Shown here piece by piece: positions 1 to 64,000 of a stretch of DNA of 64,000 nucleotides (the stretch's first letter is position 1; each line of letters begins with the position of its first letter). The translations under genes were made by a program, and so were the position numbers. The DNA lies in NCBI RefSeq assembly GCF_001420995.1, contig NZ_CP012184.1, forward strand, positions 2,092,501 through 2,156,500, given 5' to 3'. The DNA is from Pseudonocardia sp. EC080619-01. Its GTDB lineage: Bacteria > Actinomycetota > Actinomycetes > Mycobacteriales > Pseudonocardiaceae. The notes under the pieces are model-generated. The model did no database searches and was not told the origin of the DNA. It was given only the letters and a program-made list of their open reading frames with translations.

Positions 1-541
1 CGCCCGGCGCCCCCAGCTCGACGACGACGGTGAGCGGCCGCTCCGGGCTCCCGGCCCCGGCCTCCATCGCGACGACCGTGTCGACCGAGTCGACCCAGCT
101 GACGACCTCGAGCGACGGGTCGGCGTCGCGGGCGGCGGCCACCGCGCGGAGCCCGCGGGGGTCGACCAGCGAGTTCGCCAGCATGACCCACCGGACCCCG
201 AACTCGATCGCCACCAGCGCCTGCCACGGGGTCGCCAGGGTGATGCCGCGCGACCCGGTGCGGAGCTGCAGGTCCCACAGGGCGGGCGCCATCGTCGTCT
301 TGCCGTGCGGGGCGAGCTCGACGCCGTGCCCGGTGCACCACTCCGCCATCCGGCGGGCGTTCGCGTGCAGCGCGGCGTCGTCGAGCGTCAGCACCGGGGT
401 GGCGAGCGCGGACAGCGGGGGCGCCCCGGACAGCCAGTCGGCGACCGTGCCGTCGAGCGGCGGGAGCGACTTGGCGAACGGGCCGGGCCGCTCGGCCCCG
501 AGCGATCCGAGCCGGAGTCCGGTCTCCGTCGACGTCGTCAT
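1..541 (-). CDS. DSD1-type PLP-dependent amino acid deaminase (5' part; runs off the window)
   Basis: The start codon is the ATG at 541 and 180 residues are visible before the left edge cuts the gene. The sequence resembles the alanine-racemase N-terminal fold of D-serine-deaminase-like enzymes. The segment HGKTTMAP at residues 79-86 supplies Lys81 as the expected pyridoxal-phosphate lysine. The family deaminates or cleaves D-amino acids and D-hydroxy amino acids in the cytoplasm. It is transcribed divergently from the sugar kinase, IclR regulator and RidA genes. RidA detoxifies the enamine/imine intermediates that such PLP enzymes release, so a shared role is likely. The exact substrate cannot be read from sequence and the catalytic C-terminal domain is not visible. 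Confidence 0.8.
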   Translation of the reverse strand, partial: MTTSTETGLRLGSLGAERPGPFAKSLPPLDGTVADWLSGAPPLSALATPVLTLDDAALHANARRMAEWCTGHGVELAPHGKTTMAPALWDLQLRTGSRGITLATPWQALVAIEFGVRWVMLANSLVDPRGLRAVAAARDADPSLEVVSWVDSVDTVVAMEAGAGSPERPLTVVVELGAPG

Positions 542-568
542 CCGCTGGTTCCCCCGTCTGAACTGGTG

Positions 569-621
569 TGTTGCGTATTTTGCAGCACTGGTTGCGTATT
601 TCGGTTCGGCCGTTCTAGCAT
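569..621 (+). promoter_or_regulatory. Divergent operator/promoter with repeated GTTGCGTATTT motif
   Basis: An AT-rich island sits between the deaminase and kinase genes. The 11-mer GTTGCGTATTT occurs at 570-580 and again at 591-601, exactly 21 bp (two helical turns) apart. The first copy lies in a near palindrome, TGTTGC-N7-GCAGCA (569-587). A TTGCGT -35-like box (592-597) and TAGCAT -10 (616-621) with an 18-bp spacer would drive the kinase operon, so a protein bound at the repeats would block it. The natural candidate is the co-encoded IclR regulator. This is inference from position and symmetry. Confidence 0.55.
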
Positions 622-663
622 CGCCCCGACGGCCGGGTCAACGGCGACGAAGGAGTTCGAGCA

Positions 664-1662
664 GTGGAGAGCGCAGGTCGGCGGCCCTCGACGGGCGGTG
701 TGGTGTGCTTCGGCGAGGCGCTGGCGCTGGTGTCCCGGCCCGGCGGGATCGACGATCCGGCCGCCCCCGCGAGCGCCGCGGGCGCCGAGGTGAACGTGGC
801 GCTCGATCTCGCCGCGGCCGGGGTGCCCGTCGCCTGGGTCGGCCGTCTCGGCGACGACCCGCACGGCGCCCTCGTCTCCCGCGCGCTCGCCGCCGCGGCC
901 GTGGACACGAGTGGGATCGAGACCGACCCCGCACGGCCGACCGGTCGCTACGCGAAGTCCACCGAGCCCGGCCCCGACGGCCCGCGGACCCGGATGCACT
1001 ACCGGCGGGCGGGGTCCGCGGCCTCCGCCGCCGGACCGGACCTGCGGGAACGGCCGGGCATCCGGGACCGGCTGGCGTCGGCGTCGTGGCTGCACGTCGG
1101 CGGGATCACCTCGGCCGTCTCCCCCGCCGCGCTGGCGGCGCTGCTGGAACGGCCCCGGGCGTACCGGGTCTCGTTCGACGTGAACTGGCGCGAGCAGATG
1201 TGGCCCGGCGGCGACCCGGCGACGGTCGTCGCGCACGCCGGCCGGGCGGACATCGTCCTGACCGGCGGCGACGAGGCGCTCCGGGTGTTCGGCACGGCCG
1301 ACCCGGCCGGGCTGCGGGCGCTGCTGCCGGGTCCGGAGCTGCTGGTGCTGAAGGACGGCGCCGACCGTGCCGTCGCCGTGCACCGCGACGGCACGGTGAC
1401 CGCGCGCCCGGCACTGCAGGTCGACGTCGTCGAGCCGGTCGGTGCGGGCGACGCGTTCGCCGCGGGCCTGCTCACCGGGCTCGTCCGCGGCGAGGACGTC
1501 GGCCGCTGCCTGCGCCGCGGACACCTCGGTGCCGCGGCCGTGCTCGTCGTCGCCGGCGACTCGGCCGCCCCGCTGCCCGACCGCCTGCTCGACCTCGGCG
1601 ACGACGCGTGGGCGCGCCTGCGCGTCGGCCCGGACGGCGTCGTCGAGGGGGTCCGCACGTGA
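664..1662 (+). CDS. PfkB-family sugar kinase (2-keto-3-deoxygluconate kinase-like)
   Basis: A 332-residue ribokinase/PfkB-fold kinase. The GTG start at 664 has a good ribosome site, GAAGGAG at 649-655. The N-terminal substrate region (GEALALVSRPGG) and the C-terminal signature GAGDAFAAG (about residues 260-268, with the catalytic-base Asp at 263) are intact. The family phosphorylates ribose, fructose, KDG or nucleosides with ATP; the FGE(A) opening and the neighbouring IclR and deaminase genes favour a KDG-type acid sugar, but this is not proved. Its stop codon overlaps the IclR start by four bases (GTGA), so the two are translationally coupled. Confidence 0.85.
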   Translation: MESAGRRPSTGGVVCFGEALALVSRPGGIDDPAAPASAAGAEVNVALDLAAAGVPVAWVGRLGDDPHGALVSRALAAAAVDTSGIETDPARPTGRYAKSTEPGPDGPRTRMHYRRAGSAASAAGPDLRERPGIRDRLASASWLHVGGITSAVSPAALAALLERPRAYRVSFDVNWREQMWPGGDPATVVAHAGRADIVLTGGDEALRVFGTADPAGLRALLPGPELLVLKDGADRAVAVHRDGTVTARPALQVDVVEPVGAGDAFAAGLLTGLVRGEDVGRCLRRGHLGAAAVLVVAGDSAAPLPDRLLDLGDDAWARLRVGPDGVVEGVRT

Positions 1663-2423
1663 GCACCAGCCTGGGCAAGGCGCTGCGGATCCTGGTCGTC
1701 CTCGGCGAGGGACCGGCGTCGCTGGACGAGCTGGCGACCCGGCTGGACGTGCACAAGACGACCGTCCTGCGGCTGCTGCGCACGCTCGGCGACGAGCACT
1801 TCGTGCACCGCGACGGGCAGCACCGCTACCACCTGGGGTCCCGGCTCTTCGAGCTGTCCTCCCGCGGGCTGGACCAGCGCGAGGTCCGCTCGATCGCCGC
1901 CCCGCACCTGCTCGCGTTCAACCGCGCGCACGGCCACACCACGCACCTGTCCGAGCTGGTCGGCAGCGAGATCGTCTACATCGACAAGCTGGAGTCGCAC
2001 GACCACGTGCGCATGGCGTCCCGGGTCGGGCTCCGCGGCCCGGTGCACTCGACGGCGGCCGGGAAGGTCCTGCTGGCCGACCTCACCCCGGCCGCGGTGG
2101 ACCGGGTGCTCGACGGCGCGGACCTCACCGCCCGCACACCCGCCACGATCACCGACCGCGGCGCCTACCGGGCCGAGCTCGCCCGTGTCCGCGAGCAGGG
2201 CTGGGCACAGGACCGCGAGGAGAACGAGCCCTCGATCAACTGCATCGGGGCGCCGGTCCGCGGACCGGCCGGAACCGTGGTGGCGGCCGTCTCGGTGTCC
2301 GTGCCGAGCATCGTCGCCACCTACGACCAGCTGATCGAGCTGGTCCCGTCACTGCTGGCCGTGACCGGGACGATCTCCCGGGAGCACGGCTGGCGCCCGA
2401 CCCGAGAGGAACCCTCCCCATGA
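1659..2423 (+). CDS. IclR-family transcriptional regulator
   Basis: 254 residues from the GTG at 1659, which overlaps the kinase stop. The winged helix-turn-helix lies at about residues 5-60 (LDELATRLDVHKTTVLRLLRTL, given here as a region, contains the recognition helix). The C-terminal IclR effector domain follows at about 75-245, with characteristic segments HLSELVGSEIVYIDKLES and STAAGKVLLA. Such proteins sense a small metabolite and usually repress nearby catabolic genes. It is the obvious candidate to bind the repeats at 569-601. It overlaps the RidA start by four bases (ATGA). Confidence 0.9.
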   Translation: MSTSLGKALRILVVLGEGPASLDELATRLDVHKTTVLRLLRTLGDEHFVHRDGQHRYHLGSRLFELSSRGLDQREVRSIAAPHLLAFNRAHGHTTHLSELVGSEIVYIDKLESHDHVRMASRVGLRGPVHSTAAGKVLLADLTPAAVDRVLDGADLTARTPATITDRGAYRAELARVREQGWAQDREENEPSINCIGAPVRGPAGTVVAAVSVSVPSIVATYDQLIELVPSLLAVTGTISREHGWRPTREEPSP

Positions 2424-2824
2424 GCACGACCGTCGTCTCCACCCCGGACGCGCCGGCCCCGGCGCACACCTTCAGCCAGGCGATCCGCAAGGGCGGCCTG
2501 CTGCAGGTCTCCGGTCAGGGACCGATGGACCCGGCCACCGCCACCTACATCGCCCCGGGTGACGTCCAGGCGCAGACGCTGCGGACGCTGGAGAACGTCC
2601 GGGCGATCCTGGAGGCCGGCGGGTCCTCGGTCGCCGACGTCCTGATGTTCCGGGTCTACCTCACCGATCGCGCGCACTTCGCGGACATGAACACCGCGTA
2701 CGGCGAGTTCGTGTCCCGGCACGTCCCGGACGGGAACCTGCCCGCCCGCACGACGGTGATCGCCGGCCTGCCCCGCGAGGAGATGCTCGTCGAGATCGAC
2801 GCCCTGGCGGTCCCCGCGGAGTAG
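2420..2824 (+). CDS. RidA-family 2-iminobutanoate/2-iminopropanoate deaminase
   Basis: 134 residues, starting at the ATG that overlaps the IclR stop. It shows the RidA/YjgF/UK114 fold: LLQVSGQGPMDPAT near the N-terminus, ADVLMFRVYLTD in the middle, and the C-terminal NLPARTTVIAGLP block with the conserved Arg that binds the substrate carboxylate. RidA proteins hydrolyse reactive enamine/imine products released by PLP enzymes. Clustering with a DSD1-like PLP deaminase fits that role. It is the last gene of the kinase-IclR-RidA operon and is followed by a hairpin at 2858. Confidence 0.88.
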   Translation: MSTTVVSTPDAPAPAHTFSQAIRKGGLLQVSGQGPMDPATATYIAPGDVQAQTLRTLENVRAILEAGGSSVADVLMFRVYLTDRAHFADMNTAYGEFVSRHVPDGNLPARTTVIAGLPREEMLVEIDALAVPAE

Positions 2825-2857
2825 GGCCCACGGTTCGGCGGACCCGCCCGCCCGGCG

Positions 2858-2891
2858 TGACGTTCCGGTGGCCGGGACCACCGGCACGTCA
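2858..2891. terminator. Bidirectional hairpin between convergent genes
   Basis: TGACGT-T-CCGGTGG pairs with CCACCGG-C-ACGTCA around a 6-nt loop; one mismatched pair interrupts the stem. It lies between the convergent RidA and DUF2277 genes. There is no T tract, as is usual in high-GC actinobacteria. Confidence 0.6.
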
Positions 2892-2914
2892 TGCCCGTCG
2901 GGCGCGGGGGCCGG

Positions 2915-3184
2915 TCAGCGGGCGTAGCGCACCTCGGCGCGGGCCCGGGCCTTGGCCGCCTCCACCTCACGGTCCTTCGGCGGGGCGGTCGTGGTCAGAC
3001 CGTCCAGCAGTTCGCGGGTCGCCGCCGCGACCAGCGACACCGCCTTCTCGAACGCCTCGGCGTTGGCCTGCGACGGCTTCGCCGAACCGGAGATCTTGCG
3101 GACGTACTGGAGCGCGGCCGCGTCCACCTCGTCGACGGTCGCCGGCGGCTCGAAGTTGTGCAACGTCCGGATGTTGCGGCACAT
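2915..3184 (-). CDS. DUF2277 family protein
   Basis: A small 89-residue protein opening MCRNIRTLHNFEPPAT and continuing with an all-helical region (VDEVDAAALQYVRKISGS, LVAAATRELLDGL). This is the typical whole-length pattern of DUF2277 proteins, which are widespread in actinobacteria and of unknown function. It is cytoplasmic, with no signal or membrane segment. It is transcribed alone, after the hairpin that ends the upstream sugar operon. Confidence 0.8.
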   Translation of the reverse strand: MCRNIRTLHNFEPPATVDEVDAAALQYVRKISGSAKPSQANAEAFEKAVSLVAAATRELLDGLTTTAPPKDREVEAAKARARAEVRYAR

Positions 3185-3200
3185 GGCGCCTCCGGCGCTC

Positions 3201-3240
3201 GTGAGTGGTTATCGCGGTCAGGGCCACGATAACCACTCAC
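3201..3240. terminator. Perfect 14-bp inverted repeat, probable terminator of the sugar operon
   Basis: GTGAGTGGTTATCG (3201-3214) pairs perfectly with CGATAACCACTCAC (3227-3240) around 12 nt. It sits 9 nt past the epimerase stop and 17 nt before the DUF2277 start. The unusually AT-rich, fully conserved arms suggest a dispersed palindromic terminator family rather than a chance hairpin. Confidence 0.65.
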
Positions 3241-3248
3241 GGGCGGCG

Positions 3249-4277
3249 TCAGCCGCCGATGACGTGCATCCCCCCGTCGAGCTCCCCCGCAGCCTGCCGC
3301 GCGTTGAGCACCGCGAGCCGGGTGAAGGAGTTGTCGAAGGCGTCCTGGGTGAGGCCCCGGGCCTTGTACTCGGTCGCGAGCTGCTCGGCACCGGCCGGGA
3401 TGGTCCAGCCGGCCTCGAAACCGAGCTCCTTGCGGGCGCGGGCGAAGTCGACCCGGTACGACCGCGGGTCGTTGCCCGCCTCGCCGGTGATGTTCAGCGT
3501 CGAGCCGGGGACGGCGTCGATGACCGCCTGGGCGATCTCGGCGACGGTCCGGTTGTTCTTCTCGGTGCCCACGTTGTAGGCCCGGGCCCGGACGACGTCG
3601 GCGGGGGCGTCCAGCGCGGCGACGACCGCACCGGCGATGTCCTCGGCGTGCGCGAGCGGGCGCCACGGGGTGCCGTCGGACAGGACGGTGACCTCGTTCG
3701 TGAGGATCGCCCGGCCGACCAGGTTGTTCAGCACGATGTCGGCGCGCAGCCGCGGCGAGAAGCCGAACGCGGTCGCGTTGCGCATCGAGACCGGCACGAA
3801 GTCGGCGTCGGCGAGCTCGGCCAGGTCGTCCTCGACGCGGACCTTGGAGATCGCGTACGGGGTGACCGGCTTCAGCGGGGCGTCCTCGTCGACGAGGTCG
3901 TCGCCGGACTGGGCGCCGTAGACCGAGCAGGTGGAGGCGTAGACGAACCGCCCGACACCGGCCTCCTTCGACAGCCGCGCCAGCCGGGTGGAGGCGTGGT
4001 GGTTGATGTCGTAGGTGATCTCCGGGGCCAGCGAGCCGAGCGGGTCGTTCGACAGCGCCGCCATGTGGACGACGGCGTCGAAGCCCCGGAGCTGCTCGAC
4101 GGTGACGTCGCGGAGGTCGGTCGGGAAGCCCTCGACGTCGGGGGTGTCCAGGCTGCCCAGGACGCACGAGGCGAACAGCCCGGAGTCGAGCCCGGTGACG
4201 TCGTGGCCGGCCGAGGCGAGGAGCGGTGCCATCACCGTCCCCAGGTAGCCCTGATGTCCGGTGAGCAGTACCCGCAT
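3249..4277 (-). CDS. NAD-dependent epimerase/dehydratase (extended SDR)
   Basis: 342 residues. The Rossmann motif GHQGYLG is at residues 7-13. The active-site pattern is intact: STCSVYG in the serine position and YAISK as the YxxxK pair. Length and motifs fit an extended SDR acting on nucleotide sugars (epimerase, reductase or dehydratase). It is the last gene of a four-gene minus-strand operon with a methyltransferase, nucleotidyltransferase and PIG-L deacetylase, so it probably remodels the sugar that the nucleotidyltransferase activates. Its start lies 29 nt after the PIG-L stop. Which reaction it performs is not visible. Confidence 0.82.
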
Positions 4278-4306
4278 GGTGGTCCCTTCAGTAGGTCGGT
4301 GGGGTG

Positions 4307-4996
4307 TCACGGCCCGGTGCCGAAGCCGGGCGCCGGCTCCGATCCGGCGATCGGGGCGACGGACAGCGTCAGCTTCTGGACGTGGAACGCCTCGGCGTAC
4401 CGGGCGTGGCACTGCACGCCGCGGACCCGGGCGATCCCGCGGAACGTCTCGTCGTCGAACCAGGTGCGGTCCCGCTGGGAACCGTAGTGCTCGTTCAGCT
4501 TCGCGATCTTCTCGCCGAGCACCGGCTCGGACAGCGGGAGGTAGACCGACGGCTGGGCGAGGTCGCCCTCCCACTTGAGGATCTCGTAGCCGAGCGTCAG
4601 GTGGTCCCGGTAGGCCGTCGGGATCATCTGCGCGAGCGTCCGGTGGTCCTGGTGCGCGTCGTGCGGCGACGGCCCGATGACGAGGTCGGGCTCGCCCCGG
4701 GTGCGCAGGTCCTCCAGCGCCATCTTGGCCCGCTCCCAGTGCTGCGGTACGCGGCCGTCGGGCAGGTCCATGACGACGACCTCGAGGTTCGCGCCGGGGG
4801 TGAAGGCGGCGAGCGCGGCCCGCTCCTCCTCCTCGCGCAGCGACCCGGCCCCGGTGAGGACGAGTGCGGTCACGTTCACCCCCGGGTAGGCGCGGCACAG
4901 CTCCAGGAGCGTGCCGCCCGCCCCGATCGGGATGTCGTCGCAGTGCGCGCCGAGCAGCAGGATGCGGTCCAGCCGCTCGGGCAGCAGGTTCAGCAC
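4307..4996 (-). CDS. PIG-L family deacetylase
   Basis: 229 residues from the GTG at 4996. The metal-binding motif is AHCDD (residues 17-21) where most family members have AHPDD, and the downstream block [10 protein letters not shown] supplies the third zinc-binding histidine. PIG-L/LmbE enzymes remove acetyl groups from N-acetylglucosamine-type sugars, including the mycothiol precursor. Inside this operon it probably deacetylates an amino sugar or sugar nucleotide. The Pro-to-Cys change beside the catalytic Asp pair is uncommon but does not remove a ligand. Confidence 0.85.
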
Positions 4997-5054
4997 GGTT
5001 TCTCGTCCCCCCGGACTCGCGCGTGGGTGTCCATGGTCGCTGCGCGGGCGTCGC

Positions 5055-5894
5055 TCAGTCGCGCTGGTGGCTGCTGCGGTGCATCTCGGCGATCGCGGCC
5101 TGCAGCGGGTCGCGGTCGGTGCCGTGTGCCTCCCACAGCATCCACGGCCGGGTGCCGCCCTGGTAGGCGGCCTCGAGCGCGTTGCGCTCCTTGACCGTGT
5201 CGGCCGGCTGCCAGAACCCGCGGTGCCGGTACGCCGACATGCGGCCCTTGCGGGCCAGCGGGGCGCAGACGTCGCCGATCAGGTCGCAGTCCTTCTCGAG
5301 GAAGTCGAACACCTCGGGCCGGAACATGAGGTAGCCGCCGTTCTCCCAGAGCGGCATCTCCTGGAGCGTGGTGATCGAGTCGAGCGTGCCGTCGTCGGAC
5401 ACGTCGACGCAGTGGAAGGCCGACTGCGGCGGCACGGCCATCAGCTGGCCGACGGCGTCGGAGCGGGTGAACTGCTCGACCATCGTGTCCAGCGGGGCGT
5501 CGGTGAGGACGTCGGCGTAGTTCGCGTGGAACATCTCGTCGTCCTGGACGATGGCCTTGACCCGGCGCAGCCGCTCACCGATCGGCGAGTCCAGGCCGGT
5601 GTGGACGAACGTGATGTTCCAGTCCTGGATGTCGCTGCCCATGAGCTCGACCTCGCCCTGGTGCAGGACGAAGTCGTTGGACTCGGTCTCGTCGTAGTTG
5701 AGGAAGTAGTTCTTGATGTGGTGCGCGCCGTAGCCCAGGCACAGGACGAAGTCCGTGTGCCCGAAGTGGGCGTAGTAGCGCATCACGTGCCAGATCAGCG
5801 GGCGCGGGCCCACCGGGTGCATCGGCTTCGGGAGATCGGACGCGCCGTCGCGCATCCGCATGCCGTAACCACCACAGAACAGGACGACCTTCAC
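5055..5894 (-). CDS. RfbF-like sugar-1-phosphate nucleotidyltransferase
   Basis: 279 residues. The N-terminal pyrophosphorylase signature is CGGYGMRMRD, followed by LPKPMHPVGPRPLIWHVMRY, which closely matches the glucose-1-phosphate cytidylyltransferase pattern. FVLCLGYGAHHIKNYF continues the family pattern. It should transfer CMP (or another NMP) from NTP to a sugar-1-phosphate to make the activated sugar. Its start at 5894 lies 4 nt before the methyltransferase stop, so the genes are co-translated. NTP specificity is inferred from family resemblance only. Confidence 0.8.
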   Translation of the reverse strand: MKVVLFCGGYGMRMRDGASDLPKPMHPVGPRPLIWHVMRYYAHFGHTDFVLCLGYGAHHIKNYFLNYDETESNDFVLHQGEVELMGSDIQDWNITFVHTGLDSPIGERLRRVKAIVQDDEMFHANYADVLTDAPLDTMVEQFTRSDAVGQLMAVPPQSAFHCVDVSDDGTLDSITTLQEMPLWENGGYLMFRPEVFDFLEKDCDLIGDVCAPLARKGRMSAYRHRGFWQPADTVKERNALEAAYQGGTRPWMLWEAHGTDRDPLQAAIAEMHRSSHQRD

Positions 5895-5898
5895 GGCG

Positions 5899-7146
5899 TC
5901 ACACCACCTCGAGCGACGGGATCGGGAAGACCAGCGTGCCGCCCCACTCGTGCACGTAGGACAGCTGCTCGGTCAGCTCGGTGCGCAGGTTCCAGGGCAG
6001 GACGAGCACGTGGTCGGGGCGGTCCTGCGCGATCCGCTCCGGGGCGTGGATCGGGATCCGGGTGCCCGGCGTCAGCCGGCCGTGCTTGTACGGGTTCCGG
6101 TCCACCGTGTACTCGAGCAGGTCCGGCCGGATCCCGCAGTAGTTCAGCAGGGTGTTCCCCTTGCCCGGCGCGCCGTAGGCGACGACCCGCTTGCCCCGGC
6201 GGCGGGCGTCGACGAGGAAGGACACCAGGTCGTCGCGGATGGTGGAGACGGCCTCGGAGAACCCGTCGTGGCCCTCCGGGGTGTGCAGGCCGGCGGCCTC
6301 CTCGGCCGCGAGCACCTCGCGCACGCGCTCCGACGGCTCGCCCGCGACGTCGGCGGGACGCGCCCACATGCGGATCGAGCCGCCGTGGGTGTCGAGCAGC
6401 TCGACGTCGACCAGGGTCAGGCCGCCCGCCGCGAGCGCCCGCTGCCCGGTGAGCAGCGTGTAGTACTGGAAGTGCTCGTGGTAGATCGTGTCGAACTGCT
6501 TGCGCTCGACCAGCGTGAGCAGGTGCTGGACCTCGATCGAGACCCAGCCGTCGTCGGCGACCATGGCGCGGAGGCCCTGCGCGAAGCCGACGACGTCGGG
6601 GATGTGGGCGAACACGTTGTTCCCGCACACCAGGTCCGCCGGGCCGTGCTCGGCGCGGACCCGGGCGCCGGTCTCCGGGGTGAGGAACGCGGTGAGCGTC
6701 GGGACACCCTTGCCGCGGGCCGCCTCGCCGACGTTGACGCTCGGCTCCACACCGAGGCAGCGGATGTCGCGGGCGACGACGTGCTGCAGCAGGTAGCCGT
6801 CGTTCGAGGCGACCTCGACGACGAACGAGCCGGTGCCGAGTCCCGCGCGGACGACGGCGGAGTCCACGAAACGACGGGCGTGCTCCACCCAGGACGAGCT
6901 GAACGACGAGAAGTACGCGTACTCCTCGAACGTCTCCTCCGGAGAGATCTCCGGCGGCAGCTGGGCCAGCAGGCAGGAGTTGCAGACCCGCACGTGCAGC
7001 GGGTACGTCGTCTCCGGACGCTCGGCCGTCTCGGCGGTCAGGAACAGCTCGCACGGCGGTGTCGCGCCGAGGTCGCAGAAGCTGCGCAGGTCCGTCGAAC
7101 CGCACAGACGGCACGTGACGGTGGTGCCGGACAGTTGCGACGTCAC
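5899..7146 (-). CDS. Zinc-binding SAM-dependent C-methyltransferase
   Basis: 415 residues from the GTG at 7146, chosen because GAGG stands 11 nt upstream and the zinc site follows at once; GTG codons at 7158 and 7185 are alternatives. The order is typical of NDP-sugar C-methyltransferases: a cysteine cluster (CRLCG, FCDLG and CNSC), a SAM domain (VVEVASNDGYLLQ, VCGNNVFAHIPD) and a C-terminal domain (VVAYGAPGKGNTLLNY). Known relatives add methyl groups to C-3 of keto-sugars. It is first in the operon and probably makes a branched-chain sugar. Confidence 0.82.
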   Translation of the reverse strand: MTSQLSGTTVTCRLCGSTDLRSFCDLGATPPCELFLTAETAERPETTYPLHVRVCNSCLLAQLPPEISPEETFEEYAYFSSFSSSWVEHARRFVDSAVVRAGLGTGSFVVEVASNDGYLLQHVVARDIRCLGVEPSVNVGEAARGKGVPTLTAFLTPETGARVRAEHGPADLVCGNNVFAHIPDVVGFAQGLRAMVADDGWVSIEVQHLLTLVERKQFDTIYHEHFQYYTLLTGQRALAAGGLTLVDVELLDTHGGSIRMWARPADVAGEPSERVREVLAAEEAAGLHTPEGHDGFSEAVSTIRDDLVSFLVDARRRGKRVVAYGAPGKGNTLLNYCGIRPDLLEYTVDRNPYKHGRLTPGTRIPIHAPERIAQDRPDHVLVLPWNLRTELTEQLSYVHEWGGTLVFPIPSLEVV

Positions 7147-7342
7147 CGGCTCGCCCACCTCACTGGAAGCATCCGTGTTCAGCACGGACGGAAGTCTGTC
7201 AACTCGACGCGCGGGCACCGCGCCCGGGGTCACATCGCCCGATAGTGGGTGTTTGTCCGTGAGATGGAGCATCGCAAAGCAACCGTCGGGCGAGGTGCGC
7301 CGCGGGGGCCCGGAACCGGCCGTGCCACGATGAACCGCACGA

Positions 7343-7413
7343 TCCACCGTGGTGTAACGGCAGCACCTCGGATTTTGGTTCCGATGGTCCAGGTTCGAAT
7401 CCTGGCGGTGGAG
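7343..7413 (+). tRNA. tRNA-Gln (anticodon UUG)
   Basis: The cloverleaf folds by eye. The acceptor arms are TCCACCG (7343-7349) and CGGTGGA (7406-7412), with discriminator G at 7413. The anticodon stem TCGGA/TCCGA encloses the loop TTTTGGT, giving anticodon TTG. The T arm is CCAGG-TTCGAAT-CCTGG. A full CCA is not encoded. It stands alone, divergent from the sugar operon. Confidence 0.95.
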
Positions 7414-7811
7414 CACGCACGACGACGCGGGCGCGGGAGCCCGGCGTGGCCGTCCGGGTGGTGCGGCTCCGGCGTCCGGCCGAGCCGCGGTCGCCCTCCC
7501 GGGTACGGCGCCCCGACCTGCGGGATCTCCGGGGCCCCCCGAGCGCCCGACGTCGCCGCCCGGACGTTGCCCGACAGCGCCGATCGCGACACCATGGCTG
7601 CGGAGCCGTCAGGTGGGACGTCGCCGGCAGGAGGCCGGTCCGGACGGTTCGGCCCTGGCAGGCCCGCGGGCTGCCACCTTCATGACCGGACCGGAGCCCG
7701 GCCGGATCGCCACGGACGTCGTCGCCCGCCGGCTGCGGCTGTCGCGGACGGATCGCGGCAGCCCGGTCTCACCGAGATCGACCCGACCGAGCACGGCATC
7801 GAGGGGAACAT
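7414..7811. other. Intergenic region, no supported gene
   Basis: About 400 bp between tRNA-Gln and the GAF-ANTAR gene. Short open frames exist on both strands but lack ribosome sites or recognisable protein features. The last bases (GAGGGGAA at 7801-7808) are the ribosome site of the next gene. I see no clear promoter or terminator. Confidence 0.5.
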
Positions 7812-7814
7812 GTG

Positions 7815-8576
7815 ATGACTCCGTCACCGCCCGTGCCGGCGCCGCCGGAACGGGAACGGCCGCTGATCGAGGCGTTCGTCCGGCTCGCCGACACCCTGGT
7901 CGACGACTACGACGTGATCGAGCTCTTCGAACGGTTGTGCTCGGACTGCGTCACCCTGCTCCGGGCCGACGCCGCGGGCCTGGTCCTGACCGACCAGCGG
8001 GGTGCGCTGCAGGCCGTCTCCGCGTCCACCGAGGTCGCCGCGCTGCTCGAGCGGTTCCAGATCGACACCGACCAGGGCCCGTGCCTGGAGTCCTTCCGCA
8101 GCAGCGCCCTGGTGCGCGCCCCGGACCTCGGCGGCGACCCCCGGTGGCCGGCCTTCGGCGGTCGCGCGGTGGCCTCCGGGTTCCGGGCCGTCCACGCGCT
8201 CCCGATGCGCTGGCGCGGCAGCACGATCGGCGCCCTCAACCTGTTCCACCACGCCCCGACGGCCATGCCCGCGGGCGACCTGGCCGTCGGGCAGGCGCTG
8301 GCCGACGTCGCCACGATCGGCATCCTGTCCGACCGGGCGTCCCGGGAGCGGGACCTGCTGACCGAGCAGCTGCAGGCCGCCCTGACCAGCCGGGTGGTCA
8401 TCGAGCAGGCCAAGGGTGTGCTGGCCGAGCGCGGCGGTATCGGCATGGACGAGGCGTTCGGCCGGTTGCGGGCGTACGCCCGTTCCACCAGCACCCGGCT
8501 CTCGGACGTGGCGCGCGGCGTCGTCGAGGGCACCCTCGACACCGCGACGATGACGCCGTCCGAGGGGACCGCCTGA
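7815..8576 (+). CDS. GAF and ANTAR domain RNA-binding regulator
   Basis: 253 residues from the ATG at 7815 (an in-frame GTG at 7812 is equally possible), with GAGGGGAA 7 nt upstream. A GAF sensor domain covers about residues 20-165 (DQGPCLESF, VRAPDLGGDPRW are typical). A linker helix leads to a C-terminal ANTAR domain at about 185-240 (RVVIEQAKGVLAER, then AFGRLRAYARSTSTRLSDVA). ANTAR domains bind paired RNA hairpins and act as transcription antiterminators, often in stress or nutrient responses. It is monocistronic. Its target RNA is not apparent nearby. Confidence 0.9.
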   Translation: MTPSPPVPAPPERERPLIEAFVRLADTLVDDYDVIELFERLCSDCVTLLRADAAGLVLTDQRGALQAVSASTEVAALLERFQIDTDQGPCLESFRSSALVRAPDLGGDPRWPAFGGRAVASGFRAVHALPMRWRGSTIGALNLFHHAPTAMPAGDLAVGQALADVATIGILSDRASRERDLLTEQLQAALTSRVVIEQAKGVLAERGGIGMDEAFGRLRAYARSTSTRLSDVARGVVEGTLDTATMTPSEGTA

Positions 8577-8957
8577 CCCTCTGCCGCAGGGCCGCCGCCC
8601 CGCCGTTCAGGGCGTGAACCCACGAAAGGGGGTACCGGGCGCCGCCTCCGCGGAGCAGTATTTTCCGACCCGCCCCGGACCCCGGCGGCTGTAGGACACA
8701 GTCGACGAGCGCGCCCGGAACCGGACCGGTACCCCGTGCGCGGACACGGAGGGACCCGTGCGGCGGACACCCGTGCAGATCCTCGCGGCGGAGCCACACC
8801 CCGCGCCGGTACCCCCTGCCGGGAAGGACCGGACACCGCTCCCCGCCGGCACCGGACCACCCCGCCTCCCGAGCCGCTCGTAGCGGACCGGCGACGACGA
8901 CCGCCCAGGAGCGGCGTCGCCGCCACCGCGGTCACCGGAGACGACCAGGGAGAACGC
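8577..8957. other. Intergenic region with possible long leader
   Basis: About 380 bp between the GAF-ANTAR gene and the 8958 gene. A TATTTT hexamer at 8659-8664 is the only AT-rich -10-like site, and would give a leader of nearly 290 nt. AGGGAG at 8948-8953 is the ribosome site of the next gene. No gene is supported here. Confidence 0.4.
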
Positions 8958-9452
8958 ATGCACGGGTCGCACCCACCACTCGACCCCGCCACGGACCACC
9001 TCCAGCGCCGCAGACTCCGCCGGCTCCCCCGGCCGCGGGACGCGGCGGCGCACGTCCTGCGCCGCATCCCCGTACCGGGGCGCAGACCCCCCGGACACGA
9101 CGACGATCCCGGCCCGGAGCCGGACGCCCGGCGGTCCGCGGAGCCCGGCCCGGCGACCTACCTGCTGGTCCACGACCGGATGGCGGACTCCGGTCACGTG
9201 CACGAACGCGGCTGGGAGCTGCAGGCGTGGAACGGCCGGGTGCGGAGCTGGTCGATCACGCTGGCCGCGCGCGGCGCCGGGCACGGGGCACCGGCCCGGG
9301 TCGCGCAGGCCGTGGCCGTCCGGGTGCTGGGCGAGCGCGACGTCGTCGTGCGGGCCTGGCACCCCTGCGGCGCCGACCACGTGCCGGTCTTCCTCGCCGG
9401 GGTCGGGCCCGCACGGCGGCGGGCGGTCCCCGGCCCGGGGGCCCGGCGGTGA
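8958..9452 (+). CDS. Protein of unknown function, coupled to a LuxR-type regulator
   Basis: 164 residues. The ATG at 8958 is favoured by AGGGAG 4 nt upstream. The N-terminal 75 residues are Arg/Pro/Asp-rich and look disordered. The C-terminal half (from ATYLLVHDRMADSGHV) looks folded, with an aromatic strand WELQAWNGRVRSWSI and a final WHPCGADHVPVF segment. I do not recognise the family. Its stop overlaps the start of the downstream regulator by four bases (GTGA), so the two are translationally coupled and probably act together. There is no signal peptide or membrane segment. Confidence 0.6.
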   Translation: MHGSHPPLDPATDHLQRRRLRRLPRPRDAAAHVLRRIPVPGRRPPGHDDDPGPEPDARRSAEPGPATYLLVHDRMADSGHVHERGWELQAWNGRVRSWSITLAARGAGHGAPARVAQAVAVRVLGERDVVVRAWHPCGADHVPVFLAGVGPARRRAVPGPGARR

Positions 9453-10168
9453 CCGGCACGGCGTCCCGGCCCTCGCCGACGGGCGACACCCTCGCCCGGC
9501 CCGTCCTCGTGGTCGACACCCACGAGCTCGTGGGCACCGCGCTCGCGATGGAGCTGCAGTCGGCGGGCGAGCGGGCCGCGTTCTACCCGCCCCGGTCCCT
9601 CGAGACCGTGCGGCGGCTGACCCGGCACGGCGAGGGGATCGTCGTGCTCGAGCTCGACCTGGGGCACGACGAGTTCGGGAACCGGATCGACGTCGCGACG
9701 CTGATCCCCGACCTGACGGCGGCGGGCTGGCGGGTCATCGTGCTGACCGGCAGCTCGGACGCCGTGCGGATCGGGGCGGCGCTCGACGCGGGCGGCTACC
9801 TCTGGGTGTCCAAGCGCGAACCGCTGAAGGCGCTGCTGGAGGCCGTCCAGCAGGCCCGCAACGGCCGGAGCCCGCTGTCGTCGGCCCGCCGGGAGGACCT
9901 CGTCCGGCACTTCCTGACCCACCGGAACCGGGCCCTCCAGGACGACGCCCGGCTCGCCACGCTGACCCCGCGCGAGCACCAGGTCCTCGCCATGCTCGCG
10001 GCGGGTCACCGGGCCCGGACGATCGCGGACACCCTGGTCGTCTCGCTCGCCACGGTCCGCACGCAGATCGGCTCGATCCGGACGAAGCTGCAGGTCACCT
10101 CGCAGCTCGAGGCGGTGGCGGTGTACTCCCGCGCCCGCAAACGCAGCCGCGAGTGGTCCGGCACGTGA
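9449..10168 (+). CDS. LuxR/NarL-type response regulator with atypical receiver
   Basis: 239 residues from the overlapping GTG at 9449. The N-terminal domain has the receiver pattern: VLVVDTHELVG, a candidate phospho-Asp in LELDLG, Thr in IVLTGSSD, and Lys in WVSKREP. The usual acidic pair before the phosphorylation site is Asp-Thr rather than Asp-Asp, so metal binding may be weakened. The C-terminal LuxR helix-turn-helix (LTPREHQVLAMLAAGHRART onward, about residues 175-230) is normal. No histidine kinase gene lies next to it; the coupled 164-residue protein may be its partner. Confidence 0.82.
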   Translation: MTGTASRPSPTGDTLARPVLVVDTHELVGTALAMELQSAGERAAFYPPRSLETVRRLTRHGEGIVVLELDLGHDEFGNRIDVATLIPDLTAAGWRVIVLTGSSDAVRIGAALDAGGYLWVSKREPLKALLEAVQQARNGRSPLSSARREDLVRHFLTHRNRALQDDARLATLTPREHQVLAMLAAGHRARTIADTLVVSLATVRTQIGSIRTKLQVTSQLEAVAVYSRARKRSREWSGT

Positions 10169-10175
10169 CCGGACC

Positions 10176-10237
10176 CGCCGAGATGCGGCTCAGCGTCGTC
10201 CGGTGATCGACGAATCGCGCTGAGCCGCATCTCGGCG
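10176..10237. terminator. 20-bp perfect inverted repeat, bidirectional terminator
   Basis: CGCCGAGATGCGGCTCAGCG (10176-10195) is exactly matched by its reverse complement at 10218-10237. Within the 22-nt loop TCGTC and GACGA can pair again. It lies between the convergent LuxR and OsmC genes. Confidence 0.75.
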
Positions 10238-10253
10238 AGGGTGTGCTCCGGGC

Positions 10254-10697
10254 TCAGCCCTCGAGTGCGGCGTCCAGGTCGATCCGGACGCCGGTCAGCG
10301 CCTTCGAGACCGGGCAGCCGTCCTTGGCGGCGCGGGCCGCCTGCTGGAACCCGTCGTCGTCGAGGCCGGTGACCTCGCCGCGGACCTTCAGCGTGATGCC
10401 GGTGAGCTTGAAGCCACCGTTGTCCTTGTCCGGCCCGAGCGAGACGTCCGCGGACACCTCGAGCGACTCGGGCGTCCCGCCGGCCTCGGCCACGTTCGCC
10501 GACAGCTGCATCGCGAAGCAGGCGGAGTGGGCCGCGGCGATCAGCTCCTCGGGCGAGGTGTTGCCGTTCGCCTCCTCGGCGGAGCGCTTCGGGAAGCTGA
10601 CCTCGTAGGTGCCGATCTTCGAGCTGCTCAGCTCGACCTGACCGGAACCCTCCTCGAGCGTGCCGTTCCAGGCGGTGCGAGCGCTGCGGGTGGGCAT
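10254..10697 (-). CDS. OsmC family peroxiredoxin
   Basis: 147 residues from the ATG at 10697, chosen for its GGAGGC ribosome site. The OsmC/Ohr core is complete: [19 protein letters not shown] with the first catalytic Cys, and DGCPVSKAL with the second. These thiol peroxidases reduce organic hydroperoxides in the cytoplasm. The N-terminus ([17 protein letters not shown]) is that of the OsmC branch. The gene is monocistronic and has a perfect palindrome 26 nt upstream of its start, a likely operator. Confidence 0.92.
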
Positions 10698-10722
10698 CGT
10701 GCCTCCAGGCGGATCGGAATCA

Positions 10723-10734
10723 GTTGTGCACAAC
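10723..10734. promoter_or_regulatory. 12-bp palindrome upstream of osmC, candidate MarR/OhrR-type operator
   Basis: GTTGTGCACAAC is a perfect palindrome 26 nt upstream of the OsmC start. TTGTGCACAA-like palindromes are typical targets of MarR/OhrR repressors that control organic-peroxide genes. No MarR gene is present in the window, so the regulator would be encoded elsewhere. Confidence 0.45.
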
Positions 10735-10768
10735 CGGATGGCCCGGCCGCGCTTCCGTCCACTCCGTT

Positions 10769-10807
10769 CCCGGTGGCCGTCGCGCCGAAACGCGCCGGGC
10801 CACCGGG
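10769..10807. terminator. Terminator hairpin after the L,D-transpeptidase
   Basis: CCCGGTGGCC (10769-10778) pairs perfectly with GGCCACCGGG (10798-10807). It lies 7 nt past the transpeptidase stop on the minus strand. Confidence 0.6.
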
Positions 10808-10814
10808 CGGCAGG

Positions 10815-11411
10815 TCACTCCCGGATCTCGACCCGGTCGCCCACCTGGAGCGCCCCGAACCAGCGCTCGGCGTTCGCCCGGTCCAGGCGCACGCAGCCCG
10901 CCGACGGCGAGTCCACGTTGCCCTCGTGGAAGGCGATCCCGCCCGGTGCGAAGAACACCGCGAACGGCATCGGCGCGTTGTCGAACTCCGCGCTGCGGTG
11001 GTCCCGGTTCTTCCACTCGACCTGGAAGGTGCCGAGCGGGGTCGACTGCCCCTGCCCGCCCGGCGCCGCGGGCACCGGGCCGACCTCGATCCGCCCGTCC
11101 TTGATCAGCCAGGCCTTCCGGCCGGCGCGGTCGACGCACGCGCGCGCCTCGGTGCTGCACGGGGTGCCCTCGGTGCGGCCCTCGGCCCGGGCGTCCGAGC
11201 CGCCGTCACCGCCGCCCTCGCCGCCCTCGCCGCCGCCGTCCTGCGACGACCCGCGCCCGCGGTCACCGTGATCGTCCGGGCCCTCCGGCGGCGCGGCCGA
11301 CGCCGTCCCGACCAGCCCGGCGAGCAGCACGCCGAGAGCCAGGGCCACCACTGTGGCCAGGACCGTCACCACGCGGGAACGCCGGCGGCGTCCCCCGACC
11401 TCGCGCGTCAT
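10815..11411 (-). CDS. Secreted L,D-transpeptidase (YkuD domain)
   Basis: 198 residues from the ATG at 11411 (AGGAG 5 nt upstream). A basic N-terminus and a hydrophobic stretch ([20 protein letters not shown]) ending at ASA form a signal peptide. A Gly/Asp/Glu-rich linker follows, then the YkuD domain. The catalytic signature is [15 protein letters not shown], which provides the His, Ser, Gly and Cys of the L,D-transpeptidase site. Such enzymes form 3-3 peptide cross-links in the wall. It lacks the Ig-like domain of larger mycobacterial Ldt proteins. It is divergent from glmU. Confidence 0.88.
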
Positions 11412-11714
11412 CGCACTCCTGTCGTCACTCCGGTCACGGCCCGGACTCCGGCCGCGTGCCCGGTTGAACGACACCTCGCGGCGGCGGTTACCACCCGAAG
11501 GTTTGATCTTCGACGAGGCCACCCGAACGGGGTGTGCCGGTCACCGTGGGTAGGACGCGGCGCCCCTCCCGTGAGGGGCCGGGGACGTCCCGGCCGGGCC
11601 CCGTACGATTCCCTTCCGTCACGGCGGGCCGGTCCACGCCGACCCCCTGTCGTGTGGCTGAGCGCACGGGCCGCCCGGACGGGCGGCGGTGGACCCCAGC
11701 AGGAGGAACCGAAC
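11412..11714. other. Divergent intergenic region upstream of glmU
   Basis: About 300 bp shared by the transpeptidase and glmU promoters. Two overlapping hairpins occur: GCCCCTC/GAGGGGC (11562-11579) and GGCCGGG/CCCGGCC (11577-11595). A TACGAT -10-like hexamer follows at 11604-11609, giving a glmU leader of about 100 nt. AGGAGG at 11701-11706 is the glmU ribosome site. Confidence 0.45.
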
Positions 11715-13301
11715 ATGCCCGACCCCCATCAGGGCGACGACGGGGGACCGACCGACCCCGCCCGCGCCGCGGTCGCCGCGGGGGTGGTCCTCGCCGCAGG
11801 CGCCGGCTCCCGGATGCGCTCGGCGACCCCCAAGGTCCTGCACCCCCTCGGCGGCAGGCCCATGCTCGGGCACGCGCTGCACGCCGTGGCGGGTGTCCGG
11901 CCGGAGCACCTGGTGGTCGTCGTGGGGCACCAGCGCGAGCGGGTCGCCGGTGCCGTCACCGGGTTCTCCGGGGAACTCGGCCGCGAGGTCGCGACCGCCG
12001 TGCAGGAGCAGATGCTCGGCACCGGCGACGCGGTGCGCTGCGGCCTGACCGCGCTCCCGGCGGACCTGACCGGCACCGTGCTGGTGACCTACGGCGACGT
12101 CCCGCTGCTCGACTCCACGACGCTGTCGTCGCTGGTGACCGAGCACGAGCGGCACGCGGCGGCCGTGACCCTGCTGACCGGCGAGCCCGCCGATCCCACC
12201 GGGTACGGGCGGATCGTGCGCGACGGCCCGGCCGGTGCGGTGACGGCGATCGTCGAGCACTCCGACGCCGGGCCGGAGCAGCGGGCCATCGGCGAGGTCA
12301 ACTCCGGGGTCTACGCCTTCGACGCGGAGTTCCTGCGCGCGGGCGTCACGGGGCTCGCCGCGCACAACGAGCAGCAGGAGCTGTACCTGACCGACCTGGT
12401 CGAGAGCGCCGTCGCCGGCGGGCGGACGGTGCACGCCGTCCGCTGCGACGACGAGTGGCTGCTGCGGGGCGTCAACGACCGGGTGCAGCTGGCGGAGCTG
12501 CGGGCCGAGCTGAACCGCCGGGTGCTGCGCGGCTGGATGCTCGCCGGCGTCACCGTCGTCGACCCGGCCACGACGTGGGTGGACGTCCAGGTGGAGCTGG
12601 GGACCGACGTCGTCCTGCACCCGGGGACGCAGCTGCACGGCGCGTGCACCGTCGGCGAGGGAGCCGAGATCGGCCCGGACACCACGCTGACCGCCTGCGC
12701 GGTCGGGGCCGGCGCGACGGTCGTCCGGACCCACGGCTCGGACTCCGAGATCGGCGAGGGCGCCTCGGTCGGCCCGTTCGCGTACCTGCGCCCGCACGCC
12801 CGGCTCGGAGCCCGGGGCAAGATCGGCACCTTCGTCGAGGTCAAGAACGCCGACATCGGCGCGGGCAGCAAGGTGCCGCACCTGACCTACGTCGGGGACG
12901 CGTCGATCGGCGAGATGAGCAACATCGGCGCCTCGTCGGTGTTCGTGAACTACGACGGCGTCCGCAAGCAGCGGACGACGATCGGTTCGCACGTCCGGAC
13001 CGGCTCCGACACCATGTTCATCGCCCCGGTCACGGTCGGGGACGGCGCCTACACCGGAGCCGGGACGGTGCTCCGGTCGGACGTCCCGCCGGGGGCGCTC
13101 GCGGTGTCGGGTGGGACACAGCGCACCATCGAGGGGTGGGTGACCCGCAAGCGCCCGGGCACCCCGGCCGCCGAGGCGGCCGAACGGGCGGGCTCCGGCC
13201 CGGCCGGCGACGGCACATCCGGCGGCGTCGACCACGACGCCGGGAACAACAGCGACAACAGCGACAACAGAGACCTCAGCCGAGGAGGCACCGCACGGTG
13301 A
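11715..13301 (+). CDS. glmU: Bifunctional GlmU: GlcN-1-P acetyltransferase / GlcNAc-1-P uridylyltransferase
   Basis: 528 residues. The N-terminal pyrophosphorylase domain has [17 protein letters not shown] (residues 26-42), the G-GTGDAV segment and YGDVPLL. The C-terminal left-handed beta-helix carries hexapeptide repeats and the acetyltransferase block ([20 protein letters not shown]). It makes UDP-GlcNAc for peptidoglycan. The last 60 residues are a disordered tail that ends with an Asn/Ser/Asp repeat. It is the first gene of the glmU-prs pair, overlapping prs by four bases; AGGAGG precedes the start. Confidence 0.96.
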
Positions 13302-14278
13302 GCGCGATCGCAGGCACGCCGAAGAAGAACATGATGCTCTTCTCGGGGAGGGCGCACCCGGAGCTGGCCGACCACGTGGCCAAGGAGCTCGACGTCACGG
13401 TCACTCCGCAGTCGGCGTACTCCTTCGCCAACGGAGAGATCTTCTGCCGCTTCGAGGAGTCGGTCCGCGGCAGCGACGCGTTCGTGATCCAGGCGCACTC
13501 CGCCCCGATCAACGACGCGATCATGGAGCAGCTGATCATGGTCGACGCGCTGAAGCGCGGTTCGGCCAAGCGGATCACCGCCGTCATGCCGTTCTGGGGC
13601 TACGCCCGCCAGGACAAGAAGCACCGCGGCCGCGAGCCCATCTCGGCCCGGCTCGTCGCGGACATGTTCAAGACCGCCGGTGCCGACCGGATCCTGACCG
13701 TGGACCTGCACACCTCGCAGATCCAGGGCTTCTTCGACGGCCCGGTGGACCACCTGTTCGCGCTGCCCGTGCTGGCGCAGCACATCAAGGACACCCGGCC
13801 GGACGAGAACTTCGCGGTCGTCTCGCCCGACTCGGGTCGCGTGCGGCTCGCCGAGCGCTGGGCCGACACCCTCGGCGGGACCCCGCTGGCGTTCATCCAC
13901 AAGACCCGCGACCCGCTGAAGCCGAACGAGGCGGTCGCGAACCGGGTCGTCGGCGAGATCGAGGGCCGCTGCTGCGTGGTCATCGACGACATGATCGACA
14001 CCGGTGGCACGGTGGCGAAGGCGGTCGAGGTGCTGCTGAAGGAGGGCGCGACCAAGGTCGTCGTCGCGGCGACGCACGGCGTGCTCTCCGGCCCGGCCAC
14101 CGAGCGCCTCGCCAACTGCGGCGCCGACGAGGTGATCTTCACCGACTCGCTGCCGATCCCGGCCGAGAAGCGCTTCGACAAGATGACCGTCCTGCCGATC
14201 GCGCCGCTGCTGGCCGAGGCGATCCACCAGGTCTTCGAGGACGGCTCGGTGACCAGCCTGTTCGACGGCAACGCCTGA
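13298..14278 (+). CDS. prs: Ribose-phosphate pyrophosphokinase
   Basis: 326 residues from the GTG that overlaps the glmU stop, with GAGGAGG at 13282-13288. It contains the ATP-binding region ([14 protein letters not shown]), the catalytic segment [13 protein letters not shown] and the PRPP-binding loop [12 protein letters not shown]. It makes PRPP from ribose-5-phosphate and ATP for nucleotides, His, Trp and, in actinobacteria, arabinan precursors. Pairing with glmU is the usual actinobacterial arrangement. A strong hairpin follows. Confidence 0.96.
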
Positions 14279-14305
14279 CCGACGCCTGATCCCGGCGGTC
14301 CCCGG

Positions 14306-14336
14306 ACGGCGCTCCACCTTCGTGGTGGGGCGCCGT
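14306..14336 (+). terminator. Terminator hairpin after prs
   Basis: ACGGCGCTCCACC (14306-14318) pairs with GGTGGGGCGCCGT (14324-14336), 13 pairs including one G-U, around a TTCGT loop. It lies 27 nt after the prs stop. Confidence 0.75.
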
Positions 14337-14509
14337 TCGCCGTTGCGGGCGGGGGCCCGGACGTGTAGTGGAGGGCGTCGCGTAGACTTCCGCCATCTCC
14401 GCGGCGAGGGCGGGTGCACCTTGACCCGCCGTGATCGACGTGAACCGATCCCGGTCGGCTCCTCGCCGCGCGCCTCCATCCGCAGCAGATCTACGAGGAG
14501 CACGGACCC

Positions 14510-15184
14510 GTGGCCCAGACCCGCATCCCCGCCGAGAACCGCACCGAGTTCGGCAAGGGCGCAGCCCGCCGCACCCGCCGTGCCGGCAAGATCCCCGCCG
14601 TCCTCTACGGGCACGGCACCGACCCGGTGCACCTGTCGCTGCCGTCGCTGGAGTTCGCGGCCGTCGTCCGTGACCAGGGCCGCAACGCCGTGCTCGAGCT
14701 GGACGTCGACGGCAGCAAGCCGCAGCTCGCGCTGACCAAGACCGTGGTCGTGCACCCGCTGCGCCCCTACATCGAGCACGTCGACCTCCTCGTCATCAAG
14801 CGGGGCGAGAAGGTCGAGGTCGAGCTGGACGTCGTCGTCACCGGCGACGCCGCCCCGGGCTCGCTGGTCACCCAGGACCTGAACACCGTCCTGGTCGAGG
14901 CCGACGCGCTGAACATCCCGGAGAACATCGAGGTCTCCGTGGAGGAGGCCGAGATCGGCACCCAGTACTACGCGAAGGACCTGCGCCTGCCGAACGGCGT
15001 CGAGCTGCGCACCGACGAGGAGTACCTCGTCGTGCAGGTCGTCCCGGCCCCGACCGAGGAGGACCTGGAGGCCGAGATCGACACCGAGGGTGCCGGTGTC
15101 GTCGAGGACCCGTCCGACGACGAGGAGGCCGCCGGCGAGTCGGCCGAGGCGTCCGAGTCCTCCGAGGGCGACTCCGACAAGTGA
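14510..15184 (+). CDS. rplY: 50S ribosomal protein L25/general stress protein Ctc
   Basis: 224 residues from the GTG at 14510, with GAGGAG 9 nt upstream. The N-terminal L25 domain that binds 5S rRNA ([21 protein letters not shown]) is followed by the long TL5/Ctc C-terminal beta domain ([12 protein letters not shown]). The last 40 residues are an acidic Glu/Ser/Asp tail. A TAGACT -10-like box at 14383-14388 would give a leader of about 115 nt. It overlaps pth by four bases. Confidence 0.93.
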
Positions 15185-15774
15185 GTGCGGTGCCGGGTCC
15201 CGCGCTCGTCGTCGGGCTCGGGAACCCGGGCCCGGAGTACGAGGGGACCCGGCACAACGTCGGTACCCGCGTCGCCGCCCTGCTGGCGGCGCGGGCCGGC
15301 GCCGGCCGGTTCTCGGTCCACAAGCGGTCGAACTCCGACGTGGCCCAGGGCCGGCTGGCCGGCCGCCCGGTGACCGTGGCCGTCCCCCGGACGTACATGA
15401 ACCTCTCGGGCGGTCCGGTCACCGGTCTCGTGAAGTACTTCTCGGTCCCGCCGACCGAGGTGATCGTGATCCACGACGAGCTGGACCTCGACTTCGGCCT
15501 CGTCCGGCTCAAGCGGGGCGGCGGCGAGGGCGGGCACAACGGCCTGCGCTCGATCAGCCGCTCGCTGGGGACGAAGGACTACCTGCGGGTCCGGTTCGGC
15601 ATCGGCAGGCCGCCGGGTCGTCAGGACCCGGCGGACTACGTGCTCAAGCGGTTCTCGGGCGCCGAGAACAAGGAGCTCGACCTGGGGCTGGACCTGGCCG
15701 CCGACGCCGCCGAGGCGCTGCTGTCCGACGGCCTGGAGCCGGCCCAGAACCGCTTCCACCCGCTCTCGGGCTGA
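15181..15774 (+). CDS. pth: Peptidyl-tRNA hydrolase
   Basis: 197 residues, GTG start overlapping the rplY stop. All Pth signatures are present: [17 protein letters not shown] with the catalytic His at residue 25, [17 protein letters not shown] and the [12 protein letters not shown] block. It releases peptides from peptidyl-tRNA that has fallen off the ribosome. The rplY-pth coupling is conserved across actinobacteria. Confidence 0.96.
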
Positions 15775-15778
15775 CCCC

Positions 15779-15796
15779 CTGACCCCGCGGGGTCAG
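15779..15796. terminator. Perfect 18-bp palindrome between convergent genes
   Basis: CTGACCCCGCGGGGTCAG overlaps the stop codon of the acyl-AMP ligase and lies 5 nt after pth. It could terminate both transcripts. Confidence 0.5.
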
Positions 15797-17475
15797 CGCG
15801 GGGCGGTCAGCAGGTCGGCGGTGGCGGCGCGGCGGAGCTTGCCCGACGGCGTCTTCGGCAGGCTCCCCGGCGCCAGCACCGCGACCTCGGCGGGCCGGAC
15901 CCCGACCGCGGACACCACCCGGCGGACGACGTCCGCGCGGATCGCCTTCACGGCGTCGTCGGTGTCGGCGCCCTTCGCCTCCACCGCGACGGCGAACGAC
16001 TCGCGGTGCCGGCCCTCGCCCGCCGCGATCCGCACCGCGACGACGTTGCCCGCACGGACCCCGTCGGCCTCCCCCGCCGCACGCTCGATGTCGGTCGGGT
16101 AGATGTTGCGGCCGCCCATGATGATCACGTCCTTGGTGCGGCCGCAGACCACGACGGCGCCGCCGTCGGTCAGGTAGCCCTCGTCGCCGGTGTCGAACCA
16201 CCCGTCTGCGTCCTGTGTGGACAGCGGGCCCTCCACGGTCAGGTAGCCGGGCGTCACGGCGGCACCGCGCAGGTGCAGCACGCCGACCTCGCGCGGCCCC
16301 AGGTCCGCTCCCCCGGAGCCGACGACCTTCACCTCGATGCCGGGCAGCGGCGGTCCGAGCTCCGGGAACCCCCGGGCCGGGGCGGCACCGGCCGGCGTCG
16401 CGCGGCGGTGCGCCTCGAGCTCCTCGGCGTCGACCCGGTCCACCGCGAGACCGGTGTGGACCGGTGCGAACGCCACCCCGAGGGCGGTCTCCGCCATCCC
16501 GTAGGCGCACAGCACCGACTCGGGACGCAGCCCGAACCGGGCACCGGCCGCGGTGAACGCCTCGACCGCCGCGGGATCGACGGGCTCGGCACCGTTGAGC
16601 GCGATCCGCAGCGAGGACAGGTCGAGCTCGCCGTCGTCGACCCGGGCGAGCTGGCGGGCCAGCACCGCGTAGGCGAAGTTCGGGGCGGCGGTGACCGTGC
16701 CGCCGTAGCGCGAGATCAGCTCGGCCCACAGCCGTGGCCTGCCGAGGAAGTCGGCCGGGGTCACGGTGACGAGATCCAGGCCGACCGTCATCGGGACGGT
16801 CAGGAACCCGACCATCCCCATGTCGTGGAACAGCGGCAGCCACGACACCATCCGGTCGGTCGCCACGTCGAGCTGCGACGCGGTCACCATCGAGCCGATG
16901 TTCGCGTGCAGGTTCCCGTGGGTGATCCGCACGGCCTTCGGCGCGGCCGTCGACCCGCTGGTCAGCTGCAACAGCGCGGTGTCGCCCTCGTCGGCGACGT
17001 CCGCGGCGGCGGTGAAGGCGTCCGGGTCGCCGTCGAGCGAGTCGAGCGTCCGGAACGCGACCCCCTGCTCGGTCAGCACCGGCGCCAGCGCGTCGAACGG
17101 CGGCCCCAGCAGGACCATGGCCGCGTCGACCATCTTGAGCGTGGTGACGGTGTCTTCGGCCCAGACCGCCAGGTCGGTGCGGGGGGTCGGCTGGTGCAGC
17201 ATCGTCACGCTGCCCCCGCACAGCCAGACCGCCTGCGCCGCGGGGGCGATCTCCGCGGGCTCGCCCGCCAGCACCCCGACCGCACCGCCGAACGGCAGCA
17301 CGGGCTCGCCCGACGCGCCGGGCCGCCGCAGCGCGTCCGCGGACGCCAGGGCCGCCCGGTGCACCTCGGCCCAGCTCCGGCGGACCGGCTCGCGCGGCTC
17401 ACCCGTCGTCATCCCGCGGGCGTCCCGATCGGGACCGGTCGCGGACTCCAGCATCATCGCCAGGAAGCGGGACAT
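15793..17475 (-). CDS. Fatty acyl-AMP ligase / long-chain acyl-CoA synthetase (FadD, Pks16-like)
   Basis: 560 residues. ANL-superfamily motifs are clear: LTSGSTAAPKAVRITHGNL (P-loop), YGMAETAL, and WFDTGDEGYL with the catalytic Asp; PKTPSGKLRRA near the end contains the adenylating Lys. The spacing and the FHDMGM segment resemble the FAAL group, which makes acyl-adenylates for lipid or polyketide synthesis. Position beside pth matches M. tuberculosis pks16. TAGTGT (17488-17483) stands 7 nt before the ATG, so the mRNA is probably leaderless. Confidence 0.85.
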   Translation of the reverse strand: MSRFLAMMLESATGPDRDARGMTTGEPREPVRRSWAEVHRAALASADALRRPGASGEPVLPFGGAVGVLAGEPAEIAPAAQAVWLCGGSVTMLHQPTPRTDLAVWAEDTVTTLKMVDAAMVLLGPPFDALAPVLTEQGVAFRTLDSLDGDPDAFTAAADVADEGDTALLQLTSGSTAAPKAVRITHGNLHANIGSMVTASQLDVATDRMVSWLPLFHDMGMVGFLTVPMTVGLDLVTVTPADFLGRPRLWAELISRYGGTVTAAPNFAYAVLARQLARVDDGELDLSSLRIALNGAEPVDPAAVEAFTAAGARFGLRPESVLCAYGMAETALGVAFAPVHTGLAVDRVDAEELEAHRRATPAGAAPARGFPELGPPLPGIEVKVVGSGGADLGPREVGVLHLRGAAVTPGYLTVEGPLSTQDADGWFDTGDEGYLTDGGAVVVCGRTKDVIIMGGRNIYPTDIERAAGEADGVRAGNVVAVRIAAGEGRHRESFAVAVEAKGADTDDAVKAIRADVVRRVVSAVGVRPAEVAVLAPGSLPKTPSGKLRRAATADLLTAPR

Positions 17476-17551
17476 GGGCCCGACACTAGCGACGAATCAC
17501 CCGTCCCCGCCGCGAAGATCGGTGACCGGCGGACCCGGACGGCCGCGGGCG

Positions 17552-17557
17552 TAGCAT
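17552..17557 (+). promoter_or_regulatory. -10 box of a leaderless M20 peptidase transcript
   Basis: TAGCAT ends 8 nt before the ATG at 17566, so transcription should start at the start codon. There is no ribosome site. Confidence 0.5.
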
Positions 17558-17565
17558 CCGGCGCC

Positions 17566-18933
17566 ATGGGCGAGCAGCAGATCGGCACCCCTCCCACGGA
17601 GCTCTCCTCGGCGGTCGACGCGGTCCTGCCGGGAGCGCGCACCGACCTGGAGGCGCTGGTCCGCATCCCGAGCATCTGGGCCGACCCGGCGCACGCCGAG
17701 GACACCCGGCGCTCCGCCGACGCGGTCGCCGCACTCGCCCGCGACGCCGGCGCCTCGGAGGTGCGGGTCCTCGCCGCCGACGGCGGGGCACCGGCCGTCG
17801 TCGCGCACTGGCCCGCGCCCGAAGGCATGCCGACGGTGATGCTCTACGCCCACCACGACGTCCAGCCGACCGGCGGCGACGACAACTGGACCAGCCCGCC
17901 GTTCGAGCCGACCGAGCGGGACGGCCGGCTCTACGGCCGCGGCGCCGCCGACGACAAGGCCGGCGTCATGACCCACCTGGCGGTGCTTCGCGCCTACGAC
18001 GGCCGGCCACCGGTCGGCGTGACGCTGTTCGTCGAGGGCGAGGAGGAGTCCGGCTCGCCGACGCTGTCCGCGCTGCTGGCCGAGCACCACGCCGCGCTCG
18101 CCGCCGACGTCATCGTGATCGCCGACGCCGCGAACCCGGCCGTCGACGTCCCGGCGCTGACCACCAGCCTGCGCGGTCTCGTCGACGTCGTCGTCGAGGT
18201 GTCGGTGCTGGAGCGGCCGGTCCACTCCGGCGTCTACGGCGGTCCGATCGGGGACGCGCTCACCGTGCTCTGCCGGACGCTCGCCACGCTGCACGACGAC
18301 AAGGGCGAGGTCGCCGTCCCCGGCCTGGTGCGCAGCAGCTCGGACGCTCCCGACCCGGACGAGGCCACCTACCGCGCCGACGCCGGCCTGCTCGACGGCG
18401 TCGAGCTGCTGGGGACCGGCAGCATCCCGGACCGGGTCAACCTCTCCCCCGCCGTCGCGGTGCTCGGCATCGACGCGCCGAAGGTCGCCGAGGCGTCCAA
18501 CGTGCTCCTCCCCCGTGCCCGGGCGATGGTCAGCATGCGGCTCGCACCCGGGCAGGACGCGGCCGAGGCCCAGCGGGCGCTCGCGGAGCACCTGGAGCAG
18601 AACGTGCCGTGGGGCGCGCAGGTGGCCGTGACGCCCGGGGCCGGGGTCGCCGAGCCGTTCAGCCTGTCCTCCACCGGTGCCGTGTACGACCACGCCCGGG
18701 CGGCGTTCTCCGCGGCGTTCGGGAACGCCGCGGTCGAGGCCGGCATCGGCGGCTCGATCCCCTTCATCGCCGAGTTCGCGCGGACCTTCCCCGGAGCGGC
18801 CGTGCTGGTCACCGGCGTCGGCGACCCGGCGAGCCGCTGGCACGGGATCGACGAGAGCCTGCACCTGGGCATGTTCGGCCGCGGGGTGCTGGCCGAGGCG
18901 TTGCTGCTGCGGCGGCTCTCCGGGACGGGCTGA
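17566..18933 (+). CDS. M20 family metallopeptidase (dipeptidase)
   Basis: 455 residues. Zinc-site motifs run in order: MLYAHHDVQP, GRGAADDKAGV, EGEEESGSP and IADAAN. The dimerisation domain lies in the middle (RPVHSGVYGG) and a last metal-binding His is near the C-terminus (SRWHGIDESLHL). These enzymes hydrolyse dipeptides or N-acyl amino acids with two zinc ions. It is divergent from the acyl-AMP ligase and has its own -10 box. Confidence 0.9.
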   Translation: MGEQQIGTPPTELSSAVDAVLPGARTDLEALVRIPSIWADPAHAEDTRRSADAVAALARDAGASEVRVLAADGGAPAVVAHWPAPEGMPTVMLYAHHDVQPTGGDDNWTSPPFEPTERDGRLYGRGAADDKAGVMTHLAVLRAYDGRPPVGVTLFVEGEEESGSPTLSALLAEHHAALAADVIVIADAANPAVDVPALTTSLRGLVDVVVEVSVLERPVHSGVYGGPIGDALTVLCRTLATLHDDKGEVAVPGLVRSSSDAPDPDEATYRADAGLLDGVELLGTGSIPDRVNLSPAVAVLGIDAPKVAEASNVLLPRARAMVSMRLAPGQDAAEAQRALAEHLEQNVPWGAQVAVTPGAGVAEPFSLSSTGAVYDHARAAFSAAFGNAAVEAGIGGSIPFIAEFARTFPGAAVLVTGVGDPASRWHGIDESLHLGMFGRGVLAEALLLRRLSGTG

Positions 18934-18980
18934 CCGCAGCCGGCGGAATGCGGCGGGCCCGGACCGGGTACCACTGCACC

Positions 18981-19811
18981 ATGAAGTTCGGCATCGCGAC
19001 GTTCGTGACCGACGAGGGCATCCGCCCCGGCCCCCTGGGCGCGGCCCTCGAGGAGCGCGGGTTCGACTCGGTGTGGCTCGCCGAGCACTCGCACATCCCG
19101 ACCAGCCGGGAGTCCCCGTACCCGGGCGGCGGTGACCTGCCCCGGGTCTACTACCGCACGCTCGACCCGTTCGTCACGCTCGCCGCGATGGCGGAGACCA
19201 CGACGGACCTGTTGCTGGGCACCGGCATCGCGCTGATGCCGCAGCGCGACGTGATCCACACGGCGAAGCAGTCGGCGAGCGTGGACCTCGTCTCCGGCGG
19301 ACGGCTGCTGTTCGGCGTCGGGGCCGGATGGAACCGCGAGGAGATGCGCAACCACGGCGTCGACCCGACGAGGCGCGGCAAGCTGATGACCGAGCAGCTG
19401 CACGCCCTGAAGGCGCTGTGGACCGAGGACGAGGCCGAGTTCCACGGCGACCACGTCGACATCGAGCGGTCGTACTGCTGGCCGAAGCCGGTCCGTTCGC
19501 CGCACCCACCGATCTACCTGGGTGGGGAGAGCGAGGCGGCGCTGACCCGGCTCGCCGAGGTCGGCGACGGCTGGCTGCCGCGGGGCCACGCGTCCTTCGA
19601 CGAGATCAAGCAGGTGCGGGCGGATCTCGCCGGACGCGGCAAGCCGGACGTCCCGACCACGGTGTTCGGGGCGCCCGCCGACCCGGACGTGGTCGCGGGC
19701 TACGCCGACGCGGGGGTCGAACGGGTGACGTTCATGCTCCCGACGCGGCCCGAGAAGGAGACCCTGACGACGCTCGACGAGCTCGCGGAGGTGGCGGCGA
19801 AGGCACGCTGA
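18981..19811 (+). CDS. LLM class F420-dependent oxidoreductase
   Basis: 276 residues with the luciferase-like monooxygenase barrel: MKFGIATFVTDEGIRP start, FDSVWLAEHSHIP, TGIALMPQRDVIHTAKQ, LLFGVGAGWNREEM and PPIYLGGESEAAL. This pattern belongs to the F420-using LLM proteins common in actinobacteria. The substrate is unknown. It lies 47 nt downstream of the M20 peptidase on the same strand. No ribosome site is evident. Confidence 0.85.
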   Translation: MKFGIATFVTDEGIRPGPLGAALEERGFDSVWLAEHSHIPTSRESPYPGGGDLPRVYYRTLDPFVTLAAMAETTTDLLLGTGIALMPQRDVIHTAKQSASVDLVSGGRLLFGVGAGWNREEMRNHGVDPTRRGKLMTEQLHALKALWTEDEAEFHGDHVDIERSYCWPKPVRSPHPPIYLGGESEAALTRLAEVGDGWLPRGHASFDEIKQVRADLAGRGKPDVPTTVFGAPADPDVVAGYADAGVERVTFMLPTRPEKETLTTLDELAEVAAKAR

Positions 19812-19812
19812 T

Positions 19813-19890
19813 CCCGTCCGGCGGACGGGGCCGGTCACCGTCGGCGGAGACGAGAAACCGGCCCCGCCGTCGTCCCCCGACGGACGGCGG
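19813..19890. terminator. Paired hairpins after the LLM gene
   Basis: CCCGTCC/GGACGGG (19813-19829, 3-nt loop) is followed by CCGCCGTC/GACGGCGG (19864-19890). Both lie between the convergent LLM and ABC-F genes. Confidence 0.5.
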
Positions 19891-20002
19891 CGGGACCGGC
19901 TCGTCCCCCTCGTCACGACGACGCTCCCCAGCCCGTCGTGGCGTGGTCACGACGCTAGCCGGTCACCGGGGGCCCCCGGATCAGCCGAACTACGGATTTC
20001 CA

Positions 20003-20039
20003 ACCGGATTCCCTCCTACTTCGGTAGGAGAGGTCCGGT
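20003..20039 (-). terminator. Terminator hairpin after the ABC-F gene
   Basis: CTCCTAC-TTCG-GTAGGAG (20013-20030) forms a seven-pair stem closed by a four-base TTCG loop. Outer arms ACCGGA (20003-20008) and TCCGGT (20034-20039) extend it. It lies 13 nt past the ABC-F stop on the minus strand and is AT-rich for this genome. Confidence 0.7.
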
Positions 20040-20051
20040 AGGAGAACGGCC

Positions 20052-21872
20052 TCAGCCCTCGGCCCGCTCGGCGGCCTCGAGCCACTCGATCTCGACGGAC
20101 TCCCGCTCGGCGACGACGTCGCGGAGCTCCCGGTCGAGCTCCTGCAGACGCGCCGGATCGGTCGCCGCCTCGGCCAGCTGGGCGTGCAGCTTCTCCTCGC
20201 GCTTCGTGAGCTGGTCCATGCGGCGTTCGAGGCGCTGGGCGTCCTTGCGGGCGGTGCGCTGGGCCGCCGCGTCGACCTTCGGCGCCGCGGGCCGGGCCGC
20301 CGTCGCACCCGGGGTCGCCGCGGTGGCCGCCGGACCCGCCGTGATCCGGTCCGCCGACGCGCGCCGGGCGAGGTACTCGCCTATGCCGCCGGGCAGGTGG
20401 GTCAGCGTGCCGTCGCCGAACAGCGCGACCACCTGGTCGCAGACCCGCTCGGTCAGGTACCGGTCGTGGCTGACGACGACGAGCGTCCCCGGCCAGCCGT
20501 CGAGCAGGTCCTCCAGCCCGGCGAGCGTGTCGACGTCCAGGTCGTTCGTGGGCTCGTCGAGCAGCAGCACGTTCGGCTCGTCCATCAGCAGCCTCGTGAG
20601 CTGCAGCCGTCGGCGCTCGCCGCCGGACAGGCGTCCGACGGGGGTCCACTGCCGCGACGCGGGGAACCCGAGCCGCTCCAGGACCTGCGACGCCGTCATC
20701 TCCTGCTTCCCGAGCCGCACGTACTTGGCGACGGCCTCGGTCGCCTCCAGCACGCGCATCTCCGGCGGCAGGTCGACGAGCTCCTGGGTCAGCTGCGCCA
20801 TCTTCACGGTGCTGCCCTGCACCCGCCGTCCGGCGTCGAGCTCACGGTCCCCGGACAGGGCCCGCAGCAGCGTCGTCTTGCCGGAGCCGTTGACGCCGAC
20901 GATGCCGACCCGGTCGCCCGGACCGAGCCGCCAGGTGACCCGGTCGAGCAGGGTGCGGCCGGCGATCGCGACGGTCGCGTCCTCCAGCTCCAGCACGGTG
21001 CGCCCGAGCCGGTTGGTCGCGAACTGCATCAGCTCGACGGTGTCGCGGGGCGCCGGGACGTCGGCGATCAGCGCCTCGGCCGACTCGATCCGGTACCGCG
21101 GCTTCGACGTCCGCGCGGGCGGCCCGCGACGCAGCCAGGCCAGCTCCTTGCGGGCGAGGTTGCGGCGGCGCTGCTCGGCCGCGTCGGCCTGCCGGGAACG
21201 CTCGGCCCGCGCGTAGATCCAGTCCGCGTAGCCGCCGGTGTAGGACTCGACCCGGCCGTTCGCGACCTCCCAGGTGCGGGTGCAGACGGTGTCGAGGAAC
21301 CAGCGGTCGTGCGTGACGACGACGAGCGCGATCCGCCGCTCGGTCAGGTGCCGGGCGAGCCAGCCGATGCCCTCGACGTCGAGGTGGTTGGTCGGCTCGT
21401 CGAGCACGACGAGATCGAGGTCGCCGACCAGCGCCGCGGCCAGCGCGATCCGCCGCTTCTCCCCGCCGGAGAGGCCCTCGGTGGGCCGGTCGAGCGCGTC
21501 GGCGCCGGCGCCCTTCGGGGTGATCCCGAGACCGTCGAGCACGTCACGCACCCGGGGGTCGGCCGCCCACTCGTGGTCGGCGCCGTAGCCGGCGAGCACG
21601 ATGTCGCGCACCGTGGAGCCGGCCGGGAAGCGGTCGTGCTGCACCAGGTGCGCCATCCGCAGCCCGCCGAGACGGCTGACCCGGCCGCCCTCGACCGGTC
21701 GCTCGTCGGTGATGACGTCGAGCAGCGTGGACTTGCCGCCACCGTTGAGGCCGACGACGCCGATCCGGTCGCCGCGCTCGACGCCCAGCGACACGCCGTC
21801 GAGCAGCACGCGCGACGCGTCACCGGGCACGTGCGCGGTGACGTTCTCCAGGTTGAGCAGGTTCTCGGGCAT
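20052..21872 (-). CDS. ABC-F family ATPase (ribosome-associated, Uup/Ettl-like)
   Basis: 606 residues with two ATPase cassettes and no membrane segment. Cassette one has GLNGGGKSTL, LSGGEKRRIALA and VVLDEPTNHLD. Cassette two has GVNGSGKTTL, LSGGERRRLQLTRLL and LLLDEPTNDLD. A linker separates them and a C-terminal charged coiled coil (ERRMDQLTKREEKLHAQL) follows, as in Uup-type proteins. ABC-F proteins act in the ribosomal E site in translation factor or antibiotic-protection roles. The start is 17 nt from the ispE stop, so they form one operon. Confidence 0.9.
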   Translation of the reverse strand: MPENLLNLENVTAHVPGDASRVLLDGVSLGVERGDRIGVVGLNGGGKSTLLDVITDERPVEGGRVSRLGGLRMAHLVQHDRFPAGSTVRDIVLAGYGADHEWAADPRVRDVLDGLGITPKGAGADALDRPTEGLSGGEKRRIALAAALVGDLDLVVLDEPTNHLDVEGIGWLARHLTERRIALVVVTHDRWFLDTVCTRTWEVANGRVESYTGGYADWIYARAERSRQADAAEQRRRNLARKELAWLRRGPPARTSKPRYRIESAEALIADVPAPRDTVELMQFATNRLGRTVLELEDATVAIAGRTLLDRVTWRLGPGDRVGIVGVNGSGKTTLLRALSGDRELDAGRRVQGSTVKMAQLTQELVDLPPEMRVLEATEAVAKYVRLGKQEMTASQVLERLGFPASRQWTPVGRLSGGERRRLQLTRLLMDEPNVLLLDEPTNDLDVDTLAGLEDLLDGWPGTLVVVSHDRYLTERVCDQVVALFGDGTLTHLPGGIGEYLARRASADRITAGPAATAATPGATAARPAAPKVDAAAQRTARKDAQRLERRMDQLTKREEKLHAQLAEAATDPARLQELDRELRDVVAERESVEIEWLEAAERAEG

Positions 21873-21889
21873 TCAGCTCTCTTGGTCCG

Positions 21890-22867
21890 TCATGCGCGTG
21901 CCGGGGGCCAGGCGCCCGAGGACGCCGGTCCGCCGCGCTCGGGCGGGGGTTCGTTCTCGTCGACGACGCGGGCGCCGCCTACCGGTCCGTGGGCGACCCG
22001 GACGGTGCGGCACACGCCCATCCCGGCCAGCTCCGTGGCGACCTCGACGGCCGCGTCGGCGTCGGCGCAGAGGAACGCGCACGTCGGCCCGGACCCGGAC
22101 ACCAGCCCGGCCAGCGCGCCCGCATTGACCCCGGCGCGCAACGTGCGGCGCAGGTCGGGCGCCATGGAGACCGCGGCGGCCTGCAGGTCGTTGCCCAGGT
22201 TCAGCGCGAGCCGGTTGGGGTCCCCCGAGGAGAGCGCCTCGAGCACCGGCTCGACCGGACGCTCGGTGATCTCGCCGTCGCCGCGCAGCCGGTCGAGCTC
22301 GCCGAACACCGCCGGTGTGGACAGCCCACCCCGCGCCAGCGCGATCACCCAGTGCAGGCGGTGCCGGGCCAGCACCGGGATGATCCGCTCACCGCGCCCG
22401 GTACCGAGCGCGGTGCCGCCGTGCAGCCCGAACGCGACGTCCGATCCCAGCTCGGCGGCCAGCGTGGACAGCTCGTCGCGGCCCAGCTCCATCCGCCACA
22501 GCGCGGCGAGCGCGACGAGCGCCCCGGCCGCGTCGGCGGAGCCGCCCGCCATCCCGCCGGCGACCGGGATGCCCTTGCGCAGGGTGACCCGCACGTCCGG
22601 GTCGCGGTCGGCCTTCTGTGCCAGCAGCTCGACGGCCCGCCAGGCCAGGTTGGTGGCGTCCAGCGGGACCTCGGCGACGCCGTCGCCGTGCACCTCCAGT
22701 GCCGGCTCGTCGGCGGGCTGCACCGACACCTCGTCGAAGAGACTCACCGCGTGGAAGACGGTCACGAGGTCGTGGAAGCCGTCCGGCCGCACCCCGCCGA
22801 CGGCGAGGTGCAGGTTGATCTTCGCGGGGACCCGGACGGTGACCGGTCGCGGAACGGCGGACAGCAC
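21890..22867 (-). CDS. ispE: 4-(cytidine 5'-diphospho)-2-C-methyl-D-erythritol kinase
   Basis: 325 residues of the GHMP kinase superfamily: [15 protein letters not shown] at the N-terminus, the ATP loop [18 protein letters not shown], and [11 protein letters not shown] near the C-terminus. It phosphorylates CDP-ME in the MEP isoprenoid pathway. The GTG at 22867 has TAGGGT (22879-22874) 6 nt upstream, so the gene has its own leaderless promoter. In most actinobacteria ispE follows ksgA directly; here it is cut off from it by an exporter gene and a repeat island. Confidence 0.95.
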
Positions 22868-22873
22868 CGTTCA

Positions 22874-22879
22874 ACCCTA
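22874..22879 (-). promoter_or_regulatory. -10 box for leaderless ispE transcript
   Basis: TAGGGT on the minus strand, 6 nt before the GTG start. It provides local transcription now that ispE is separated from ksgA. Confidence 0.45.
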
Positions 22880-22960
22880 CGGGCCGGGACCCGGACCTGC
22901 CGTCGCCCGTCCCGATGCGTGGGCGGGCTCACCAGCGCTCCGGGCGCCACGCCGGGGTGC

Positions 22961-23069
22961 CCGGCTCGGCTCGGCTCGGCTCGGCCCGGCGCGGCGCGGC
23001 GCGGCGCGGCGCGGCGCGGCGCGGCGCGGCGCGGCGCGGCGCGGCGCGGCGCGGCGCGGCGCGGCGCGG
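22961..23069. repeat. Pentanucleotide tandem repeat (NCGGC)n
   Basis: A continuous 5-bp array: CCGGC, four TCGGC, CCGGC, then 15 perfect GCGGC units (22991-23065) and a partial one. It lies about 95 bp upstream of ispE. The array is non-coding; open frames through it on both strands are artefacts of the repeat. Confidence 0.95.
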
Positions 23070-23131
23070 AGGCATAACGGGGCGGCACCACCGCCGCGGC
23101 GACGCCGGCTGTCCGTCCGGCCGGGGAGGGG

Positions 23132-23178
23132 TTCCGGAAAGTCGCTGCGTGAGGAAGCGATTCGGCAGAAGAGGAAGG
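23132..23178. repeat. Hairpin repeat element, copy A
   Basis: Core GTCGCT (23141-23146)-N9-AGCGAT (23156-23161), preceded by TTCCGGAAA and followed by TCGGCAGAAG. It shares sequence and fixed spacing with copies at 23315, 35694 and 35807. Confidence 0.8.
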
Positions 23179-23209
23179 TCACCGCGACGGCCGCACCATG
23201 TCCGCGCGT

Positions 23210-23249
23210 CCCGGCATCCCGGCATCCCGACGTCCCGACGTTCCGGCGT
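23210..23249. repeat. Five-unit degenerate 8-bp tandem array
   Basis: Units are CCCGGCAT twice, CCCGACGT twice and TCCGGCGT. They have the same period and consensus as the 14-unit array at 23412, and occupy the same position relative to hairpin copy A as that array does to copy B. Confidence 0.75.
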
Positions 23250-23314
23250 CCGGTATCCGGTGCCGGAGTCCCGACGCCGCGTCGGCTCCGTCTGTCCGCC
23301 GGGTCGGAGTGGGG

Positions 23315-23354
23315 TTCCGGAAATCGCTGCCTGGGGAAGCGATCCGGCAGAAGG
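23315..23354. repeat. Hairpin repeat element, copy B
   Basis: Core ATCGCT (23323-23328)-N9-AGCGAT (23338-23343), flanked by TTCCGGAA and CCGGCAGAAG. The similarity to copy A extends over about 110 bp (23107-23226 versus 23289-23403), indicating a duplicated cassette. Confidence 0.8.
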
Positions 23355-23411
23355 CACGGTGGCCGCGACGGCCGCACCGGTCTTCGCGTCCCGGCATGCG
23401 GCCGTCCGCAT

Positions 23412-23528
23412 CCCGGTGTCCCGGTGTCCCGGTGTCCCGGTGTCCCGGTGTCCCGGTGTCCCGGTGTCCCGGTGTCCCGGTGTCCCGGTGTCCCGGTGTC
23501 CCGGTGTCCCGGTGTCCCGGTGTCCCGG
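23412..23528. repeat. Octanucleotide tandem repeat (CCCGGTGT)14
   Basis: Fourteen perfect 8-bp units (23412-23523) and a partial unit, ending 6 nt before the MFS stop codon. The units are contiguous with no spacers, so this is a minisatellite and not a CRISPR array. It is likely variable in copy number. Confidence 0.95.
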
Positions 23529-23533
23529 CCGGA

Positions 23534-25075
23534 TCATCCGCCCGGCGACTCCCTCGGTGCGGACGACGCAGCGGCCGCGGGCTCGCCGGCGCCGGGGCGC
23601 TGCGCGAGCAGGTGGCGGGGCGTCGCGAAGCAGGCGACGGCGACCAGCCCGACCACGAGGACGCCTGCGGGGAGCAGCACCGACTGCGCCATCGCCACGG
23701 CGAACGGCTCCCGCACCGCCTCGGGGAGCGGACCGCCGGCGACGGCCGTCTCCGGCGAGCCCCCGGACCCGCCGCCGGCCCCGGGGACCAGGGCGGCGAT
23801 GCGGGCCTCCATCAGCACCGCGATCCCGGCGCTGCCCAGCACCGCGCCGACCTGCCGGGTGGCGTTGTAGATCCCCGATCCCGACCCGGCCTGGTCCATC
23901 GGCAGGTTCCGGGTGGCGCTCGTCGAGATCGGCGCCCACACGCACGAGTTGGAGATGCCGAGCAGCGCGATCGGCAGCACCAGCTGCCAGACCGGGGTGT
24001 CCGGGCCCATCGCCAGCGCGAGCCACAGCAGCCCGGCGACGAACGTCGCCATCCCGAACCCGCCGATCAACCGCGGATGGATCCGGTCGGTGAGCCGCCC
24101 GGTCCACGGCGCGAGCCCGCCGGACAGGATCGCCAGCGGCGCCAGCAGCAGCGCCGCCTCGGTGGGGGTGAACCCGCGCACGCTCTGCGCGTAGATCATC
24201 AGCGGGAAGCCCTGCGCGGTGATCGCGAAGCCGACGGTGCAGATCGCGATGTTGGCCAGCGAGAAGTTGCGGTCCCGGAACAGCTGGAGCGCGACGAGCG
24301 GCTCGGACCGCGTCCGGGACTGCCACCACACGAACACGACGAGGATCCCGGCGCCGACGAGGATGGACGTCCACACCAGCGGGCTCCAGTCGTACTTCTG
24401 GCCCTCCTGGATCCCGAACACCAGCAGGAACATCCCGGCCGCGGACAGCACGACGCCGACCAGGTCGAACCGTCGCCGGGAGGTCGGCAGCGACGGCACC
24501 AGCCGCCACACGGCGACGAACGCGACGACGCCGAACGGCACGTTGACGAAGAAGATCCACTCCCAGCCGAGACCGCCGACCAGCAGCCCGCCGAGGATCG
24601 GCCCGGCCAGCGTCGCGACCCCGGCGACGGCACCCCACAGGCTCATCGCCCGGCCACGCTGGGCCGCCGGGAACGTGCGGGTGATCACCGACATCGTCTG
24701 CGGGGTCATCAGCGAGGCGCCGAGGCCCTGCGCGACCCGCGCGACGATCAGGCCGCCGACGGTCGTCGTGAGCCCGCACCACAGCGACGCGAGCGTGAAC
24801 ACGGCGAGCCCGGCCAGGTACACGTGCTTCGGGCCGAACCGGTCCCCGAGCCGGCCGGTGATCAGGAGCGGGACGGCGTAGGCCAGCAGGTAGGCGCTGG
24901 TCACCCAGATCACCGAGTTGACGTCCGCGCCGAACGCGGCCAGGAGTGCCGGCGTCGCGACGGTCACGATCGTCGCGTCGACCAGGATCATGAAGAACCC
25001 GATGACCAGGGCCCACAACGCCGGCCACGGGCTCGTCCCGTCCGTGCCGACCACTCGCCCGCTCGCCCGTGTCAC
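23534..25075 (-). CDS. MFS transporter, DHA2 family (EmrB/QacA type)
   Basis: 513 residues with about 14 predicted membrane segments and a long C-terminal loop. Motif A (GRLGDRFGPKHVY), the DHA2 segment near the N-terminus (LVDATIVTVATPALLAAFG) and the motif C-like GPILGGLLVGGLGWEW are clear. It should be a proton-coupled drug or metabolite exporter. It starts with GTG at 25075, about 60 nt after the ksgA stop. It separates ksgA from ispE and abuts the repeat island, which suggests a later insertion. Confidence 0.9.
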   Translation of the reverse strand: MTRASGRVVGTDGTSPWPALWALVIGFFMILVDATIVTVATPALLAAFGADVNSVIWVTSAYLLAYAVPLLITGRLGDRFGPKHVYLAGLAVFTLASLWCGLTTTVGGLIVARVAQGLGASLMTPQTMSVITRTFPAAQRGRAMSLWGAVAGVATLAGPILGGLLVGGLGWEWIFFVNVPFGVVAFVAVWRLVPSLPTSRRRFDLVGVVLSAAGMFLLVFGIQEGQKYDWSPLVWTSILVGAGILVVFVWWQSRTRSEPLVALQLFRDRNFSLANIAICTVGFAITAQGFPLMIYAQSVRGFTPTEAALLLAPLAILSGGLAPWTGRLTDRIHPRLIGGFGMATFVAGLLWLALAMGPDTPVWQLVLPIALLGISNSCVWAPISTSATRNLPMDQAGSGSGIYNATRQVGAVLGSAGIAVLMEARIAALVPGAGGGSGGSPETAVAGGPLPEAVREPFAVAMAQSVLLPAGVLVVGLVAVACFATPRHLLAQRPGAGEPAAAASSAPRESPGG

Positions 25076-25135
25076 CCCGACATGATGCGGCCCGCCGCGT
25101 CCGTCGCTCCGCTCACCCCCACGTACCGGTGCGGG

Positions 25136-26014
25136 TCAGCGGTGCGCGGCGACGGCGGCGAAGTCGGTCACCGACAGGCGCTCGGCGCGCGTGGTCGGGT
25201 CGATCCCGGCCGCCCGCAACGCGGTCTCGGCGGCCGCCGGGGATCCCGCCCAGCCCGCGAGTGCCCCGCGCAGGGCCTTGCGGCGCTGGGCGAACGCAGC
25301 CTCGATCACCGCGAAGGTCGCGTCCCGGTCCGCACCGGACGGCGGGTCGTGCCGGGTGAAGGCGAGCAGTCCGGAGTCGACACCGGGAACCGGCCAGAAC
25401 ACCGCCCGCGGGACGGGACCGGCGCGGCGGGCGTCGGCGTACCAGGCGAGCTTGGCGCTGGGGGCGCCGTACTGCCGGGAGCCGGGGCCGGCGGCGAGCC
25501 GGTCGGCGACCTCGGCCTGCACCATGACCAGCCCGCGCTCGAGGCTCGGCAGCTCGGCGAGCAGGTGCAGGATCACCGGGACCGCGACGTTGTACGGCAG
25601 GTTCGCCACGATCGCGGTGGGATCCGCAGGCCGGGCCCCGCCTGCGTCGGCGGCGAGCTCGGCGGCGGAGACCCGCATCGCGTCGGCGCCGGTGACGGTG
25701 AGCCGGTCGGCGAGACCGGGTGCCCGCTCGGCGACCGTCTCCGGGAGCAGCTCCGCGAGCACCGGGTCGATCTCGATCACGTGCACGCGGGCGGCCACCG
25801 GGAGCAGTGCCAGGGTCAGCGACCCGAGCCCGGGCCCGACCTCGAGCACGACGTCGTCGGCGCCCACACCGGCCGACTTCACGATCCGGCGGACGGTGTT
25901 CGCGTCGTGCACGAAGTTCTGGCCGAGCTTCTTGGTGGGTCGCAGCCCGAGCCGGTCGGCCAGCACCCGGACGTCGGCGGGGCCCAGCAGCCGGGCGGTC
26001 CCGTTCTCGCTCAC
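25136..26014 (-). CDS. rsmA: 16S rRNA (adenine1518-N6/adenine1519-N6)-dimethyltransferase
   Basis: 292 residues. It has [11 protein letters not shown], the SAM motif [25 protein letters not shown] and the catalytic NLPYNV motif, then the C-terminal [13 protein letters not shown] and [12 protein letters not shown] blocks. KsgA/RsmA dimethylates two adenosines near the 3' end of 16S rRNA. It is downstream of the rpf gene on the minus strand, the usual actinobacterial order. The start is the GTG at 26014. Confidence 0.95.
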
Positions 26015-26057
26015 GCGCCCATTCTCGCCGGGACGGCGGACGGGCGGCCCGCCGGGA

Positions 26058-26966
26058 TCAGCTCAGGCCGAGCTTGGACGAGCAGGACGGCCAGGCGCTG
26101 TAGCCGCCGCGGTCGTCCTTCACCTTCTCGGCGACCGAGATCTGCTCCTCGCGGCTGGCCTTGTCCGCGGTCGGGGCGTACTGGTCGCCGCCGTAGGACT
26201 GCCAGGTCTGCTTGTCGAACTGCAGGCCGCCCTGGTAGCCGTTGCCCGTGTTGGTCGACCAGTCGCCGCCGGACTCGCACTTGGCGAGCTTGTCCCAGGT
26301 GGCGCCGTTCGAGACGGCGGGCGCGGCGGACTTCGCCTTCTCGACGACCTCCTCGGCCTTCTTCTTGGTGCCGACCTTCACGACCCGCGGCGTGGCCGGG
26401 GTGTCCTGGCCGGCACCGATCCGGTCGCGGGCGACCTCGCGGCCCTTGTCGTAGGTGACCCGCCAGATCACGCTGCGCTCGCCCTCACGGCCCGGGTCGA
26501 CGACGGTGCGGGTGCCCTCCTCCAGGGAGGGGTCCTGCACCTCCTGCTCGGGGACCGGGAGCTTCTGCGACTCGACGATCTGGGCGTCGACGATGTCCGC
26601 CCCGGACGTCGGCGCCGCGACCGGCGCGAACGACGTCGACGGGGAAGCCTGGCGCTCCAGCGACATCGACGCGGTGCCGAGGTCGGTCGCGTTCGAGGCG
26701 AGGTCGGCGCGCAGCGACTGTGTCGCGTCGCCCGGCTCCGGCGCCATCACGGCGACGGCCAGGCCCGCGGTCGGCACCGAGAACAGCGCGGCCGCGGCGA
26801 CGGTGCGGACGCCCGTCTTCGACGGTCCGCCGCGGTGCCTGCCCTCGTAGCTGACGTACCCGGCCTCGTCGCCGGAGAGCCCGGCGGGTGCGGCGGCACC
26901 ACCGGACAGGGGAAGGGGACGCGTGACGTCGTCGTCGGGGGTCGGAACAACGCTGCGCTCGAACAT
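26058..26966 (-). CDS. Resuscitation-promoting factor, RpfB-like, with G5 domain
   Basis: 302 residues from the ATG at 26966 (GGGAAG upstream). A membrane anchor ([18 protein letters not shown]) lies near residue 60. A G5 domain covers about residues 150-205 ([19 protein letters not shown]). The C-terminal Rpf lysozyme-like domain has [20 protein letters not shown] with the catalytic Glu, followed by [17 protein letters not shown]. It cleaves peptidoglycan outside the cell and promotes regrowth from dormancy. The repeated DUF348 domains of M. tuberculosis RpfB are not evident, so it is a shorter form. Confidence 0.9.
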
Positions 26967-27231
26967 GACTTCCCGTGGGCTCGGCTGTCCGGGACAAGGC
27001 CATGACCTGCGGAGACGACGACCGGCGCGGTACCGGGGAGCGGAACCTCTGCTGGGGAGCGGACCGGTCGTCGTCCCGCGGGTCGGGGGAGCGACCCCGT
27101 CCCGGCGGGTACGGCCGACGACGTTAGCGGACCGTGACCGGACCGAGGCCATCGGACACGGGACCGGCGACGAGCGGCCCGTGATCGACGCCGAGTGACG
27201 AGGACCCCGACCTCCGCTGCGTTGGGCGGTG
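26967..27231 (-). promoter_or_regulatory. Structured leader of the rpf gene
   Basis: A TAACGT -10-like box (27126-27121, minus strand) would give a leader of about 145 nt. The leader holds a perfect 12-bp inverted repeat (27014-27025 with 27064-27075). Its loop carries the direct repeat GGGGAGCGGA at 27035-27044 and 27054-27063. Rpf genes in actinobacteria often have regulatory leaders. I do not see the conserved core of the c-di-AMP (ydaO) riboswitch, so I call this an unassigned structured leader. Confidence 0.45.
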
Positions 27232-28086
27232 TTATTCGGTTGCGTCCAGCCGAAAGATCCGTTCGGCGTTGCGTCGTGCCGACTCGGCGACCCGGGCTTC
27301 CGTCTCCCCGCGGGTCGCCGCGATCCCGCGGACGGTCCACGGCAGGACGTACGGCTCGTTCGCCCGCCCGCGGTGCGGGTGCGGGGTGAGGAACGGGGCG
27401 TCGGTCTCCACCAGGTACCGGTCGTCGGGCACGAGCGCCGCCGCGGCGCGCAGCTCGTCGTTGCGCTTGAAGGTGACGGGCCCCGCGAACGACAGGACGT
27501 ACCCGGCGTCGACGCACTCGCGGGCCATCGCCGCGTCGCCGGAGAAGCAGTGGAAGACGACGTCGTCGGGGGCGCCCTCCTCGCGGAGGATCCGCAGGAC
27601 GTCGTCGTGCGCGTCCCGGTCGTGGATCATCAGCGGCTTGCCGGTGCGCTTGGCGAGGCCGATGTGCCAGCGGAAGGCGTCCTGCTGGGCCGACGGCGGC
27701 GCGTGGTCCCAGTAGTAGTCCAGGCCGGTCTCGCCGATGGCGACCACCCGGTCGTCGGCGGCGAGCCGCTCGATCTCGGCGAGATCGGCGCCGGACACCG
27801 ACGCCGTACGGGTGGGGTGCAGCGCCACCGCCGCCCACACCCGGTCGTCGGCGTGCGCCGCCCCGACCGCCCAGCGGGCCGCGACGAGGTCGTCGGCGAT
27901 CGTCACCACCCCGGCGACACCGGTCGCCGCCGCCCGGTCCAGGGCGGCGACGACGTCGGCGTCGGTCTCGCAGCCGCACGCGTCGAGGTGCGTGTGCGAG
28001 TCGATCGTCGGTGCCGCGAGCGGCTCCGGCGGATCCGGGCGGGGACGGCGGCCGTGCGGGCCCTGGGTCTCCGACGGCGCGCTCAC
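27232..28086 (-). CDS. TatD family metal-dependent hydrolase (DNase)
   Basis: 284 residues from the GTG at 28086, which overlaps the metG stop. The metal ligands are present: DSHTHLD at the N-terminus, [25 protein letters not shown] and ETDAPFLTP. TatD proteins are metal-dependent 3'-5' nucleases or related hydrolases. The metG-tatD-rpf-ksgA order is standard for actinobacteria. Confidence 0.93.
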
Positions 28087-29873
28087 TGCTGGATCGGTGC
28101 CCACTCCGGACCGGTCTCCCCCAGCTCCGGCGGGAGCTTGGCGAAGATCGGCGTCGGCTTGGCCAGCGGACGGCCGACCTCGACCGGGGTGGACCCCCAG
28201 TGCGCCTGCTCGGCCGCGTAGTCCCCGGTCAGGACCGGGTACGACGGCCCGTCGCCGAGGTCGTCGACCTCCTGGCGCTCCGGCTGCGCGGCCCACACCC
28301 CGGCACCGCCCAGCGCCTCGTGCACCTTCTGGGCCGAGTGCGGCAGGAACGGGGTGAGCAGGGTGTTGGCGTCCTGCACGACCTGCAGTGCCGTGTGCAG
28401 GATCGTGTCCCGGCGCTCCGGGTCGTCCTTGCGCTTCCACGGCTCCTGGTCGGACAGGTACCGGTTCGCCGCGGTGACGACCCGCATCGCCTCGCCGGCG
28501 GCCTGCTTGAACCGGTTCCGGGCGAGCAGCCCGCCGACCGTGTCGAACCCGGCCCGCGAGACCGCGAGCAGCTCGGCGTCGGCCTGCTGCGGGGCCGTCG
28601 GCGCCGGGATCGCACCGACGTTCTTGTGCGCCATCGAGACCGACCGGTTGACGAGGTTGCCCCACTCGTTGGCCAGCTCGAAGTTCACCCGGCGGACGAA
28701 CTCGTCCCAGGTGAAGTCGACGTCCTGGTTCTCCGGACCGGCGACGGCGATGTGGTACCGCAGCGCGTCCGGCCCGAACTCGCGGAGGAAGTCGCCGACG
28801 TAGATCACGGTGCCGCGCGAGGTGGAGAACTTGGAGCCGAGCATCGTCAGGTACTCCGAGGACACGACCTCGCTGGGCAGGTCGAGCTTCCCGTAGCGCC
28901 CCGGGTCGCCCCCGCGGTCGCCCTGCCCGTTGTGTCCGAGCAGGATCGCCGGCCACATCACCGAGTGGAAGGTGATGTTGTCCTTGCCCATGAAGTAGAA
29001 GGCCTGGGCCTCGGGGTCGGTCCACCACTGCTTCCAGGCGTCCGGGTCGGGACCGCGGCGGGCCCACTCGACCGACGCGGACAGGTAGCCGATGACGGCG
29101 TCGAACCAGACGTAGATCTTCTTCATCGGGTTGTCCGACCAGCCGTCCAGCGGCACCGGGACGCCCCACTCCAGGTCCCGCGTGATCGCCCGCGGCTTCA
29201 GGTTCTCGGCCAGGTTCGCCGAGAACTTCAGCACGTTCGGCCGCCAGTCGGTGCGGGTCGACAGCCACGACCCGAGCGCCTCGGAGAACGCGGGCAGGTC
29301 GAGGAAGAAGTGCTCCGTCTCGACGAACGACGGGGTCTCCCCGTTGATCTTCGAGCGGGGGTTCTCGAGGTCGGCCGGGTCGAGCTGGTTGCCGCAGTTG
29401 TCGCACTGGTCGCCGCGGGCGCCGTCGTAGCCGCAGATCGGGCAGGTGCCCTCGATGTAGCGGTCCGGCAGCGTGCGCCCGGTCGACGGGCTGATCGCGG
29501 CGAGCTGGGTCCGCGGCACGATGTACCCGTTCTTGTACAGCGCCGTGAACATGTGCTGCACGACCTCGTAGTGGTTCGAGGTCGTGGTGCGGGTGAACAG
29601 GTCGTAGCTCAGGCCGAGGCCCTGCAGGTCCCGGGTGATGACGTCGTTGTACTTGTCGGCCAGCTGCCGCGGGGTGAGCCCCTCGGCGTCGGCCTGCACC
29701 TGGATCGGTGTGCCGTGCTCGTCGGTGCCGGAGACCATCAGCACCCGGTCCCCCGCCATCCGCCGGTACCGGGCGAAGACGTCGGAGGGCACACCGAACC
29801 CGGACACGTGGCCGATGTGCCGGGGGCCGTTGGCGTAGGGCCACGCCACGGCGGTCAGCACGGCTTTGCTCAT
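28083..29873 (-). CDS. metG: Methionyl-tRNA synthetase
   Basis: 596 residues. Class I motifs are HIGH (in PRHIGHVSG) and KFSTS (the KMSKS equivalent, in GSKFSTSRG). A zinc knuckle [18 protein letters not shown] sits in the connective domain. The C-terminal anticodon-binding helices follow; there is no extra EMAP-like domain. TACGCT (29886-29881) lies 7 nt before the ATG and GGAGGGC lies between, so either a leaderless or very short leader is expected. Confidence 0.96.
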
Positions 29874-29985
29874 GCCCTCCAGCGTATTCACCGGGGCCAC
29901 CGCCTTCCGCGGCGGCACGGCCCGGCGGTGTGTCCGACCGTGTGTGTCCGCTGTGGAAACGGCCCCGCACCGGACCCGCGGTGCC

Positions 29986-30558
29986 ATGATGACGGTCATG
30001 GACCGTGCCGAACAGGACCGCGAGGGGCTCCTCGACGCGGCCCTCCAGCAGTGGGTGGACGGCGGCTGGCCCGCCGTCGACCCGGTCGCCGCGGCCGCGC
30101 GGGCGGGGCTGCCCGGGACGGCCGCCGCGGAGTTCCCGACCGGCGCCGACCTGGTGTGCGCGGTGTTCGACGCGATCGTGGACGAGCGCGCCGCGGCCAT
30201 GCTGCAGGCGGCGGCGTCCGCCCCGACCCCCGTCGACCGGTTCCGGGCCGTGATGGCGGCGATGCTCGACGACGTCGCCCGCGACCCGCGACGGGTCGTC
30301 GTGCTGGCCGACGCGTTCGGGTGCCCGCCGCTGGTCGCCCGGCGGCGCAGCGCGAACCGCGGGTTCGGCGAGCTGATGGCCGCGCAGCCGATCGACACCC
30401 GGGTCGGGCCCGACGACCTCCGCCTGGCCGGGCACTTCGTGATGGGCGGGATCGCCGAGATCGTCCTCGCCTGGCTCGACCCGGCCAGCCCGGTGGACCG
30501 GGAGCGGGCCGTCGACCACGGGGCGCGGCTGATGGAGGCGTGCGCCACCGCGCACTGA
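29986..30558 (+). CDS. TetR-like transcriptional regulator
   Basis: About 190 residues; in-frame ATGs at 29986, 29989 and 29998 are all possible starts. The N-terminus fits a degenerate TetR helix-turn-helix ([36 protein letters not shown]). The rest is all-helical, as in TetR ligand domains ([18 protein letters not shown]). It is divergent from metG and convergent with the GH15 gene. The target and ligand are unknown. Confidence 0.7.
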
Positions 30559-30579
30559 GCGCTCCCGCCCTTCCGGCCG

Positions 30580-32430
30580 TCAGCCCAGTGCGCGGTCGAG
30601 GTTGATCGCGGAGCTGATCAGCGACAGGTGGGTGAAGGCCTGCGGGAAGTTGCCCAGCTGCTCCCCGGTCAGTCCGATCTCCTCGGCGTAGAGCCCCAGG
30701 TGGTTGCCGTAGGAGAACATCTTCTCCAGCGCGATCCGGGCGTGCTCGCGCCGTCCGGCGCGGGTCATCGCCTCGACGTTCCAGAACGAGCACATCGAGA
30801 ACGTGCCCTCCTCCCCCTCGAGACCGTCCGGGGAGTCCTCGACGTCGTAGCGGAACACCAGGGTGTCGACGACGAGGGTGTCGTTGATCGCGTCCAGGGT
30901 CGCGGCGAACCTCGGCTCGGTCGGGGCACAGAACTTGACCATCGGCATGAGCAGCACCGAGGCGTCCAGCGTGGTGGCGCCGTAGCGCTGGACGAACGAG
31001 CCGCGCGGGCCGACGTCCGGGTCCCAGCCGCGGTCCATGATCTGGTGGTAGATCTCGTCCCGGGTCGTGGTCCACGCCCCGACGTCGCCGGGCAGCCCGC
31101 GCCGCCGCGCCATCCGGATCATCCGCTCGACCGCGACCCAGCACATGAGCCGGGAGAACACGTGGTCCTGGCGGCCGGCACGGGTCTCCCAGATGCCCTC
31201 GTCGGGGGCGTCCCAGTGCCCGCGCAGCCACTCGAGGATCGCGCAGAGGTTCGTCCAGTCCTCGTGCCCGACGCCCCGGCCGTGCTTGTCGTAGAGGTAG
31301 ACCGAGTCGATGATCTCGCCGTAGATGTCGAGCTGGAGCTGCCCGGCGGCGCCGTTGCCGCACAGCACCGGGCGGGACCCGCGGTAGCCCTCCAGGTGGT
31401 CGAGCTCGATCTCGGCCGGAACGTCGTCGCCGTCGATCGTGTACATCACGCGGAGCGGTCCCTGGGCGCCGTCCTCGGGCTCCACGAACCGGTCGGTGAG
31501 CCAGTCGATGAACGCCCCCGCCTCCTCGGTGAACCCGAGCCTCAGCAGGGCGTAGAGGGTGAAGGCCGCGTCGCGCATCCAGACGTAGCGGTAGTCCCAG
31601 TTCCGCTCCCCGCCGAGCTGCTCGGGCAACGCCATCGTCGGTGACGCGATCACGGCGCCGGTCGGTTCGTGGGTGAGCATCTTGAGGGTGAGCGCGGAGC
31701 GGTGCACCCGCTCCCGCCACCGCCCCGTGTACGACGACCGCTTCAGCCAGTCCTTCCAGAACGCGACGGTGCCCTCGAACAGGTCGTCGGCGCCGTCGTC
31801 GCAGGGGTCGGGTCCGTCGCCGTCGACCTCCAGGACGAAGACCTCGGTACGGCCCTCCCGGGTGTCGAACTCGGCCCGTGCGGCGTGGTCGACGACCGAC
31901 AGCTCGACCGTCGAGGTCAGGTCCAGCACGATCCCGCTGCCGGTGAACCGGATCCCGGCGCCGCCCGTCACCACCTCCGGCACCTCGCGGGCGTAGTCCG
32001 GGCGCGGGACGACGTCGACGACCATCGGCACCGATCCCCGCACCCCGGTCACCCGGCGGACGAGGCGCTGCCGGTGGCCTGCGTCGTGCGGGGCCAGCAG
32101 CACCAGGAAGTCCTGCACCTCGACGATGCCGTCCGCGGTGAGGAAGCGGGTGATCAGGATGTTCGAGTCGGGGTAGTAGAACTGCTGCTGGGTGGTCAGC
32201 TCGGTGTCGTCGGTCCGCGGCGCGAGGCCCCAGTGCCCGCCGGAGCCGGCGTCGAGCAGCGAGGCGAACACGCTCGGCGCGTCGAACCGGCCGGGACAGA
32301 ACCAGTCGACGGTGCCGTCCGTGCCGACCAGTGCCGCGGTGCGCAGGTCGCCGATGATCCCGTGCTCGGCGATCGGCAGGTAGCCGGTGCCGCCCGGGCC
32401 GCCCGCGCCGCTCACCCGGACACCCGCCAT
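30580..32430 (-). CDS. Glycoside hydrolase family 15 protein (glucoamylase/trehalase-like)
   Basis: 616 residues. The N-terminal beta domain contains [20 protein letters not shown], a hallmark of the bacterial GH15 group. The (alpha/alpha)6 catalytic barrel follows with [36 protein letters not shown] and [11 protein letters not shown]. No signal peptide is present, so it acts in the cytoplasm. Mycobacterial relatives are trehalases. It overlaps the end of zwf by 19 bp, so glucose release and glucose-6-phosphate oxidation may be co-regulated. Confidence 0.88.
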
Positions 32431-33833
32431 CCGCGCGGGCCCGGGAGGTCCAGCGCGTCCTGCGGGCCCCAGGAGCCGCGCGGGTACTCCTGCACCGGAG
32501 GCGGGTCGGCGAGCACCGGGTCACAGAGCTCCCACAACCGCTCCACCTCCTCGGTCGTGGTGAACAGCGTGCGGTCGCCCTTCATCACGTCGAGCAGCAG
32601 CCGTTCGTAGGCCTCCAGCGAGACATCGTCCGGGAAGGAGCCGGCGAGGTCCAGGCACATCCGGCCGCGGCCGACCCGCAGCTCGGGACCGGGGACCTTC
32701 GCGCGGACGTCGAGCTCCACGCTCGGCTCGTCGGCCAGCTCCAGGACGAGCTCGGTCGGCGGGCCGTCCGACGCGTCGCCCGTGAAGGAGCCGCCCGGGA
32801 ACATCGTCAGGGCGGGCTCGTCGAAGCCGATCGTCACGGTGCGGCGGGTCGCGCCCATCGCCTTGCCGGTGCGCAGCAGGAACGGGACGCCGAACCAGCG
32901 CCAGTCGTCGACGTGCACCTCCAGCGCGACGAACGTCTCGACCCGGGAGTCGCCGGCCACGCCGTCCTCGTCGCGGTAGCCGGTGTACTGGCCGAACACC
33001 ACGCGGGACGGGTCCAGCGGCCGGATCGAGCGGAAGACCTTCGCCTTCTCGTCGTGCAGGGCGTCCGGTGAGATCTCGTACGGCGGTTCCAGCGCGACGA
33101 AGCCGAGGATCTGGAACAGGTGCGTGGAGATCATGTCCCGGAACGTGCCGGTGGACTCCATGAACGACGCCCGCCCCTCGATCCCGATCTCCTCCGGGAC
33201 GTCGATCTGCACGTAGCGGATGTTCTGCCGGTTCCAGACCGGTTCGAACAGGCCGTTGGCGAAGCGGAGGGCGAGGATGTTCTGCACCGACTCCTTGCCG
33301 AGGAAGTGGTCGATCCGGAACACGTCGCGCTCGTCGTAGACCTGCTCCAGGCCGGCGTGCAGCTCGCGGGCCGAGGCCAGGTCGGTGCCGAAGGGCTTCT
33401 CCAGCACCAGCCGGGACCGCTCGGCGATCCCGGTCCGGCCGAGCATCGCGACCATCGGGGTCATCGCCGCGGGCGGGACCGACAGGTAGACCAGCCGCCG
33501 GACGTCGGCGTCCCCCGGCCCGCGCAGGTCGTCCTCGGCCCGGCGGACGGCGTCGGCCAGGTCGGAGCCGTCGTCGGCATCGTCGGCGTCGGAGACGACG
33601 AAGTTCAGCCGGGGTGCGAGGTCCTCCCAGCCGGTGGTGTCGCCGAGTGCGTCCCGGATCCGGTCGCGGAACTCGTCGTCGGTGCCGGGTGAGTGCCGCC
33701 CGGAGCCGATCACGCGGAAGTCCTCGGGGAGCAGGCCCGCGTTCTGCAGGTGCAGCAGCCCCGGGAAGAGCTTGCGCCGCGCGAGGTCGCCGGTGGCGCC
33801 GAAGAGCACGATGACGTGCGGGGGCAGAGCCAT
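32412..33833 (-). CDS. zwf: Glucose-6-phosphate dehydrogenase
   Basis: 473 residues from the ATG at 33833. The NADP site is [17 protein letters not shown], the catalytic segment is RIDHFLGKE, and [18 protein letters not shown] and RTGKAM complete the family pattern. It is the first step of the oxidative pentose phosphate pathway. It is outside the usual tkt-tal-zwf-opcA cluster of actinobacteria, so it may be a second isozyme. It is paired with the GH15 gene and divergent from the antiporter genes. Confidence 0.94.
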
Positions 33834-33844
33834 GACGGGTCGTA

Positions 33845-33860
33845 CCCCCGTGAACGGGGG
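33845..33860. promoter_or_regulatory. 16-bp palindrome in the zwf/antiporter divergent region
   Basis: CCCCCGT-GA-ACGGGGG is perfect and lies 12 bp upstream of the zwf start, within the 77-bp region shared with the antiporter operon. It may be an operator. Confidence 0.4.
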
Positions 33861-33897
33861 TCGAACCGGCCCGCTTCGCCACACCGTGTCCGCGGCG

Positions 33898-33903
33898 TAC
33901 CGT
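33898..33903 (+). promoter_or_regulatory. -10 box of the leaderless antiporter operon
   Basis: TACCGT ends 7 nt before the GTG start at 33911. Confidence 0.45.
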
Positions 33904-33910
33904 TGCACGG

Positions 33911-34393
33911 GTGAACGTCGATGTCACTCCGCTGCCCGGGATCGGGGTACGCAAGGAGATCGAGCTGCGCAACGGGCGCAGGGTCGGGGTCATCACGCAC
34001 CGCGACGGGAAGATCGACCTGATCCTCTCCCGCGCGGACGACCCGGACGCCTGCGTCGCCGAGCTGCCGCTGACCACCGAGGAGGCCGGTGCGCTGGCGA
34101 ACCTGCTCGGCGCCCCGCAGCTGGTCAACCAGCTCAACGACGAGCACGCGGACCTGCCGGGCATCACCACCCGCAAGCTGCCGATCAAGCACAACAGCCC
34201 GTACGACGCGCGCCCGCTGGGTGACACCGCGCTGCGCACCCGCACCCAGGTGTCGGTGGTCGCGGTGATGCGCGCCGGACAGGTCCTCCCCTCCCCGACC
34301 CCGGACTTCGTGCTCGCCGCCGGCGACATCGTGATCGCGGTCGGGACCACGGAGAAGCTCGAACAGGCCGCCGACGTCCTCGCGCGCGGCTGA
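33911..34393 (+). CDS. Cation:proton antiporter regulatory subunit (TrkA-C domain, KhtT/AmhM-like)
   Basis: 160 residues. An N-terminal domain ([20 protein letters not shown]) is followed by a C-terminal RCK_C/TrkA-C domain at about 70-158 ([22 protein letters not shown]). Such soluble proteins gate the partner CPA2 antiporter; in relatives the RCK_C domain binds c-di-AMP or nucleotides. It lies 6 nt before the antiporter gene. The first codon is GTG, with a -10 box directly upstream, so the message is probably leaderless. Confidence 0.88.
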
Positions 34394-34399
34394 GCCGCC

Positions 34400-35587
34400 T
34401 TGGACCACACCGCACTCGAACTCCTCGAGCTCGGCGCCGTCTTCTTCGGCCTCGGCCTGCTCGGCAGGCTCGCGCAGAAGATCGGTCTGTCGCCCATCCC
34501 GCTGTACCTGGTCGGCGGGCTCGCCTTCGGTTCCGGCGGGATCTTCCCGCTGGGGGACATCGGTGACTTCACCTCGCTGGCCGGTGAGGTCGGCGTCGTC
34601 CTGCTGCTGTTGCTGCTCGGGCTGGAGTACTCCGCCGCCGAGCTCGTCACGGGACTGAAGCGGTCCTGGACGGCGGGACTCGTCGACATCGTGCTCAACG
34701 CCGCGCCGGGCGTCGCGGTGGCGCTGATCCTCGGCTGGGGGCCGGTCGGCGCGATGGTGCTCGGCGGCGTCACGTACATCTCGTCGTCCGGGATCGTCGC
34801 GAAGGTGCTGTCCGACCTGGGACGGCTGGGCAACCGGGAGACCCCGGTGATCCTCTCGGTGCTGGTGTTCGAGGACCTGGTGATGGCCCTCTACCTGCCG
34901 ATCCTGACGGCGCTGCTGCTCGGGGTGACGCTGTGGGGCGGGATCAGCGCGGTCACGATCTCGCTGGTCGTCATCGCCGTCGTGCTGGTCGTCGCGCTGC
35001 GCTACGGCCGCTACGTCTCGGCGATCGTCGACTCCGACGACCGCGAGGTCTTCCTCCTCAAGGTCCTCGGCGCGGCGTTGCTCGTGGCCGGGTTCGCCCA
35101 GGCCATGCAGGTCTCGGCGGCCGTCGGGGCGTTCCTGCTCGGGATCGCGATCTCCGGGTCGACCGCGGAGAACGCGACGAAGCTCCTGGAACCGCTGCGC
35201 GACCTGTTCGCCGCCGTGTTCTTCGTGGTGTTCGGCCTGACGACGGACCCGCGGGCGATCCCGCCGGTGCTGGGCTGGGCTCTGGTGCTGGCCGTGTCGA
35301 CCACCGCCACCAAGTACGCGACGGGCTGGTGGGCCGCCCGCCGGGCCCGGATCGGCCGGATGGGCCGCGCCCGCGCCGGGGCCGCGCTGGTCGCGCGCGG
35401 CGAGTTCTCGATCGTCATCGCCGGCCTGGCCGTCGGCTACGCCGCGGTCCCCGCCGAGCTCTCGGCCCTGGCGACGGCCTACGTGCTGATCATGGCCGTG
35501 CTGGGGCCGATCGCGGCGCGCTACGTCGAGCCGGTCGTGCGCGCGATCCCGGTCCGGGCCCGCGCGACGGAGAAGGCGAACGCCTGA
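34400..35587 (+). CDS. CPA2-family cation:proton antiporter (KhtU-like)
   Basis: 395 residues and about 12 membrane helices. Family segments include LVGGLAFGSGGIFPLG, LLLLLLGLEYSAAEL and VGAFLLGIAISGS. It starts with TTG, 6 nt after the regulatory subunit stop. The pair should exchange K+ or Na+ for H+ and help control pH, turgor or methylglyoxal stress. It has no RCK domain of its own, which matches the separate subunit. Confidence 0.88.
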   Translation: MDHTALELLELGAVFFGLGLLGRLAQKIGLSPIPLYLVGGLAFGSGGIFPLGDIGDFTSLAGEVGVVLLLLLLGLEYSAAELVTGLKRSWTAGLVDIVLNAAPGVAVALILGWGPVGAMVLGGVTYISSSGIVAKVLSDLGRLGNRETPVILSVLVFEDLVMALYLPILTALLLGVTLWGGISAVTISLVVIAVVLVVALRYGRYVSAIVDSDDREVFLLKVLGAALLVAGFAQAMQVSAAVGAFLLGIAISGSTAENATKLLEPLRDLFAAVFFVVFGLTTDPRAIPPVLGWALVLAVSTTATKYATGWWAARRARIGRMGRARAGAALVARGEFSIVIAGLAVGYAAVPAELSALATAYVLIMAVLGPIAARYVEPVVRAIPVRARATEKANA

Positions 35588-35594
35588 GCGGACG

Positions 35595-35624
35595 GCGCAG
35601 CGGGTTCCGGCGCAGCGGATTCCG
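35595..35624. repeat. 15-bp tandem duplication
   Basis: GCGCAGCGGGTTCCG is followed at once by GCGCAGCGGATTCCG. The AGCGGATTCCG end resembles the 3' arm of the nearby hairpin elements. Confidence 0.6.
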
Positions 35625-35693
35625 GCGCTCGCTCCCGGCGCCCGTCTTCCGGGCCGCTGGTGGGTCCGCCACCGCGAAGGCCAGGGACACCTC

Positions 35694-35735
35694 TTCCAGG
35701 AAATCGCTGCTTCAGGCAGCGATTCGACAGGCAGG
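35694..35735. repeat. Hairpin repeat element, copy C
   Basis: Core ATCGCT (35703-35708)-N9-AGCGAT (35718-35723), extended to AATCGCTGC/GCAGCGATT. Flanks TTCCAGGA and TCGACAGGCAG match copies A and B. Most of the 327-bp gap between the antiporter and rsmI consists of such elements. Confidence 0.8.
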
Positions 35736-35806
35736 TACGGCCCCGGGTCGGCGAGCGCACATCGCAGCCGTCCTTCGACGGCGCTCGCACGCCTGCACCG
35801 TCCACG

Positions 35807-35860
35807 ACATCGCTTCCTGAGGCAGCGATTCCACAGAGAGCGATTCCGCAGAAGGGGGCA
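35807..35860. repeat. Hairpin repeat element, copy D, with an extra half-site
   Basis: Core ATCGCT (35809-35814)-N9-AGCGAT (35824-35829), followed by a second 3' arm AGCGATTCCGCAGAAGG at 35839. The extra arm is nearly identical to the end of copies A and B. Confidence 0.75.
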
Positions 35861-35914
35861 CGGCCGTGCGGCACGACGACCGCGGCAGCCTCGCCGGGAC
35901 CGGCAGGTGACGGC

Positions 35915-36805
35915 TCAGCCGCGCGCCGCGAGCGTCGCGTTGTACAGCTCCCGCTTCGGCACCCCGGCGGCCTCGGCGACCGCGGCGACGGCGTCCTTCA
36001 GCCGCTCGCCGTCGTCGGTGCGCTCCTGGACCGCGTCGACCAGCGACTCGACCGGCGGGGCCTCGCGGGCCTCCGCGCCGGCCAGCACGATCGTCACCTC
36101 ACCCAGGACGTCGCCCTCCGCCGCCCACGCGGCGAGCGAGGCGAGCGTCCCGCGCTTCACCTGCTCGTAGGTCTTGGTCAGCTCCCGGCACACCGCGGCG
36201 CGGCGGTCGGGCCCCAGCACGGCGACGGCGTCGGCGAGGGTGTCGGCGGTCCGGCGCGGCGACTCGAAGAAGACCGCGGCGCGGCGCTCGTCGCGCAGGG
36301 TCTCCAGCCAGCGCCGCCGGTCACCGGAGCGCCGCGGGGGAAAGCCGTCGAAGCAGAACCGCTCGCAGGGCAGCCCGGACAGGACCAGCGCCGTCGTCAC
36401 CGCCGACGGGCCGGGGACGCAGGTGACGGGAAGGTCCTCGGCGGCGGCCGCGGCGACCAGCCGGTAGCCGGGATCGGACACCGCGGGCATCCCGGCGTCG
36501 GACACCACCAGCACGGTCGCGCCGTCCCGGACCGCGGCGAGCAGGCCGGGGAGCCGCTCGGTCTCGACGGCGTCGTAGTGGCTGACGATCCGGCCGACGT
36601 AGGTGACCTCCAGTGACGCGGCGAGCGTCCGGAAGCGGCGGGTGTCCTCGGCGGCGATGACGTCGGCGGTGCCGATCAGCTCACGCAGCCGCGGCGAGGC
36701 GTCCCGCGGGTCGCCGAGCGGGGTCGCGGCCAGGACGAGGCGTCCGGGCGTCGTCGCTGGGGAGGCGACGGACGCCCCGGGACCGGAGGCAGCGGCGGGC
36801 GACAC
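35915..36805 (-). CDS. rsmI: 16S rRNA (cytidine1402-2'-O)-methyltransferase
   Basis: 296 residues from the GTG at 36805, selected because TAGGCT stands 7 nt upstream. It shows the tetrapyrrole-methylase fold: LVLAATPLGDPRDASPRL, AAEDTRRFRTL, VVSDAGMPAVSDPGYRL, VPGPSAVTTALVLSG and FFESPRR. RsmI methylates the ribose of C1402 in the ribosomal P site. It is divergent from the mannosyltransferase gene, as in M. tuberculosis Rv1003/Rv1002c. Confidence 0.94.
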   Translation of the reverse strand: MSPAAASGPGASVASPATTPGRLVLAATPLGDPRDASPRLRELIGTADVIAAEDTRRFRTLAASLEVTYVGRIVSHYDAVETERLPGLLAAVRDGATVLVVSDAGMPAVSDPGYRLVAAAAAEDLPVTCVPGPSAVTTALVLSGLPCERFCFDGFPPRRSGDRRRWLETLRDERRAAVFFESPRRTADTLADAVAVLGPDRRAAVCRELTKTYEQVKRGTLASLAAWAAEGDVLGEVTIVLAGAEAREAPPVESLVDAVQERTDDGERLKDAVAAVAEAAGVPKRELYNATLAARG

Positions 36806-36812
36806 GGGGACC

Positions 36813-36822
36813 AGCCTACGAT
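36813..36822. promoter_or_regulatory. Bidirectional promoter with overlapping -10 boxes
   Basis: The decamer AGCCTACGAT holds TACGAT on the plus strand (36817-36822) and TAGGCT on the minus strand (36818-36813). The boxes share two base pairs. Each lies 7-8 nt from a start codon (rsmI GTG at 36805, mannosyltransferase ATG at 36831), so both transcripts are leaderless and compete for the same DNA. Confidence 0.55.
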
Positions 36823-36830
36823 CGACGGCG

Positions 36831-38426
36831 ATGCCCACCTCGACCGCCGACCCCGGGAGCAGGGTCGCCGGAGCGGGTCCGGAGCCCGGTCTGACGCCGC
36901 ACGGCACTCCCCCGCCGCTGCGGCGGGCCGATCCCGGTCCGGGAGCCCGGCTCGGTGTCCCGCCTCCGGCCGATCGGCTGTACGGGTGGCTGGTGACGGC
37001 GGGCGTCGTGCTGATCGCGGCTCTGCTCCGGTTCTACGACCTGGGCGAGCCGACCGACCGTGGCACCCCGGTGTTCGACGAGAAGCACTACGTCCCGCAG
37101 GCCTGGGAGATGGTCCGGAACGGCGGCGTCGAGAACAACCCGGGCTACGAGAAGATCGTCCACCCGCCGCTGGCCAAGCAGCTGATCGCGCTCGGGCAGC
37201 TGGTCTTCGGCTACGACGGCGTCGGCTGGCGGGTCTCGGCCGCGCTGGCCGGGGTGCTGACCGTCCTGCTGATCGTCCGGATCGGGCGGCGGCTGACCCG
37301 GTCGACGGCGCTCGGCGGCCTCGCCGGCCTGCTGCTCGTCGCCGACGGCCTGTCCCACGTGCAGTCCCGGATGGGGATGCTCGACGCGTTCTCCGCGGTC
37401 TTCGTGGTCGCCGCGTTCGCGGCGCTGCTCTGCGACCGGGACGACGTCCGCGCCCGGATGGCCCGGGTGATCGCCGAGGGACGTGTCGGTGATCATCCGT
37501 TCGGCCCGCGCTGGGGGGTGCGCTGGTGGCGGCTGGTCGCCGGCGTCTGCCTCGGGCTCGCCTGCGCGGTGAAGTGGAACGGCTCGTACTACGTGGCCGC
37601 GTTCGGCGTGCTGTGCGTGCTCTGGGACGTCTCGCTGCGGCGGCGGGCCGGGGTGGCGCGCCCGTGGGCCGGTACGGCGGCCCGCGACCTCGCGCCCGCG
37701 CTCTGGGCCCTCGCGCTGGTCCCGATCCTCACCTACGTCGGTTCCTGGTGGGCCTGGTTCGGCAGCGAGACCGGGATCGACCGGCACCAGGTCGGACGCG
37801 AGATCGGCACCGGCGGCATGTGGTCCTGGATGCCGGACGCGGTGCGGTCGCTCTGGTACTACCACGGTCAGGCGCTGGCGTTCCACGAGAACCTGACGAC
37901 CAGCTCCGCGGGACGGCACCCGTGGGAGTCGAAGCCGTGGACGTGGCCGATGGGGCTGCGCCCGATGCTCTACCGCTACTCCGACTCGGCGACCGGCTGC
38001 GGGGAGTCCGAGTGCGTGTCGGCGGTGATGCTGATCGGGACACCCGCCCTGTGGTGGCCGGCGATCCCCGTGCTGCTGTGGGGCCTGTGGCGGGCCGTGA
38101 CGCGGGCCGACTGGCGCTGGATCGCGGTGCTCGTCGGCTACGGCGCCGGGTTCCTGCCCTGGTTCCTGAACCTCGACCGGCAGATGTACTTCTTCTACAT
38201 GATGCCGGTGGTGCCGTTCCTGGTGCTGGGGGTCGTGCTGGTGATGGGCCGGATGCTGGGGCACGCCGGCGAGTCCGAACGACGACGGCGGACCGGCCGG
38301 CTCGTCGTCGCCGGGTGGCTCGCGCTGATCCTGGTGAACTTCGTGTGGCTGTGGCCGATCCTGGTCGGCGACCCGATCACCCAGGCGCACTGGCAGGCCG
38401 AGCTCTGGCTGCCGTCGTGGCGCTAG
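36831..38426 (+). CDS. Dolichyl/polyprenyl-phosphate-mannose protein mannosyltransferase (GT39, Pmt)
   Basis: 531 residues with about 10-11 membrane helices. The catalytic DE motif is in PVFDEKHYVPQAWEM (first large extracellular loop), followed by HPPLAKQLIALG and SRMGMLDAF. It transfers mannose from polyprenyl-phosphate-mannose to Ser/Thr of proteins exported by Sec. The N-terminal 45 residues are a Pro-rich cytoplasmic extension. It overlaps the FAD oxidoreductase gene by 10 bp. Confidence 0.92.
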   Translation: MPTSTADPGSRVAGAGPEPGLTPHGTPPPLRRADPGPGARLGVPPPADRLYGWLVTAGVVLIAALLRFYDLGEPTDRGTPVFDEKHYVPQAWEMVRNGGVENNPGYEKIVHPPLAKQLIALGQLVFGYDGVGWRVSAALAGVLTVLLIVRIGRRLTRSTALGGLAGLLLVADGLSHVQSRMGMLDAFSAVFVVAAFAALLCDRDDVRARMARVIAEGRVGDHPFGPRWGVRWWRLVAGVCLGLACAVKWNGSYYVAAFGVLCVLWDVSLRRRAGVARPWAGTAARDLAPALWALALVPILTYVGSWWAWFGSETGIDRHQVGREIGTGGMWSWMPDAVRSLWYYHGQALAFHENLTTSSAGRHPWESKPWTWPMGLRPMLYRYSDSATGCGESECVSAVMLIGTPALWWPAIPVLLWGLWRAVTRADWRWIAVLVGYGAGFLPWFLNLDRQMYFFYMMPVVPFLVLGVVLVMGRMLGHAGESERRRRTGRLVVAGWLALILVNFVWLWPILVGDPITQAHWQAELWLPSWR

Positions 38427-39826
38427 ACGCGGTCGTCGTCGGGTCGGGGCCGAACGGTCTCGCCGCCGCGATCACGCTGGCCAGGGCCGGACGCGCGGTG
38501 CGGGTGTACGAGGCGGCCGACGAGCCGGGCGGGGGGCTGCGCAGCACCCACCGCGACGGGTGGACGCACGACGTCTGCTCCACGGTGCAGGCGCTCGCGA
38601 TGGTCTCGCCGTTCTTCCGGACCCTCGACCTGGACGGGCTCGGGGTGCGGATGCGGTACCCGGAGATCGCGTTCGCGCATCCGCTCGACGGCGGTCGCGC
38701 CGCGCTGGCCCACCGCTCCGTCGCGTCGACCGCCGCCGGGCTGGGCGAGGACGGCCGCGCGTGGGAACGGCTGCTCGGTCCCCTCGTACGCGACCACGAG
38801 CAGCTGTGGCCGGAGATGCTCGGGTCCCTGCGCCGGGTGCCGCGCCACCCGGTGACGCTGGCCCGGTTCGGGCTGCCCGGCCTGCTCGGGGTGCGTGACC
38901 TGGGCCGTGCCGCGTTCCGCACCGACGAGGCCCGCGCCCTCCTCGCGGGGGCGGGCGCGCACACGATCCGCCGCCTCGACGCCCCGCTGACCTCGGCGTT
39001 CGCGCTGGCGCTCGTCGTCGCGGCGCACGCGGCGGACTGGCCGGTCGTCGAGGGCGGGTCCGGGGTGCTCGCCGACGCGATGGTCCGGGAGCTGCGGCGG
39101 CTCGGCGGCGAGGTCGAGACGGGGCACCGGATCGGCTCGCTCGCCGAGCTGCCGGCCCGGGACCTGACGCTGCTCGACGTCACCCCGTTCCAGTTCCTGG
39201 CGATGGCGGACCTCCCGGCCGGGTACGCCCGCTCGCTGCGCCGGCACCGGTACGGACCGGGCGTCTGCAAGGTCGACTTCGAGCTGTCCGGACCGGTGCC
39301 GTGGACGAACCCGGACTGCCGCCGCGCCGGGACGCTGCATCTCGGCGGCACCCTCGACGAGATCGCCCGCTCGGAGGCCGACGCCGAGGCCGGCCGGCAC
39401 CCGGACGCGCCCTACGTGCTCGCGGTGCAGGCCTGCGTCGCCGACCCCACCCGGGCGCCGGCCGGGAAGCACACGCTGTGGAGCTACTGCCACGTCCCGA
39501 ACGGGTCGGACCGGGACATGACCGCCGCGATCGAGCGGCAGGTCGAGCGGTTCGCCCCCGGCTTCCGGGACCTGGTCGAACGCCGCACCGTGCGCACGGC
39601 CACCGATCTGCACCACGACGACGAGAACTACGTCGGCGGCGCGATCAACGGCGCCATGGCCGGCCTGTTCTCGGCCGTGCTCGGCCCGGTCCCCCGCTGG
39701 TCGCGGTACGCGACACCGCTGGACGGGGTGTACCTCTGCTCCGCGTCGACGCCACCGGGCGGCGGGGTCCACGGCATGTCCGGCCACCTCGCCGCGACCG
39801 AGGCGCTCGCCCGCGCGGGCCGGTGA
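38417..39826 (+). CDS. FAD-dependent oxidoreductase, phytoene-dehydrogenase-like
   Basis: 469 residues from the GTG inside the end of the previous gene. The dinucleotide-binding motif VVVGSGPNGLAAAITLARAG opens the protein and YEAADEPGGGLRS follows. The C-terminal FAD motif is LYLCSAST-type (GVYLCSASTPPGGGVHGMSG). It belongs to the large CrtI-like family, whose members oxidise isoprenoids or remain unassigned. No carotenoid genes are nearby. Confidence 0.85.
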   Translation: MALDAVVVGSGPNGLAAAITLARAGRAVRVYEAADEPGGGLRSTHRDGWTHDVCSTVQALAMVSPFFRTLDLDGLGVRMRYPEIAFAHPLDGGRAALAHRSVASTAAGLGEDGRAWERLLGPLVRDHEQLWPEMLGSLRRVPRHPVTLARFGLPGLLGVRDLGRAAFRTDEARALLAGAGAHTIRRLDAPLTSAFALALVVAAHAADWPVVEGGSGVLADAMVRELRRLGGEVETGHRIGSLAELPARDLTLLDVTPFQFLAMADLPAGYARSLRRHRYGPGVCKVDFELSGPVPWTNPDCRRAGTLHLGGTLDEIARSEADAEAGRHPDAPYVLAVQACVADPTRAPAGKHTLWSYCHVPNGSDRDMTAAIERQVERFAPGFRDLVERRTVRTATDLHHDDENYVGGAINGAMAGLFSAVLGPVPRWSRYATPLDGVYLCSASTPPGGGVHGMSGHLAATEALARAGR

Positions 39827-39836
39827 GAGTGAGCCC

Positions 39837-39893
39837 ATGAATCTCGGCACCACGGGAACCGGACCGGCGTCCACGACGACCGCTACGGGGTGA
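39837..39893 (+). CDS. Possible 18-residue upstream ORF coupled to copC
   Basis: ATG at 39837, 10 nt after the FAD oxidoreductase stop, encodes 18 residues (MNLGTTGTGPASTTTATG). Its TGA overlaps the copC GTG as GTGA. The Thr/Gly-rich peptide resembles nothing known. It may only serve to deliver ribosomes to copC. Confidence 0.3.
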   Translation: MNLGTTGTGPASTTTATG

Positions 39894-40474
39894 GCCCCCT
39901 ACTCCCCACCCTCCGGCGCGCCGCGGTCGTGCTGCCCGCCGTGCTGCTCGCCGTCGTCCTCGGCGCCGCACCGGCCTGGGCGCACACCGAGCTCGAGTCC
40001 AGCACCCCGGCCGCCGACGCGCAGGTGGCCGACGCACCGACGACGGTGACGCTGACGTTCTCCGAGGAGATCCCCGCCGACGAGGCGACCGTGACGGTCC
40101 GCGGCCCGGACGGCGCCGCGTACGCCGCCGGCCCCGCCACCGGCGACGGCGCCACCCTCACGGTGCCGCTGCGCCCGCTCGGACCGGCCGGCGCCTACAC
40201 CGTCGACTACCGGGTCGTCTCCGACGACGGCCACCCGGTCGCCGGGACCGTTCCCTTCACCCTGACCCGGCCGGGCCCCGGCGCCGCGGCCACCACCCCC
40301 GCCCCGGCCGCCGCGCCGGGCGCGGAGGCACCGGGCTCCCCCGCCCCGGAGGCGTCGGCGGCACCCGCCGCGGCGGAGTCGGGAGACGGGGCGCCGGTCT
40401 GGCCCTGGATCCTCGCCGCCGTCGTCGTGATCGGTGGCGGCGCGGTCGTCGCGCTGCGCCGGGCGAAGAGCTGA
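39890..40474 (+). CDS. Copper resistance protein CopC
   Basis: 194 residues. The signal peptide (AAVVLPAVLLAVVLGAAPAWA) is cut after residue 31, leaving His32 as the mature N-terminus, the usual Cu(II) ligand. The CopC beta-sandwich follows (HTELESSTPAADAQV, LTFSEEIP, VVSDDGHPVAGTVPF, with the second His). A Pro/Ala linker and a C-terminal membrane helix (WILAAVVVIGGGAVVAL) anchor it. It is next to a CopD-type membrane protein, as in YcnJ-like copper uptake systems. Confidence 0.92.
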   Translation: MSPLLPTLRRAAVVLPAVLLAVVLGAAPAWAHTELESSTPAADAQVADAPTTVTLTFSEEIPADEATVTVRGPDGAAYAAGPATGDGATLTVPLRPLGPAGAYTVDYRVVSDDGHPVAGTVPFTLTRPGPGAAATTPAPAAAPGAEAPGSPAPEASAAPAAAESGDGAPVWPWILAAVVVIGGGAVVALRRAKS

Positions 40475-41442
40475 CCTCCGCCGACGTCCCCGCTCCCGGG
40501 GAGGCCGGGCCCGCCCGGGAGCCCCGTGCCGGGCCCGCCGCCTGGTGCGCGGTCGCTGCGGGCGCCGCGGTCCTCACGGCCGGCGTCACCGGCGGGATCG
40601 GACCGGACGGCGTCCCGCTCGACGTCGCCCGCACCCTGGTACGGACGGCGGCCGACCTCGCCGCGCTCACCGTCGCCGGGGCGGCACTCGCCGCGCTCCT
40701 CGCCCCCGGCCGCGCACCCGGCGCCGACCGGGTGCTCGCGGCCGCCGTGCCGGCCTGGCTCGCCGTGCTGCTGGTCGAGGCGGTGGTGCGCGGGGCGATC
40801 CTCGCAGGACGCCCGCTCGGGTCGGTGCGGATCGGCGACGTCGTCGCGTTCCTCACCGGTCCCCGGGCCGGGGCGGGGCTGCTCGCCGCCGCGGTCGCGG
40901 TGGTGCTGCTGGCCGGGGCCGTCGCGGCCCGGCCCGCCCGGCCCGGTCAGGGCGCCGGACCGCCGGCGCTGGTGCTCGTCGTCGCCGTGGCCGGTGCGGC
41001 CGCGCCCGCCGCGACCGGGCACACGGCCGCGTCACCGGCAGCCGCGCTCGCCGTGCCCGGTGTCGTGCTGCACGTGGCGGCGGCGCTGCTGTGGGTGGGA
41101 GGGCTCGGGGCGGTCCTCGTCCTGGCCCGGGACCCCGCCGTGCTGCGGGTCGCGCTGCCCCGGTTCTCCCGGCTCGCCGCGGTCTGCGTCGCGGTGCTGA
41201 CGCTGTCCGGGGTGGCCGCCGCGACCGCGCGGCTGTCGTCGCCGGCCGACCTGGTCACGACGACGTACGGCGCGGTCGTCCTGACGAAGGTGGCGCTGCT
41301 CGCCGGGGCGGTCGCGCTCGGCGCCCGCACCCGTCGCCGGCTGCGGGACGGCCGGTCACCCGTCCTCACCTGGGCCGCGGTCGAGATCCTGGTGCTGGTC
41401 GCCGCGACCGGCGTCGCGGCGACCCTCACCCACACGGCCTGA
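40471..41442 (+). CDS. CopD domain membrane protein with non-canonical start
   Basis: 323 residues if read from the CTG at 40471. About eight membrane helices are visible, and the second half has the CopD core (PGVVLHVAAALLWVGGLGAV, FSRLAAVCVAVLTLSGVAAA, TTYGAVVLTKVALLAG). The first ATG/GTG/TTG in frame is the GTG at 40732, but clear membrane-protein sequence extends upstream of it to the copC stop, with no standard start. CTG overlapping the copC TGA, with GAAGAG just before, or a -1 frameshift from copC, would explain this. It should move copper with CopC. Confidence 0.75.
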   Translation: MTSADVPAPGEAGPAREPRAGPAAWCAVAAGAAVLTAGVTGGIGPDGVPLDVARTLVRTAADLAALTVAGAALAALLAPGRAPGADRVLAAAVPAWLAVLLVEAVVRGAILAGRPLGSVRIGDVVAFLTGPRAGAGLLAAAVAVVLLAGAVAARPARPGQGAGPPALVLVVAVAGAAAPAATGHTAASPAAALAVPGVVLHVAAALLWVGGLGAVLVLARDPAVLRVALPRFSRLAAVCVAVLTLSGVAAATARLSSPADLVTTTYGAVVLTKVALLAGAVALGARTRRRLRDGRSPVLTWAAVEILVLVAATGVAATLTHTA

Positions 41443-41464
41443 CCCGGGGGCGCGCCGTCCGGGT
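41442..41464. terminator. Short hairpin between copD and DUF5701
   Basis: ACCCGG (41442-41447) pairs with CCGGGT (41459-41464) between the convergent genes. A weak terminator at best. Confidence 0.35.
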
Positions 41465-41466
41465 GT

Positions 41467-42099
41467 TCAGCGCGCCGGCGCAGGCCCCACCAGCCGCGCG
41501 GCACCGGATCCGAAGCCCAGCCAGGTGTGCCGGTTGTTCCACCAGCACCAGCCGACCTTCGGGGCGTCGCGGCGGTCCCGGCCGTCCCGCCCGGTGCCGT
41601 TCGAGATCCAGACGGCGGGGGTGCGGGCGTCGAACCGGCCGGTCGCCTTCCGCAGCCGGGAGCCGGTCGTCATGAAGCAGTGGTTGCGTTCCAGCACGTC
41701 GGGGGCCTGCAGCGCCCACTGGACGCCCTCGGTGAGGAGCATCGGGAGCCGGTCGCGGGCGGCGAACTCCACCTCCGCCTCGGCCGGCGACGCGTTCTGC
41801 AGGTCGTCGCCGCGACCGGGATCGGTGAGCAGCCAGACCGGGGCGTCCGGGACCTCGGCGGTGGGGGCGAAGTCGTCGGCGTCGGTCATGTCCTCGACGA
41901 CGAAACCGGGCCGCCCGGCACGGCGCAGCAGTGGCGCGAGCGCCGACGGCCGCAATCCGGCGACGACGAGCAGGCCCGGACCGCCGGGCAGCGCGGCCGC
42001 CTCCTTCCGCAGCACGTCCGGGGCGAGGGGGCCGGTGGCTCCCAGCTCGATCAGCTTCTCGGCCTGGTCGGCGACGGACGGGAGGGTGGGGACGGGCAC
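41467..42099 (-). CDS. DUF5701 family protein
   Basis: 210 residues from the GTG at 42099, favoured by GGAGG 6 nt upstream. The pattern matches DUF5701 proteins: an N-terminal helical region (VADQAEKLIELGATG), a middle domain (RPGFVVEDMTDADDF, APVWLLTDPGRGDDLQN), and a highly conserved C-terminus (LERNHCFMTTGSR, PAVWISNG, VGWCWWNNRHTWLGFGSG). The function is unknown. It has no signal or membrane segment and is monocistronic. Confidence 0.82.
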   Translation of the reverse strand: MPVPTLPSVADQAEKLIELGATGPLAPDVLRKEAAALPGGPGLLVVAGLRPSALAPLLRRAGRPGFVVEDMTDADDFAPTAEVPDAPVWLLTDPGRGDDLQNASPAEAEVEFAARDRLPMLLTEGVQWALQAPDVLERNHCFMTTGSRLRKATGRFDARTPAVWISNGTGRDGRDRRDAPKVGWCWWNNRHTWLGFGSGAARLVGPAPAR

Positions 42100-42191
42100 G
42101 CGGGACCTCCGGGTCGGGCGGGTCGGGCCGCCCGTCAACGCCCCTGGATGACGGGGTGTTCCCGATGCCGGAACTCTCCCGGGAACGACGA

Positions 42192-42220
42192 AGGCCGGAC
42201 CCGATCGCCGGGTCCGGCCT
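42192..42220 (-). terminator. Terminator hairpin after tRNA-Ala
   Basis: AGGCCGGACCCG (42192-42203) pairs perfectly with CGGGTCCGGCCT (42209-42220) around 5 nt. It lies 8 nt past the tRNA 3' end on the minus strand. Confidence 0.75.
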
Positions 42221-42228
42221 GTGAGGTG

Positions 42229-42304
42229 TGGTGGAGCTGAGGGGAATCGAACCCCTGACCTTCTCGATGCGAACGAGACGCGCTACCAACTGCGCTACAG
42301 CCCC
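42229..42304 (-). tRNA. tRNA-Ala (anticodon CGC)
   Basis: On the minus strand the gene begins GGGGCTGTAGC and ends with an encoded CCA. The anticodon stem TCTCG/CGAGA encloses loop TTCGCAT, giving anticodon CGC. The T arm AGGGG-TTCGATT-CCCCT is standard. It lies downstream of the GlpR gene, as in other actinobacteria. Confidence 0.95.
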
Positions 42305-42348
42305 GCGGCCCGCCCTCTCGGGCTGACCTGGAGAACCCTAACAGACCC

Positions 42349-43722
42349 CTATTCGCCCACCGCGCGCCGGTGGGGGGTCAGGTCGTCCATGGTGTCCGGA
42401 CGCTCCTCCTCGTCGACGTCGACCAGCGACGTCCCGTCGGGAACCGGTGGCGGCGGGGCCACCTCGAGGCGCGGCAGCGACGACTCGTGCTCGGTGGAGG
42501 CGGTACCGTCGACGGTGCGCCGGCGCGCCGGGAGGACCCCCAGGGGCTCCCCGGTGCCGCGGACGCGGGTGGGCTCGCCGTCGTCGGCGGTCCAGTCGGT
42601 CTCGTCGTCGGCGTCGCCCGCGTCGTCGTGGTCCGCGTGCGCGGGATCGGTGTCGGGCCGCTCCTCGATCTCCGGTTCGACCTCCGGACGACGACGCGCC
42701 CCGGTCAGTCGCGCGGCCCGGCGGGCCCGGATCGACTCCTCGATCCGCACCTGACGGCGCAGGTAGGTCAGGTAGCCGACGAGCCCGGCGCCGAGGGCGC
42801 CCGCGACCCACCAGAACACCGCGGAGACCAGGAGCGCGACGGCACCGGCGGCCAGCAGCAGCACGAGCAGCGCGAGCACGACACGCTGGCGGAACGCGTA
42901 CTTGGCGTGCGCGGCCGCGGCGGCGGCCTCCGGGTCGAACCCGCCCCGGCCGGGCCGGTACCGGGTCGGGGCCTGCTCGGGGTCGTCGGTGTCGAGGTCG
43001 TCGAGATCGTCGAGGTCGTCGGTGCGGTCGAGAGCGTCGGCGCCCTCGGGGTGGTCGAGGTCGTCGTACCCGGCCCGCTCGTCGGGATCGGCGTCGTGCT
43101 CGTCGTCCCGGTCGAGGTAGTCGACGTCGTCGTGCCTGTCGTCGTGCCTGCCGTCGTGCCTGCCGTCGTGCCGCACGTCGTCCGCGTCCTCGTCGTCGAT
43201 CCCGCCGTCGGACCCGCGGTCGTCGAACCCGTCGTCCTCGAGGTCCGTGTCGGCGGGACCGGCGTCGCGGTCCGGCCGGTACCGGGCGGCGGCGCGGCCG
43301 GACCGGGGATCGCGCTCCCGGTCTTCGGCCCGCCCGCCGTCCCGGCCGTCACCAGGGCCCTCGTGGACCTCGTCGACGGGACCGTCGAGGTCGTCGTCGA
43401 GGCCGTGCACGCGGCCGTCGTCGTCGATCTCGGCGTCGTAGGTGTCGTAGCTGTCGTAGGTGTCGTCGGAGTCGTGGCGGTCGTCGTCGCGGCCGCGCGG
43501 GCCCGGGACGTCGTCCCGCGCCTCGACCAGCTCGCCGACGGTGCTCGGTCGCTCCATCTGGCCCACCTCCGGGTATCGATGACGCATCGGACGTTCCAGC
43601 ACCCGCCCGGACAGCAGCGCCGGACTGAGCCGGGCCACCTCCTGCTGGCGCCGCGCGACGGTCGGCACGAGGATCAGCAGCCACAGCACGACCAGACCCA
43701 CGAAGATCAGAGAGCTGGGCAC
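42349..43722 (-). CDS. GlpR/SepX-type divisome membrane protein
   Basis: 457 residues from the GTG at 43722 (GGAGG 6 nt upstream). An N-terminal membrane helix (SLIFVGLVVLWLLILVPTV) is followed by RRQQEVARL. A long acidic, His/Asp-rich disordered region (about residues 75-250) includes RHDG-type repeats. A double membrane segment (VVLALLVLLLAAGAVALLVSAVFWWVAG) and a charged C-terminal tail complete it. This layout and its place beside GNAT, MoeA-like and galU genes match GlpR/SepX, the membrane partner of Glp in cell division. Confidence 0.8.
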   Translation of the reverse strand: MPSSLIFVGLVVLWLLILVPTVARRQQEVARLSPALLSGRVLERPMRHRYPEVGQMERPSTVGELVEARDDVPGPRGRDDDRHDSDDTYDSYDTYDAEIDDDGRVHGLDDDLDGPVDEVHEGPGDGRDGGRAEDRERDPRSGRAAARYRPDRDAGPADTDLEDDGFDDRGSDGGIDDEDADDVRHDGRHDGRHDDRHDDVDYLDRDDEHDADPDERAGYDDLDHPEGADALDRTDDLDDLDDLDTDDPEQAPTRYRPGRGGFDPEAAAAAAHAKYAFRQRVVLALLVLLLAAGAVALLVSAVFWWVAGALGAGLVGYLTYLRRQVRIEESIRARRAARLTGARRRPEVEPEIEERPDTDPAHADHDDAGDADDETDWTADDGEPTRVRGTGEPLGVLPARRRTVDGTASTEHESSLPRLEVAPPPPVPDGTSLVDVDEEERPDTMDDLTPHRRAVGE

Positions 43723-43932
43723 GGGCTGCCTCCTCCCCGACCGGCGCAGTCCACCCGGTGAACAGGCCCCGATCCCGTCCACCGTGGATCACCTTAAGAG
43801 GGGAATCCTGCGGGACCCGGGTGCGACGCGCCGTCGTCCCCCGGACGGACGTTGCGATTCCAGGGACCGGCGGGACCGGTGTGACTCCGGTGGGTCACCG
43901 TTCGCGCAGTCCCTACTACGGAGCGTGGCGGA

Positions 43933-44595
43933 TCAGGCGCGCGCCGCGCGGCCCTCCCGGATCAGCTTCCCGGCGAACCCGCCGGGCGGGGTCTCCTCCG
44001 CCGTCACGGCGAAGCCGTAGTGGTCGCGCCAGGCACCGTCGACGTCGAGGTACCGGCGCAGCAGGCCCTCCCGGCGGAACCCGAGGCGGGTCAGCACCGC
44101 GATGCTGGCCATGTTCTCCGGCCGGACGGTCGCCTCCACCCGGTGCAGCCGCACCGGCCCGAAGCAGTGGTCCAGCACCAGGGCGACGGCGGCGGTGGTG
44201 ATCCCGCGCCCGCCGAGACGCGAGTCGAGCCAGTAGCCGACGTAGGCCGACAGCAGCGGCTCCCGCACGAGGTTGCCGATCATGACGTGTCCCGCGAGCG
44301 CACCGTCCACCGTGATCGCGAACGGCAGCGACAGGCCCCGCCGGCTCGCCGATCGGAGCAGGTACCAGCGGCCCGGCCACTCCACGGTGGAGTTCCGGCG
44401 GGACCAGCCGCCGTAGGTGGTGGGTTCCCACGGGCGCAGGTGGTCCTCGTCGCGCAGCCGGATCCGCGCCCAGTCCGCGCCGTCGCGCAGCCGCACCGGG
44501 CGCAGCCGGATCTCGTGGTCACGCACCCACAGCGGCCCCAGCCGCGCCGGCCACCCGGGGTGGCTCCCGGGTGGCTCCGGGACGGGCGGAGGCAC
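43933..44595 (-). CDS. GNAT family N-acetyltransferase (RimJ/RimL type)
   Basis: 220 residues from the GTG at 44595. The fold is visible as IRLRPVRLRDGADWARIR at the start, VGYWLDSRLGGRGITTAAV with the acetyl-CoA loop, and ATVRPENMASIAVLTRLGFRREG near the end. It resembles ribosomal-protein acetyltransferases and corresponds to M. tuberculosis Rv0995. It is 5 nt downstream of the MoeA-like gene, so both are co-transcribed. Confidence 0.88.
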   Translation of the reverse strand: MPPPVPEPPGSHPGWPARLGPLWVRDHEIRLRPVRLRDGADWARIRLRDEDHLRPWEPTTYGGWSRRNSTVEWPGRWYLLRSASRRGLSLPFAITVDGALAGHVMIGNLVREPLLSAYVGYWLDSRLGGRGITTAAVALVLDHCFGPVRLHRVEATVRPENMASIAVLTRLGFRREGLLRRYLDVDGAWRDHYGFAVTAEETPPGGFAGKLIREGRAARA

Positions 44596-44600
44596 GGCGG

Positions 44601-45821
44601 TCAGCCGCGGCCGCGGGCCACGAGCTCGATCTGCTCGCCGACGGTCAGCTCGGTGACGTCCTCCGGCACGACGGCCAGGGCGTTGACCTCGGCCAGCACC
44701 GCGAGGAGGTGTGCACCGGAGGCGCCGAGCGGCTGGGCGAGCAGCTCGCCGCCGTCGTCGGAGCGCAGCAGCCGGCTGGGGATGTAGGACCGCCGGCCCT
44801 CCGGCGAGACGACCGGCGAGGTCAGCCGGGCGGTCCAGGTGCGGCGGACCGGCTCCTGGCCGAGCGCCAGCCGCACGAGCGGCCGCACGAACACCTCGAA
44901 CAGCACCAGCGCGGTGGCCGGGTGCGACGGGAACAGGAACACCGGCACGGCGTCCGGCCCGAGCCGCCCGTAGCCCTGCGCGGAGCCGGGGTTCATCGCG
45001 ATCCGGGTGTCGTCGATCCCGCCCAGGTCGGCGAGGCCGCTCTTGGCCTCGGCCGCGGTCGCCCCACCACCCGCACCGCAGACGACGACGATCTCGCTGG
45101 CCGGCAGCAGGTCCTCCACGGCACCGCGGATCTCGGTGGCGCTGCCGCCGACCGTGCGGGCCCGGTTGGTCTCGGCCCCCGCCTCGCGGGCGGCGGCGAC
45201 CAGGGCGTGCGAGCAGACGTCGGCGACCTGGCCGGACGACGCCGACCTGCTCACCTCGACCATCTCGTCCCCGACCACGACGACCGAGACGCGCGGTCGC
45301 GGGTGCACCAGCAGCTTGTCCCGCCCCGCCGCGGCGAGCATCGCGACCTGCGCCGATCCGACGATGTCGCCCTCGCGCACCGCCACGTCACCGGACTGGA
45401 CGTCCTCGCCGACCCGGCGGACGAACCCGGCCGACGGCACGCTGCGGTGCACCGACAGGCGGGCGGCGCCGCCGTCGGTCCAGCCCACCGGTGCGACGGC
45501 GTCGGCGAGGGTCGGCAGCGGCGCCCCGGCCGCGACGCGGACCGCCTGCCCTGGCTGCAGCCGCAGCGGCTGCCGCGAGCCCGCGGCGATCTCCCCGACG
45601 ACCGGGACGGTGATCGGGGAGGCCTCGCTGGCCCCGGCGACGTCGACGCTGCGCACGGCGTAGCCGTCGATCGCGGCCTGGTCGAAGACCGGCAGCGGGC
45701 GCCCCGCGACGACCTCCTCGGCGCTGCGCAGTCCCTGCGCGTCCGCGATCGCGACCCGCACCGGCGCGGGCCGCACGGCGACGTCCAGGATGCGGCTCAG
45801 GTGCTCGATGACCGTACGCAA
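44601..45821 (-). CDS. Glp: gephyrin/MoeA-like protein, probably a cell-division factor
   Basis: 406 residues from a TTG start 2 nt after galU. All MoeA domains are present (VFDQAAIDGYAVR, VVVVGDEMVEV, C-terminal domain IV). Key molybdenum-insertion motifs are altered: the usual GGVS..D loop reads GGATAAEAKSG, and PGNP reads FPSHPA. These changes match the corynebacterial gephyrin-like protein Glp, which binds FtsZ and the membrane receptor GlpR rather than making cofactor. The GlpR gene two places downstream supports this. A residual MoeA activity cannot be excluded. Confidence 0.8.
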   Translation of the reverse strand: MRTVIEHLSRILDVAVRPAPVRVAIADAQGLRSAEEVVAGRPLPVFDQAAIDGYAVRSVDVAGASEASPITVPVVGEIAAGSRQPLRLQPGQAVRVAAGAPLPTLADAVAPVGWTDGGAARLSVHRSVPSAGFVRRVGEDVQSGDVAVREGDIVGSAQVAMLAAAGRDKLLVHPRPRVSVVVVGDEMVEVSRSASSGQVADVCSHALVAAAREAGAETNRARTVGGSATEIRGAVEDLLPASEIVVVCGAGGGATAAEAKSGLADLGGIDDTRIAMNPGSAQGYGRLGPDAVPVFLFPSHPATALVLFEVFVRPLVRLALGQEPVRRTWTARLTSPVVSPEGRRSYIPSRLLRSDDGGELLAQPLGASGAHLLAVLAEVNALAVVPEDVTELTVGEQIELVARGRG

Positions 45822-45823
45822 CG

Positions 45824-46726
45824 TCAGTCCTTCAGGCGGTCGTTCAGCCAGCCGCGCAGGCTCTCGCCGTACTCCGGATGCCGGAGCATGTGGTCGACGT
45901 AGGCCCGCGCGTAGCCGGCGGGGTTGCCCAGGTCGTGGCGGCCCCCACGGTGCACGACCACGTGCACCGGGTGCCCCTCGGAGATCATCAGCGCGACGGC
46001 GTCGGTCAGCTGCAGCTCGCCCCCGGCGCCCGGGGTGATCCGGTCCAGCGCGTCGAAGACCGCCCGGTCCAGCAGGTAGCGGCCGGCGGCGGCGAAGCTC
46101 GACGGAGCCTCGTCGGGCGCCGGCTTCTCGACCATGCCGTGGACCTGCTTGACGTCGTCGTCGTCGGTGTCGGAGACCTCGAAGACGCCGTAGGCCGAGA
46201 TCTGCTCCCGCGGGACGTCGAAGGCACAGAGCACGCTGCCGCCGAGCCGCTCGCGCACCTCTGCCATCTTCCCGAGCACCCCGGTGGGCAGGACGAGATC
46301 GTCGGGCAGGAGCACCGCGACGGCCCCCTCGTCGTCGCGCAGCGCCGGCCCGGCCTGGGCGACGGCGTGCCCGAGCCCCTTCGGCTCGTACTGGTAGACC
46401 GAGTCGACCTCGAGCAGTCCGGGGGCGCGACGGACCCGTGCGGCCAGGTCGTCCTTGCCGCGACCCTCCAGGGTCTTCACCAGCTCGGCGTCCTCACGGA
46501 AGTACTCCGCGACGGACTCCTTGCCCGGCGAGGTGACGATGAGCAGCCGCTCCGCGCCCGCCTCGGCGGCCTCGGCCGCGACGAGCTCGATGCCCGGCGT
46601 GTCGACGACGGGGAGCAGCTCCTTCGGCACGGCCTTGGTGGTCGGCAGGAACCGGGTACCGAGACCGGCCGCGGGGACCACGGCGGTACGGAACGCCCCG
46701 GCCGTGCTGGAGGTCTGCGCGTTCAT
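45824..46726 (-). CDS. galU: UTP--glucose-1-phosphate uridylyltransferase
   Basis: 300 residues. The signature VVPAAGLGTRFLPTTKAVPKE opens it, abbreviated here; GLGHAVAQAG, LLPDDLVL and MVEKPAPDEAPS follow. It makes UDP-glucose for glycans and trehalose. TAGGCT (46740-46735) stands 8 nt before the ATG, so the operon galU-glp-GNAT starts leaderless. It is divergent from the 5-formyltetrahydrofolate cyclo-ligase gene. Confidence 0.95.
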   Translation of the reverse strand: MNAQTSSTAGAFRTAVVPAAGLGTRFLPTTKAVPKELLPVVDTPGIELVAAEAAEAGAERLLIVTSPGKESVAEYFREDAELVKTLEGRGKDDLAARVRRAPGLLEVDSVYQYEPKGLGHAVAQAGPALRDDEGAVAVLLPDDLVLPTGVLGKMAEVRERLGGSVLCAFDVPREQISAYGVFEVSDTDDDDVKQVHGMVEKPAPDEAPSSFAAAGRYLLDRAVFDALDRITPGAGGELQLTDAVALMISEGHPVHVVVHRGGRHDLGNPAGYARAYVDHMLRHPEYGESLRGWLNDRLKD

Positions 46727-46734
46727 GGTCGGCG

Positions 46735-46756
46735 AGCCTAGCCACAGCACTAGGCT
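46735..46756. promoter_or_regulatory. Divergent -10 pair between galU and the folate gene
   Basis: AGCCTA (46735-46740, the minus-strand TAGGCT) and TAGGCT (46751-46756, plus strand) are identical boxes facing away from each other across 10 bp. The gap and flank also carry CCACAG/CTGTGG arms. The two promoters must share -35 contacts and probably exclude each other. Confidence 0.5.
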
Positions 46757-46787
46757 GTGGCGGTGACGGCTCGCGCGGAGGCCACGG

Positions 46788-47411
46788 ATGAGATCGTCCC
46801 CTGATCAGGGTGGGCGACCCGGTGACGCCAAACGGACCCTGCGCCGCACGCTGCTGGACGCACGTGCCGCCAGGCCCCCCGGGGACCGCGCCGCGACCAC
46901 CGCCGCGCTCGCCCCGCATGTGATCTCGCTCGCATCCGATCGGGGTGGTCCGGTCGCCTGCTACCTGCCGATCGGGACCGAACCCGGCGCCGCCGGACCG
47001 GACGGCGGCTCCCTCCCGGACGCGCTGCTCGCCGCCGGGTGCACGGTGCTCGTCCCGGTCGTCCCGGCGGAGCCCGGTCCGCTCGACTGGACCCGCTACA
47101 CCGGCCGCCACGACCTGGTCCGCGGGTCGCTGGGTGTCGACGAACCCGCAGGCGAGCGCCTCGGCAGCGGGGCGGTCGCCACCGCGGCCCTGGTCCTGGT
47201 CCCGGCGCTGGCCGTCGACCGGCGGGGGCGACGGCTGGGACGCGGCGGCGGCTACTACGACCGCACGCTGCCGCTGCTCGCACCCGGGACCCTCACCGCC
47301 GTCCCGCTGCACGACGGCGAGTTCCTCGACGAGGTGCCCGCCGAGGACCACGACGTACCGGTCGGTGCGGTGGTGCTCCCGCGGGCCGGGGTGGTGCACG
47401 TCTCCCCCTGA
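46788..47411 (+). CDS. 5-formyltetrahydrofolate cyclo-ligase
   Basis: 207 residues from the ATG at 46788 with CGGAGG 6 nt upstream. The N-terminal basic helix (KRTLRRTLLDARAARP) and the ATP/folate motifs (VLVPALAVDRRGRRLGRGGGYYDR) are typical. It converts 5-formyl-THF to 5,10-methenyl-THF using ATP. It corresponds to Rv0992c. A 13-codon frame starting at GTG 46763 overlaps its start. Confidence 0.92.
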   Translation: MRSSPDQGGRPGDAKRTLRRTLLDARAARPPGDRAATTAALAPHVISLASDRGGPVACYLPIGTEPGAAGPDGGSLPDALLAAGCTVLVPVVPAEPGPLDWTRYTGRHDLVRGSLGVDEPAGERLGSGAVATAALVLVPALAVDRRGRRLGRGGGYYDRTLPLLAPGTLTAVPLHDGEFLDEVPAEDHDVPVGAVVLPRAGVVHVSP

Positions 47412-47447
47412 CCGGTCGGACGGCTCGGACCCGCGCGCGAGGCCGAG

Positions 47448-47479
47448 TATGCTTGGCACTCGCAGTGTGGGAGTGCCAG
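47448..47479 (+). promoter_or_regulatory. CIRCE element (HrcA operator) over the ruc promoter
   Basis: TTGGCACTC (47453-47461), 9 nt, GAGTGCCAG (47471-47479). This is the CIRCE architecture (TTAGCACTC-N9-GAGTGCTAA) with one base changed per arm. It overlaps the last base of a TATGCT -10 box (47448-47453) and the expected transcription start. HrcA bound here would repress the FmdB/Ruc gene until heat or proteotoxic stress. Confidence 0.8.
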
Positions 47480-47514
47480 CTGCTCGAGTGCCCGACGGCC
47501 GCCCGGAGGATGTT

Positions 47515-47886
47515 GTGCCGACCTACCAGTACGCATGCACGTCGTGTGACCACCGCTTCGACGCGGTGCAGGCGTTCTCCGACGACGCCCTCACGACCTG
47601 CCCGAACTGCGGCGGCAAGCTGCGCAAGGTGTTCTCCTCGGTCGGCATCGTGTTCAAGGGGAGCGGCTTCTACCGCACCGACTCCCGGTCGGGCTCGGTC
47701 AGTGGCTCCTCCGAGTCGTCGAAGGCGGACAGCACGGCGTCGTCGTCCTCGTCGTCCTCCTCGTCCTCGGACTCGTCGAGCTCCTCGAACTCCTCCGGGT
47801 CGTCGTCCGCGGCGGCGACGTCCGGTTCGGGCTCGTCGTCATCGTCCTCCTCGGCGTCCTCGTCGTCGAAGGCCGCCGGCTCCTGA
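47515..47886 (+). CDS. Ruc-like redox-regulated chaperone (FmdB zinc-ribbon family)
   Basis: 123 residues from the GTG at 47515 with GGAGG upstream. The N-terminal zinc ribbon has CTSC and CPNC (residues 8-11 and 29-32). After residue 55 the protein is a disordered tail made almost wholly of Ser with Gly, Ala and Asp. This is the layout of M. tuberculosis Rv0991c (Ruc), a chaperone activated by oxidation and controlled by HrcA. The CIRCE site upstream and the neighbouring folate gene (Rv0992c) support orthology. The Ser-rich tail is more extreme than usual. Confidence 0.85.
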   Translation: MPTYQYACTSCDHRFDAVQAFSDDALTTCPNCGGKLRKVFSSVGIVFKGSGFYRTDSRSGSVSGSSESSKADSTASSSSSSSSSSDSSSSSNSSGSSSAAATSGSGSSSSSSSASSSSKAAGS

Positions 47887-47996
47887 GCCCGGAGTTGTCC
47901 ACAAGTAGCTGAACCATCCACAGGCCCGTGAACAGGGCCGTGGAGCGCCCGTTCCCGCCCTAGCGTCGGCTCGACGACCACGGCGGAGGAGCGGGC

Positions 47997-48653
47997 ATGG
48001 ACGACGACGATCGGCGGCGGGTGCCGCGCCCCTGGGAGCGCCTGCTGCGCGCACCGGCCTGGTCCCGTGCCCTGCTGCTGCGGCGGGTCGCCGCCGCGCT
48101 GCTCGCGCTGGCCGCTCTCGTGGTGGCACTGCTCCCCGACGCCGCGGACGACCGCGCGGGCGTCCTCGTCGCGGCCCGTGATCTGGCCCCCGGGGTACCG
48201 CTGGAGCCGGCCGACCTGACCGTCACGGCGTGGCCGCCGGCCCTCGTGCCCGCCGGTGCGCTGCGCGCGGTCGCCGACGCGGGTGGCCGGGTCCCCGCCG
48301 GTCCGGTCCGGGCCGGTGAGCCCCTGACGGACCTGCGCCTGGTCGGGCCCGGGCTCGCCGTGCGCGCCGGCGGCCCCGGCGCGTCGGCGGTCCCGCTGCG
48401 GCCCGCCGACCCGGCCGTCGCGGCGCTGCTCTCCCCCGGCTCCCGGGTCGACGTCGTCACGGACGGCCCGGAGGGACCACGGGTGCTCGCGGCCCGGGCC
48501 GTCGTGGTCGCGGTGCTGCCGCCGTCGCCGACGGGCGGGCCCGGGGCGCGCGCCGAGCCCGGCCCCCTGGTTCTCGTGGCGCTGCCGGAGGGCGAGGCCA
48601 CCGCGGTGGCCGCCGCGACCCTGGGCGGCGAGGTCACGGTGACGCTCCGGTGA
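47997..48653 (+). CDS. SAF domain protein (CpaB/RcpC-like)
   Basis: 218 residues from the ATG at 47997, with GGAGGAG upstream and TAGCGT as a possible -10 at 47971. A basic cytoplasmic N-terminus and one membrane helix (RVAAALLALAALVVALLP) precede a SAF domain (VLVAARDLAPGVPLEPADLTV). A second beta domain ends the protein. In Flp pilus systems this fold assembles pili, but no other pilus gene is nearby. The gene corresponds to a conserved orphan SAF gene of actinobacteria. Confidence 0.82.
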   Translation: MDDDDRRRVPRPWERLLRAPAWSRALLLRRVAAALLALAALVVALLPDAADDRAGVLVAARDLAPGVPLEPADLTVTAWPPALVPAGALRAVADAGGRVPAGPVRAGEPLTDLRLVGPGLAVRAGGPGASAVPLRPADPAVAALLSPGSRVDVVTDGPEGPRVLAARAVVVAVLPPSPTGGPGARAEPGPLVLVALPEGEATAVAAATLGGEVTVTLR

Positions 48654-48669
48654 GCGGCACCGGTGCGGG

Positions 48670-48837
48670 TCAGCCGCCGTGGTGCGGGGGCCGGTTCTCG
48701 GTGAACCACCGGTCCGGGTCGCGGTCGTCGCGCTCCTCGGCCGAGCCGCCGTCGGAGCGCTCGTCGGCGGTGGTGGCGTGGTCGTCGCCGAAGATCTCCT
48801 CGATCCGCCGGCGCAGCCGGTCCGCGGGCTCGGTCAT
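48670..48837 (-). CDS. Small acidic conserved hypothetical protein
   Basis: 55 residues from the ATG at 48837. It begins MTEPADRLRRRIEEIFGDD and ends with DRWFTENRPPHHGG. Similar short proteins with an N-terminal helix (RRIEEIFG) and the ending ENRPPHHG recur beside SAF genes in Pseudonocardiales as far as I recall; the function is unknown. A 19-bp inverted repeat begins 5 nt upstream of its start. Confidence 0.65.
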   Translation of the reverse strand: MTEPADRLRRRIEEIFGDDHATTADERSDGGSAEERDDRDPDRWFTENRPPHHGG

Positions 48838-48841
48838 GCCC

Positions 48842-48935
48842 CCATGGTGGCACCGCACGGAGGTGTCGATCGCGTTGCACCGTGCCGCGCCGGGCTCGCC
48901 GGGCACCACCGGATCGCCGTGCGGTGCCACCATGG
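48842..48935. repeat. 19-bp perfect inverted repeat with 56-bp spacer
   Basis: CCATGGTGGCACCGCACGG (48842-48860) is exactly repeated in reverse complement at 48917-48935. The element fills the divergent region between the 55-residue protein and the MT0933-like gene. It could form a long hairpin or be a pair of protein sites. Confidence 0.7.
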
Positions 48936-48998
48936 ACCCAGCCGTACGCATCACGTCCACGGGTGTCGTGGGCGCCGACAGCAGGAGGGGGACCGGTC

Positions 48999-49415
48999 AT
49001 GGGGTTCCTGGACAAGGCCCGCGAGGCCGCCGAGAACGCGCTGGAGAAGGCCGCACCGCACCTGGAGAAGGCCAAGGAGAAGGCCGGCCCGCACCTGGAG
49101 AAGGCGAAGGAGAAGGCCGGGCCGCTCGTCGAGAAGGCCGCGGAGCGGGTCGACCACGCCACCGGCGGCAAGTACAGCGGCCAGATCGACGGGGTGAAGG
49201 GCAAGGTCGAGGGGGCGCTCGGTCACACCGGCGAGACCCCGCCGGGTGCGGGGACCCGGTCGGACTCCGTGCCGCCGGTTCCGCCGGCGCCGCCCGGGGG
49301 CGACGCGCTGAAGCCGGACGGCAACCCGGCCGCGTCGCAGCCGCCGGCGACCCCGCCCCCGTCGTCGACCGACGACGGGAAGGGCGGCGTGCCGCCGGTG
49401 CCGCCGGCGAACTGA
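48999..49415 (+). CDS. MT0933-like antitoxin family protein
   Basis: 138 residues from the ATG at 48999 (AGGAGGGGG upstream). The start MGFLDKAREAAENALEKA and the block VDHATGGKYSGQIDGVKGKV match the MT0933 antitoxin family. Between them an 11-residue amphipathic unit (HLEKAKEKAGP) is repeated. A Pro-rich disordered tail ends the protein. No toxin gene is adjacent, so an antitoxin role is doubtful. In M. tuberculosis this position holds mscL instead. Confidence 0.8.
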   Translation: MGFLDKAREAAENALEKAAPHLEKAKEKAGPHLEKAKEKAGPLVEKAAERVDHATGGKYSGQIDGVKGKVEGALGHTGETPPGAGTRSDSVPPVPPAPPGGDALKPDGNPAASQPPATPPPSSTDDGKGGVPPVPPAN

Positions 49416-49424
49416 GTCACGACG

Positions 49425-49467
49425 ACGGACGGGCCCCGGCGGAGTCGCTCCGCCGGGGCCCGTCCGT
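49425..49467. terminator. 20-bp perfect bidirectional terminator
   Basis: ACGGACGGGCCCCGGCGGAG (49425-49444) pairs exactly with 49448-49467 around a TCG loop. It separates the convergent MT0933-like and moaB genes. Confidence 0.85.
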
Positions 49468-49479
49468 GTTCGGGGGAGA

Positions 49480-49977
49480 TCAGGCCAGCGGGCCGGACAG
49501 CTCCGAGATGACGTGCGGGACGAGCGGGGTCAGCGTGGCCATGCCGTCGCGGACGGCGGCCCGCGACGCGGCGAGGTTGACGACCAGCGTGCTGCCGGAG
49601 ACCCCGACGACCCCGCGGGACACACCGGCGTCGACCGCACCGGCCGCGAGCCCGGAGGCGCGGACGGCCTCGGCGATGCCCGGCACCGGACGGTCCAGGA
49701 CCCCGGTCGTCGCGTCGGGGGTGACGTCGCGCGGCGAGACCCCGGTCCCGCCCACGGTGACGACGAGGTCGACCCCGCCGATCACGGCGGTGTTCAGCGC
49801 GCTGCGGATGGCGACGACGTCGCCGGGCGCGGTGACCACACCGTCGACGAGGAAGTTCGCCTCCTCCAGCAGTTCGGTGACCAGCGGACCGGTCTCGTCC
49901 GAGCGTTCACCGCCACTGACCCGGTCGTCGACGATCACCACGAGGGCACGGCCGATCTGCGGACCCGGCATCTCCAT
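49480..49977 (-). CDS. MogA/MoaB family molybdenum cofactor protein
   Basis: 165 residues from the ATG at 49977, chosen because TAGGGT (49990-49985) lies 7 nt upstream. The MPT-binding motifs are LVVTVGGTGVSPRDVTPDAT and SGSTLVVNLAAS. It should bind or adenylate molybdopterin. In M. tuberculosis the equivalent gene is moaB2 (Rv0984), downstream of pepD, as here. The serine-rich GSTLVVNLP loop of active MogA reads GSTLVVNLAAS. Confidence 0.88.
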   Translation of the reverse strand: MEMPGPQIGRALVVIVDDRVSGGERSDETGPLVTELLEEANFLVDGVVTAPGDVVAIRSALNTAVIGGVDLVVTVGGTGVSPRDVTPDATTGVLDRPVPGIAEAVRASGLAAGAVDAGVSRGVVGVSGSTLVVNLAASRAAVRDGMATLTPLVPHVISELSGPLA

Positions 49978-50088
49978 GGTCGTCACCCTATCGCCGGGCC
50001 GGCGGCGCCCACGGGGAGGCCGCACCGGTGCGGGGAGGGGGAACCCGCGCCGGCACGGCGCTCCGGTCGCATCCGGTGGGGCACCACC

Positions 50089-50185
50089 GAATACGCAGAC
50101 AGCCCATCATGCGGATGTTTCACAGGTCAACGAGATGCGAGCGGCTCCACCCGGCCGGACCCGTCCGTGTGGACGTTGCGTATTC
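50089..50185. repeat. Intergenic inverted repeat between pepD and moaB
   Basis: GAATACGCA (50089-50097) is repeated in inverse as TGCGTATTC (50177-50185). The enclosed DNA is AT-rich for this genome and contains ATGCGGATG-type repeats. The right arm includes GTTGCGTATT, the same 10-mer as at 570 and 591. No gene is supported here. Confidence 0.45.
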
Positions 50186-50206
50186 ACGTGCGGATGCATG
50201 CGCACC

Positions 50207-51859
50207 TCACTGCTCCCCGAGTGTCACCTGAACGGTCCGGTCCTGCAGCTGCAGCTCGACGACGCTGCCCGGCGGCTGGGAACGGACGGCCGCCTGGAGA
50301 TCGGTGCCCGTGGAGATCCGCTGGTCACCGAGCCGCTGCACCACGTCGTTCGGCCGCAGCCCGGCCTGCTCCGCCGCGCCACCGGGTGTGACGGTCCGGA
50401 CGATCGCCCCGCCGAGCTGCGGGTCGTCGGCGACCTCGACGCCGAGCACGGCGTGCGTGGCCGGGCCACCGGTCCGGAGCTGGTCGGCGATCCGGCGGGC
50501 CTGGTTCACCGGGATCGAGAACCCGACGCCGATCGACCCGCCGCCGGGACCCGCCGTCGCGATCGCCGAGTTGATCCCGACGACCCGGCCCTCCATGTCG
50601 ACGAGCGGCCCGCCGGAGTTGCCCGGGTTGATCGCGGCGTCGGTCTGGATCGCGTTCAGCACGGTCGAGGCACCACCCGCCTCACCGCCGACGCTCACGG
50701 CCCGGTCGAGCGCGGACACGATGCCCGTGGTCACCGACCCGCCGAGCCCGAGCGGGGAGCCGAACGCGGTGACCTGCTGCCCGACCCGGACGCCGTCGGA
50801 GTTCGCGAGCTCGACCGGGGTGAGGCCGGCGAGCTGCACCCGGACCAGCGCGACGTCGGACTGCGGGTCCTGGCCGACGATCGAGCCCACCGCGACCCGG
50901 CCGTCCTGCAGCACCGCTCGCAGCGTCCCGCCGGAGCCTGCCGGTTCCACCACGTGGTTGTTGGTGAGGATCAGGCCGTCCTCGCTGATCACCATGCCGG
51001 AGCCCTCGCCGCGGCTGCCGGTGTTGCCGGCACCGCCCTCGACCCGCAGCTGCACCACGCTCGGCAGCACGCGCGCGGCGACCGACTCGACGGGGGTGAC
51101 GGGCAGGTCGGACTCGGCCTCGGGGACCGGGGAGTCGAGGACACCCCCGCCGGAGGCCGACGAGCGGGCGATGTCGGTGCCGATCGCGCCGCCGATGGCG
51201 CCGGCGACCAGGGCCAGCACCAGCCCGCCGACGATCATCGCGACGGTCCGGCGCGGCCGGCGCGGCGGCGGGGCGTCCACCCCGGGGCCACCGGACGGGT
51301 CGTCGCCGGGCACCGGCTGCGCCCCGTAGGCCCAGGGCGGCAGCTGCTCGGTGACGGGCCGGGCCGGGTCCGGCGCTCCCGTCCCCCCCTCCGCCGCCGG
51401 GTCCGGCGCTCCCGTCCCGTGCGCCGGGGCCCCCGGGTCGGTGCCGCCGGAGCGGGACCACGGGCTGGCCGGGGGGACCTCCCACCGGTCGGTCGGCGGG
51501 TCCTGGGTGGAGACGGCGTCGGCGTCCGGCCCCGCGTCCGGGTCCGGTCGGTCGGCAGGGTTGGAGGCGGGGGTGGAGGCCGTGACGACCCCGTCCGATC
51601 CGGCGTCCCCGGTGCCGGTGTCCCCGGAACCGGTGCCCACCGTGTCCGCGGTGTCCGGACCGCGGTCCGCCGCCGATCCGTCGTCCCCCGCCCGGAGGTC
51701 CGCCGGGGTCCCGGCCGCGGCCGTCCCGGAGTCCACGCGCCCGGTCTCCCGCTCGCCGGCACCGGACCTCTCCGGGTACGCGGCTCCCGCCGAGCCGGGA
51801 CCGCCGGTGGTCGGCACGTCGGCGCCGGTCCCCTCGTCGGGCGGGTTGTCCTGGGCCAT
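50207..51859 (-). CDS. HtrA-like serine protease (PepD type)
   Basis: 550 residues from the ATG at 51859 (GTG at 51877 is possible). A long disordered Pro/Asp/Gly-rich cytoplasmic N-terminus (about 200 residues) leads to one membrane helix (TVAMIVGGLVLALVAGAIGG). The trypsin-like domain has the triad in LTNNHVV (His), DPQSDVALVRV (Asp) and NPGNSGGPL (Ser). A single C-terminal PDZ domain follows. It degrades or chaperones damaged exported proteins. It lies downstream of mprB-mprA, which control pepD in mycobacteria. Confidence 0.92.
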   Translation of the reverse strand: MAQDNPPDEGTGADVPTTGGPGSAGAAYPERSGAGERETGRVDSGTAAAGTPADLRAGDDGSAADRGPDTADTVGTGSGDTGTGDAGSDGVVTASTPASNPADRPDPDAGPDADAVSTQDPPTDRWEVPPASPWSRSGGTDPGAPAHGTGAPDPAAEGGTGAPDPARPVTEQLPPWAYGAQPVPGDDPSGGPGVDAPPPRRPRRTVAMIVGGLVLALVAGAIGGAIGTDIARSSASGGGVLDSPVPEAESDLPVTPVESVAARVLPSVVQLRVEGGAGNTGSRGEGSGMVISEDGLILTNNHVVEPAGSGGTLRAVLQDGRVAVGSIVGQDPQSDVALVRVQLAGLTPVELANSDGVRVGQQVTAFGSPLGLGGSVTTGIVSALDRAVSVGGEAGGASTVLNAIQTDAAINPGNSGGPLVDMEGRVVGINSAIATAGPGGGSIGVGFSIPVNQARRIADQLRTGGPATHAVLGVEVADDPQLGGAIVRTVTPGGAAEQAGLRPNDVVQRLGDQRISTGTDLQAAVRSQPPGSVVELQLQDRTVQVTLGEQ

Positions 51860-51917
51860 GCGTCCACCGTCCGTCACATCGCGTGCACGGCCCGCCGTCC
51901 CGGACCGTCCCCCCAGG

Positions 51918-53402
51918 CTATGGGCTGCCGGCCCCGTCCACGTGCCGGCCCGGCAGCGCCATCGACAGCAGGGCCCCTCCCTCGGGGGCCCGGCCCGCGC
52001 GGACCTCGCCGCCGTGCCGGGCCGCGGCCTGCGCCACGATCGACAGGCCCAGCCCGGAGCCGGGCATCGTCCGGGAGAGGTCGGCCCGGTAGAAGCGGTC
52101 GAAGACGTGCGGGAGGTCCTCGGCGGCGATGCCGTCGCCCGCGTCGGCGACCTCGACGACCAGCCACTCCGGGGAGATGGGGACCATCGACAACCGCACC
52201 GTGCCGCCCGGCGGGCTCCACTTCACGGCGTTGTCGAGCAGGTTCAGCACGGCCCGTTCGAGGGCGTTCGCGTCGCCGTCGAGGGTCCAGCGGGTGAGGT
52301 GGACGTCGAACTCGACCTCCCCGGCCCGGCGGCGGACCCGGGCGAGTGCGCGCTCGACGACCTCGCCCAGTTCGAGGGCCTCGGTGGCCATCGTGGGGGC
52401 GTCGTCGCGGGCCAGCTCGACGAGATCACCGACCAGGTGCGAGAGCTCCTCGACCTGGGCGCGGACGTCGCCGAGCAGCTCCACGCGGTCGTCGGCGGGG
52501 AGGTCCGGGGTGTCCGGCCGGTCGGCCGCGGCGAGCAGCTCCAGGTTGGTGCGCAGGGACGTCAGCGGTGTGCGCAGCTCATGTCCGGCGTCGGCCACCA
52601 GCCGTCGTTGCTGCTCGCGCGACGCGGCCAGCGCCCCGAGCATCGCGTTGAAGCTGATCGTCAGGCGAGCCAGCTCGTCGGACCCGGACACCGGGATCGG
52701 CCGCAGGTCCCCGGTGTTCGCGACCCGCTCGGTCGCCGCGGTCAGCCGCTGCACGGGCCGCAGCCCCGTCCGGGCGACGGCCACACCGGCCAGCGCGGCC
52801 AGCACGACCCCGCCCAGGCCGACCAGCGGCAGCGCGGTGCCGAGCCGGGACACCACCCGGGTCATCGTGTCCAGCTGCTGGGCGATGACGAGTGCACGCC
52901 CCTCCCCCGCCGGTACCGCGACGACCCGGTACGGGACGCCCTCGAGCGACGCCGTCCGGCCTGGCTGGATCTTCTCCTCGCCCTGGGCGACCGCGAGCTC
53001 CGGGCCGTCGACCGGCGGCATCGAGGTCGGGTCGGCGGAGGTGTAGACGCCCGAGGCGTAGACGAGCGCGATGTGCAGGTCCGCCGCGCCCAGCACGGCG
53101 GGTGGCAGCGCCGCGAGCAGCTGCGGGTTGATCAGGTCGCTCTCGGCGGCGGCCTGCGCGCGCAGCTGCAATGTCTCGTCCAGCGAGCTGGTGAGGTTCT
53201 GCCGGACCACGAGGAACGCGGCGGCCGACACGATCAGCACCATCGCCGCCGCGACGAGCGCGGCGAGCACGCCGATCCGGGCGCGCAGGGTGAACCGCTC
53301 CCGGTCCGGGGCGCGGTACCCGTACACCCGCCGCCACCAGCGCTCGCCCCGTTCCTCGGTCTCGCCGAGCCGGATCGGGCCGGAGTGGGGCGGGCCGGTC
53401 AC
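51918..53402 (-). CDS. Sensor histidine kinase MprB-like
   Basis: 494 residues from the GTG that overlaps the regulator stop. Two membrane helices (about residues 42-66 and 210-235) flank an extracellular sensor region. HAMP, HisKA ([20 protein letters not shown] with the phospho-His) and HATPase ([38 protein letters not shown]) follow. It matches mycobacterial MprB, which senses envelope stress and phosphorylates MprA. It is 58 nt upstream of the HtrA-like gene. Confidence 0.92.
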
Positions 53403-54097
53403 GGCGGCGACTCCCGCAGCACGTACCCGACGCCGCGCACGGTGTGGATCAGTCGCGGCTCGCCGTCGGCCTCGGTCTTGCGGCGCAGGTACCCGACGTA
53501 GACCTCGAGCGCGTTGCCGCTGGTCGGGAAGTCGTAGCCCCACACCTGCTCGAGGATCTGCCCGCGGGTCAGCACCCTGCGGGGGTGCGCGAGCAGCAGC
53601 TCCAGCAGGGAGAACTCGGTGCGCGTGAGGCTGATCGACCGTCCGCCGCGCGACACCTCGCGGGTGTCGGGGTCCAGCGACAGGTCGGCGAACGTCAGCG
53701 CGGCACTGGGCGGGTCGGCGCCGTCGTCGGTGTCGGGGACCCGCCTGCGCAGCAGCGCCCGGAGCCGGGCCAGCAGCTCCTCCAGCGCGAACGGCTTCGG
53801 CAGGTAGTCGTCGGCGCCCGCGTCGAGACCGGCGACCCGGTCCGACACCGCGTCCCGCGCCGTCAGCACCAGGATCGGCAGGTCGTCGCCCGCGCTGCGC
53901 AGCCGGCGGCACACCTCGAGGCCGTCGACCCGCGGCATCATCACGTCGAGGACGAGCGCGTCCGGCCGGTCGGTGAGCATCCTGTCCAGCGCGGCCTGGC
54001 CGTCCTCGGCGAGATCGACCTGGTAGCCGTTGAAGGCCAGGGAGCGGCGCAGCGAGTCACGGACCGCCTTGTCGTCGTCGACGACCAGAATGCGCAT
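53399..54097 (-). CDS. OmpR-family response regulator MprA-like
   Basis: 232 residues. The receiver has [12 protein letters not shown], phospho-Asp in [20 protein letters not shown] and DYLPKPF. The winged-helix domain includes [23 protein letters not shown] and [11 protein letters not shown]. It corresponds to MprA, which activates pepD, sigma factor genes and its own operon under envelope stress. A direct-repeat site of the MprA-box type lies 21 nt upstream of the start. Confidence 0.93.
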
Positions 54098-54117
54098 GGC
54101 GCCAGTCTCGCCCAGAC

Positions 54118-54136
54118 GTCTGAGAGGCTGCTGAGC
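54118..54136 (-). promoter_or_regulatory. Candidate MprA box upstream of mprA
   Basis: On the minus strand GCTCAGCA-GCC-TCTCAGAC: two 8-bp direct repeats sharing CTCAG, separated by 3 bp. The mycobacterial MprA box has this 8-3-8 form with CTCAG-like cores. Location just before mprA suggests autoregulation. Confidence 0.5.
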
Positions 54137-54176
54137 GGCGCTCGGGTAGCGACCGTCACCACCGGGTGGGAGCAGG

Positions 54177-55034
54177 TCAGGACGCCTTGTAGGCCGCGGC
54201 CATGTCGTCGCCGCCGTGCCCGCGCCCGGACGCCCGCCGCAGCCGCTCCCGCACCGCCTCCGCGACGTCGAGCCGCACCCCGGCGCCCTCCGCGGCCTCG
54301 ACGATCAGGCCGGCGTCCTTCGCCGCGTTGTCGACGGTGAAGTTCGGCGTCCAGTCGTCGGCGAGGATCGCGGCGGCCTTGTTCTGCAGGTAGGGCAGGT
54401 CGAGCGGGCCACCGGCGACCGCGTCGAGGAACGCCTGCGGGTCCACGCCCAGCCCCTGGGCGAGCGCCACGGACTCCCCGGTGGCGGCGGTGATCGCGAG
54501 GACCCAGCTGTTCGCGACGAGCTTCAGCCGGCTCGCGGCTGCGGTGGCGTTCGTGTCGGCGACCCACACGGTCTGCCTCCCGACGGCGTCGAGCACCGGG
54601 TCGACGGTCGCCCGCACCGACGGGTCGCCCGCCACGAAGATCACGAGCTGGCCGGACTCGGCGGGCGCCCGGGTCCCGAGCACGGGGGCGTCGAGCAGCA
54701 CCAGGCCGTGCCGCTCCGCGATCGGGCGGAGCCCGTCGAACGGCTCGACGCCGACCGTGGTGGTCTGCAGCCAGACCTGCCCCTCGGTGAGCCCGCCGGC
54801 CGCCCGCTCCATGACGGCGGTGACGTCGCCGGCGTCGCCGAGCATCGTCACGACCACGTCGGCGCCGCGGACGGCGTCGGCCGGGTCCTCGCACAGGGTC
54901 GCGCCAGCGTCGGCCAGCGGCTGCGCCTTCGACGACGTCCGGTTCCAGACCCGCAGCTCCAGACCCGCGGCCAGGACGTTGTGCCCCATCCCGGCGCCCA
55001 TGATCCCGGTTCCCAGCAGTGCCACGCTCGTCAT
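54177..55034 (-). CDS. NAD(P)-dependent beta-hydroxyacid dehydrogenase (3-HIBDH family)
   Basis: 285 residues from the ATG at 55034, chosen because TACGGT (55047-55042) is 7 nt upstream. The Rossmann motif [14 protein letters not shown] is followed by the substrate loop [16 protein letters not shown] and the catalytic Lys segment [10 protein letters not shown] with [10 protein letters not shown]. The family reduces or oxidises 3-hydroxyisobutyrate, tartronate semialdehyde and related acids, or imines. The substrate is unknown. Confidence 0.88.
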
Positions 55035-55039
55035 GGACG

Positions 55040-55267
55040 TCACCGTAGGACGACGTCGCCGGGTGCGCCGAAGTCCGCCCGGTGCCGGGGGTCGTGCGAG
55101 ACCCGGATCTCGGCGGAGTGCTCGCGGGCGAGCAGGACGAGCGTGCCGTCACCGAAGACGTCGTGGTCGCCGTCGGCGAACCGCCGGTCGGCGGTGCGGA
55201 CCGGGGCGATGTCGGCGTCGCGCCGGATGCCGTGCTCGTCCGGTCCCAGGAGCGGCTCCCGGTCCAT
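55040..55267 (-). pseudogene. Internally deleted MBL-fold lactonase remnant
   Basis: An open frame of 75 residues. GDHDVFGDGTLVLL matches the middle of N-acyl-homoserine-lactonase-like metallo-beta-lactamase proteins, where a PTPGHTPGHQS zinc motif should follow. Instead it runs directly into LAREHSAEIRVSHDPRHRADF, which resembles the C-terminal end of the same family. The N-terminal HxHxDH motif is also missing. It therefore looks like a gene with its 5' part and about 100 internal codons deleted. It may still be translated as a short protein. Confidence 0.5.
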
Positions 55268-55355
55268 CGTGAGCCGGGCCCGTCGAGCGCCCGGAGCCGC
55301 ATCCGAGGTCGTTCGTCCGGTGAGGAGGCCACGCCGGGCGGGTACCCCGCGGGTG

Positions 55356-56060
55356 ATGAGCGACGAACTCGAGTTCTTCTTCGACCCGATCTGCCCGTTC
55401 TGCTGGGTCACCTCCCGCTGGGTGGTGGAGGTGGGCCGGCAGCGCGAGCTGGCCGTGACCTGGCGCCCGCTGCCGCTGGTGATGCTGAACGAGGGCATCT
55501 CCTACGAGGAGCGCCGGAAGGTGTCCGAGTCCTACCCGGACTCGCACCGGCGCGGGCTGGAGATGCTGCGGGTGGTCCGGGCCGCGTCGGACAGGTACGG
55601 CCCCGAGGTCGTCGGCGACCTCTACACCGGGTTCGGCGAGCTGGTCTGGGACTCCCCCGCCCCCGACGGCGACGGCTTCGACCCCGTGATGCAGGTGATG
55701 GCGCAGGAGTGGGACCTGCGCCCGGTGCTGGAGGGGCTCGGCCTCGACCCCGCCCTGGCCGACGCCGCGCACGACACCGCGTTCGACGACGACCTGCGGG
55801 CGAACGTCGAGGAGGCCCGTTCGCGCTGCGGCGACGACGTCGGCACGCCGATCCTGTCGTTCTCCCCGCCGGACGGGCCCGCCCTCTTCGGCCCGGTGAT
55901 CGACACGGTGCCGTTCGGCGAGGACGCGCTGCGCCTGTGGGACGCGACGTACACCCTCGCGACCTGGCCCGGGTTCGCCGAGCTCAAGCGCAGCCTGCGC
56001 TCGTTCCCCGACACCCCGCTCACCGCCCGGATCGCGGGCGACGGGACGACGGTGCGCTGA
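55356..56060 (+). CDS. Mycothiol-dependent nitroreductase, Rv2466c family (DsbA fold)
   Basis: 234 residues from the ATG at 55356. The thioredoxin-fold active site is FFDPICPFCWVTSRW, with CPFC replacing the CPWC of Rv2466c. A helical insert domain follows, then the cis-Pro loop VGTPILSF and the ending FGPVIDTVPFGEDALRLWD with FAELKRS. Rv2466c uses mycothiol to reduce nitro compounds and protects against oxidants. The family assignment rests on this whole-length pattern. Confidence 0.88.
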   Translation: MSDELEFFFDPICPFCWVTSRWVVEVGRQRELAVTWRPLPLVMLNEGISYEERRKVSESYPDSHRRGLEMLRVVRAASDRYGPEVVGDLYTGFGELVWDSPAPDGDGFDPVMQVMAQEWDLRPVLEGLGLDPALADAAHDTAFDDDLRANVEEARSRCGDDVGTPILSFSPPDGPALFGPVIDTVPFGEDALRLWDATYTLATWPGFAELKRSLRSFPDTPLTARIAGDGTTVR

Positions 56061-56084
56061 GCCGTCTCTGCTTGACTGGCTGGC

Positions 56085-56771
56085 GTGACCGACACGGGTG
56101 ATCCCGGCTTCTCCAACCGGACCGGCCGCCCGCCCGGGCGCCTGATCACCCTCGCGTCGCGGTTCGTCCCGGCGATCCGCCGCGTCCAGGAGCAGATCGG
56201 GCCGTTCGCCGCCTACTGGGGGGAACGCAACCGCGCCGAGCTCGCCCGGACCGGGCCGCTGTGCGTGGTGCTGGGCGACTCGATGGCCCAGGGCCTCGGT
56301 GCGACGAGCCCGGAGGGCGGCTGGGCCGGCCGCCTGGAACCGGAGCTCCCGGGGTGGCGGCTGGTGAACCTGTCGCAGCACGGCGCCCGGGTCGACGACG
56401 TGCTCCACCAGCAGCTGCCCGCGGCGCTGCGGCTGCGGCCGGACCTGCTGATCTGCCTGATCGGCTCGAACGACCTGATGCAGCCGAAACACCAGGACGG
56501 CGTCGGCGACCGCTACGCCGTCCTGCTCGACCGGCTGCCGCGCGGGACGGTGATCGGCAACCAGCCGGGCACGTTCGCGGCCGCGTTGCAGGTCAACGGC
56601 CTGATCGACGACGCCGTGCGGCGCCGCGAGCTCGTGCTCGCGGAGCTGCGCGATCCCCGGACCCGGCACTGGCGCGGCAAGCTCGCGTCCGACCGGTTCC
56701 ACCCCAACGACCGCGGTTACGCCGCGATCGCCGAGGTGTTCACCGAGGCCCTGCGCCGGGCCGGGTACTAG
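56085..56771 (+). CDS. SGNH/GDSL-family hydrolase
   Basis: 228 residues from the GTG at 56085. The four SGNH blocks are present: VVLGDSMAQG (catalytic Ser), the Gly in LSQHGARVDD, LIGSNDL (Asn), and DRFHPNDRGY (catalytic His and Asp). An N-terminal extension of about 55 residues precedes the fold, with no signal peptide. It is an esterase, lipase or deacylase with unknown substrate. Its stop overlaps the convergent MFS stop by 4 bp. Confidence 0.88.
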   Translation: MTDTGDPGFSNRTGRPPGRLITLASRFVPAIRRVQEQIGPFAAYWGERNRAELARTGPLCVVLGDSMAQGLGATSPEGGWAGRLEPELPGWRLVNLSQHGARVDDVLHQQLPAALRLRPDLLICLIGSNDLMQPKHQDGVGDRYAVLLDRLPRGTVIGNQPGTFAAALQVNGLIDDAVRRRELVLAELRDPRTRHWRGKLASDRFHPNDRGYAAIAEVFTEALRRAGY

Positions 56772-57964
56772 CTGCCGACCTGCGCGGGCTCGCGGCGCGC
56801 GTCGGCCTTCGCGGTGCGGCCGGCGACGATCGCGACGCCCAGCCCGACGACGGCCAGCCCGGCCGCGACGACGTTCGGCGAGGCGAACCCGAAGCCCGCG
56901 GCGATCACCGCGCCGCCGAGGGCGGCGCCGAGCGCGTTGGCGACGTTGAACGCAGCCTGGTTCGCCCCGGACGCGAGGTTCGGGGCGTCCCCGGCCGCGG
57001 TGATGATCCGCAGCTGGACCGGCGGGACGATCGCGAACGTCGTCACCGCGAGGGTGAACAGTGCGATCATCGCGGTCGCCTGGTTCTGCAGGGCAGGGAC
57101 GAACAGCAGCGAGACGACCGCGGTCGCGGTGAGCGCGCCGTAGATCGTCGGCATGGTCGCGATGTCGGCGAGCCGGGCGCCGACGATGTTCCCGACGGTC
57201 ATGCCGATGCCGAACAGCGCCAGCAGCAGCGTGACCTCGGTCGGGGTGAAGCCGGCGATCTCGGTGAGCATCGGGGTGATGTAGCTGTAGGTCGAGAACA
57301 GCGCGGCACCGCCGACGGTCCCGATCAGCAGCGCCATCCACACCGGACGGCGGCCGAGCGCGCGGAGCTCCTGGCCGAGGCGGACCGGGGTGGCGCTGCG
57401 GACGTCCGGCACGCACAGCACGATCGCGGCGGCGGCGAGCGCGGCGATCAGCCCGACGACGGCGAACACCCACCGCCAGCCGGCCTGCTGGCCGACGAGC
57501 GTCCCGACCGGGACGCCGGCGACGTTGGCCAGGGTGAGCCCGGCGAACATCATCGCCATCGCGCGGGCCCGGCGGTCCTTGGTGACCAGGCTCCCGGCGA
57601 CGACCGCACCGATGCCGAAGAACGCGCCGTGCGGCAGTCCGGCGAGGAACCGCGCGCCGAGCACGAGGCCGTAGCCCGGTACGAGGGCGGAGAGCAGGTT
57701 GAACCCGGCGTAGCCGCCCATCAGCGCGATGAGCACGGCCTTGCGCGGGAACCGGTTCGCCGCCGCGATCAGCAGCGGCGCACCGACGACGACGCCGAGC
57801 GCGTAGGCGGAGATCAGGCGGCCGGCGTCGGGGATGTCGACGCCGAGGCCCCCGGCGACATCGGGCAGCAGGCCCATGATCACGAACTCGCCGGTACCGA
57901 TGGCGAAGGCGCCGACGGCCAGCGCGGCGAGCGCGAGCGAGGGGCGCGTGGTGACGGCACGCAT
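56768..57964 (-). CDS. MFS transporter, DHA1 family (AraJ/YdhP-like)
   Basis: 398 residues and 12 membrane segments. FAIGTGEFVIMGLLPDVAGG is typical of the AraJ/arabinose-efflux-like group, and GARFLAGLPHGAFFGIGAVVAG contains the conserved helix-4 segment. It should be a proton-driven exporter of sugars or drugs. It is divergent from ppk2 across a 158-bp region that contains the AT-rich GAATATCC segment near 58040. Confidence 0.88.
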   Translation of the reverse strand: MRAVTTRPSLALAALAVGAFAIGTGEFVIMGLLPDVAGGLGVDIPDAGRLISAYALGVVVGAPLLIAAANRFPRKAVLIALMGGYAGFNLLSALVPGYGLVLGARFLAGLPHGAFFGIGAVVAGSLVTKDRRARAMAMMFAGLTLANVAGVPVGTLVGQQAGWRWVFAVVGLIAALAAAAIVLCVPDVRSATPVRLGQELRALGRRPVWMALLIGTVGGAALFSTYSYITPMLTEIAGFTPTEVTLLLALFGIGMTVGNIVGARLADIATMPTIYGALTATAVVSLLFVPALQNQATAMIALFTLAVTTFAIVPPVQLRIITAAGDAPNLASGANQAAFNVANALGAALGGAVIAAGFGFASPNVVAAGLAVVGLGVAIVAGRTAKADARREPAQVGS

Positions 57965-58122
57965 CAGCGGACCCTTCCTGGGACGTGTGGTGGGTGAGCC
58001 GACGTGGCTCGGAGATGACGGGCGGCGGCCTCGACGCGAATATCCACGCTAGACGAGGAAACTCGCGGATTGCCAGCCGGAACCGTGTCCACTCCGTCAC
58101 GTCGATCTGGTTGGGTGGTCCG

Positions 58123-58923
58123 ATGGCGACCGGAAAGCTGCCCCGCAAGGTCTACGACGCCGAACTGCTCCGTCTGCAGGGCGAGCTGCTGAGGATGCAG
58201 GAGTGGGTGCGGGCGAGCGGCGCACGCGTCGTCGTCGTGTTCGAGGGCCGTGACGCCGCGGGCAAGGGTGGCGCGATCCAGCGGGTCAGCCAGTACCTCA
58301 ATCCCCGGTTCTGCCGGATCGTCGCGCTGCCCGCGCCGACCGAGCGGCAGACGACGCAGTGGTACTTCCAGCGCTACGTCGAGCACCTGCCGGCGGCCGG
58401 GGAGATCGTGCTGCTGGACCGGTCCTGGTACAACCGCGCCGGCGTCGAGCGGGTCATGGGGTTCTGCTCGGAGGCCGAGTACCGGCGGTTCCTGCGCCAG
58501 GCCCCGGTGTTCGAGCAGCTGCTCGTCGACGACGGCATCCACCTGCTCAAGTACTGGTTCTCGGTGAGTGCCGACGAGCAGGCCCGCCGGTTCGCCGAGC
58601 GGCTGGACAACCCGCTCAAGCAGTGGAAGCTGTCCCCGATGGACCTCGAGTCGATGACCCGGTGGGACGACTACTCGAAGGCCCGCGACGACATGCTGGT
58701 GCACACCGACACCGACCACGCCCCGTGGTGGATCGTCGAGGCCGAGCAGAAGCGCAACGCGCGGATCAACATGATCCACCACCTGCTGTCGGCGATCCCG
58801 TGGGAGCCGGTGGAGCGCCGGGTGCTGACGCTGCCGGAGCGGGCCCCGTCGTCGGGCTACGAGCGGCCGTCGCGCGAGGTCCAGCGCGACGTCCCCGACC
58901 ACGCCGCGACGCTCGCCGGGTAG
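58123..58923 (+). CDS. ppk2: Polyphosphate kinase 2 family protein
   Basis: 266 residues from the ATG at 58123, with GGTGG upstream. Walker A is VVFEGRDAAGKGGAIQRV, Walker B is LLDRSWYNRAGVERVMGF, and the lid region contains FLRQAPVFEQ. A single PPK2 domain of this size matches class I enzymes, which phosphorylate GDP or ADP from polyphosphate. It provides nucleotide triphosphates under energy stress. It is monocistronic. Confidence 0.93.
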   Translation: MATGKLPRKVYDAELLRLQGELLRMQEWVRASGARVVVVFEGRDAAGKGGAIQRVSQYLNPRFCRIVALPAPTERQTTQWYFQRYVEHLPAAGEIVLLDRSWYNRAGVERVMGFCSEAEYRRFLRQAPVFEQLLVDDGIHLLKYWFSVSADEQARRFAERLDNPLKQWKLSPMDLESMTRWDDYSKARDDMLVHTDTDHAPWWIVEAEQKRNARINMIHHLLSAIPWEPVERRVLTLPERAPSSGYERPSREVQRDVPDHAATLAG

Positions 58924-59070
58924 CACCGCCCGGACGGGTGGCGTCCCGCACACCACGCCGTCCGGTACCGGCGGTACCGGATACCGTCGCCCGCGACACG
59001 GGCCCGCGCCCCGGCCGGGCCGATCGACGACGGGCGCGGCGCCCCGGCCGCGCGGAGAGGTGGCGCGGCC

Positions 59071-60174
59071 GTGAGCGTCGTCCTGTTCACCGGATTCCCC
59101 GGCTTCCTCGGATCGGCCCTGCTGCCGCGCACGCTGCGCCGCGCCCCCGGCGCCCGCGCGGTGGCACTGGTGCAGGCGAAGTTCGCCGGGCAGGCCCGGG
59201 CCACGCTGGACCGGATCGAGCACGAGGACCCGGAGATCGCGGGCCGCACCGATCTCGTCGTCGGCGACATCACCGCGCCCGGCCTCGGCCTGTCCGGCGA
59301 GGACCGGGCCCGGCTGCTCGCCGCGCCGCTGGAGATCTTCCACCTGGCCGCGGTCTACGACCTGTCGGTGCCTGCGGACGTCGCCTGGCGGGTCAACGTC
59401 GAGGGCACCCGCCACGTCGTCGAGCTCGCCGTGGCGGCCGCCGGCGGCGCCGGCCTGACCCGGCTCCAGTACGTCTCCACCTGCTACGTCTCCGGCCGCT
59501 ACGACGGCATCTTCTCCGAGACCGACCTCGAGCTCGGCCAGGCGTTCGCGAACCACTACGACCACACCAAGCACGAGGCGGAACGGGTCGTCGCGAAGGC
59601 CCGCGACGCGGGACTGCCGGTGACGGTCTACCGGCCCTCGATCGTCGTCGGGGACGCGGTGCGGGGCGCGACGCAGAAGTTCGACGGGCCCTACTACCTG
59701 CTGCAGCTGCTGGCCCGGCAGGGCCGCACCGCGTTCGTGCCGCTGCCCCGGCAGACGGCGCGCACGCAGTTCAACCTGGTGCCGTCCGACTACGTCGTCG
59801 ACGCGATCGCCGCCCTCGCCGGGCACGACGGCGCGGCCGGCCGGACCTTCGCGCTCGCCCAGCCTGACCCGCCGACGGTGACCCGGATGTGCGAGACCTT
59901 CGCCGAGCAGCTCGGCACACGCCTGCGGGTGGTCCCGATGCCGACCGGTGCGGCCGCGTTCTCGATCGACCACGTGCCCGGTGTCGGACGCCTGTTCAAG
60001 GTCCCGTCCAGCACGCTCGACTACCTCACGCACCCCTCGCGCTACGACACCGCGGCGACGACGGCGACCCTCGCCGGGCTGGGCGTGCACTGCCCGGCGT
60101 TCGACGAGCATGTCGGCCCGATGGTGCGGTTCTACCGGGAGAACCCGCAGGTCGGCACCGCGGCGATGGTCTGA
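59071..60174 (+). CDS. SDR-family reductase (acyl-CoA/thioester-reductase-like NAD-binding_4)
   Basis: 367 residues from the GTG at 59071 with GGAGAGG upstream. The Rossmann motif is TGFPGFLGSALL, the serine site is VSTCYVSG, and the catalytic pair is in YDHTKHEAE (YxxxK). Extended SDRs with GFPGFLG openings act in lipid or thioester reduction. No carrier protein or ligase is fused. The C-terminal 100 residues are unique to this subfamily. It is convergent with the next gene with one base between the stops. Confidence 0.8.
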   Translation: MSVVLFTGFPGFLGSALLPRTLRRAPGARAVALVQAKFAGQARATLDRIEHEDPEIAGRTDLVVGDITAPGLGLSGEDRARLLAAPLEIFHLAAVYDLSVPADVAWRVNVEGTRHVVELAVAAAGGAGLTRLQYVSTCYVSGRYDGIFSETDLELGQAFANHYDHTKHEAERVVAKARDAGLPVTVYRPSIVVGDAVRGATQKFDGPYYLLQLLARQGRTAFVPLPRQTARTQFNLVPSDYVVDAIAALAGHDGAAGRTFALAQPDPPTVTRMCETFAEQLGTRLRVVPMPTGAAAFSIDHVPGVGRLFKVPSSTLDYLTHPSRYDTAATTATLAGLGVHCPAFDEHVGPMVRFYRENPQVGTAAMV

Positions 60175-60175
60175 C

Positions 60176-61375
60176 TCAGGCGGCGAGCGGCCCGCCCGGC
60201 ACCGGGTAGGCGGGGAGCGTGATCGCCTCGGCGGGCGGCCGGACCAGGCCGGAGAGCGCCCCGAACGCCGGTGACGCGGCGAGCCGGGTCGCGGCCCGGA
60301 ACGCGGCGAGCCCGGCCGCGGTGCGCGGGTGGGCGAGCCGCGGCGTGCCGGGCGGCAGCTTCTGTGCCCGCGTCACCAGCGGCCGGAGCACCTGCTCGTA
60401 GCGGGCGAGGGCGGTCCGCGGGTCGTCGTGCGCGACGAGCTCGCCCGCCAGCACGTAGGCGCCGGCGAGAGCCAGCGTGGTCCCCATCCCGCTGATCGGG
60501 GACGACGCGTACGCGGCGTCGCCGAGCAGCGCGACCCGGCCGCTGCTCCAGGCGGGGAGCCGGGCCTGGCCGATCGCCTCGAAGTACAGCTCGGCGTCGT
60601 CGAGGTCGCGCAGGATCCGCGGGACCTCCCAGCCGGCGTCGGCGTAGGTCGCGCGCAGCACGGCGACGACGTCGTCGCGGCCGAGCCGGTCGAGCCCGCG
60701 CACGTCGGAGACGAAGCTGAGGAACACCCGGGTGGTGCCGGCGTCGTCGGGCCGCAGCGACGCCGTCCGGCCGCGGCCGCAGGGGTGCCAGCGCCAGCGG
60801 TCGTCGTCACCGGTGGTCCGCGGGATCGCGGCGTACGCGCAGTAGAGGCCGAGCTCGTGCACGGCGGCGCCGGGCACGATCAGCTCCCGGGTGCGCGAGC
60901 GCAGCCCCTCCGCGACGACGACGAGACCGAACCGGCGCCGCGGCCCGCGCTCGAACTCGACCTCGACGCCCTCGCCGTCGTCGTGCAGGGCGGTGATGCG
61001 GTCGCCGAACACGTACCGCGTCCCGGGCAGCGAGTCGTCGTGCAGGATCCTGGCGAGCCTGCCGCGCAGGATCTCCAGCTCGGCGGTGGCGCCGCCGGAG
61101 TCGTCGGTCCCGGCGTCGAACGACGCGAACGGCCGCCCGCGCCCGTCGACGAAGTCGGTGCCCGACTCGCCGGTCCCCGCCGCGCGCACGGCGTCCTCCA
61201 GCCCCATCCGGCGCAGCACCTCGCGGCCGACCCCGCGGACGTCGACGTTCTGTCCCTCCTCGCGCAGGCCGTCGGCCCGCTCGACGACGGTGACGTCCAC
61301 TCCGGACGCCGTCAGCAGGGAGGCGAGCGCCGGGCCGGCGACGCTCGCTCCGGAGACCAGGACGTGCTGCACCAT
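60176..61375 (-). CDS. FAD-dependent aromatic monooxygenase (PHBH-like)
   Basis: 399 residues. The FAD motif VLVSGASVAGPALASLL opens it, VVVAEGLRSRTR is the mid DG-type motif, and VALLGDAAYASSPISGMG is the GD motif. This belongs to the class A flavin monooxygenases such as TetX and related hydroxylases. There are no neighbouring aromatic-degradation genes. TetX-like activity is possible but unsupported. Confidence 0.88.
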   Translation of the reverse strand: MVQHVLVSGASVAGPALASLLTASGVDVTVVERADGLREEGQNVDVRGVGREVLRRMGLEDAVRAAGTGESGTDFVDGRGRPFASFDAGTDDSGGATAELEILRGRLARILHDDSLPGTRYVFGDRITALHDDGEGVEVEFERGPRRRFGLVVVAEGLRSRTRELIVPGAAVHELGLYCAYAAIPRTTGDDDRWRWHPCGRGRTASLRPDDAGTTRVFLSFVSDVRGLDRLGRDDVVAVLRATYADAGWEVPRILRDLDDAELYFEAIGQARLPAWSSGRVALLGDAAYASSPISGMGTTLALAGAYVLAGELVAHDDPRTALARYEQVLRPLVTRAQKLPPGTPRLAHPRTAAGLAAFRAATRLAASPAFGALSGLVRPPAEAITLPAYPVPGGPLAA

Positions 61376-61512
61376 GCCCCGACGGTAGGCGCTCCACCGC
61401 CGCCCCGGACGGGTGGAATCCGTGCCCGTTCACGATGTCTTCCGATTTGTTCGTTACCTCCTACGCCGTAACCCGTTGGACCGTTCGAGCCATCCGGGGG
61501 GACCAGGCGTAG

Positions 61513-62217
61513 ATGATCGAACTCCGATCCGTGACGAAGACCTATCGAGCGGGTGCCGGCGACGTGCACGCACTCGCCGGCGTGGACCTGACGATCGACG
61601 AGGGCGAGCTCGTCGCGATCATGGGGCCGTCCGGGTCGGGCAAGTCGACGATGATGAACATCCTGGGGTGCCTGGACGTCCCCACCGACGGTCACTACCG
61701 CCTCGACGGCGAGGACGTCGTCGGGCTGCGGGAGAACCGGCTGGCCGACCTCCGCAACCGGCGGATCGGGTTCGTCTTCCAGTCCTTCAACCTCATCCCC
61801 CGGACCAGCGCGGCGCGCAACGTCGAGCTGCCCCTGGTCTACGCGGGCGCCGGGCGCCGGGCGCGCCGGGACCGGGCGCTCGCCGCGCTGTCCCGGGTCG
61901 GCCTCGGCGACCGCGGCGACAGCATGCCGAACGAGCTCTCCGGCGGGCAGCAGCAGCGGGTCGCGATCGCCCGCGCGCTGGTCACCGAGCCGTCGATGAT
62001 CCTGGCCGACGAGCCGACCGGCAATCTCGACACCCGCTCCACCGTCGAGGTCATGGAGCTGCTGGTGGAGCTCAACGAGGCGGGCCGGACCGTCGTCCTG
62101 ATCACGCACGAGGACGAGGTCGCCGAGTTCGCGCGACGGGTCGTACGGCTGCGCGACGGCCGGATCACCAGCGACGTCCGGCAGGAGCCGACCCGCACGA
62201 CGGCCGGTCCGGCATGA
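61513..62217 (+). CDS. MacB-type ABC transporter ATP-binding protein
   Basis: 234 residues from the ATG at 61513 with GGGGGGA upstream. Walker [10 protein letters not shown], signature [15 protein letters not shown], Walker [13 protein letters not shown] and the His-loop [10 protein letters not shown] are intact. It overlaps the permease start by four bases (ATGA). Together with the permease and a lipoprotein adaptor it forms a MacAB-like exporter. The upstream 130 bp include GTTAC-N10-GTAAC arms at about 61453-61472, a possible operator. Confidence 0.94.
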
Positions 62218-63422
62218 ACGTCGTCGAGGCGGCCCGCCTGGCACTGCGCGGGCTGCGTGCCAACAAGCTGCGCTCCGCCCTGACCACGCTCGGCATCATC
62301 ATCGGGGTCTCCGCGGTCATCGTGCTGGTCGCGCTCGGCAACGGGATCCAGCGCGGTTTCAGCGACTCGTTCGGGTCGCTGGCCACCCAGATCACGGTGA
62401 ACACCGACCAGGACGGCGGGGGCACGCCGCGCGCCCTCACCGACGCCGACGTCGCCGCGCTCGACGACCGCACCGACGCCCCGGACGTCGCCTCGGCGAC
62501 ACCGGTCGCGGGCGGCCCGGTCGTCGTGCAGCGCGACGGCAGCGAGCGGTTCCGCGGCACGGCCACCGGCACCACCGCGGACTACCTCGACGTCACCGGC
62601 CGTGACCTCGTCGTCGGCCGGATGTTCGACGACGCCGAGGTCCGGTCCAAGGCCAAGGTCGCAGTGCTCGCGCCCGGGCCGGTGCAGGAGCTGTTCGGCG
62701 GGGACGCCGGGGCCGCGCTGGGCTCGGAGCTGCGGATCGGCCGGAGCTCGTTCCGGGTGATCGGCGTCGTGGAGGCCACCGGGGACGACCAGACGGTGAT
62801 CATGCCGCTGGACACCGCCCGCGGGTTCGTCCTCGGCGGCGGCGAGGACATCGGCACCGTGCTGGTGCAGGCGACCTCGTCGGCCACCGTCCCGGCGGCG
62901 CTGGACCAGGTCACGGCGTTGCTCGACGACCGGCGCGACGTCCGCGACCCCACGGACCGCGACTACTCCGCCACGGCGCAGCAGAACCTTCTCGACCAGG
63001 TCAACCAGACGCTCGGCTTCCTCACGCTGTTCACCGTGGCCGTCGCCGCGATCTCGCTGATCGTCGGCGGGGTCGGCGTCGCGAACATCATGCTGGTCAC
63101 GGTCACCGAACGGACCCGCGAGATCGGGATCCGCAAGGCCATCGGCGCGCCCCGGCGGGCCGTGCTGCAGCAGTTCCTGCTGGAGTCGACGATCCTCGCC
63201 GGGCTGGGCGGGCTCGCCGGCATCCTGCTCGGCGTCGGTCTGTCCACACTGGCCGCCGCCACCCTGCCGCAGGTGGTCCCCGACTTCCCGCCGCCCGTGG
63301 TGGATCCCGCCTCGGTCGTCGTCTCCTTCGTGATCAGCCTCCTCATCGGCCTCGTCGCCGGCGGGTACCCGGCCAACCGCGCCGCGCGGCTGCGCCCGAT
63401 CGAGGCGCTCCGGTTCCAGTGA
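62214..63422 (+). CDS. MacB-type ABC transporter permease
   Basis: 402 residues. One N-terminal helix ([20 protein letters not shown]) precedes the MacB periplasmic core domain. Three C-terminal FtsX helices follow ([56 protein letters not shown]) with the conserved [14 protein letters not shown] loop between them. MacB-like mechanotransmission exporters expel lipids, peptides or antibiotics. The adaptor gene follows after 35 nt. Confidence 0.93.
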
Positions 63423-63457
63423 CACCTCCACCCACGACCGACGACAGGGGGCCCCGC

Positions 63458-64000
63458 ATGCCGGTTCCGGCATCCCGGCAGACGACTCGACGACGACCCG
63501 GCCGGCGCTGGGCGGCACTGCTGCCGCTGCTCGCCGTCGCGTCGTGCACCGCGGGCCAGACACCGCCACCGGTCGTCGACGTCGACCGCGGCGAGGTCGT
63601 GTCGAGCGTCGCGGCGACCGGCTCACTGGTGTCGATCACCGAGCAGAACCTCGGGTTCGCCGAGGGCGGCCGGCTGTCCGAGGTCCTGGTCGAGGTGGGC
63701 CAGCGGGTCGAGCCCGGCCAGATCCTCGCCCGGCTCGACGACTTCGCCCTCTCCCAGGCCCTGGAGCAGAGCCGGGCCCAGCTCGCCCAGCAGCAGGCGG
63801 CGCTCGACAAGATCCGCAACAGCAACTCGGTGGAGGCCGCGGCCGCGAACCTCGACCAGGCACGGGCCGTCCTCGACGCGACCCGGGGTCAGGTGGACGC
63901 GACGAACCGGGCGGGCGAGGTCGCCGTCGAACGGGCGCGGGTCCAGCTGGACTTCGACCGGAAGAGCCTCGAGCGCGCGGAGGAGCAGCTCCGGGAGGCC
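63458..64000 (+). CDS. MacA/HlyD-like adaptor lipoprotein (3' end outside the window)
   Basis: 181 residues are visible from the ATG at 63458. A basic N-terminus and lipobox LAVASC predict lipidation of the Cys. The lipoyl/barrel half-motif ([46 protein letters not shown]) follows, then a long coiled coil rich in Gln, Arg, Glu and Ala that is cut by the edge. It should link the permease to the cell envelope. It is the third gene of the exporter operon. Confidence 0.88.

Follow-up and report, generated by a model that had tools for sequence, protein, structure and literature searches.

Four copies of a near-palindromic element lie in the window, the stretch of 64,000 nucleotides of the Pseudonocardia sp. 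EC080619-01 genome that was analysed here, as two pairs that each occupy one intergenic region (Table 1; gene calls were made with an in-house script). Copies 1 and 2 are 182 bp apart centre to centre, and copies 3 and 4 are separated by 106 bp. A sequence-only reading of the window had described four cores with exactly 9 nt between their arms, all of which were recovered where it had placed them. The conserved flanks that it also reported are indeed shared by 38 of the 40 exact matches in the genome, but its GGAAA and TCSRCAGAAG sides are not separate signatures; they form the two outer arms of a single 41-bp near-palindrome. Since the flanks belong to the palindrome, they lose the value as a sign of mobility that had been attached to them, and no homologous flank unit beyond the palindrome was seen between different loci among the matches listed: when masked flanks were compared for a larger mobile unit, only low-complexity and tandem repeats were alike. 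With at most one mismatch, the window holds 7 pattern matches where shuffles predict 1.11, and the exact ones among them are the four named copies. Copies 1 and 2 have longer common flanks (49 nt at 82%), a likeness that looks like local duplication. An Rfam scan of the window at gathering scores gave two tRNAs and no other structured RNA.

Table 1. Copies of the element in the window, the intergenic regions that hold them and the adjacent genes (positions in the window).
Feature	Position	Strand	Remarks
41-bp near-palindrome, copy 1	23131..23171	.	core 23141-23161, GTCGCTGCGTGAGGAAGCGAT; profile 48.7 bits
41-bp near-palindrome, copy 2	23313..23353	.	core 23323-23343; profile 45.6 bits
41-bp near-palindrome, copy 3	35693..35733	.	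core 35703-35723; profile 48.4 bits
41-bp near-palindrome, copy 4	35799..35839	.	core 35809-35829; profile 49.0 bits
Extra partial half-site AGCGATTCCGCAGAAGG, adjoining copy 4	35839..35855	.	weak profile match centred at 35834, 22.3 bits
Intergenic region with copies 1 and 2	22868..23533	.	
Convergent intergenic region with copies 3 and 4	35588..35914	.	327 bp
Neighbour gene, GHMP kinase family	21890..22867	-	context only
Neighbour gene, MFS transporter	23534..25054	-	context only
Neighbour gene, sodium/hydrogen exchanger family	34400..35587	+	context only
Neighbour gene, tetrapyrrole methylase family with RsmI C-terminal domain	35915..36838	-	context only

The proposal of a dispersed, mostly intergenic and enriched element was borne out by a genome-wide check, in which RTCGCT-N9-AGCGAY had 40 exact matches in the 7.2 Mb genome against 2 for the same pattern written backwards. 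Two of the exact matches (C1:4924329 and C2:817139) lack the shared flanks and look like chance matches. Relaxed searches raised the count to 54 copies, distributed over 35 loci that all lie on the 6.15 Mb chromosome, and with a profile built from the 38 flank-sharing copies, 54 sites score above 26 bits. A scan of 426 kb with this profile, about four fifths of which had been fetched around known copies, found two further places at 22-26 bits and none at 10-22, and the reversed profile gave nothing above 10 bits in the same DNA. The half-site reads CTTCYGNGGA-ATCGCTKCCY, with CTTCYG as the outer arm on both sides in the position tables of 38 and of 54 copies. Sites stand singly or in twos and threes, and 15 of the 19 spacings between them measure 84-130 bp. 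Helical phasing of these 19 spacings is suggestive only, as several periods were tried (Rayleigh p 0.0108 at 10.0 bp, 0.12 at 10.4, 0.074 at 10.5, 0.032 at 10.6, 0.0092 at 11, 0.004 at 21 and 0.0044 at 21.2). Elsewhere, the core pattern occurred in 114 stretches of genome_contigs and 5 of viral_contigs, which by eye do not share the outer arms and look like chance, and similarity searches of plasmids and phages with one 45-nt copy as query gave no match.

The placement of the element relative to genes is skewed. Element-bearing gaps in this genome comprise 19 convergent, 14 tandem and no divergent ones, and 2 loci fall inside doubtful gene calls, whereas gaps of at least 100 bp in the window and 20 other regions, picked at round coordinates and found to be element-free, comprise 11 convergent, 59 tandem and 59 divergent ones (Fisher p 5.6e-9 for the convergent excess and 6.4e-8 for 0 of 33 divergent). 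The 28 loci in relatives show the same absence of divergent gaps (12 tandem, 11 convergent, 0 divergent, 4 inside gene calls and 1 open). Six convergent gaps of at least 200 bp are present in the window and the 20 regions, with the element only in the window's one, and in regions that had been fetched around elements it occupies 17 of 20 long convergent gaps, so that the latter figure is biased and neither is a genome-wide rate. The median distance from site to gene end is 174 bp (83 distances under 600 bp). Flanking genes belong to unrelated Pfam families (38 of 70 scanned), and on this ground and the lack of divergent gaps an operator of one regulon was rejected. CIRCE, an inverted-repeat operator found upstream of heat-shock genes, likewise has an N9 spacer between its arms, but the arms themselves are different, and the present element occupies convergent or tandem gaps whose genes have nothing in common.

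Related genomes carry the element in different spellings, and within the genomes searched it is confined to one clade of Pseudonocardia. At E<=0.01, a model of this genome's sites (R1) matches this genome and, as marginal hits, 2 of the genus's 61 other genomes. A model of the sites of G002, G027 and G073 (R2) matches G002, G027, G079, G073 and G062, finds a single place in each of G070 and G014, and has no match in this genome. The sister forms are mostly TCGCTTACC in G002, G027 and G079 and mostly TCGCTCACC in G062; G073 is mixed. Between these dialects TCGCT hardly varies, and the changes fall at positions 7-10. Each of the five relatives with many sites has about 10-20 copies. Other palindromes of G073 (ATCTGCT, GTCCGGTGCC) were set aside as separate repeats.

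When loci were compared across relatives, 17 of the 31 loci in relatives proved to be orthologues of loci that carry the element in this genome, 14 on the evidence of both flanks and 3 on that of a single flank, so the places are often retained while the spelling changes coherently. The other 14 are uncertain or have no orthologue among this genome's element loci. As a control, a set of 20 regions that lack the element and have a similar combined length (398 kb) matched 1 of the 31. The counterpart of the gap with copies 1 and 2 holds one sister-dialect site in G002 and two in G027. At an orthologous site of G002 and G027 (L332/L338), the 19-bp core is identical and the surrounding DNA has changes and gaps; the core of L327/L340 differs only at the central base, and its surroundings align poorly; in L331/L344, the left site did not align and the right one differs by one base. 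Four loci are element-free in relatives, which means that sites come and go: the locus of copies 3 and 4, whose counterpart in the 8 relatives measured has 39-173 bp between aligned gene ends, and L084 (7 relatives), L091 (7) and L070 (5), where no core was found and the intergenic distance is -2 to 114 bp versus 300-393 here. The genes flanking the counterpart of copies 3 and 4 lie about 2.4 kb apart in G027. L062 was uninformative as an ortholog test, its neighbours being kilobases apart in relatives. In G014, unrelated inverted repeats occupy the same gap as copies 1 and 2, in keeping with a permissive slot.

Selection that maintains a stem should make its arms co-vary; in this genome the two halves vary independently. 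Watson-Crick pairing at each offset stays near the expectation for independence in the 38 strict copies. The observed pairing of 73.8%, against a shuffle mean of 73.3%, is reached by 158 of 500 shuffles, and in the 54 copies no range of offsets beats half-shuffled sites (p 0.65-0.97). Position 7 is G in 55 and T in 53 of the 108 half-sites, and its mismatch with position 15 affects 35 of the 54 copies. The hairpins are no more stable than those made by exchanging halves among copies (z +0.63). Pointing the other way, double changes in the stem number 50 cells, slightly more than the shuffle mean of 43.4, and 50 of 500 shuffles reach 50. All 8 sites of G073 read with both arms are non-Watson-Crick at position 7, one of them T-G. 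The arms do co-vary in the 23 sites of G002 and G027 (p 0.017 for offsets 10-14 and 0.053 for offsets 10-20), where hairpin energy is better than half-swapped (z -3.58). A rival reading is a transcription terminator or other 3'-end hairpin that would work at the RNA level, bidirectionally, between convergent genes. Such a role would accommodate the inverted symmetry, the location after genes, the mean folding energy in this genome (-17.4 kcal/mol for 41 nt), the better-than-swapped folding in G002 and G027, and a T content of 15% over the 15 nt that follow the inner hairpin versus 10% nearby; nevertheless, we regard it as unlikely, given that TTTT occurs in 0 of 108 flanks (15 nt, either strand), that the median distance to the gene end is so long, that most copies carry the position 7 mismatch in the stem, and that a terminator could do without a single sequence conserved across 35 loci.

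Of the two possibilities raised from the sequence alone, a REP-like palindrome or a dimeric-protein site, the latter fits better because of independent half-site variation here, coherent species spelling and cross-species loci. The former would be a once mobile palindrome spread by a transposase, its copies kept alike by conversion and its species forms being different amplified variants; we consider it doubtful, yet a real rival, because the arms co-vary in two relatives and four loci have element-free counterparts. According to passages of PMC3733652 and PMC2817692, REPs are intergenic, lie mainly in tandem and convergent gaps and are species-specific in sequence, all of which holds for the element, a short palindrome whose copies are often clustered and, at L087, include two that are identical over 41 bp. 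Unlike REPs and BIMEs with their RAYT, however, it is symmetric and shows neither a GTAG/GGAG-type tetranucleotide nor a CGTC (or TGTC/CCTC) tag at the palindrome end in the position tables of 38 and 54 copies. Y1 transposase (PF01797), which REPs flank in RAYT-linked systems and which was the one transposase family searched, had 0 matches at E<=0.001 in this genome (G000), with the control positive in 5 of 14 named genomes. A tail of decayed copies is absent from the 426 kb scanned, and more than half of the relative loci are common to species with changed spelling. Complementary mutations that preserve the palindrome, a further trait of REPs, are not seen in this genome, where the halves are independent, and are seen in G002 and G027. 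A self-recognition mark of the DNA-uptake type, with dialects that differ by species as those of Neisseriaceae do, appears highly improbable: passages of PMC3630211 describe the DUS of related species as dialects of a single motif, with an inverted organisation in intergenic DNA, and the element resembles them in its constant core, coherent species-specific changes and inverted intergenic arrangement, but DUS have thousands of copies, against about 54 here and about 10-20 in five relatives, and each site of the element is itself a 41-bp palindrome. Among the matches listed in searches on Pseudonocardia palindromes, REP/RAYT and actinobacteria, Streptomyces/Mycobacterium short palindromes and Streptomyces convergent-gene palindromes, no prior description was recognised.

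We give an even chance to the reading that the element is the symmetric site of a fast-changing DNA-binding protein of this Pseudonocardia clade, a reading drawn from sequence comparison. The 41 bp would be recognised as double-stranded DNA by a putative dimeric or tetrameric protein, whose specificity would drift between species with the sites following in concert, thereby giving rise to the dialects. Less certain than binding itself are the prediction that the sites mark gene 3' ends for chromosome structuring or transcription insulation and the possibility that neighbouring sites would bind cooperatively. With a somewhat lower probability than the site reading, the whole may be an unrecognised chromosome-marking system, in which a rapidly re-specifying predicted binder is paired with a chromosome-wide set of some 10 to 54 symmetric 41-bp 3'-end sites whose locations are often kept while the set is respelled in concert. 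The chromosome-organising site sets parS, matS and NBS are conserved in sequence and have no known bias to gene 3' ends; the element resembles them in having tens of sites over one chromosome with no tie to a regulon, and differs in its species-dependent spelling, its 3'-end bias and a binder that is so far a prediction. A fast-changing MarR gene beside the shared locus L086 was the sole candidate for the binder. It is kept as no more than a weak lead, since two frames share it in G002, a genome that nevertheless has about 19 sites.

If the element is instead REP-like, it would represent an actinobacterial class that lacks a recognised transposase; actinobacteria are not among the REP host phyla named in passages of PMC3733652, and the word is absent from its main text. 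If the concerted respelling is true, an ant symbiont and its relatives would hold a natural record of how the specificity of a DNA-binding protein changes at tens of sites at once.

The four core positions that the sequence-only reading had proposed in the window were all confirmed, and the pattern search run over the whole genome (G000) returned 40 strict matches versus 2 for the backwards pattern. Alignment of the 38 strict copies with shared flanks gave one near-palindrome of 41 bp (half-site CTTCYGNGGA-ATCGCTKCCY). The flanks are thus conserved as that reading had claimed, but its left and right signatures are the arms of a single symmetric element. With a sequence-only model (R1) applied to the whole genome and a profile applied to fetched stretches, 54 sites above 26 bits were found at 35 loci, all on the chromosomal contig C1 (6.15 Mb), and this search found nothing on contig C2 beyond one marginal 16-bit match. 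A 10-kb part of C2 is a 100% match to a plasmid of Pseudonocardia sp. EC080610-09, whose host is the ant Apterostigma dentigerum, so that G000 probably represents this strain or a close neighbour of it. The profile scan covered 426 kb, roughly four fifths of it fetched around copies. Two additional places scored 22-26 bits and the range of 10-22 bits was empty, and hence this DNA showed no tail of decayed copies; in the R1 genome search, scores were computed for 150 of the 4,951 first-look candidates, so that weak copies elsewhere may be missed.

At E<=0.01, R1 matched G000 and, marginally, 2 of the 61 other Pseudonocardia genomes searched. Sister palindromes were uncovered by sampling of relatives, and a model built from 26 of these (R2) detected, at the same threshold, about 19 sites in G002, 17 in G027, 20 in G079, 11 in G073, 10 in G062, and one each in G070 and G014 (match counts halved for the two strands), with zero in G000 and in the remaining 54 genomes. 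Among 297 genomes of the family, a sample without G079, more than six matches to a general core pattern occurred in five (G000, 35; G002, 14; G073, 10; G062, 10; G027, 9), followed by G275 with 6 versus 10 for its backwards control. The core is spelled in species-specific dialects (see table). In a tree of one gene region, G002, G027 and G079 grouped together (support 1.00), as did G000 and G073 (0.98), and G062 stood weakly beside G014 and G061; as far as this gene shows, dialect follows descent. Relatives also have a second palindrome that is dispersed and has long outer arms (GTCCGGTGCC-N6-GGCACCGGAC), and G073 carries ATCTGCT-N9-AGCAGAT copies, identical even in their flanks, which are probably part of an insertion sequence.

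Core spellings as read from the sites, and positions of other features
Feature	Genome	Spelling or position
Core spelling	G000	TCGCTKCCYSRGGMAGCGA
Core spelling	G002, G027, G079	mostly TCGCTTACCSGGTAAGCGA
Core spelling	G062	TCGCTCACCNGGTGAGCGA in 6/7 listed places
Core spelling	G070	TCGCTCACCNGGTGAGCGA in its single site
Core spelling	G073	position 7 (first of the changing core bases) = G, T or C
Core spelling	G014	TCGCTGACC in its single site
Second palindrome	G073	L271:16123; L282:11992; L285:11175 and 12274
Second palindrome	G002	L311:19287
ATCTGCT-N9-AGCAGAT	G073	L271:14477; L280:2587; L282:2912; L286:494
Tandem arrays	G000	window 22975-23070 and 23411-23530
MarR-type regulator		L086:5364-5909
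60KD_IMP insertase		L077:13385-14293

Placement was compared for a subset of the sites in relatives, 31 distinct loci in all: in G002 and G027 the loci found with the strict pattern, and in the others those met in sampling or the best model hits. Seventeen of them match a G000 element locus at the element itself; both flanks agree in 14 and one flank in 3 (G002, 6/11; G027, 6/7; G079, 2/4; G073, 2/5; G070, 1/1; G062, 0/2; G014, 0/1), and an uncertain match at L283 lies outside this count; by comparison, 1 of the 31 matched any of 20 element-free control regions that together were of about the same size. Between G002 and G027, the orthologues L332 and L338 have an identical core in changed surroundings; the cores of L327 and L340 differ at the central base alone, and the pair L331/L344 has a single-base difference in the right site and no alignment of the left one. 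A fast-changing MarR-type regulator gene (approximately 49-66% amino-acid identity), split between frames in G002, adjoins shared sites and has orthologues in L281, L344 and L331.

Other loci lack the element in relatives. The gaps at L084, L091 and L070 span 300, 393 and 322 bp in G000 and -2 to 114 bp in the 7, 7 and 5 relatives measured, where no core was found. At the 35.7 kb locus of the window, eight relatives have no element and their aligned gene ends are 39-173 bp apart, and in G027 about 2.4 kb separates the two genes; at the 23 kb locus, short gaps are present in several relatives. Copies 1 and 2 there lie beside two tandem arrays of simple repeats, one of CGGCG type and the other with about 15 copies of the 8-bp unit TCCCGGTG, short repeats appeared by self-comparison at element loci L066, L081, L067 and L068, and the G014 gap orthologous to window 22868-23533 (L346) holds a different inverted repeat of CGTGCA...TGCACG type, about three times by eye.

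According to gene calls made with our own codon-score script, the 33 element-bearing gaps of G000 are convergent (19) or tandem (14) and never divergent, and the remaining loci, L090 and L094, were placed inside gene calls that are doubtful. The comparison set (462 kb, comprising 20 element-free regions at round coordinates and the window with its two element gaps) contained gaps of 100 bp or more in convergent (11), tandem (59) and divergent (59) arrangement, against which both the convergent excess (Fisher p 5.6e-9) and the absence of divergent gaps (p 6.4e-8) are evident. Loci of relatives (28 classified) were tandem (12), convergent (11), inside calls (4) or open (1), again with none divergent. 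Sites lie a median of 174 bp from a gene end (83 distances, each <600 bp), and the Pfam families of the flanking genes are unrelated to one another (38 of the 70 listed were scanned, besides two proteins near the contig start). The element at C1:90050 is just upstream of a 60KD_IMP (YidC-type) insertase gene, a neighbour suggesting that the replication origin may be near.

The two halves vary independently in G000. Pairing per offset in the 38 strict copies was close to the independence expectation and the overall pairing was equalled in 158 of 500 shuffles, though double changes filled 50 cells (shuffle mean 43.4), a count reached in 50 of 500 shuffles. Across the 54 copies, pairing exceeded that of half-shuffled sites in no offset range (p 0.65-0.97), every one of the 108 half-sites has G or T at position 7, where 35 of the copies carry a mismatch between the arms, and hairpin energy did not change when halves were swapped between copies (z +0.63). 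Position 7 was likewise not Watson-Crick in 8/8 G073 sites for which both arms were read. What speaks most strongly against a pure protein-site reading is that arms co-vary near the core in G002 and G027 (23 sites; p 0.017 for offsets 10-14 and p 0.053 for offsets 10-20) and that hairpins there are more stable than when halves are swapped (z -3.58); such co-variation could also arise by intrastrand correction of palindromes. Because of this result, together with the clustering of copies, the gain and loss of sites and a placement common to REPs, a REP-like repeat is kept as a serious rival, though a less probable one than the protein site; the genome gave no Y1 transposase match at E<=0.001, and the element has no head tetranucleotide of that class. 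A terminator alone is disfavoured.

The respelling of sites in concert at loci common to several genomes, the conservation of cores, a symmetry in which the halves vary independently and the restriction to a narrow clade fit a putative symmetric site of a protein with drifting specificity, and we infer that the element would function at the 3' ends of genes.
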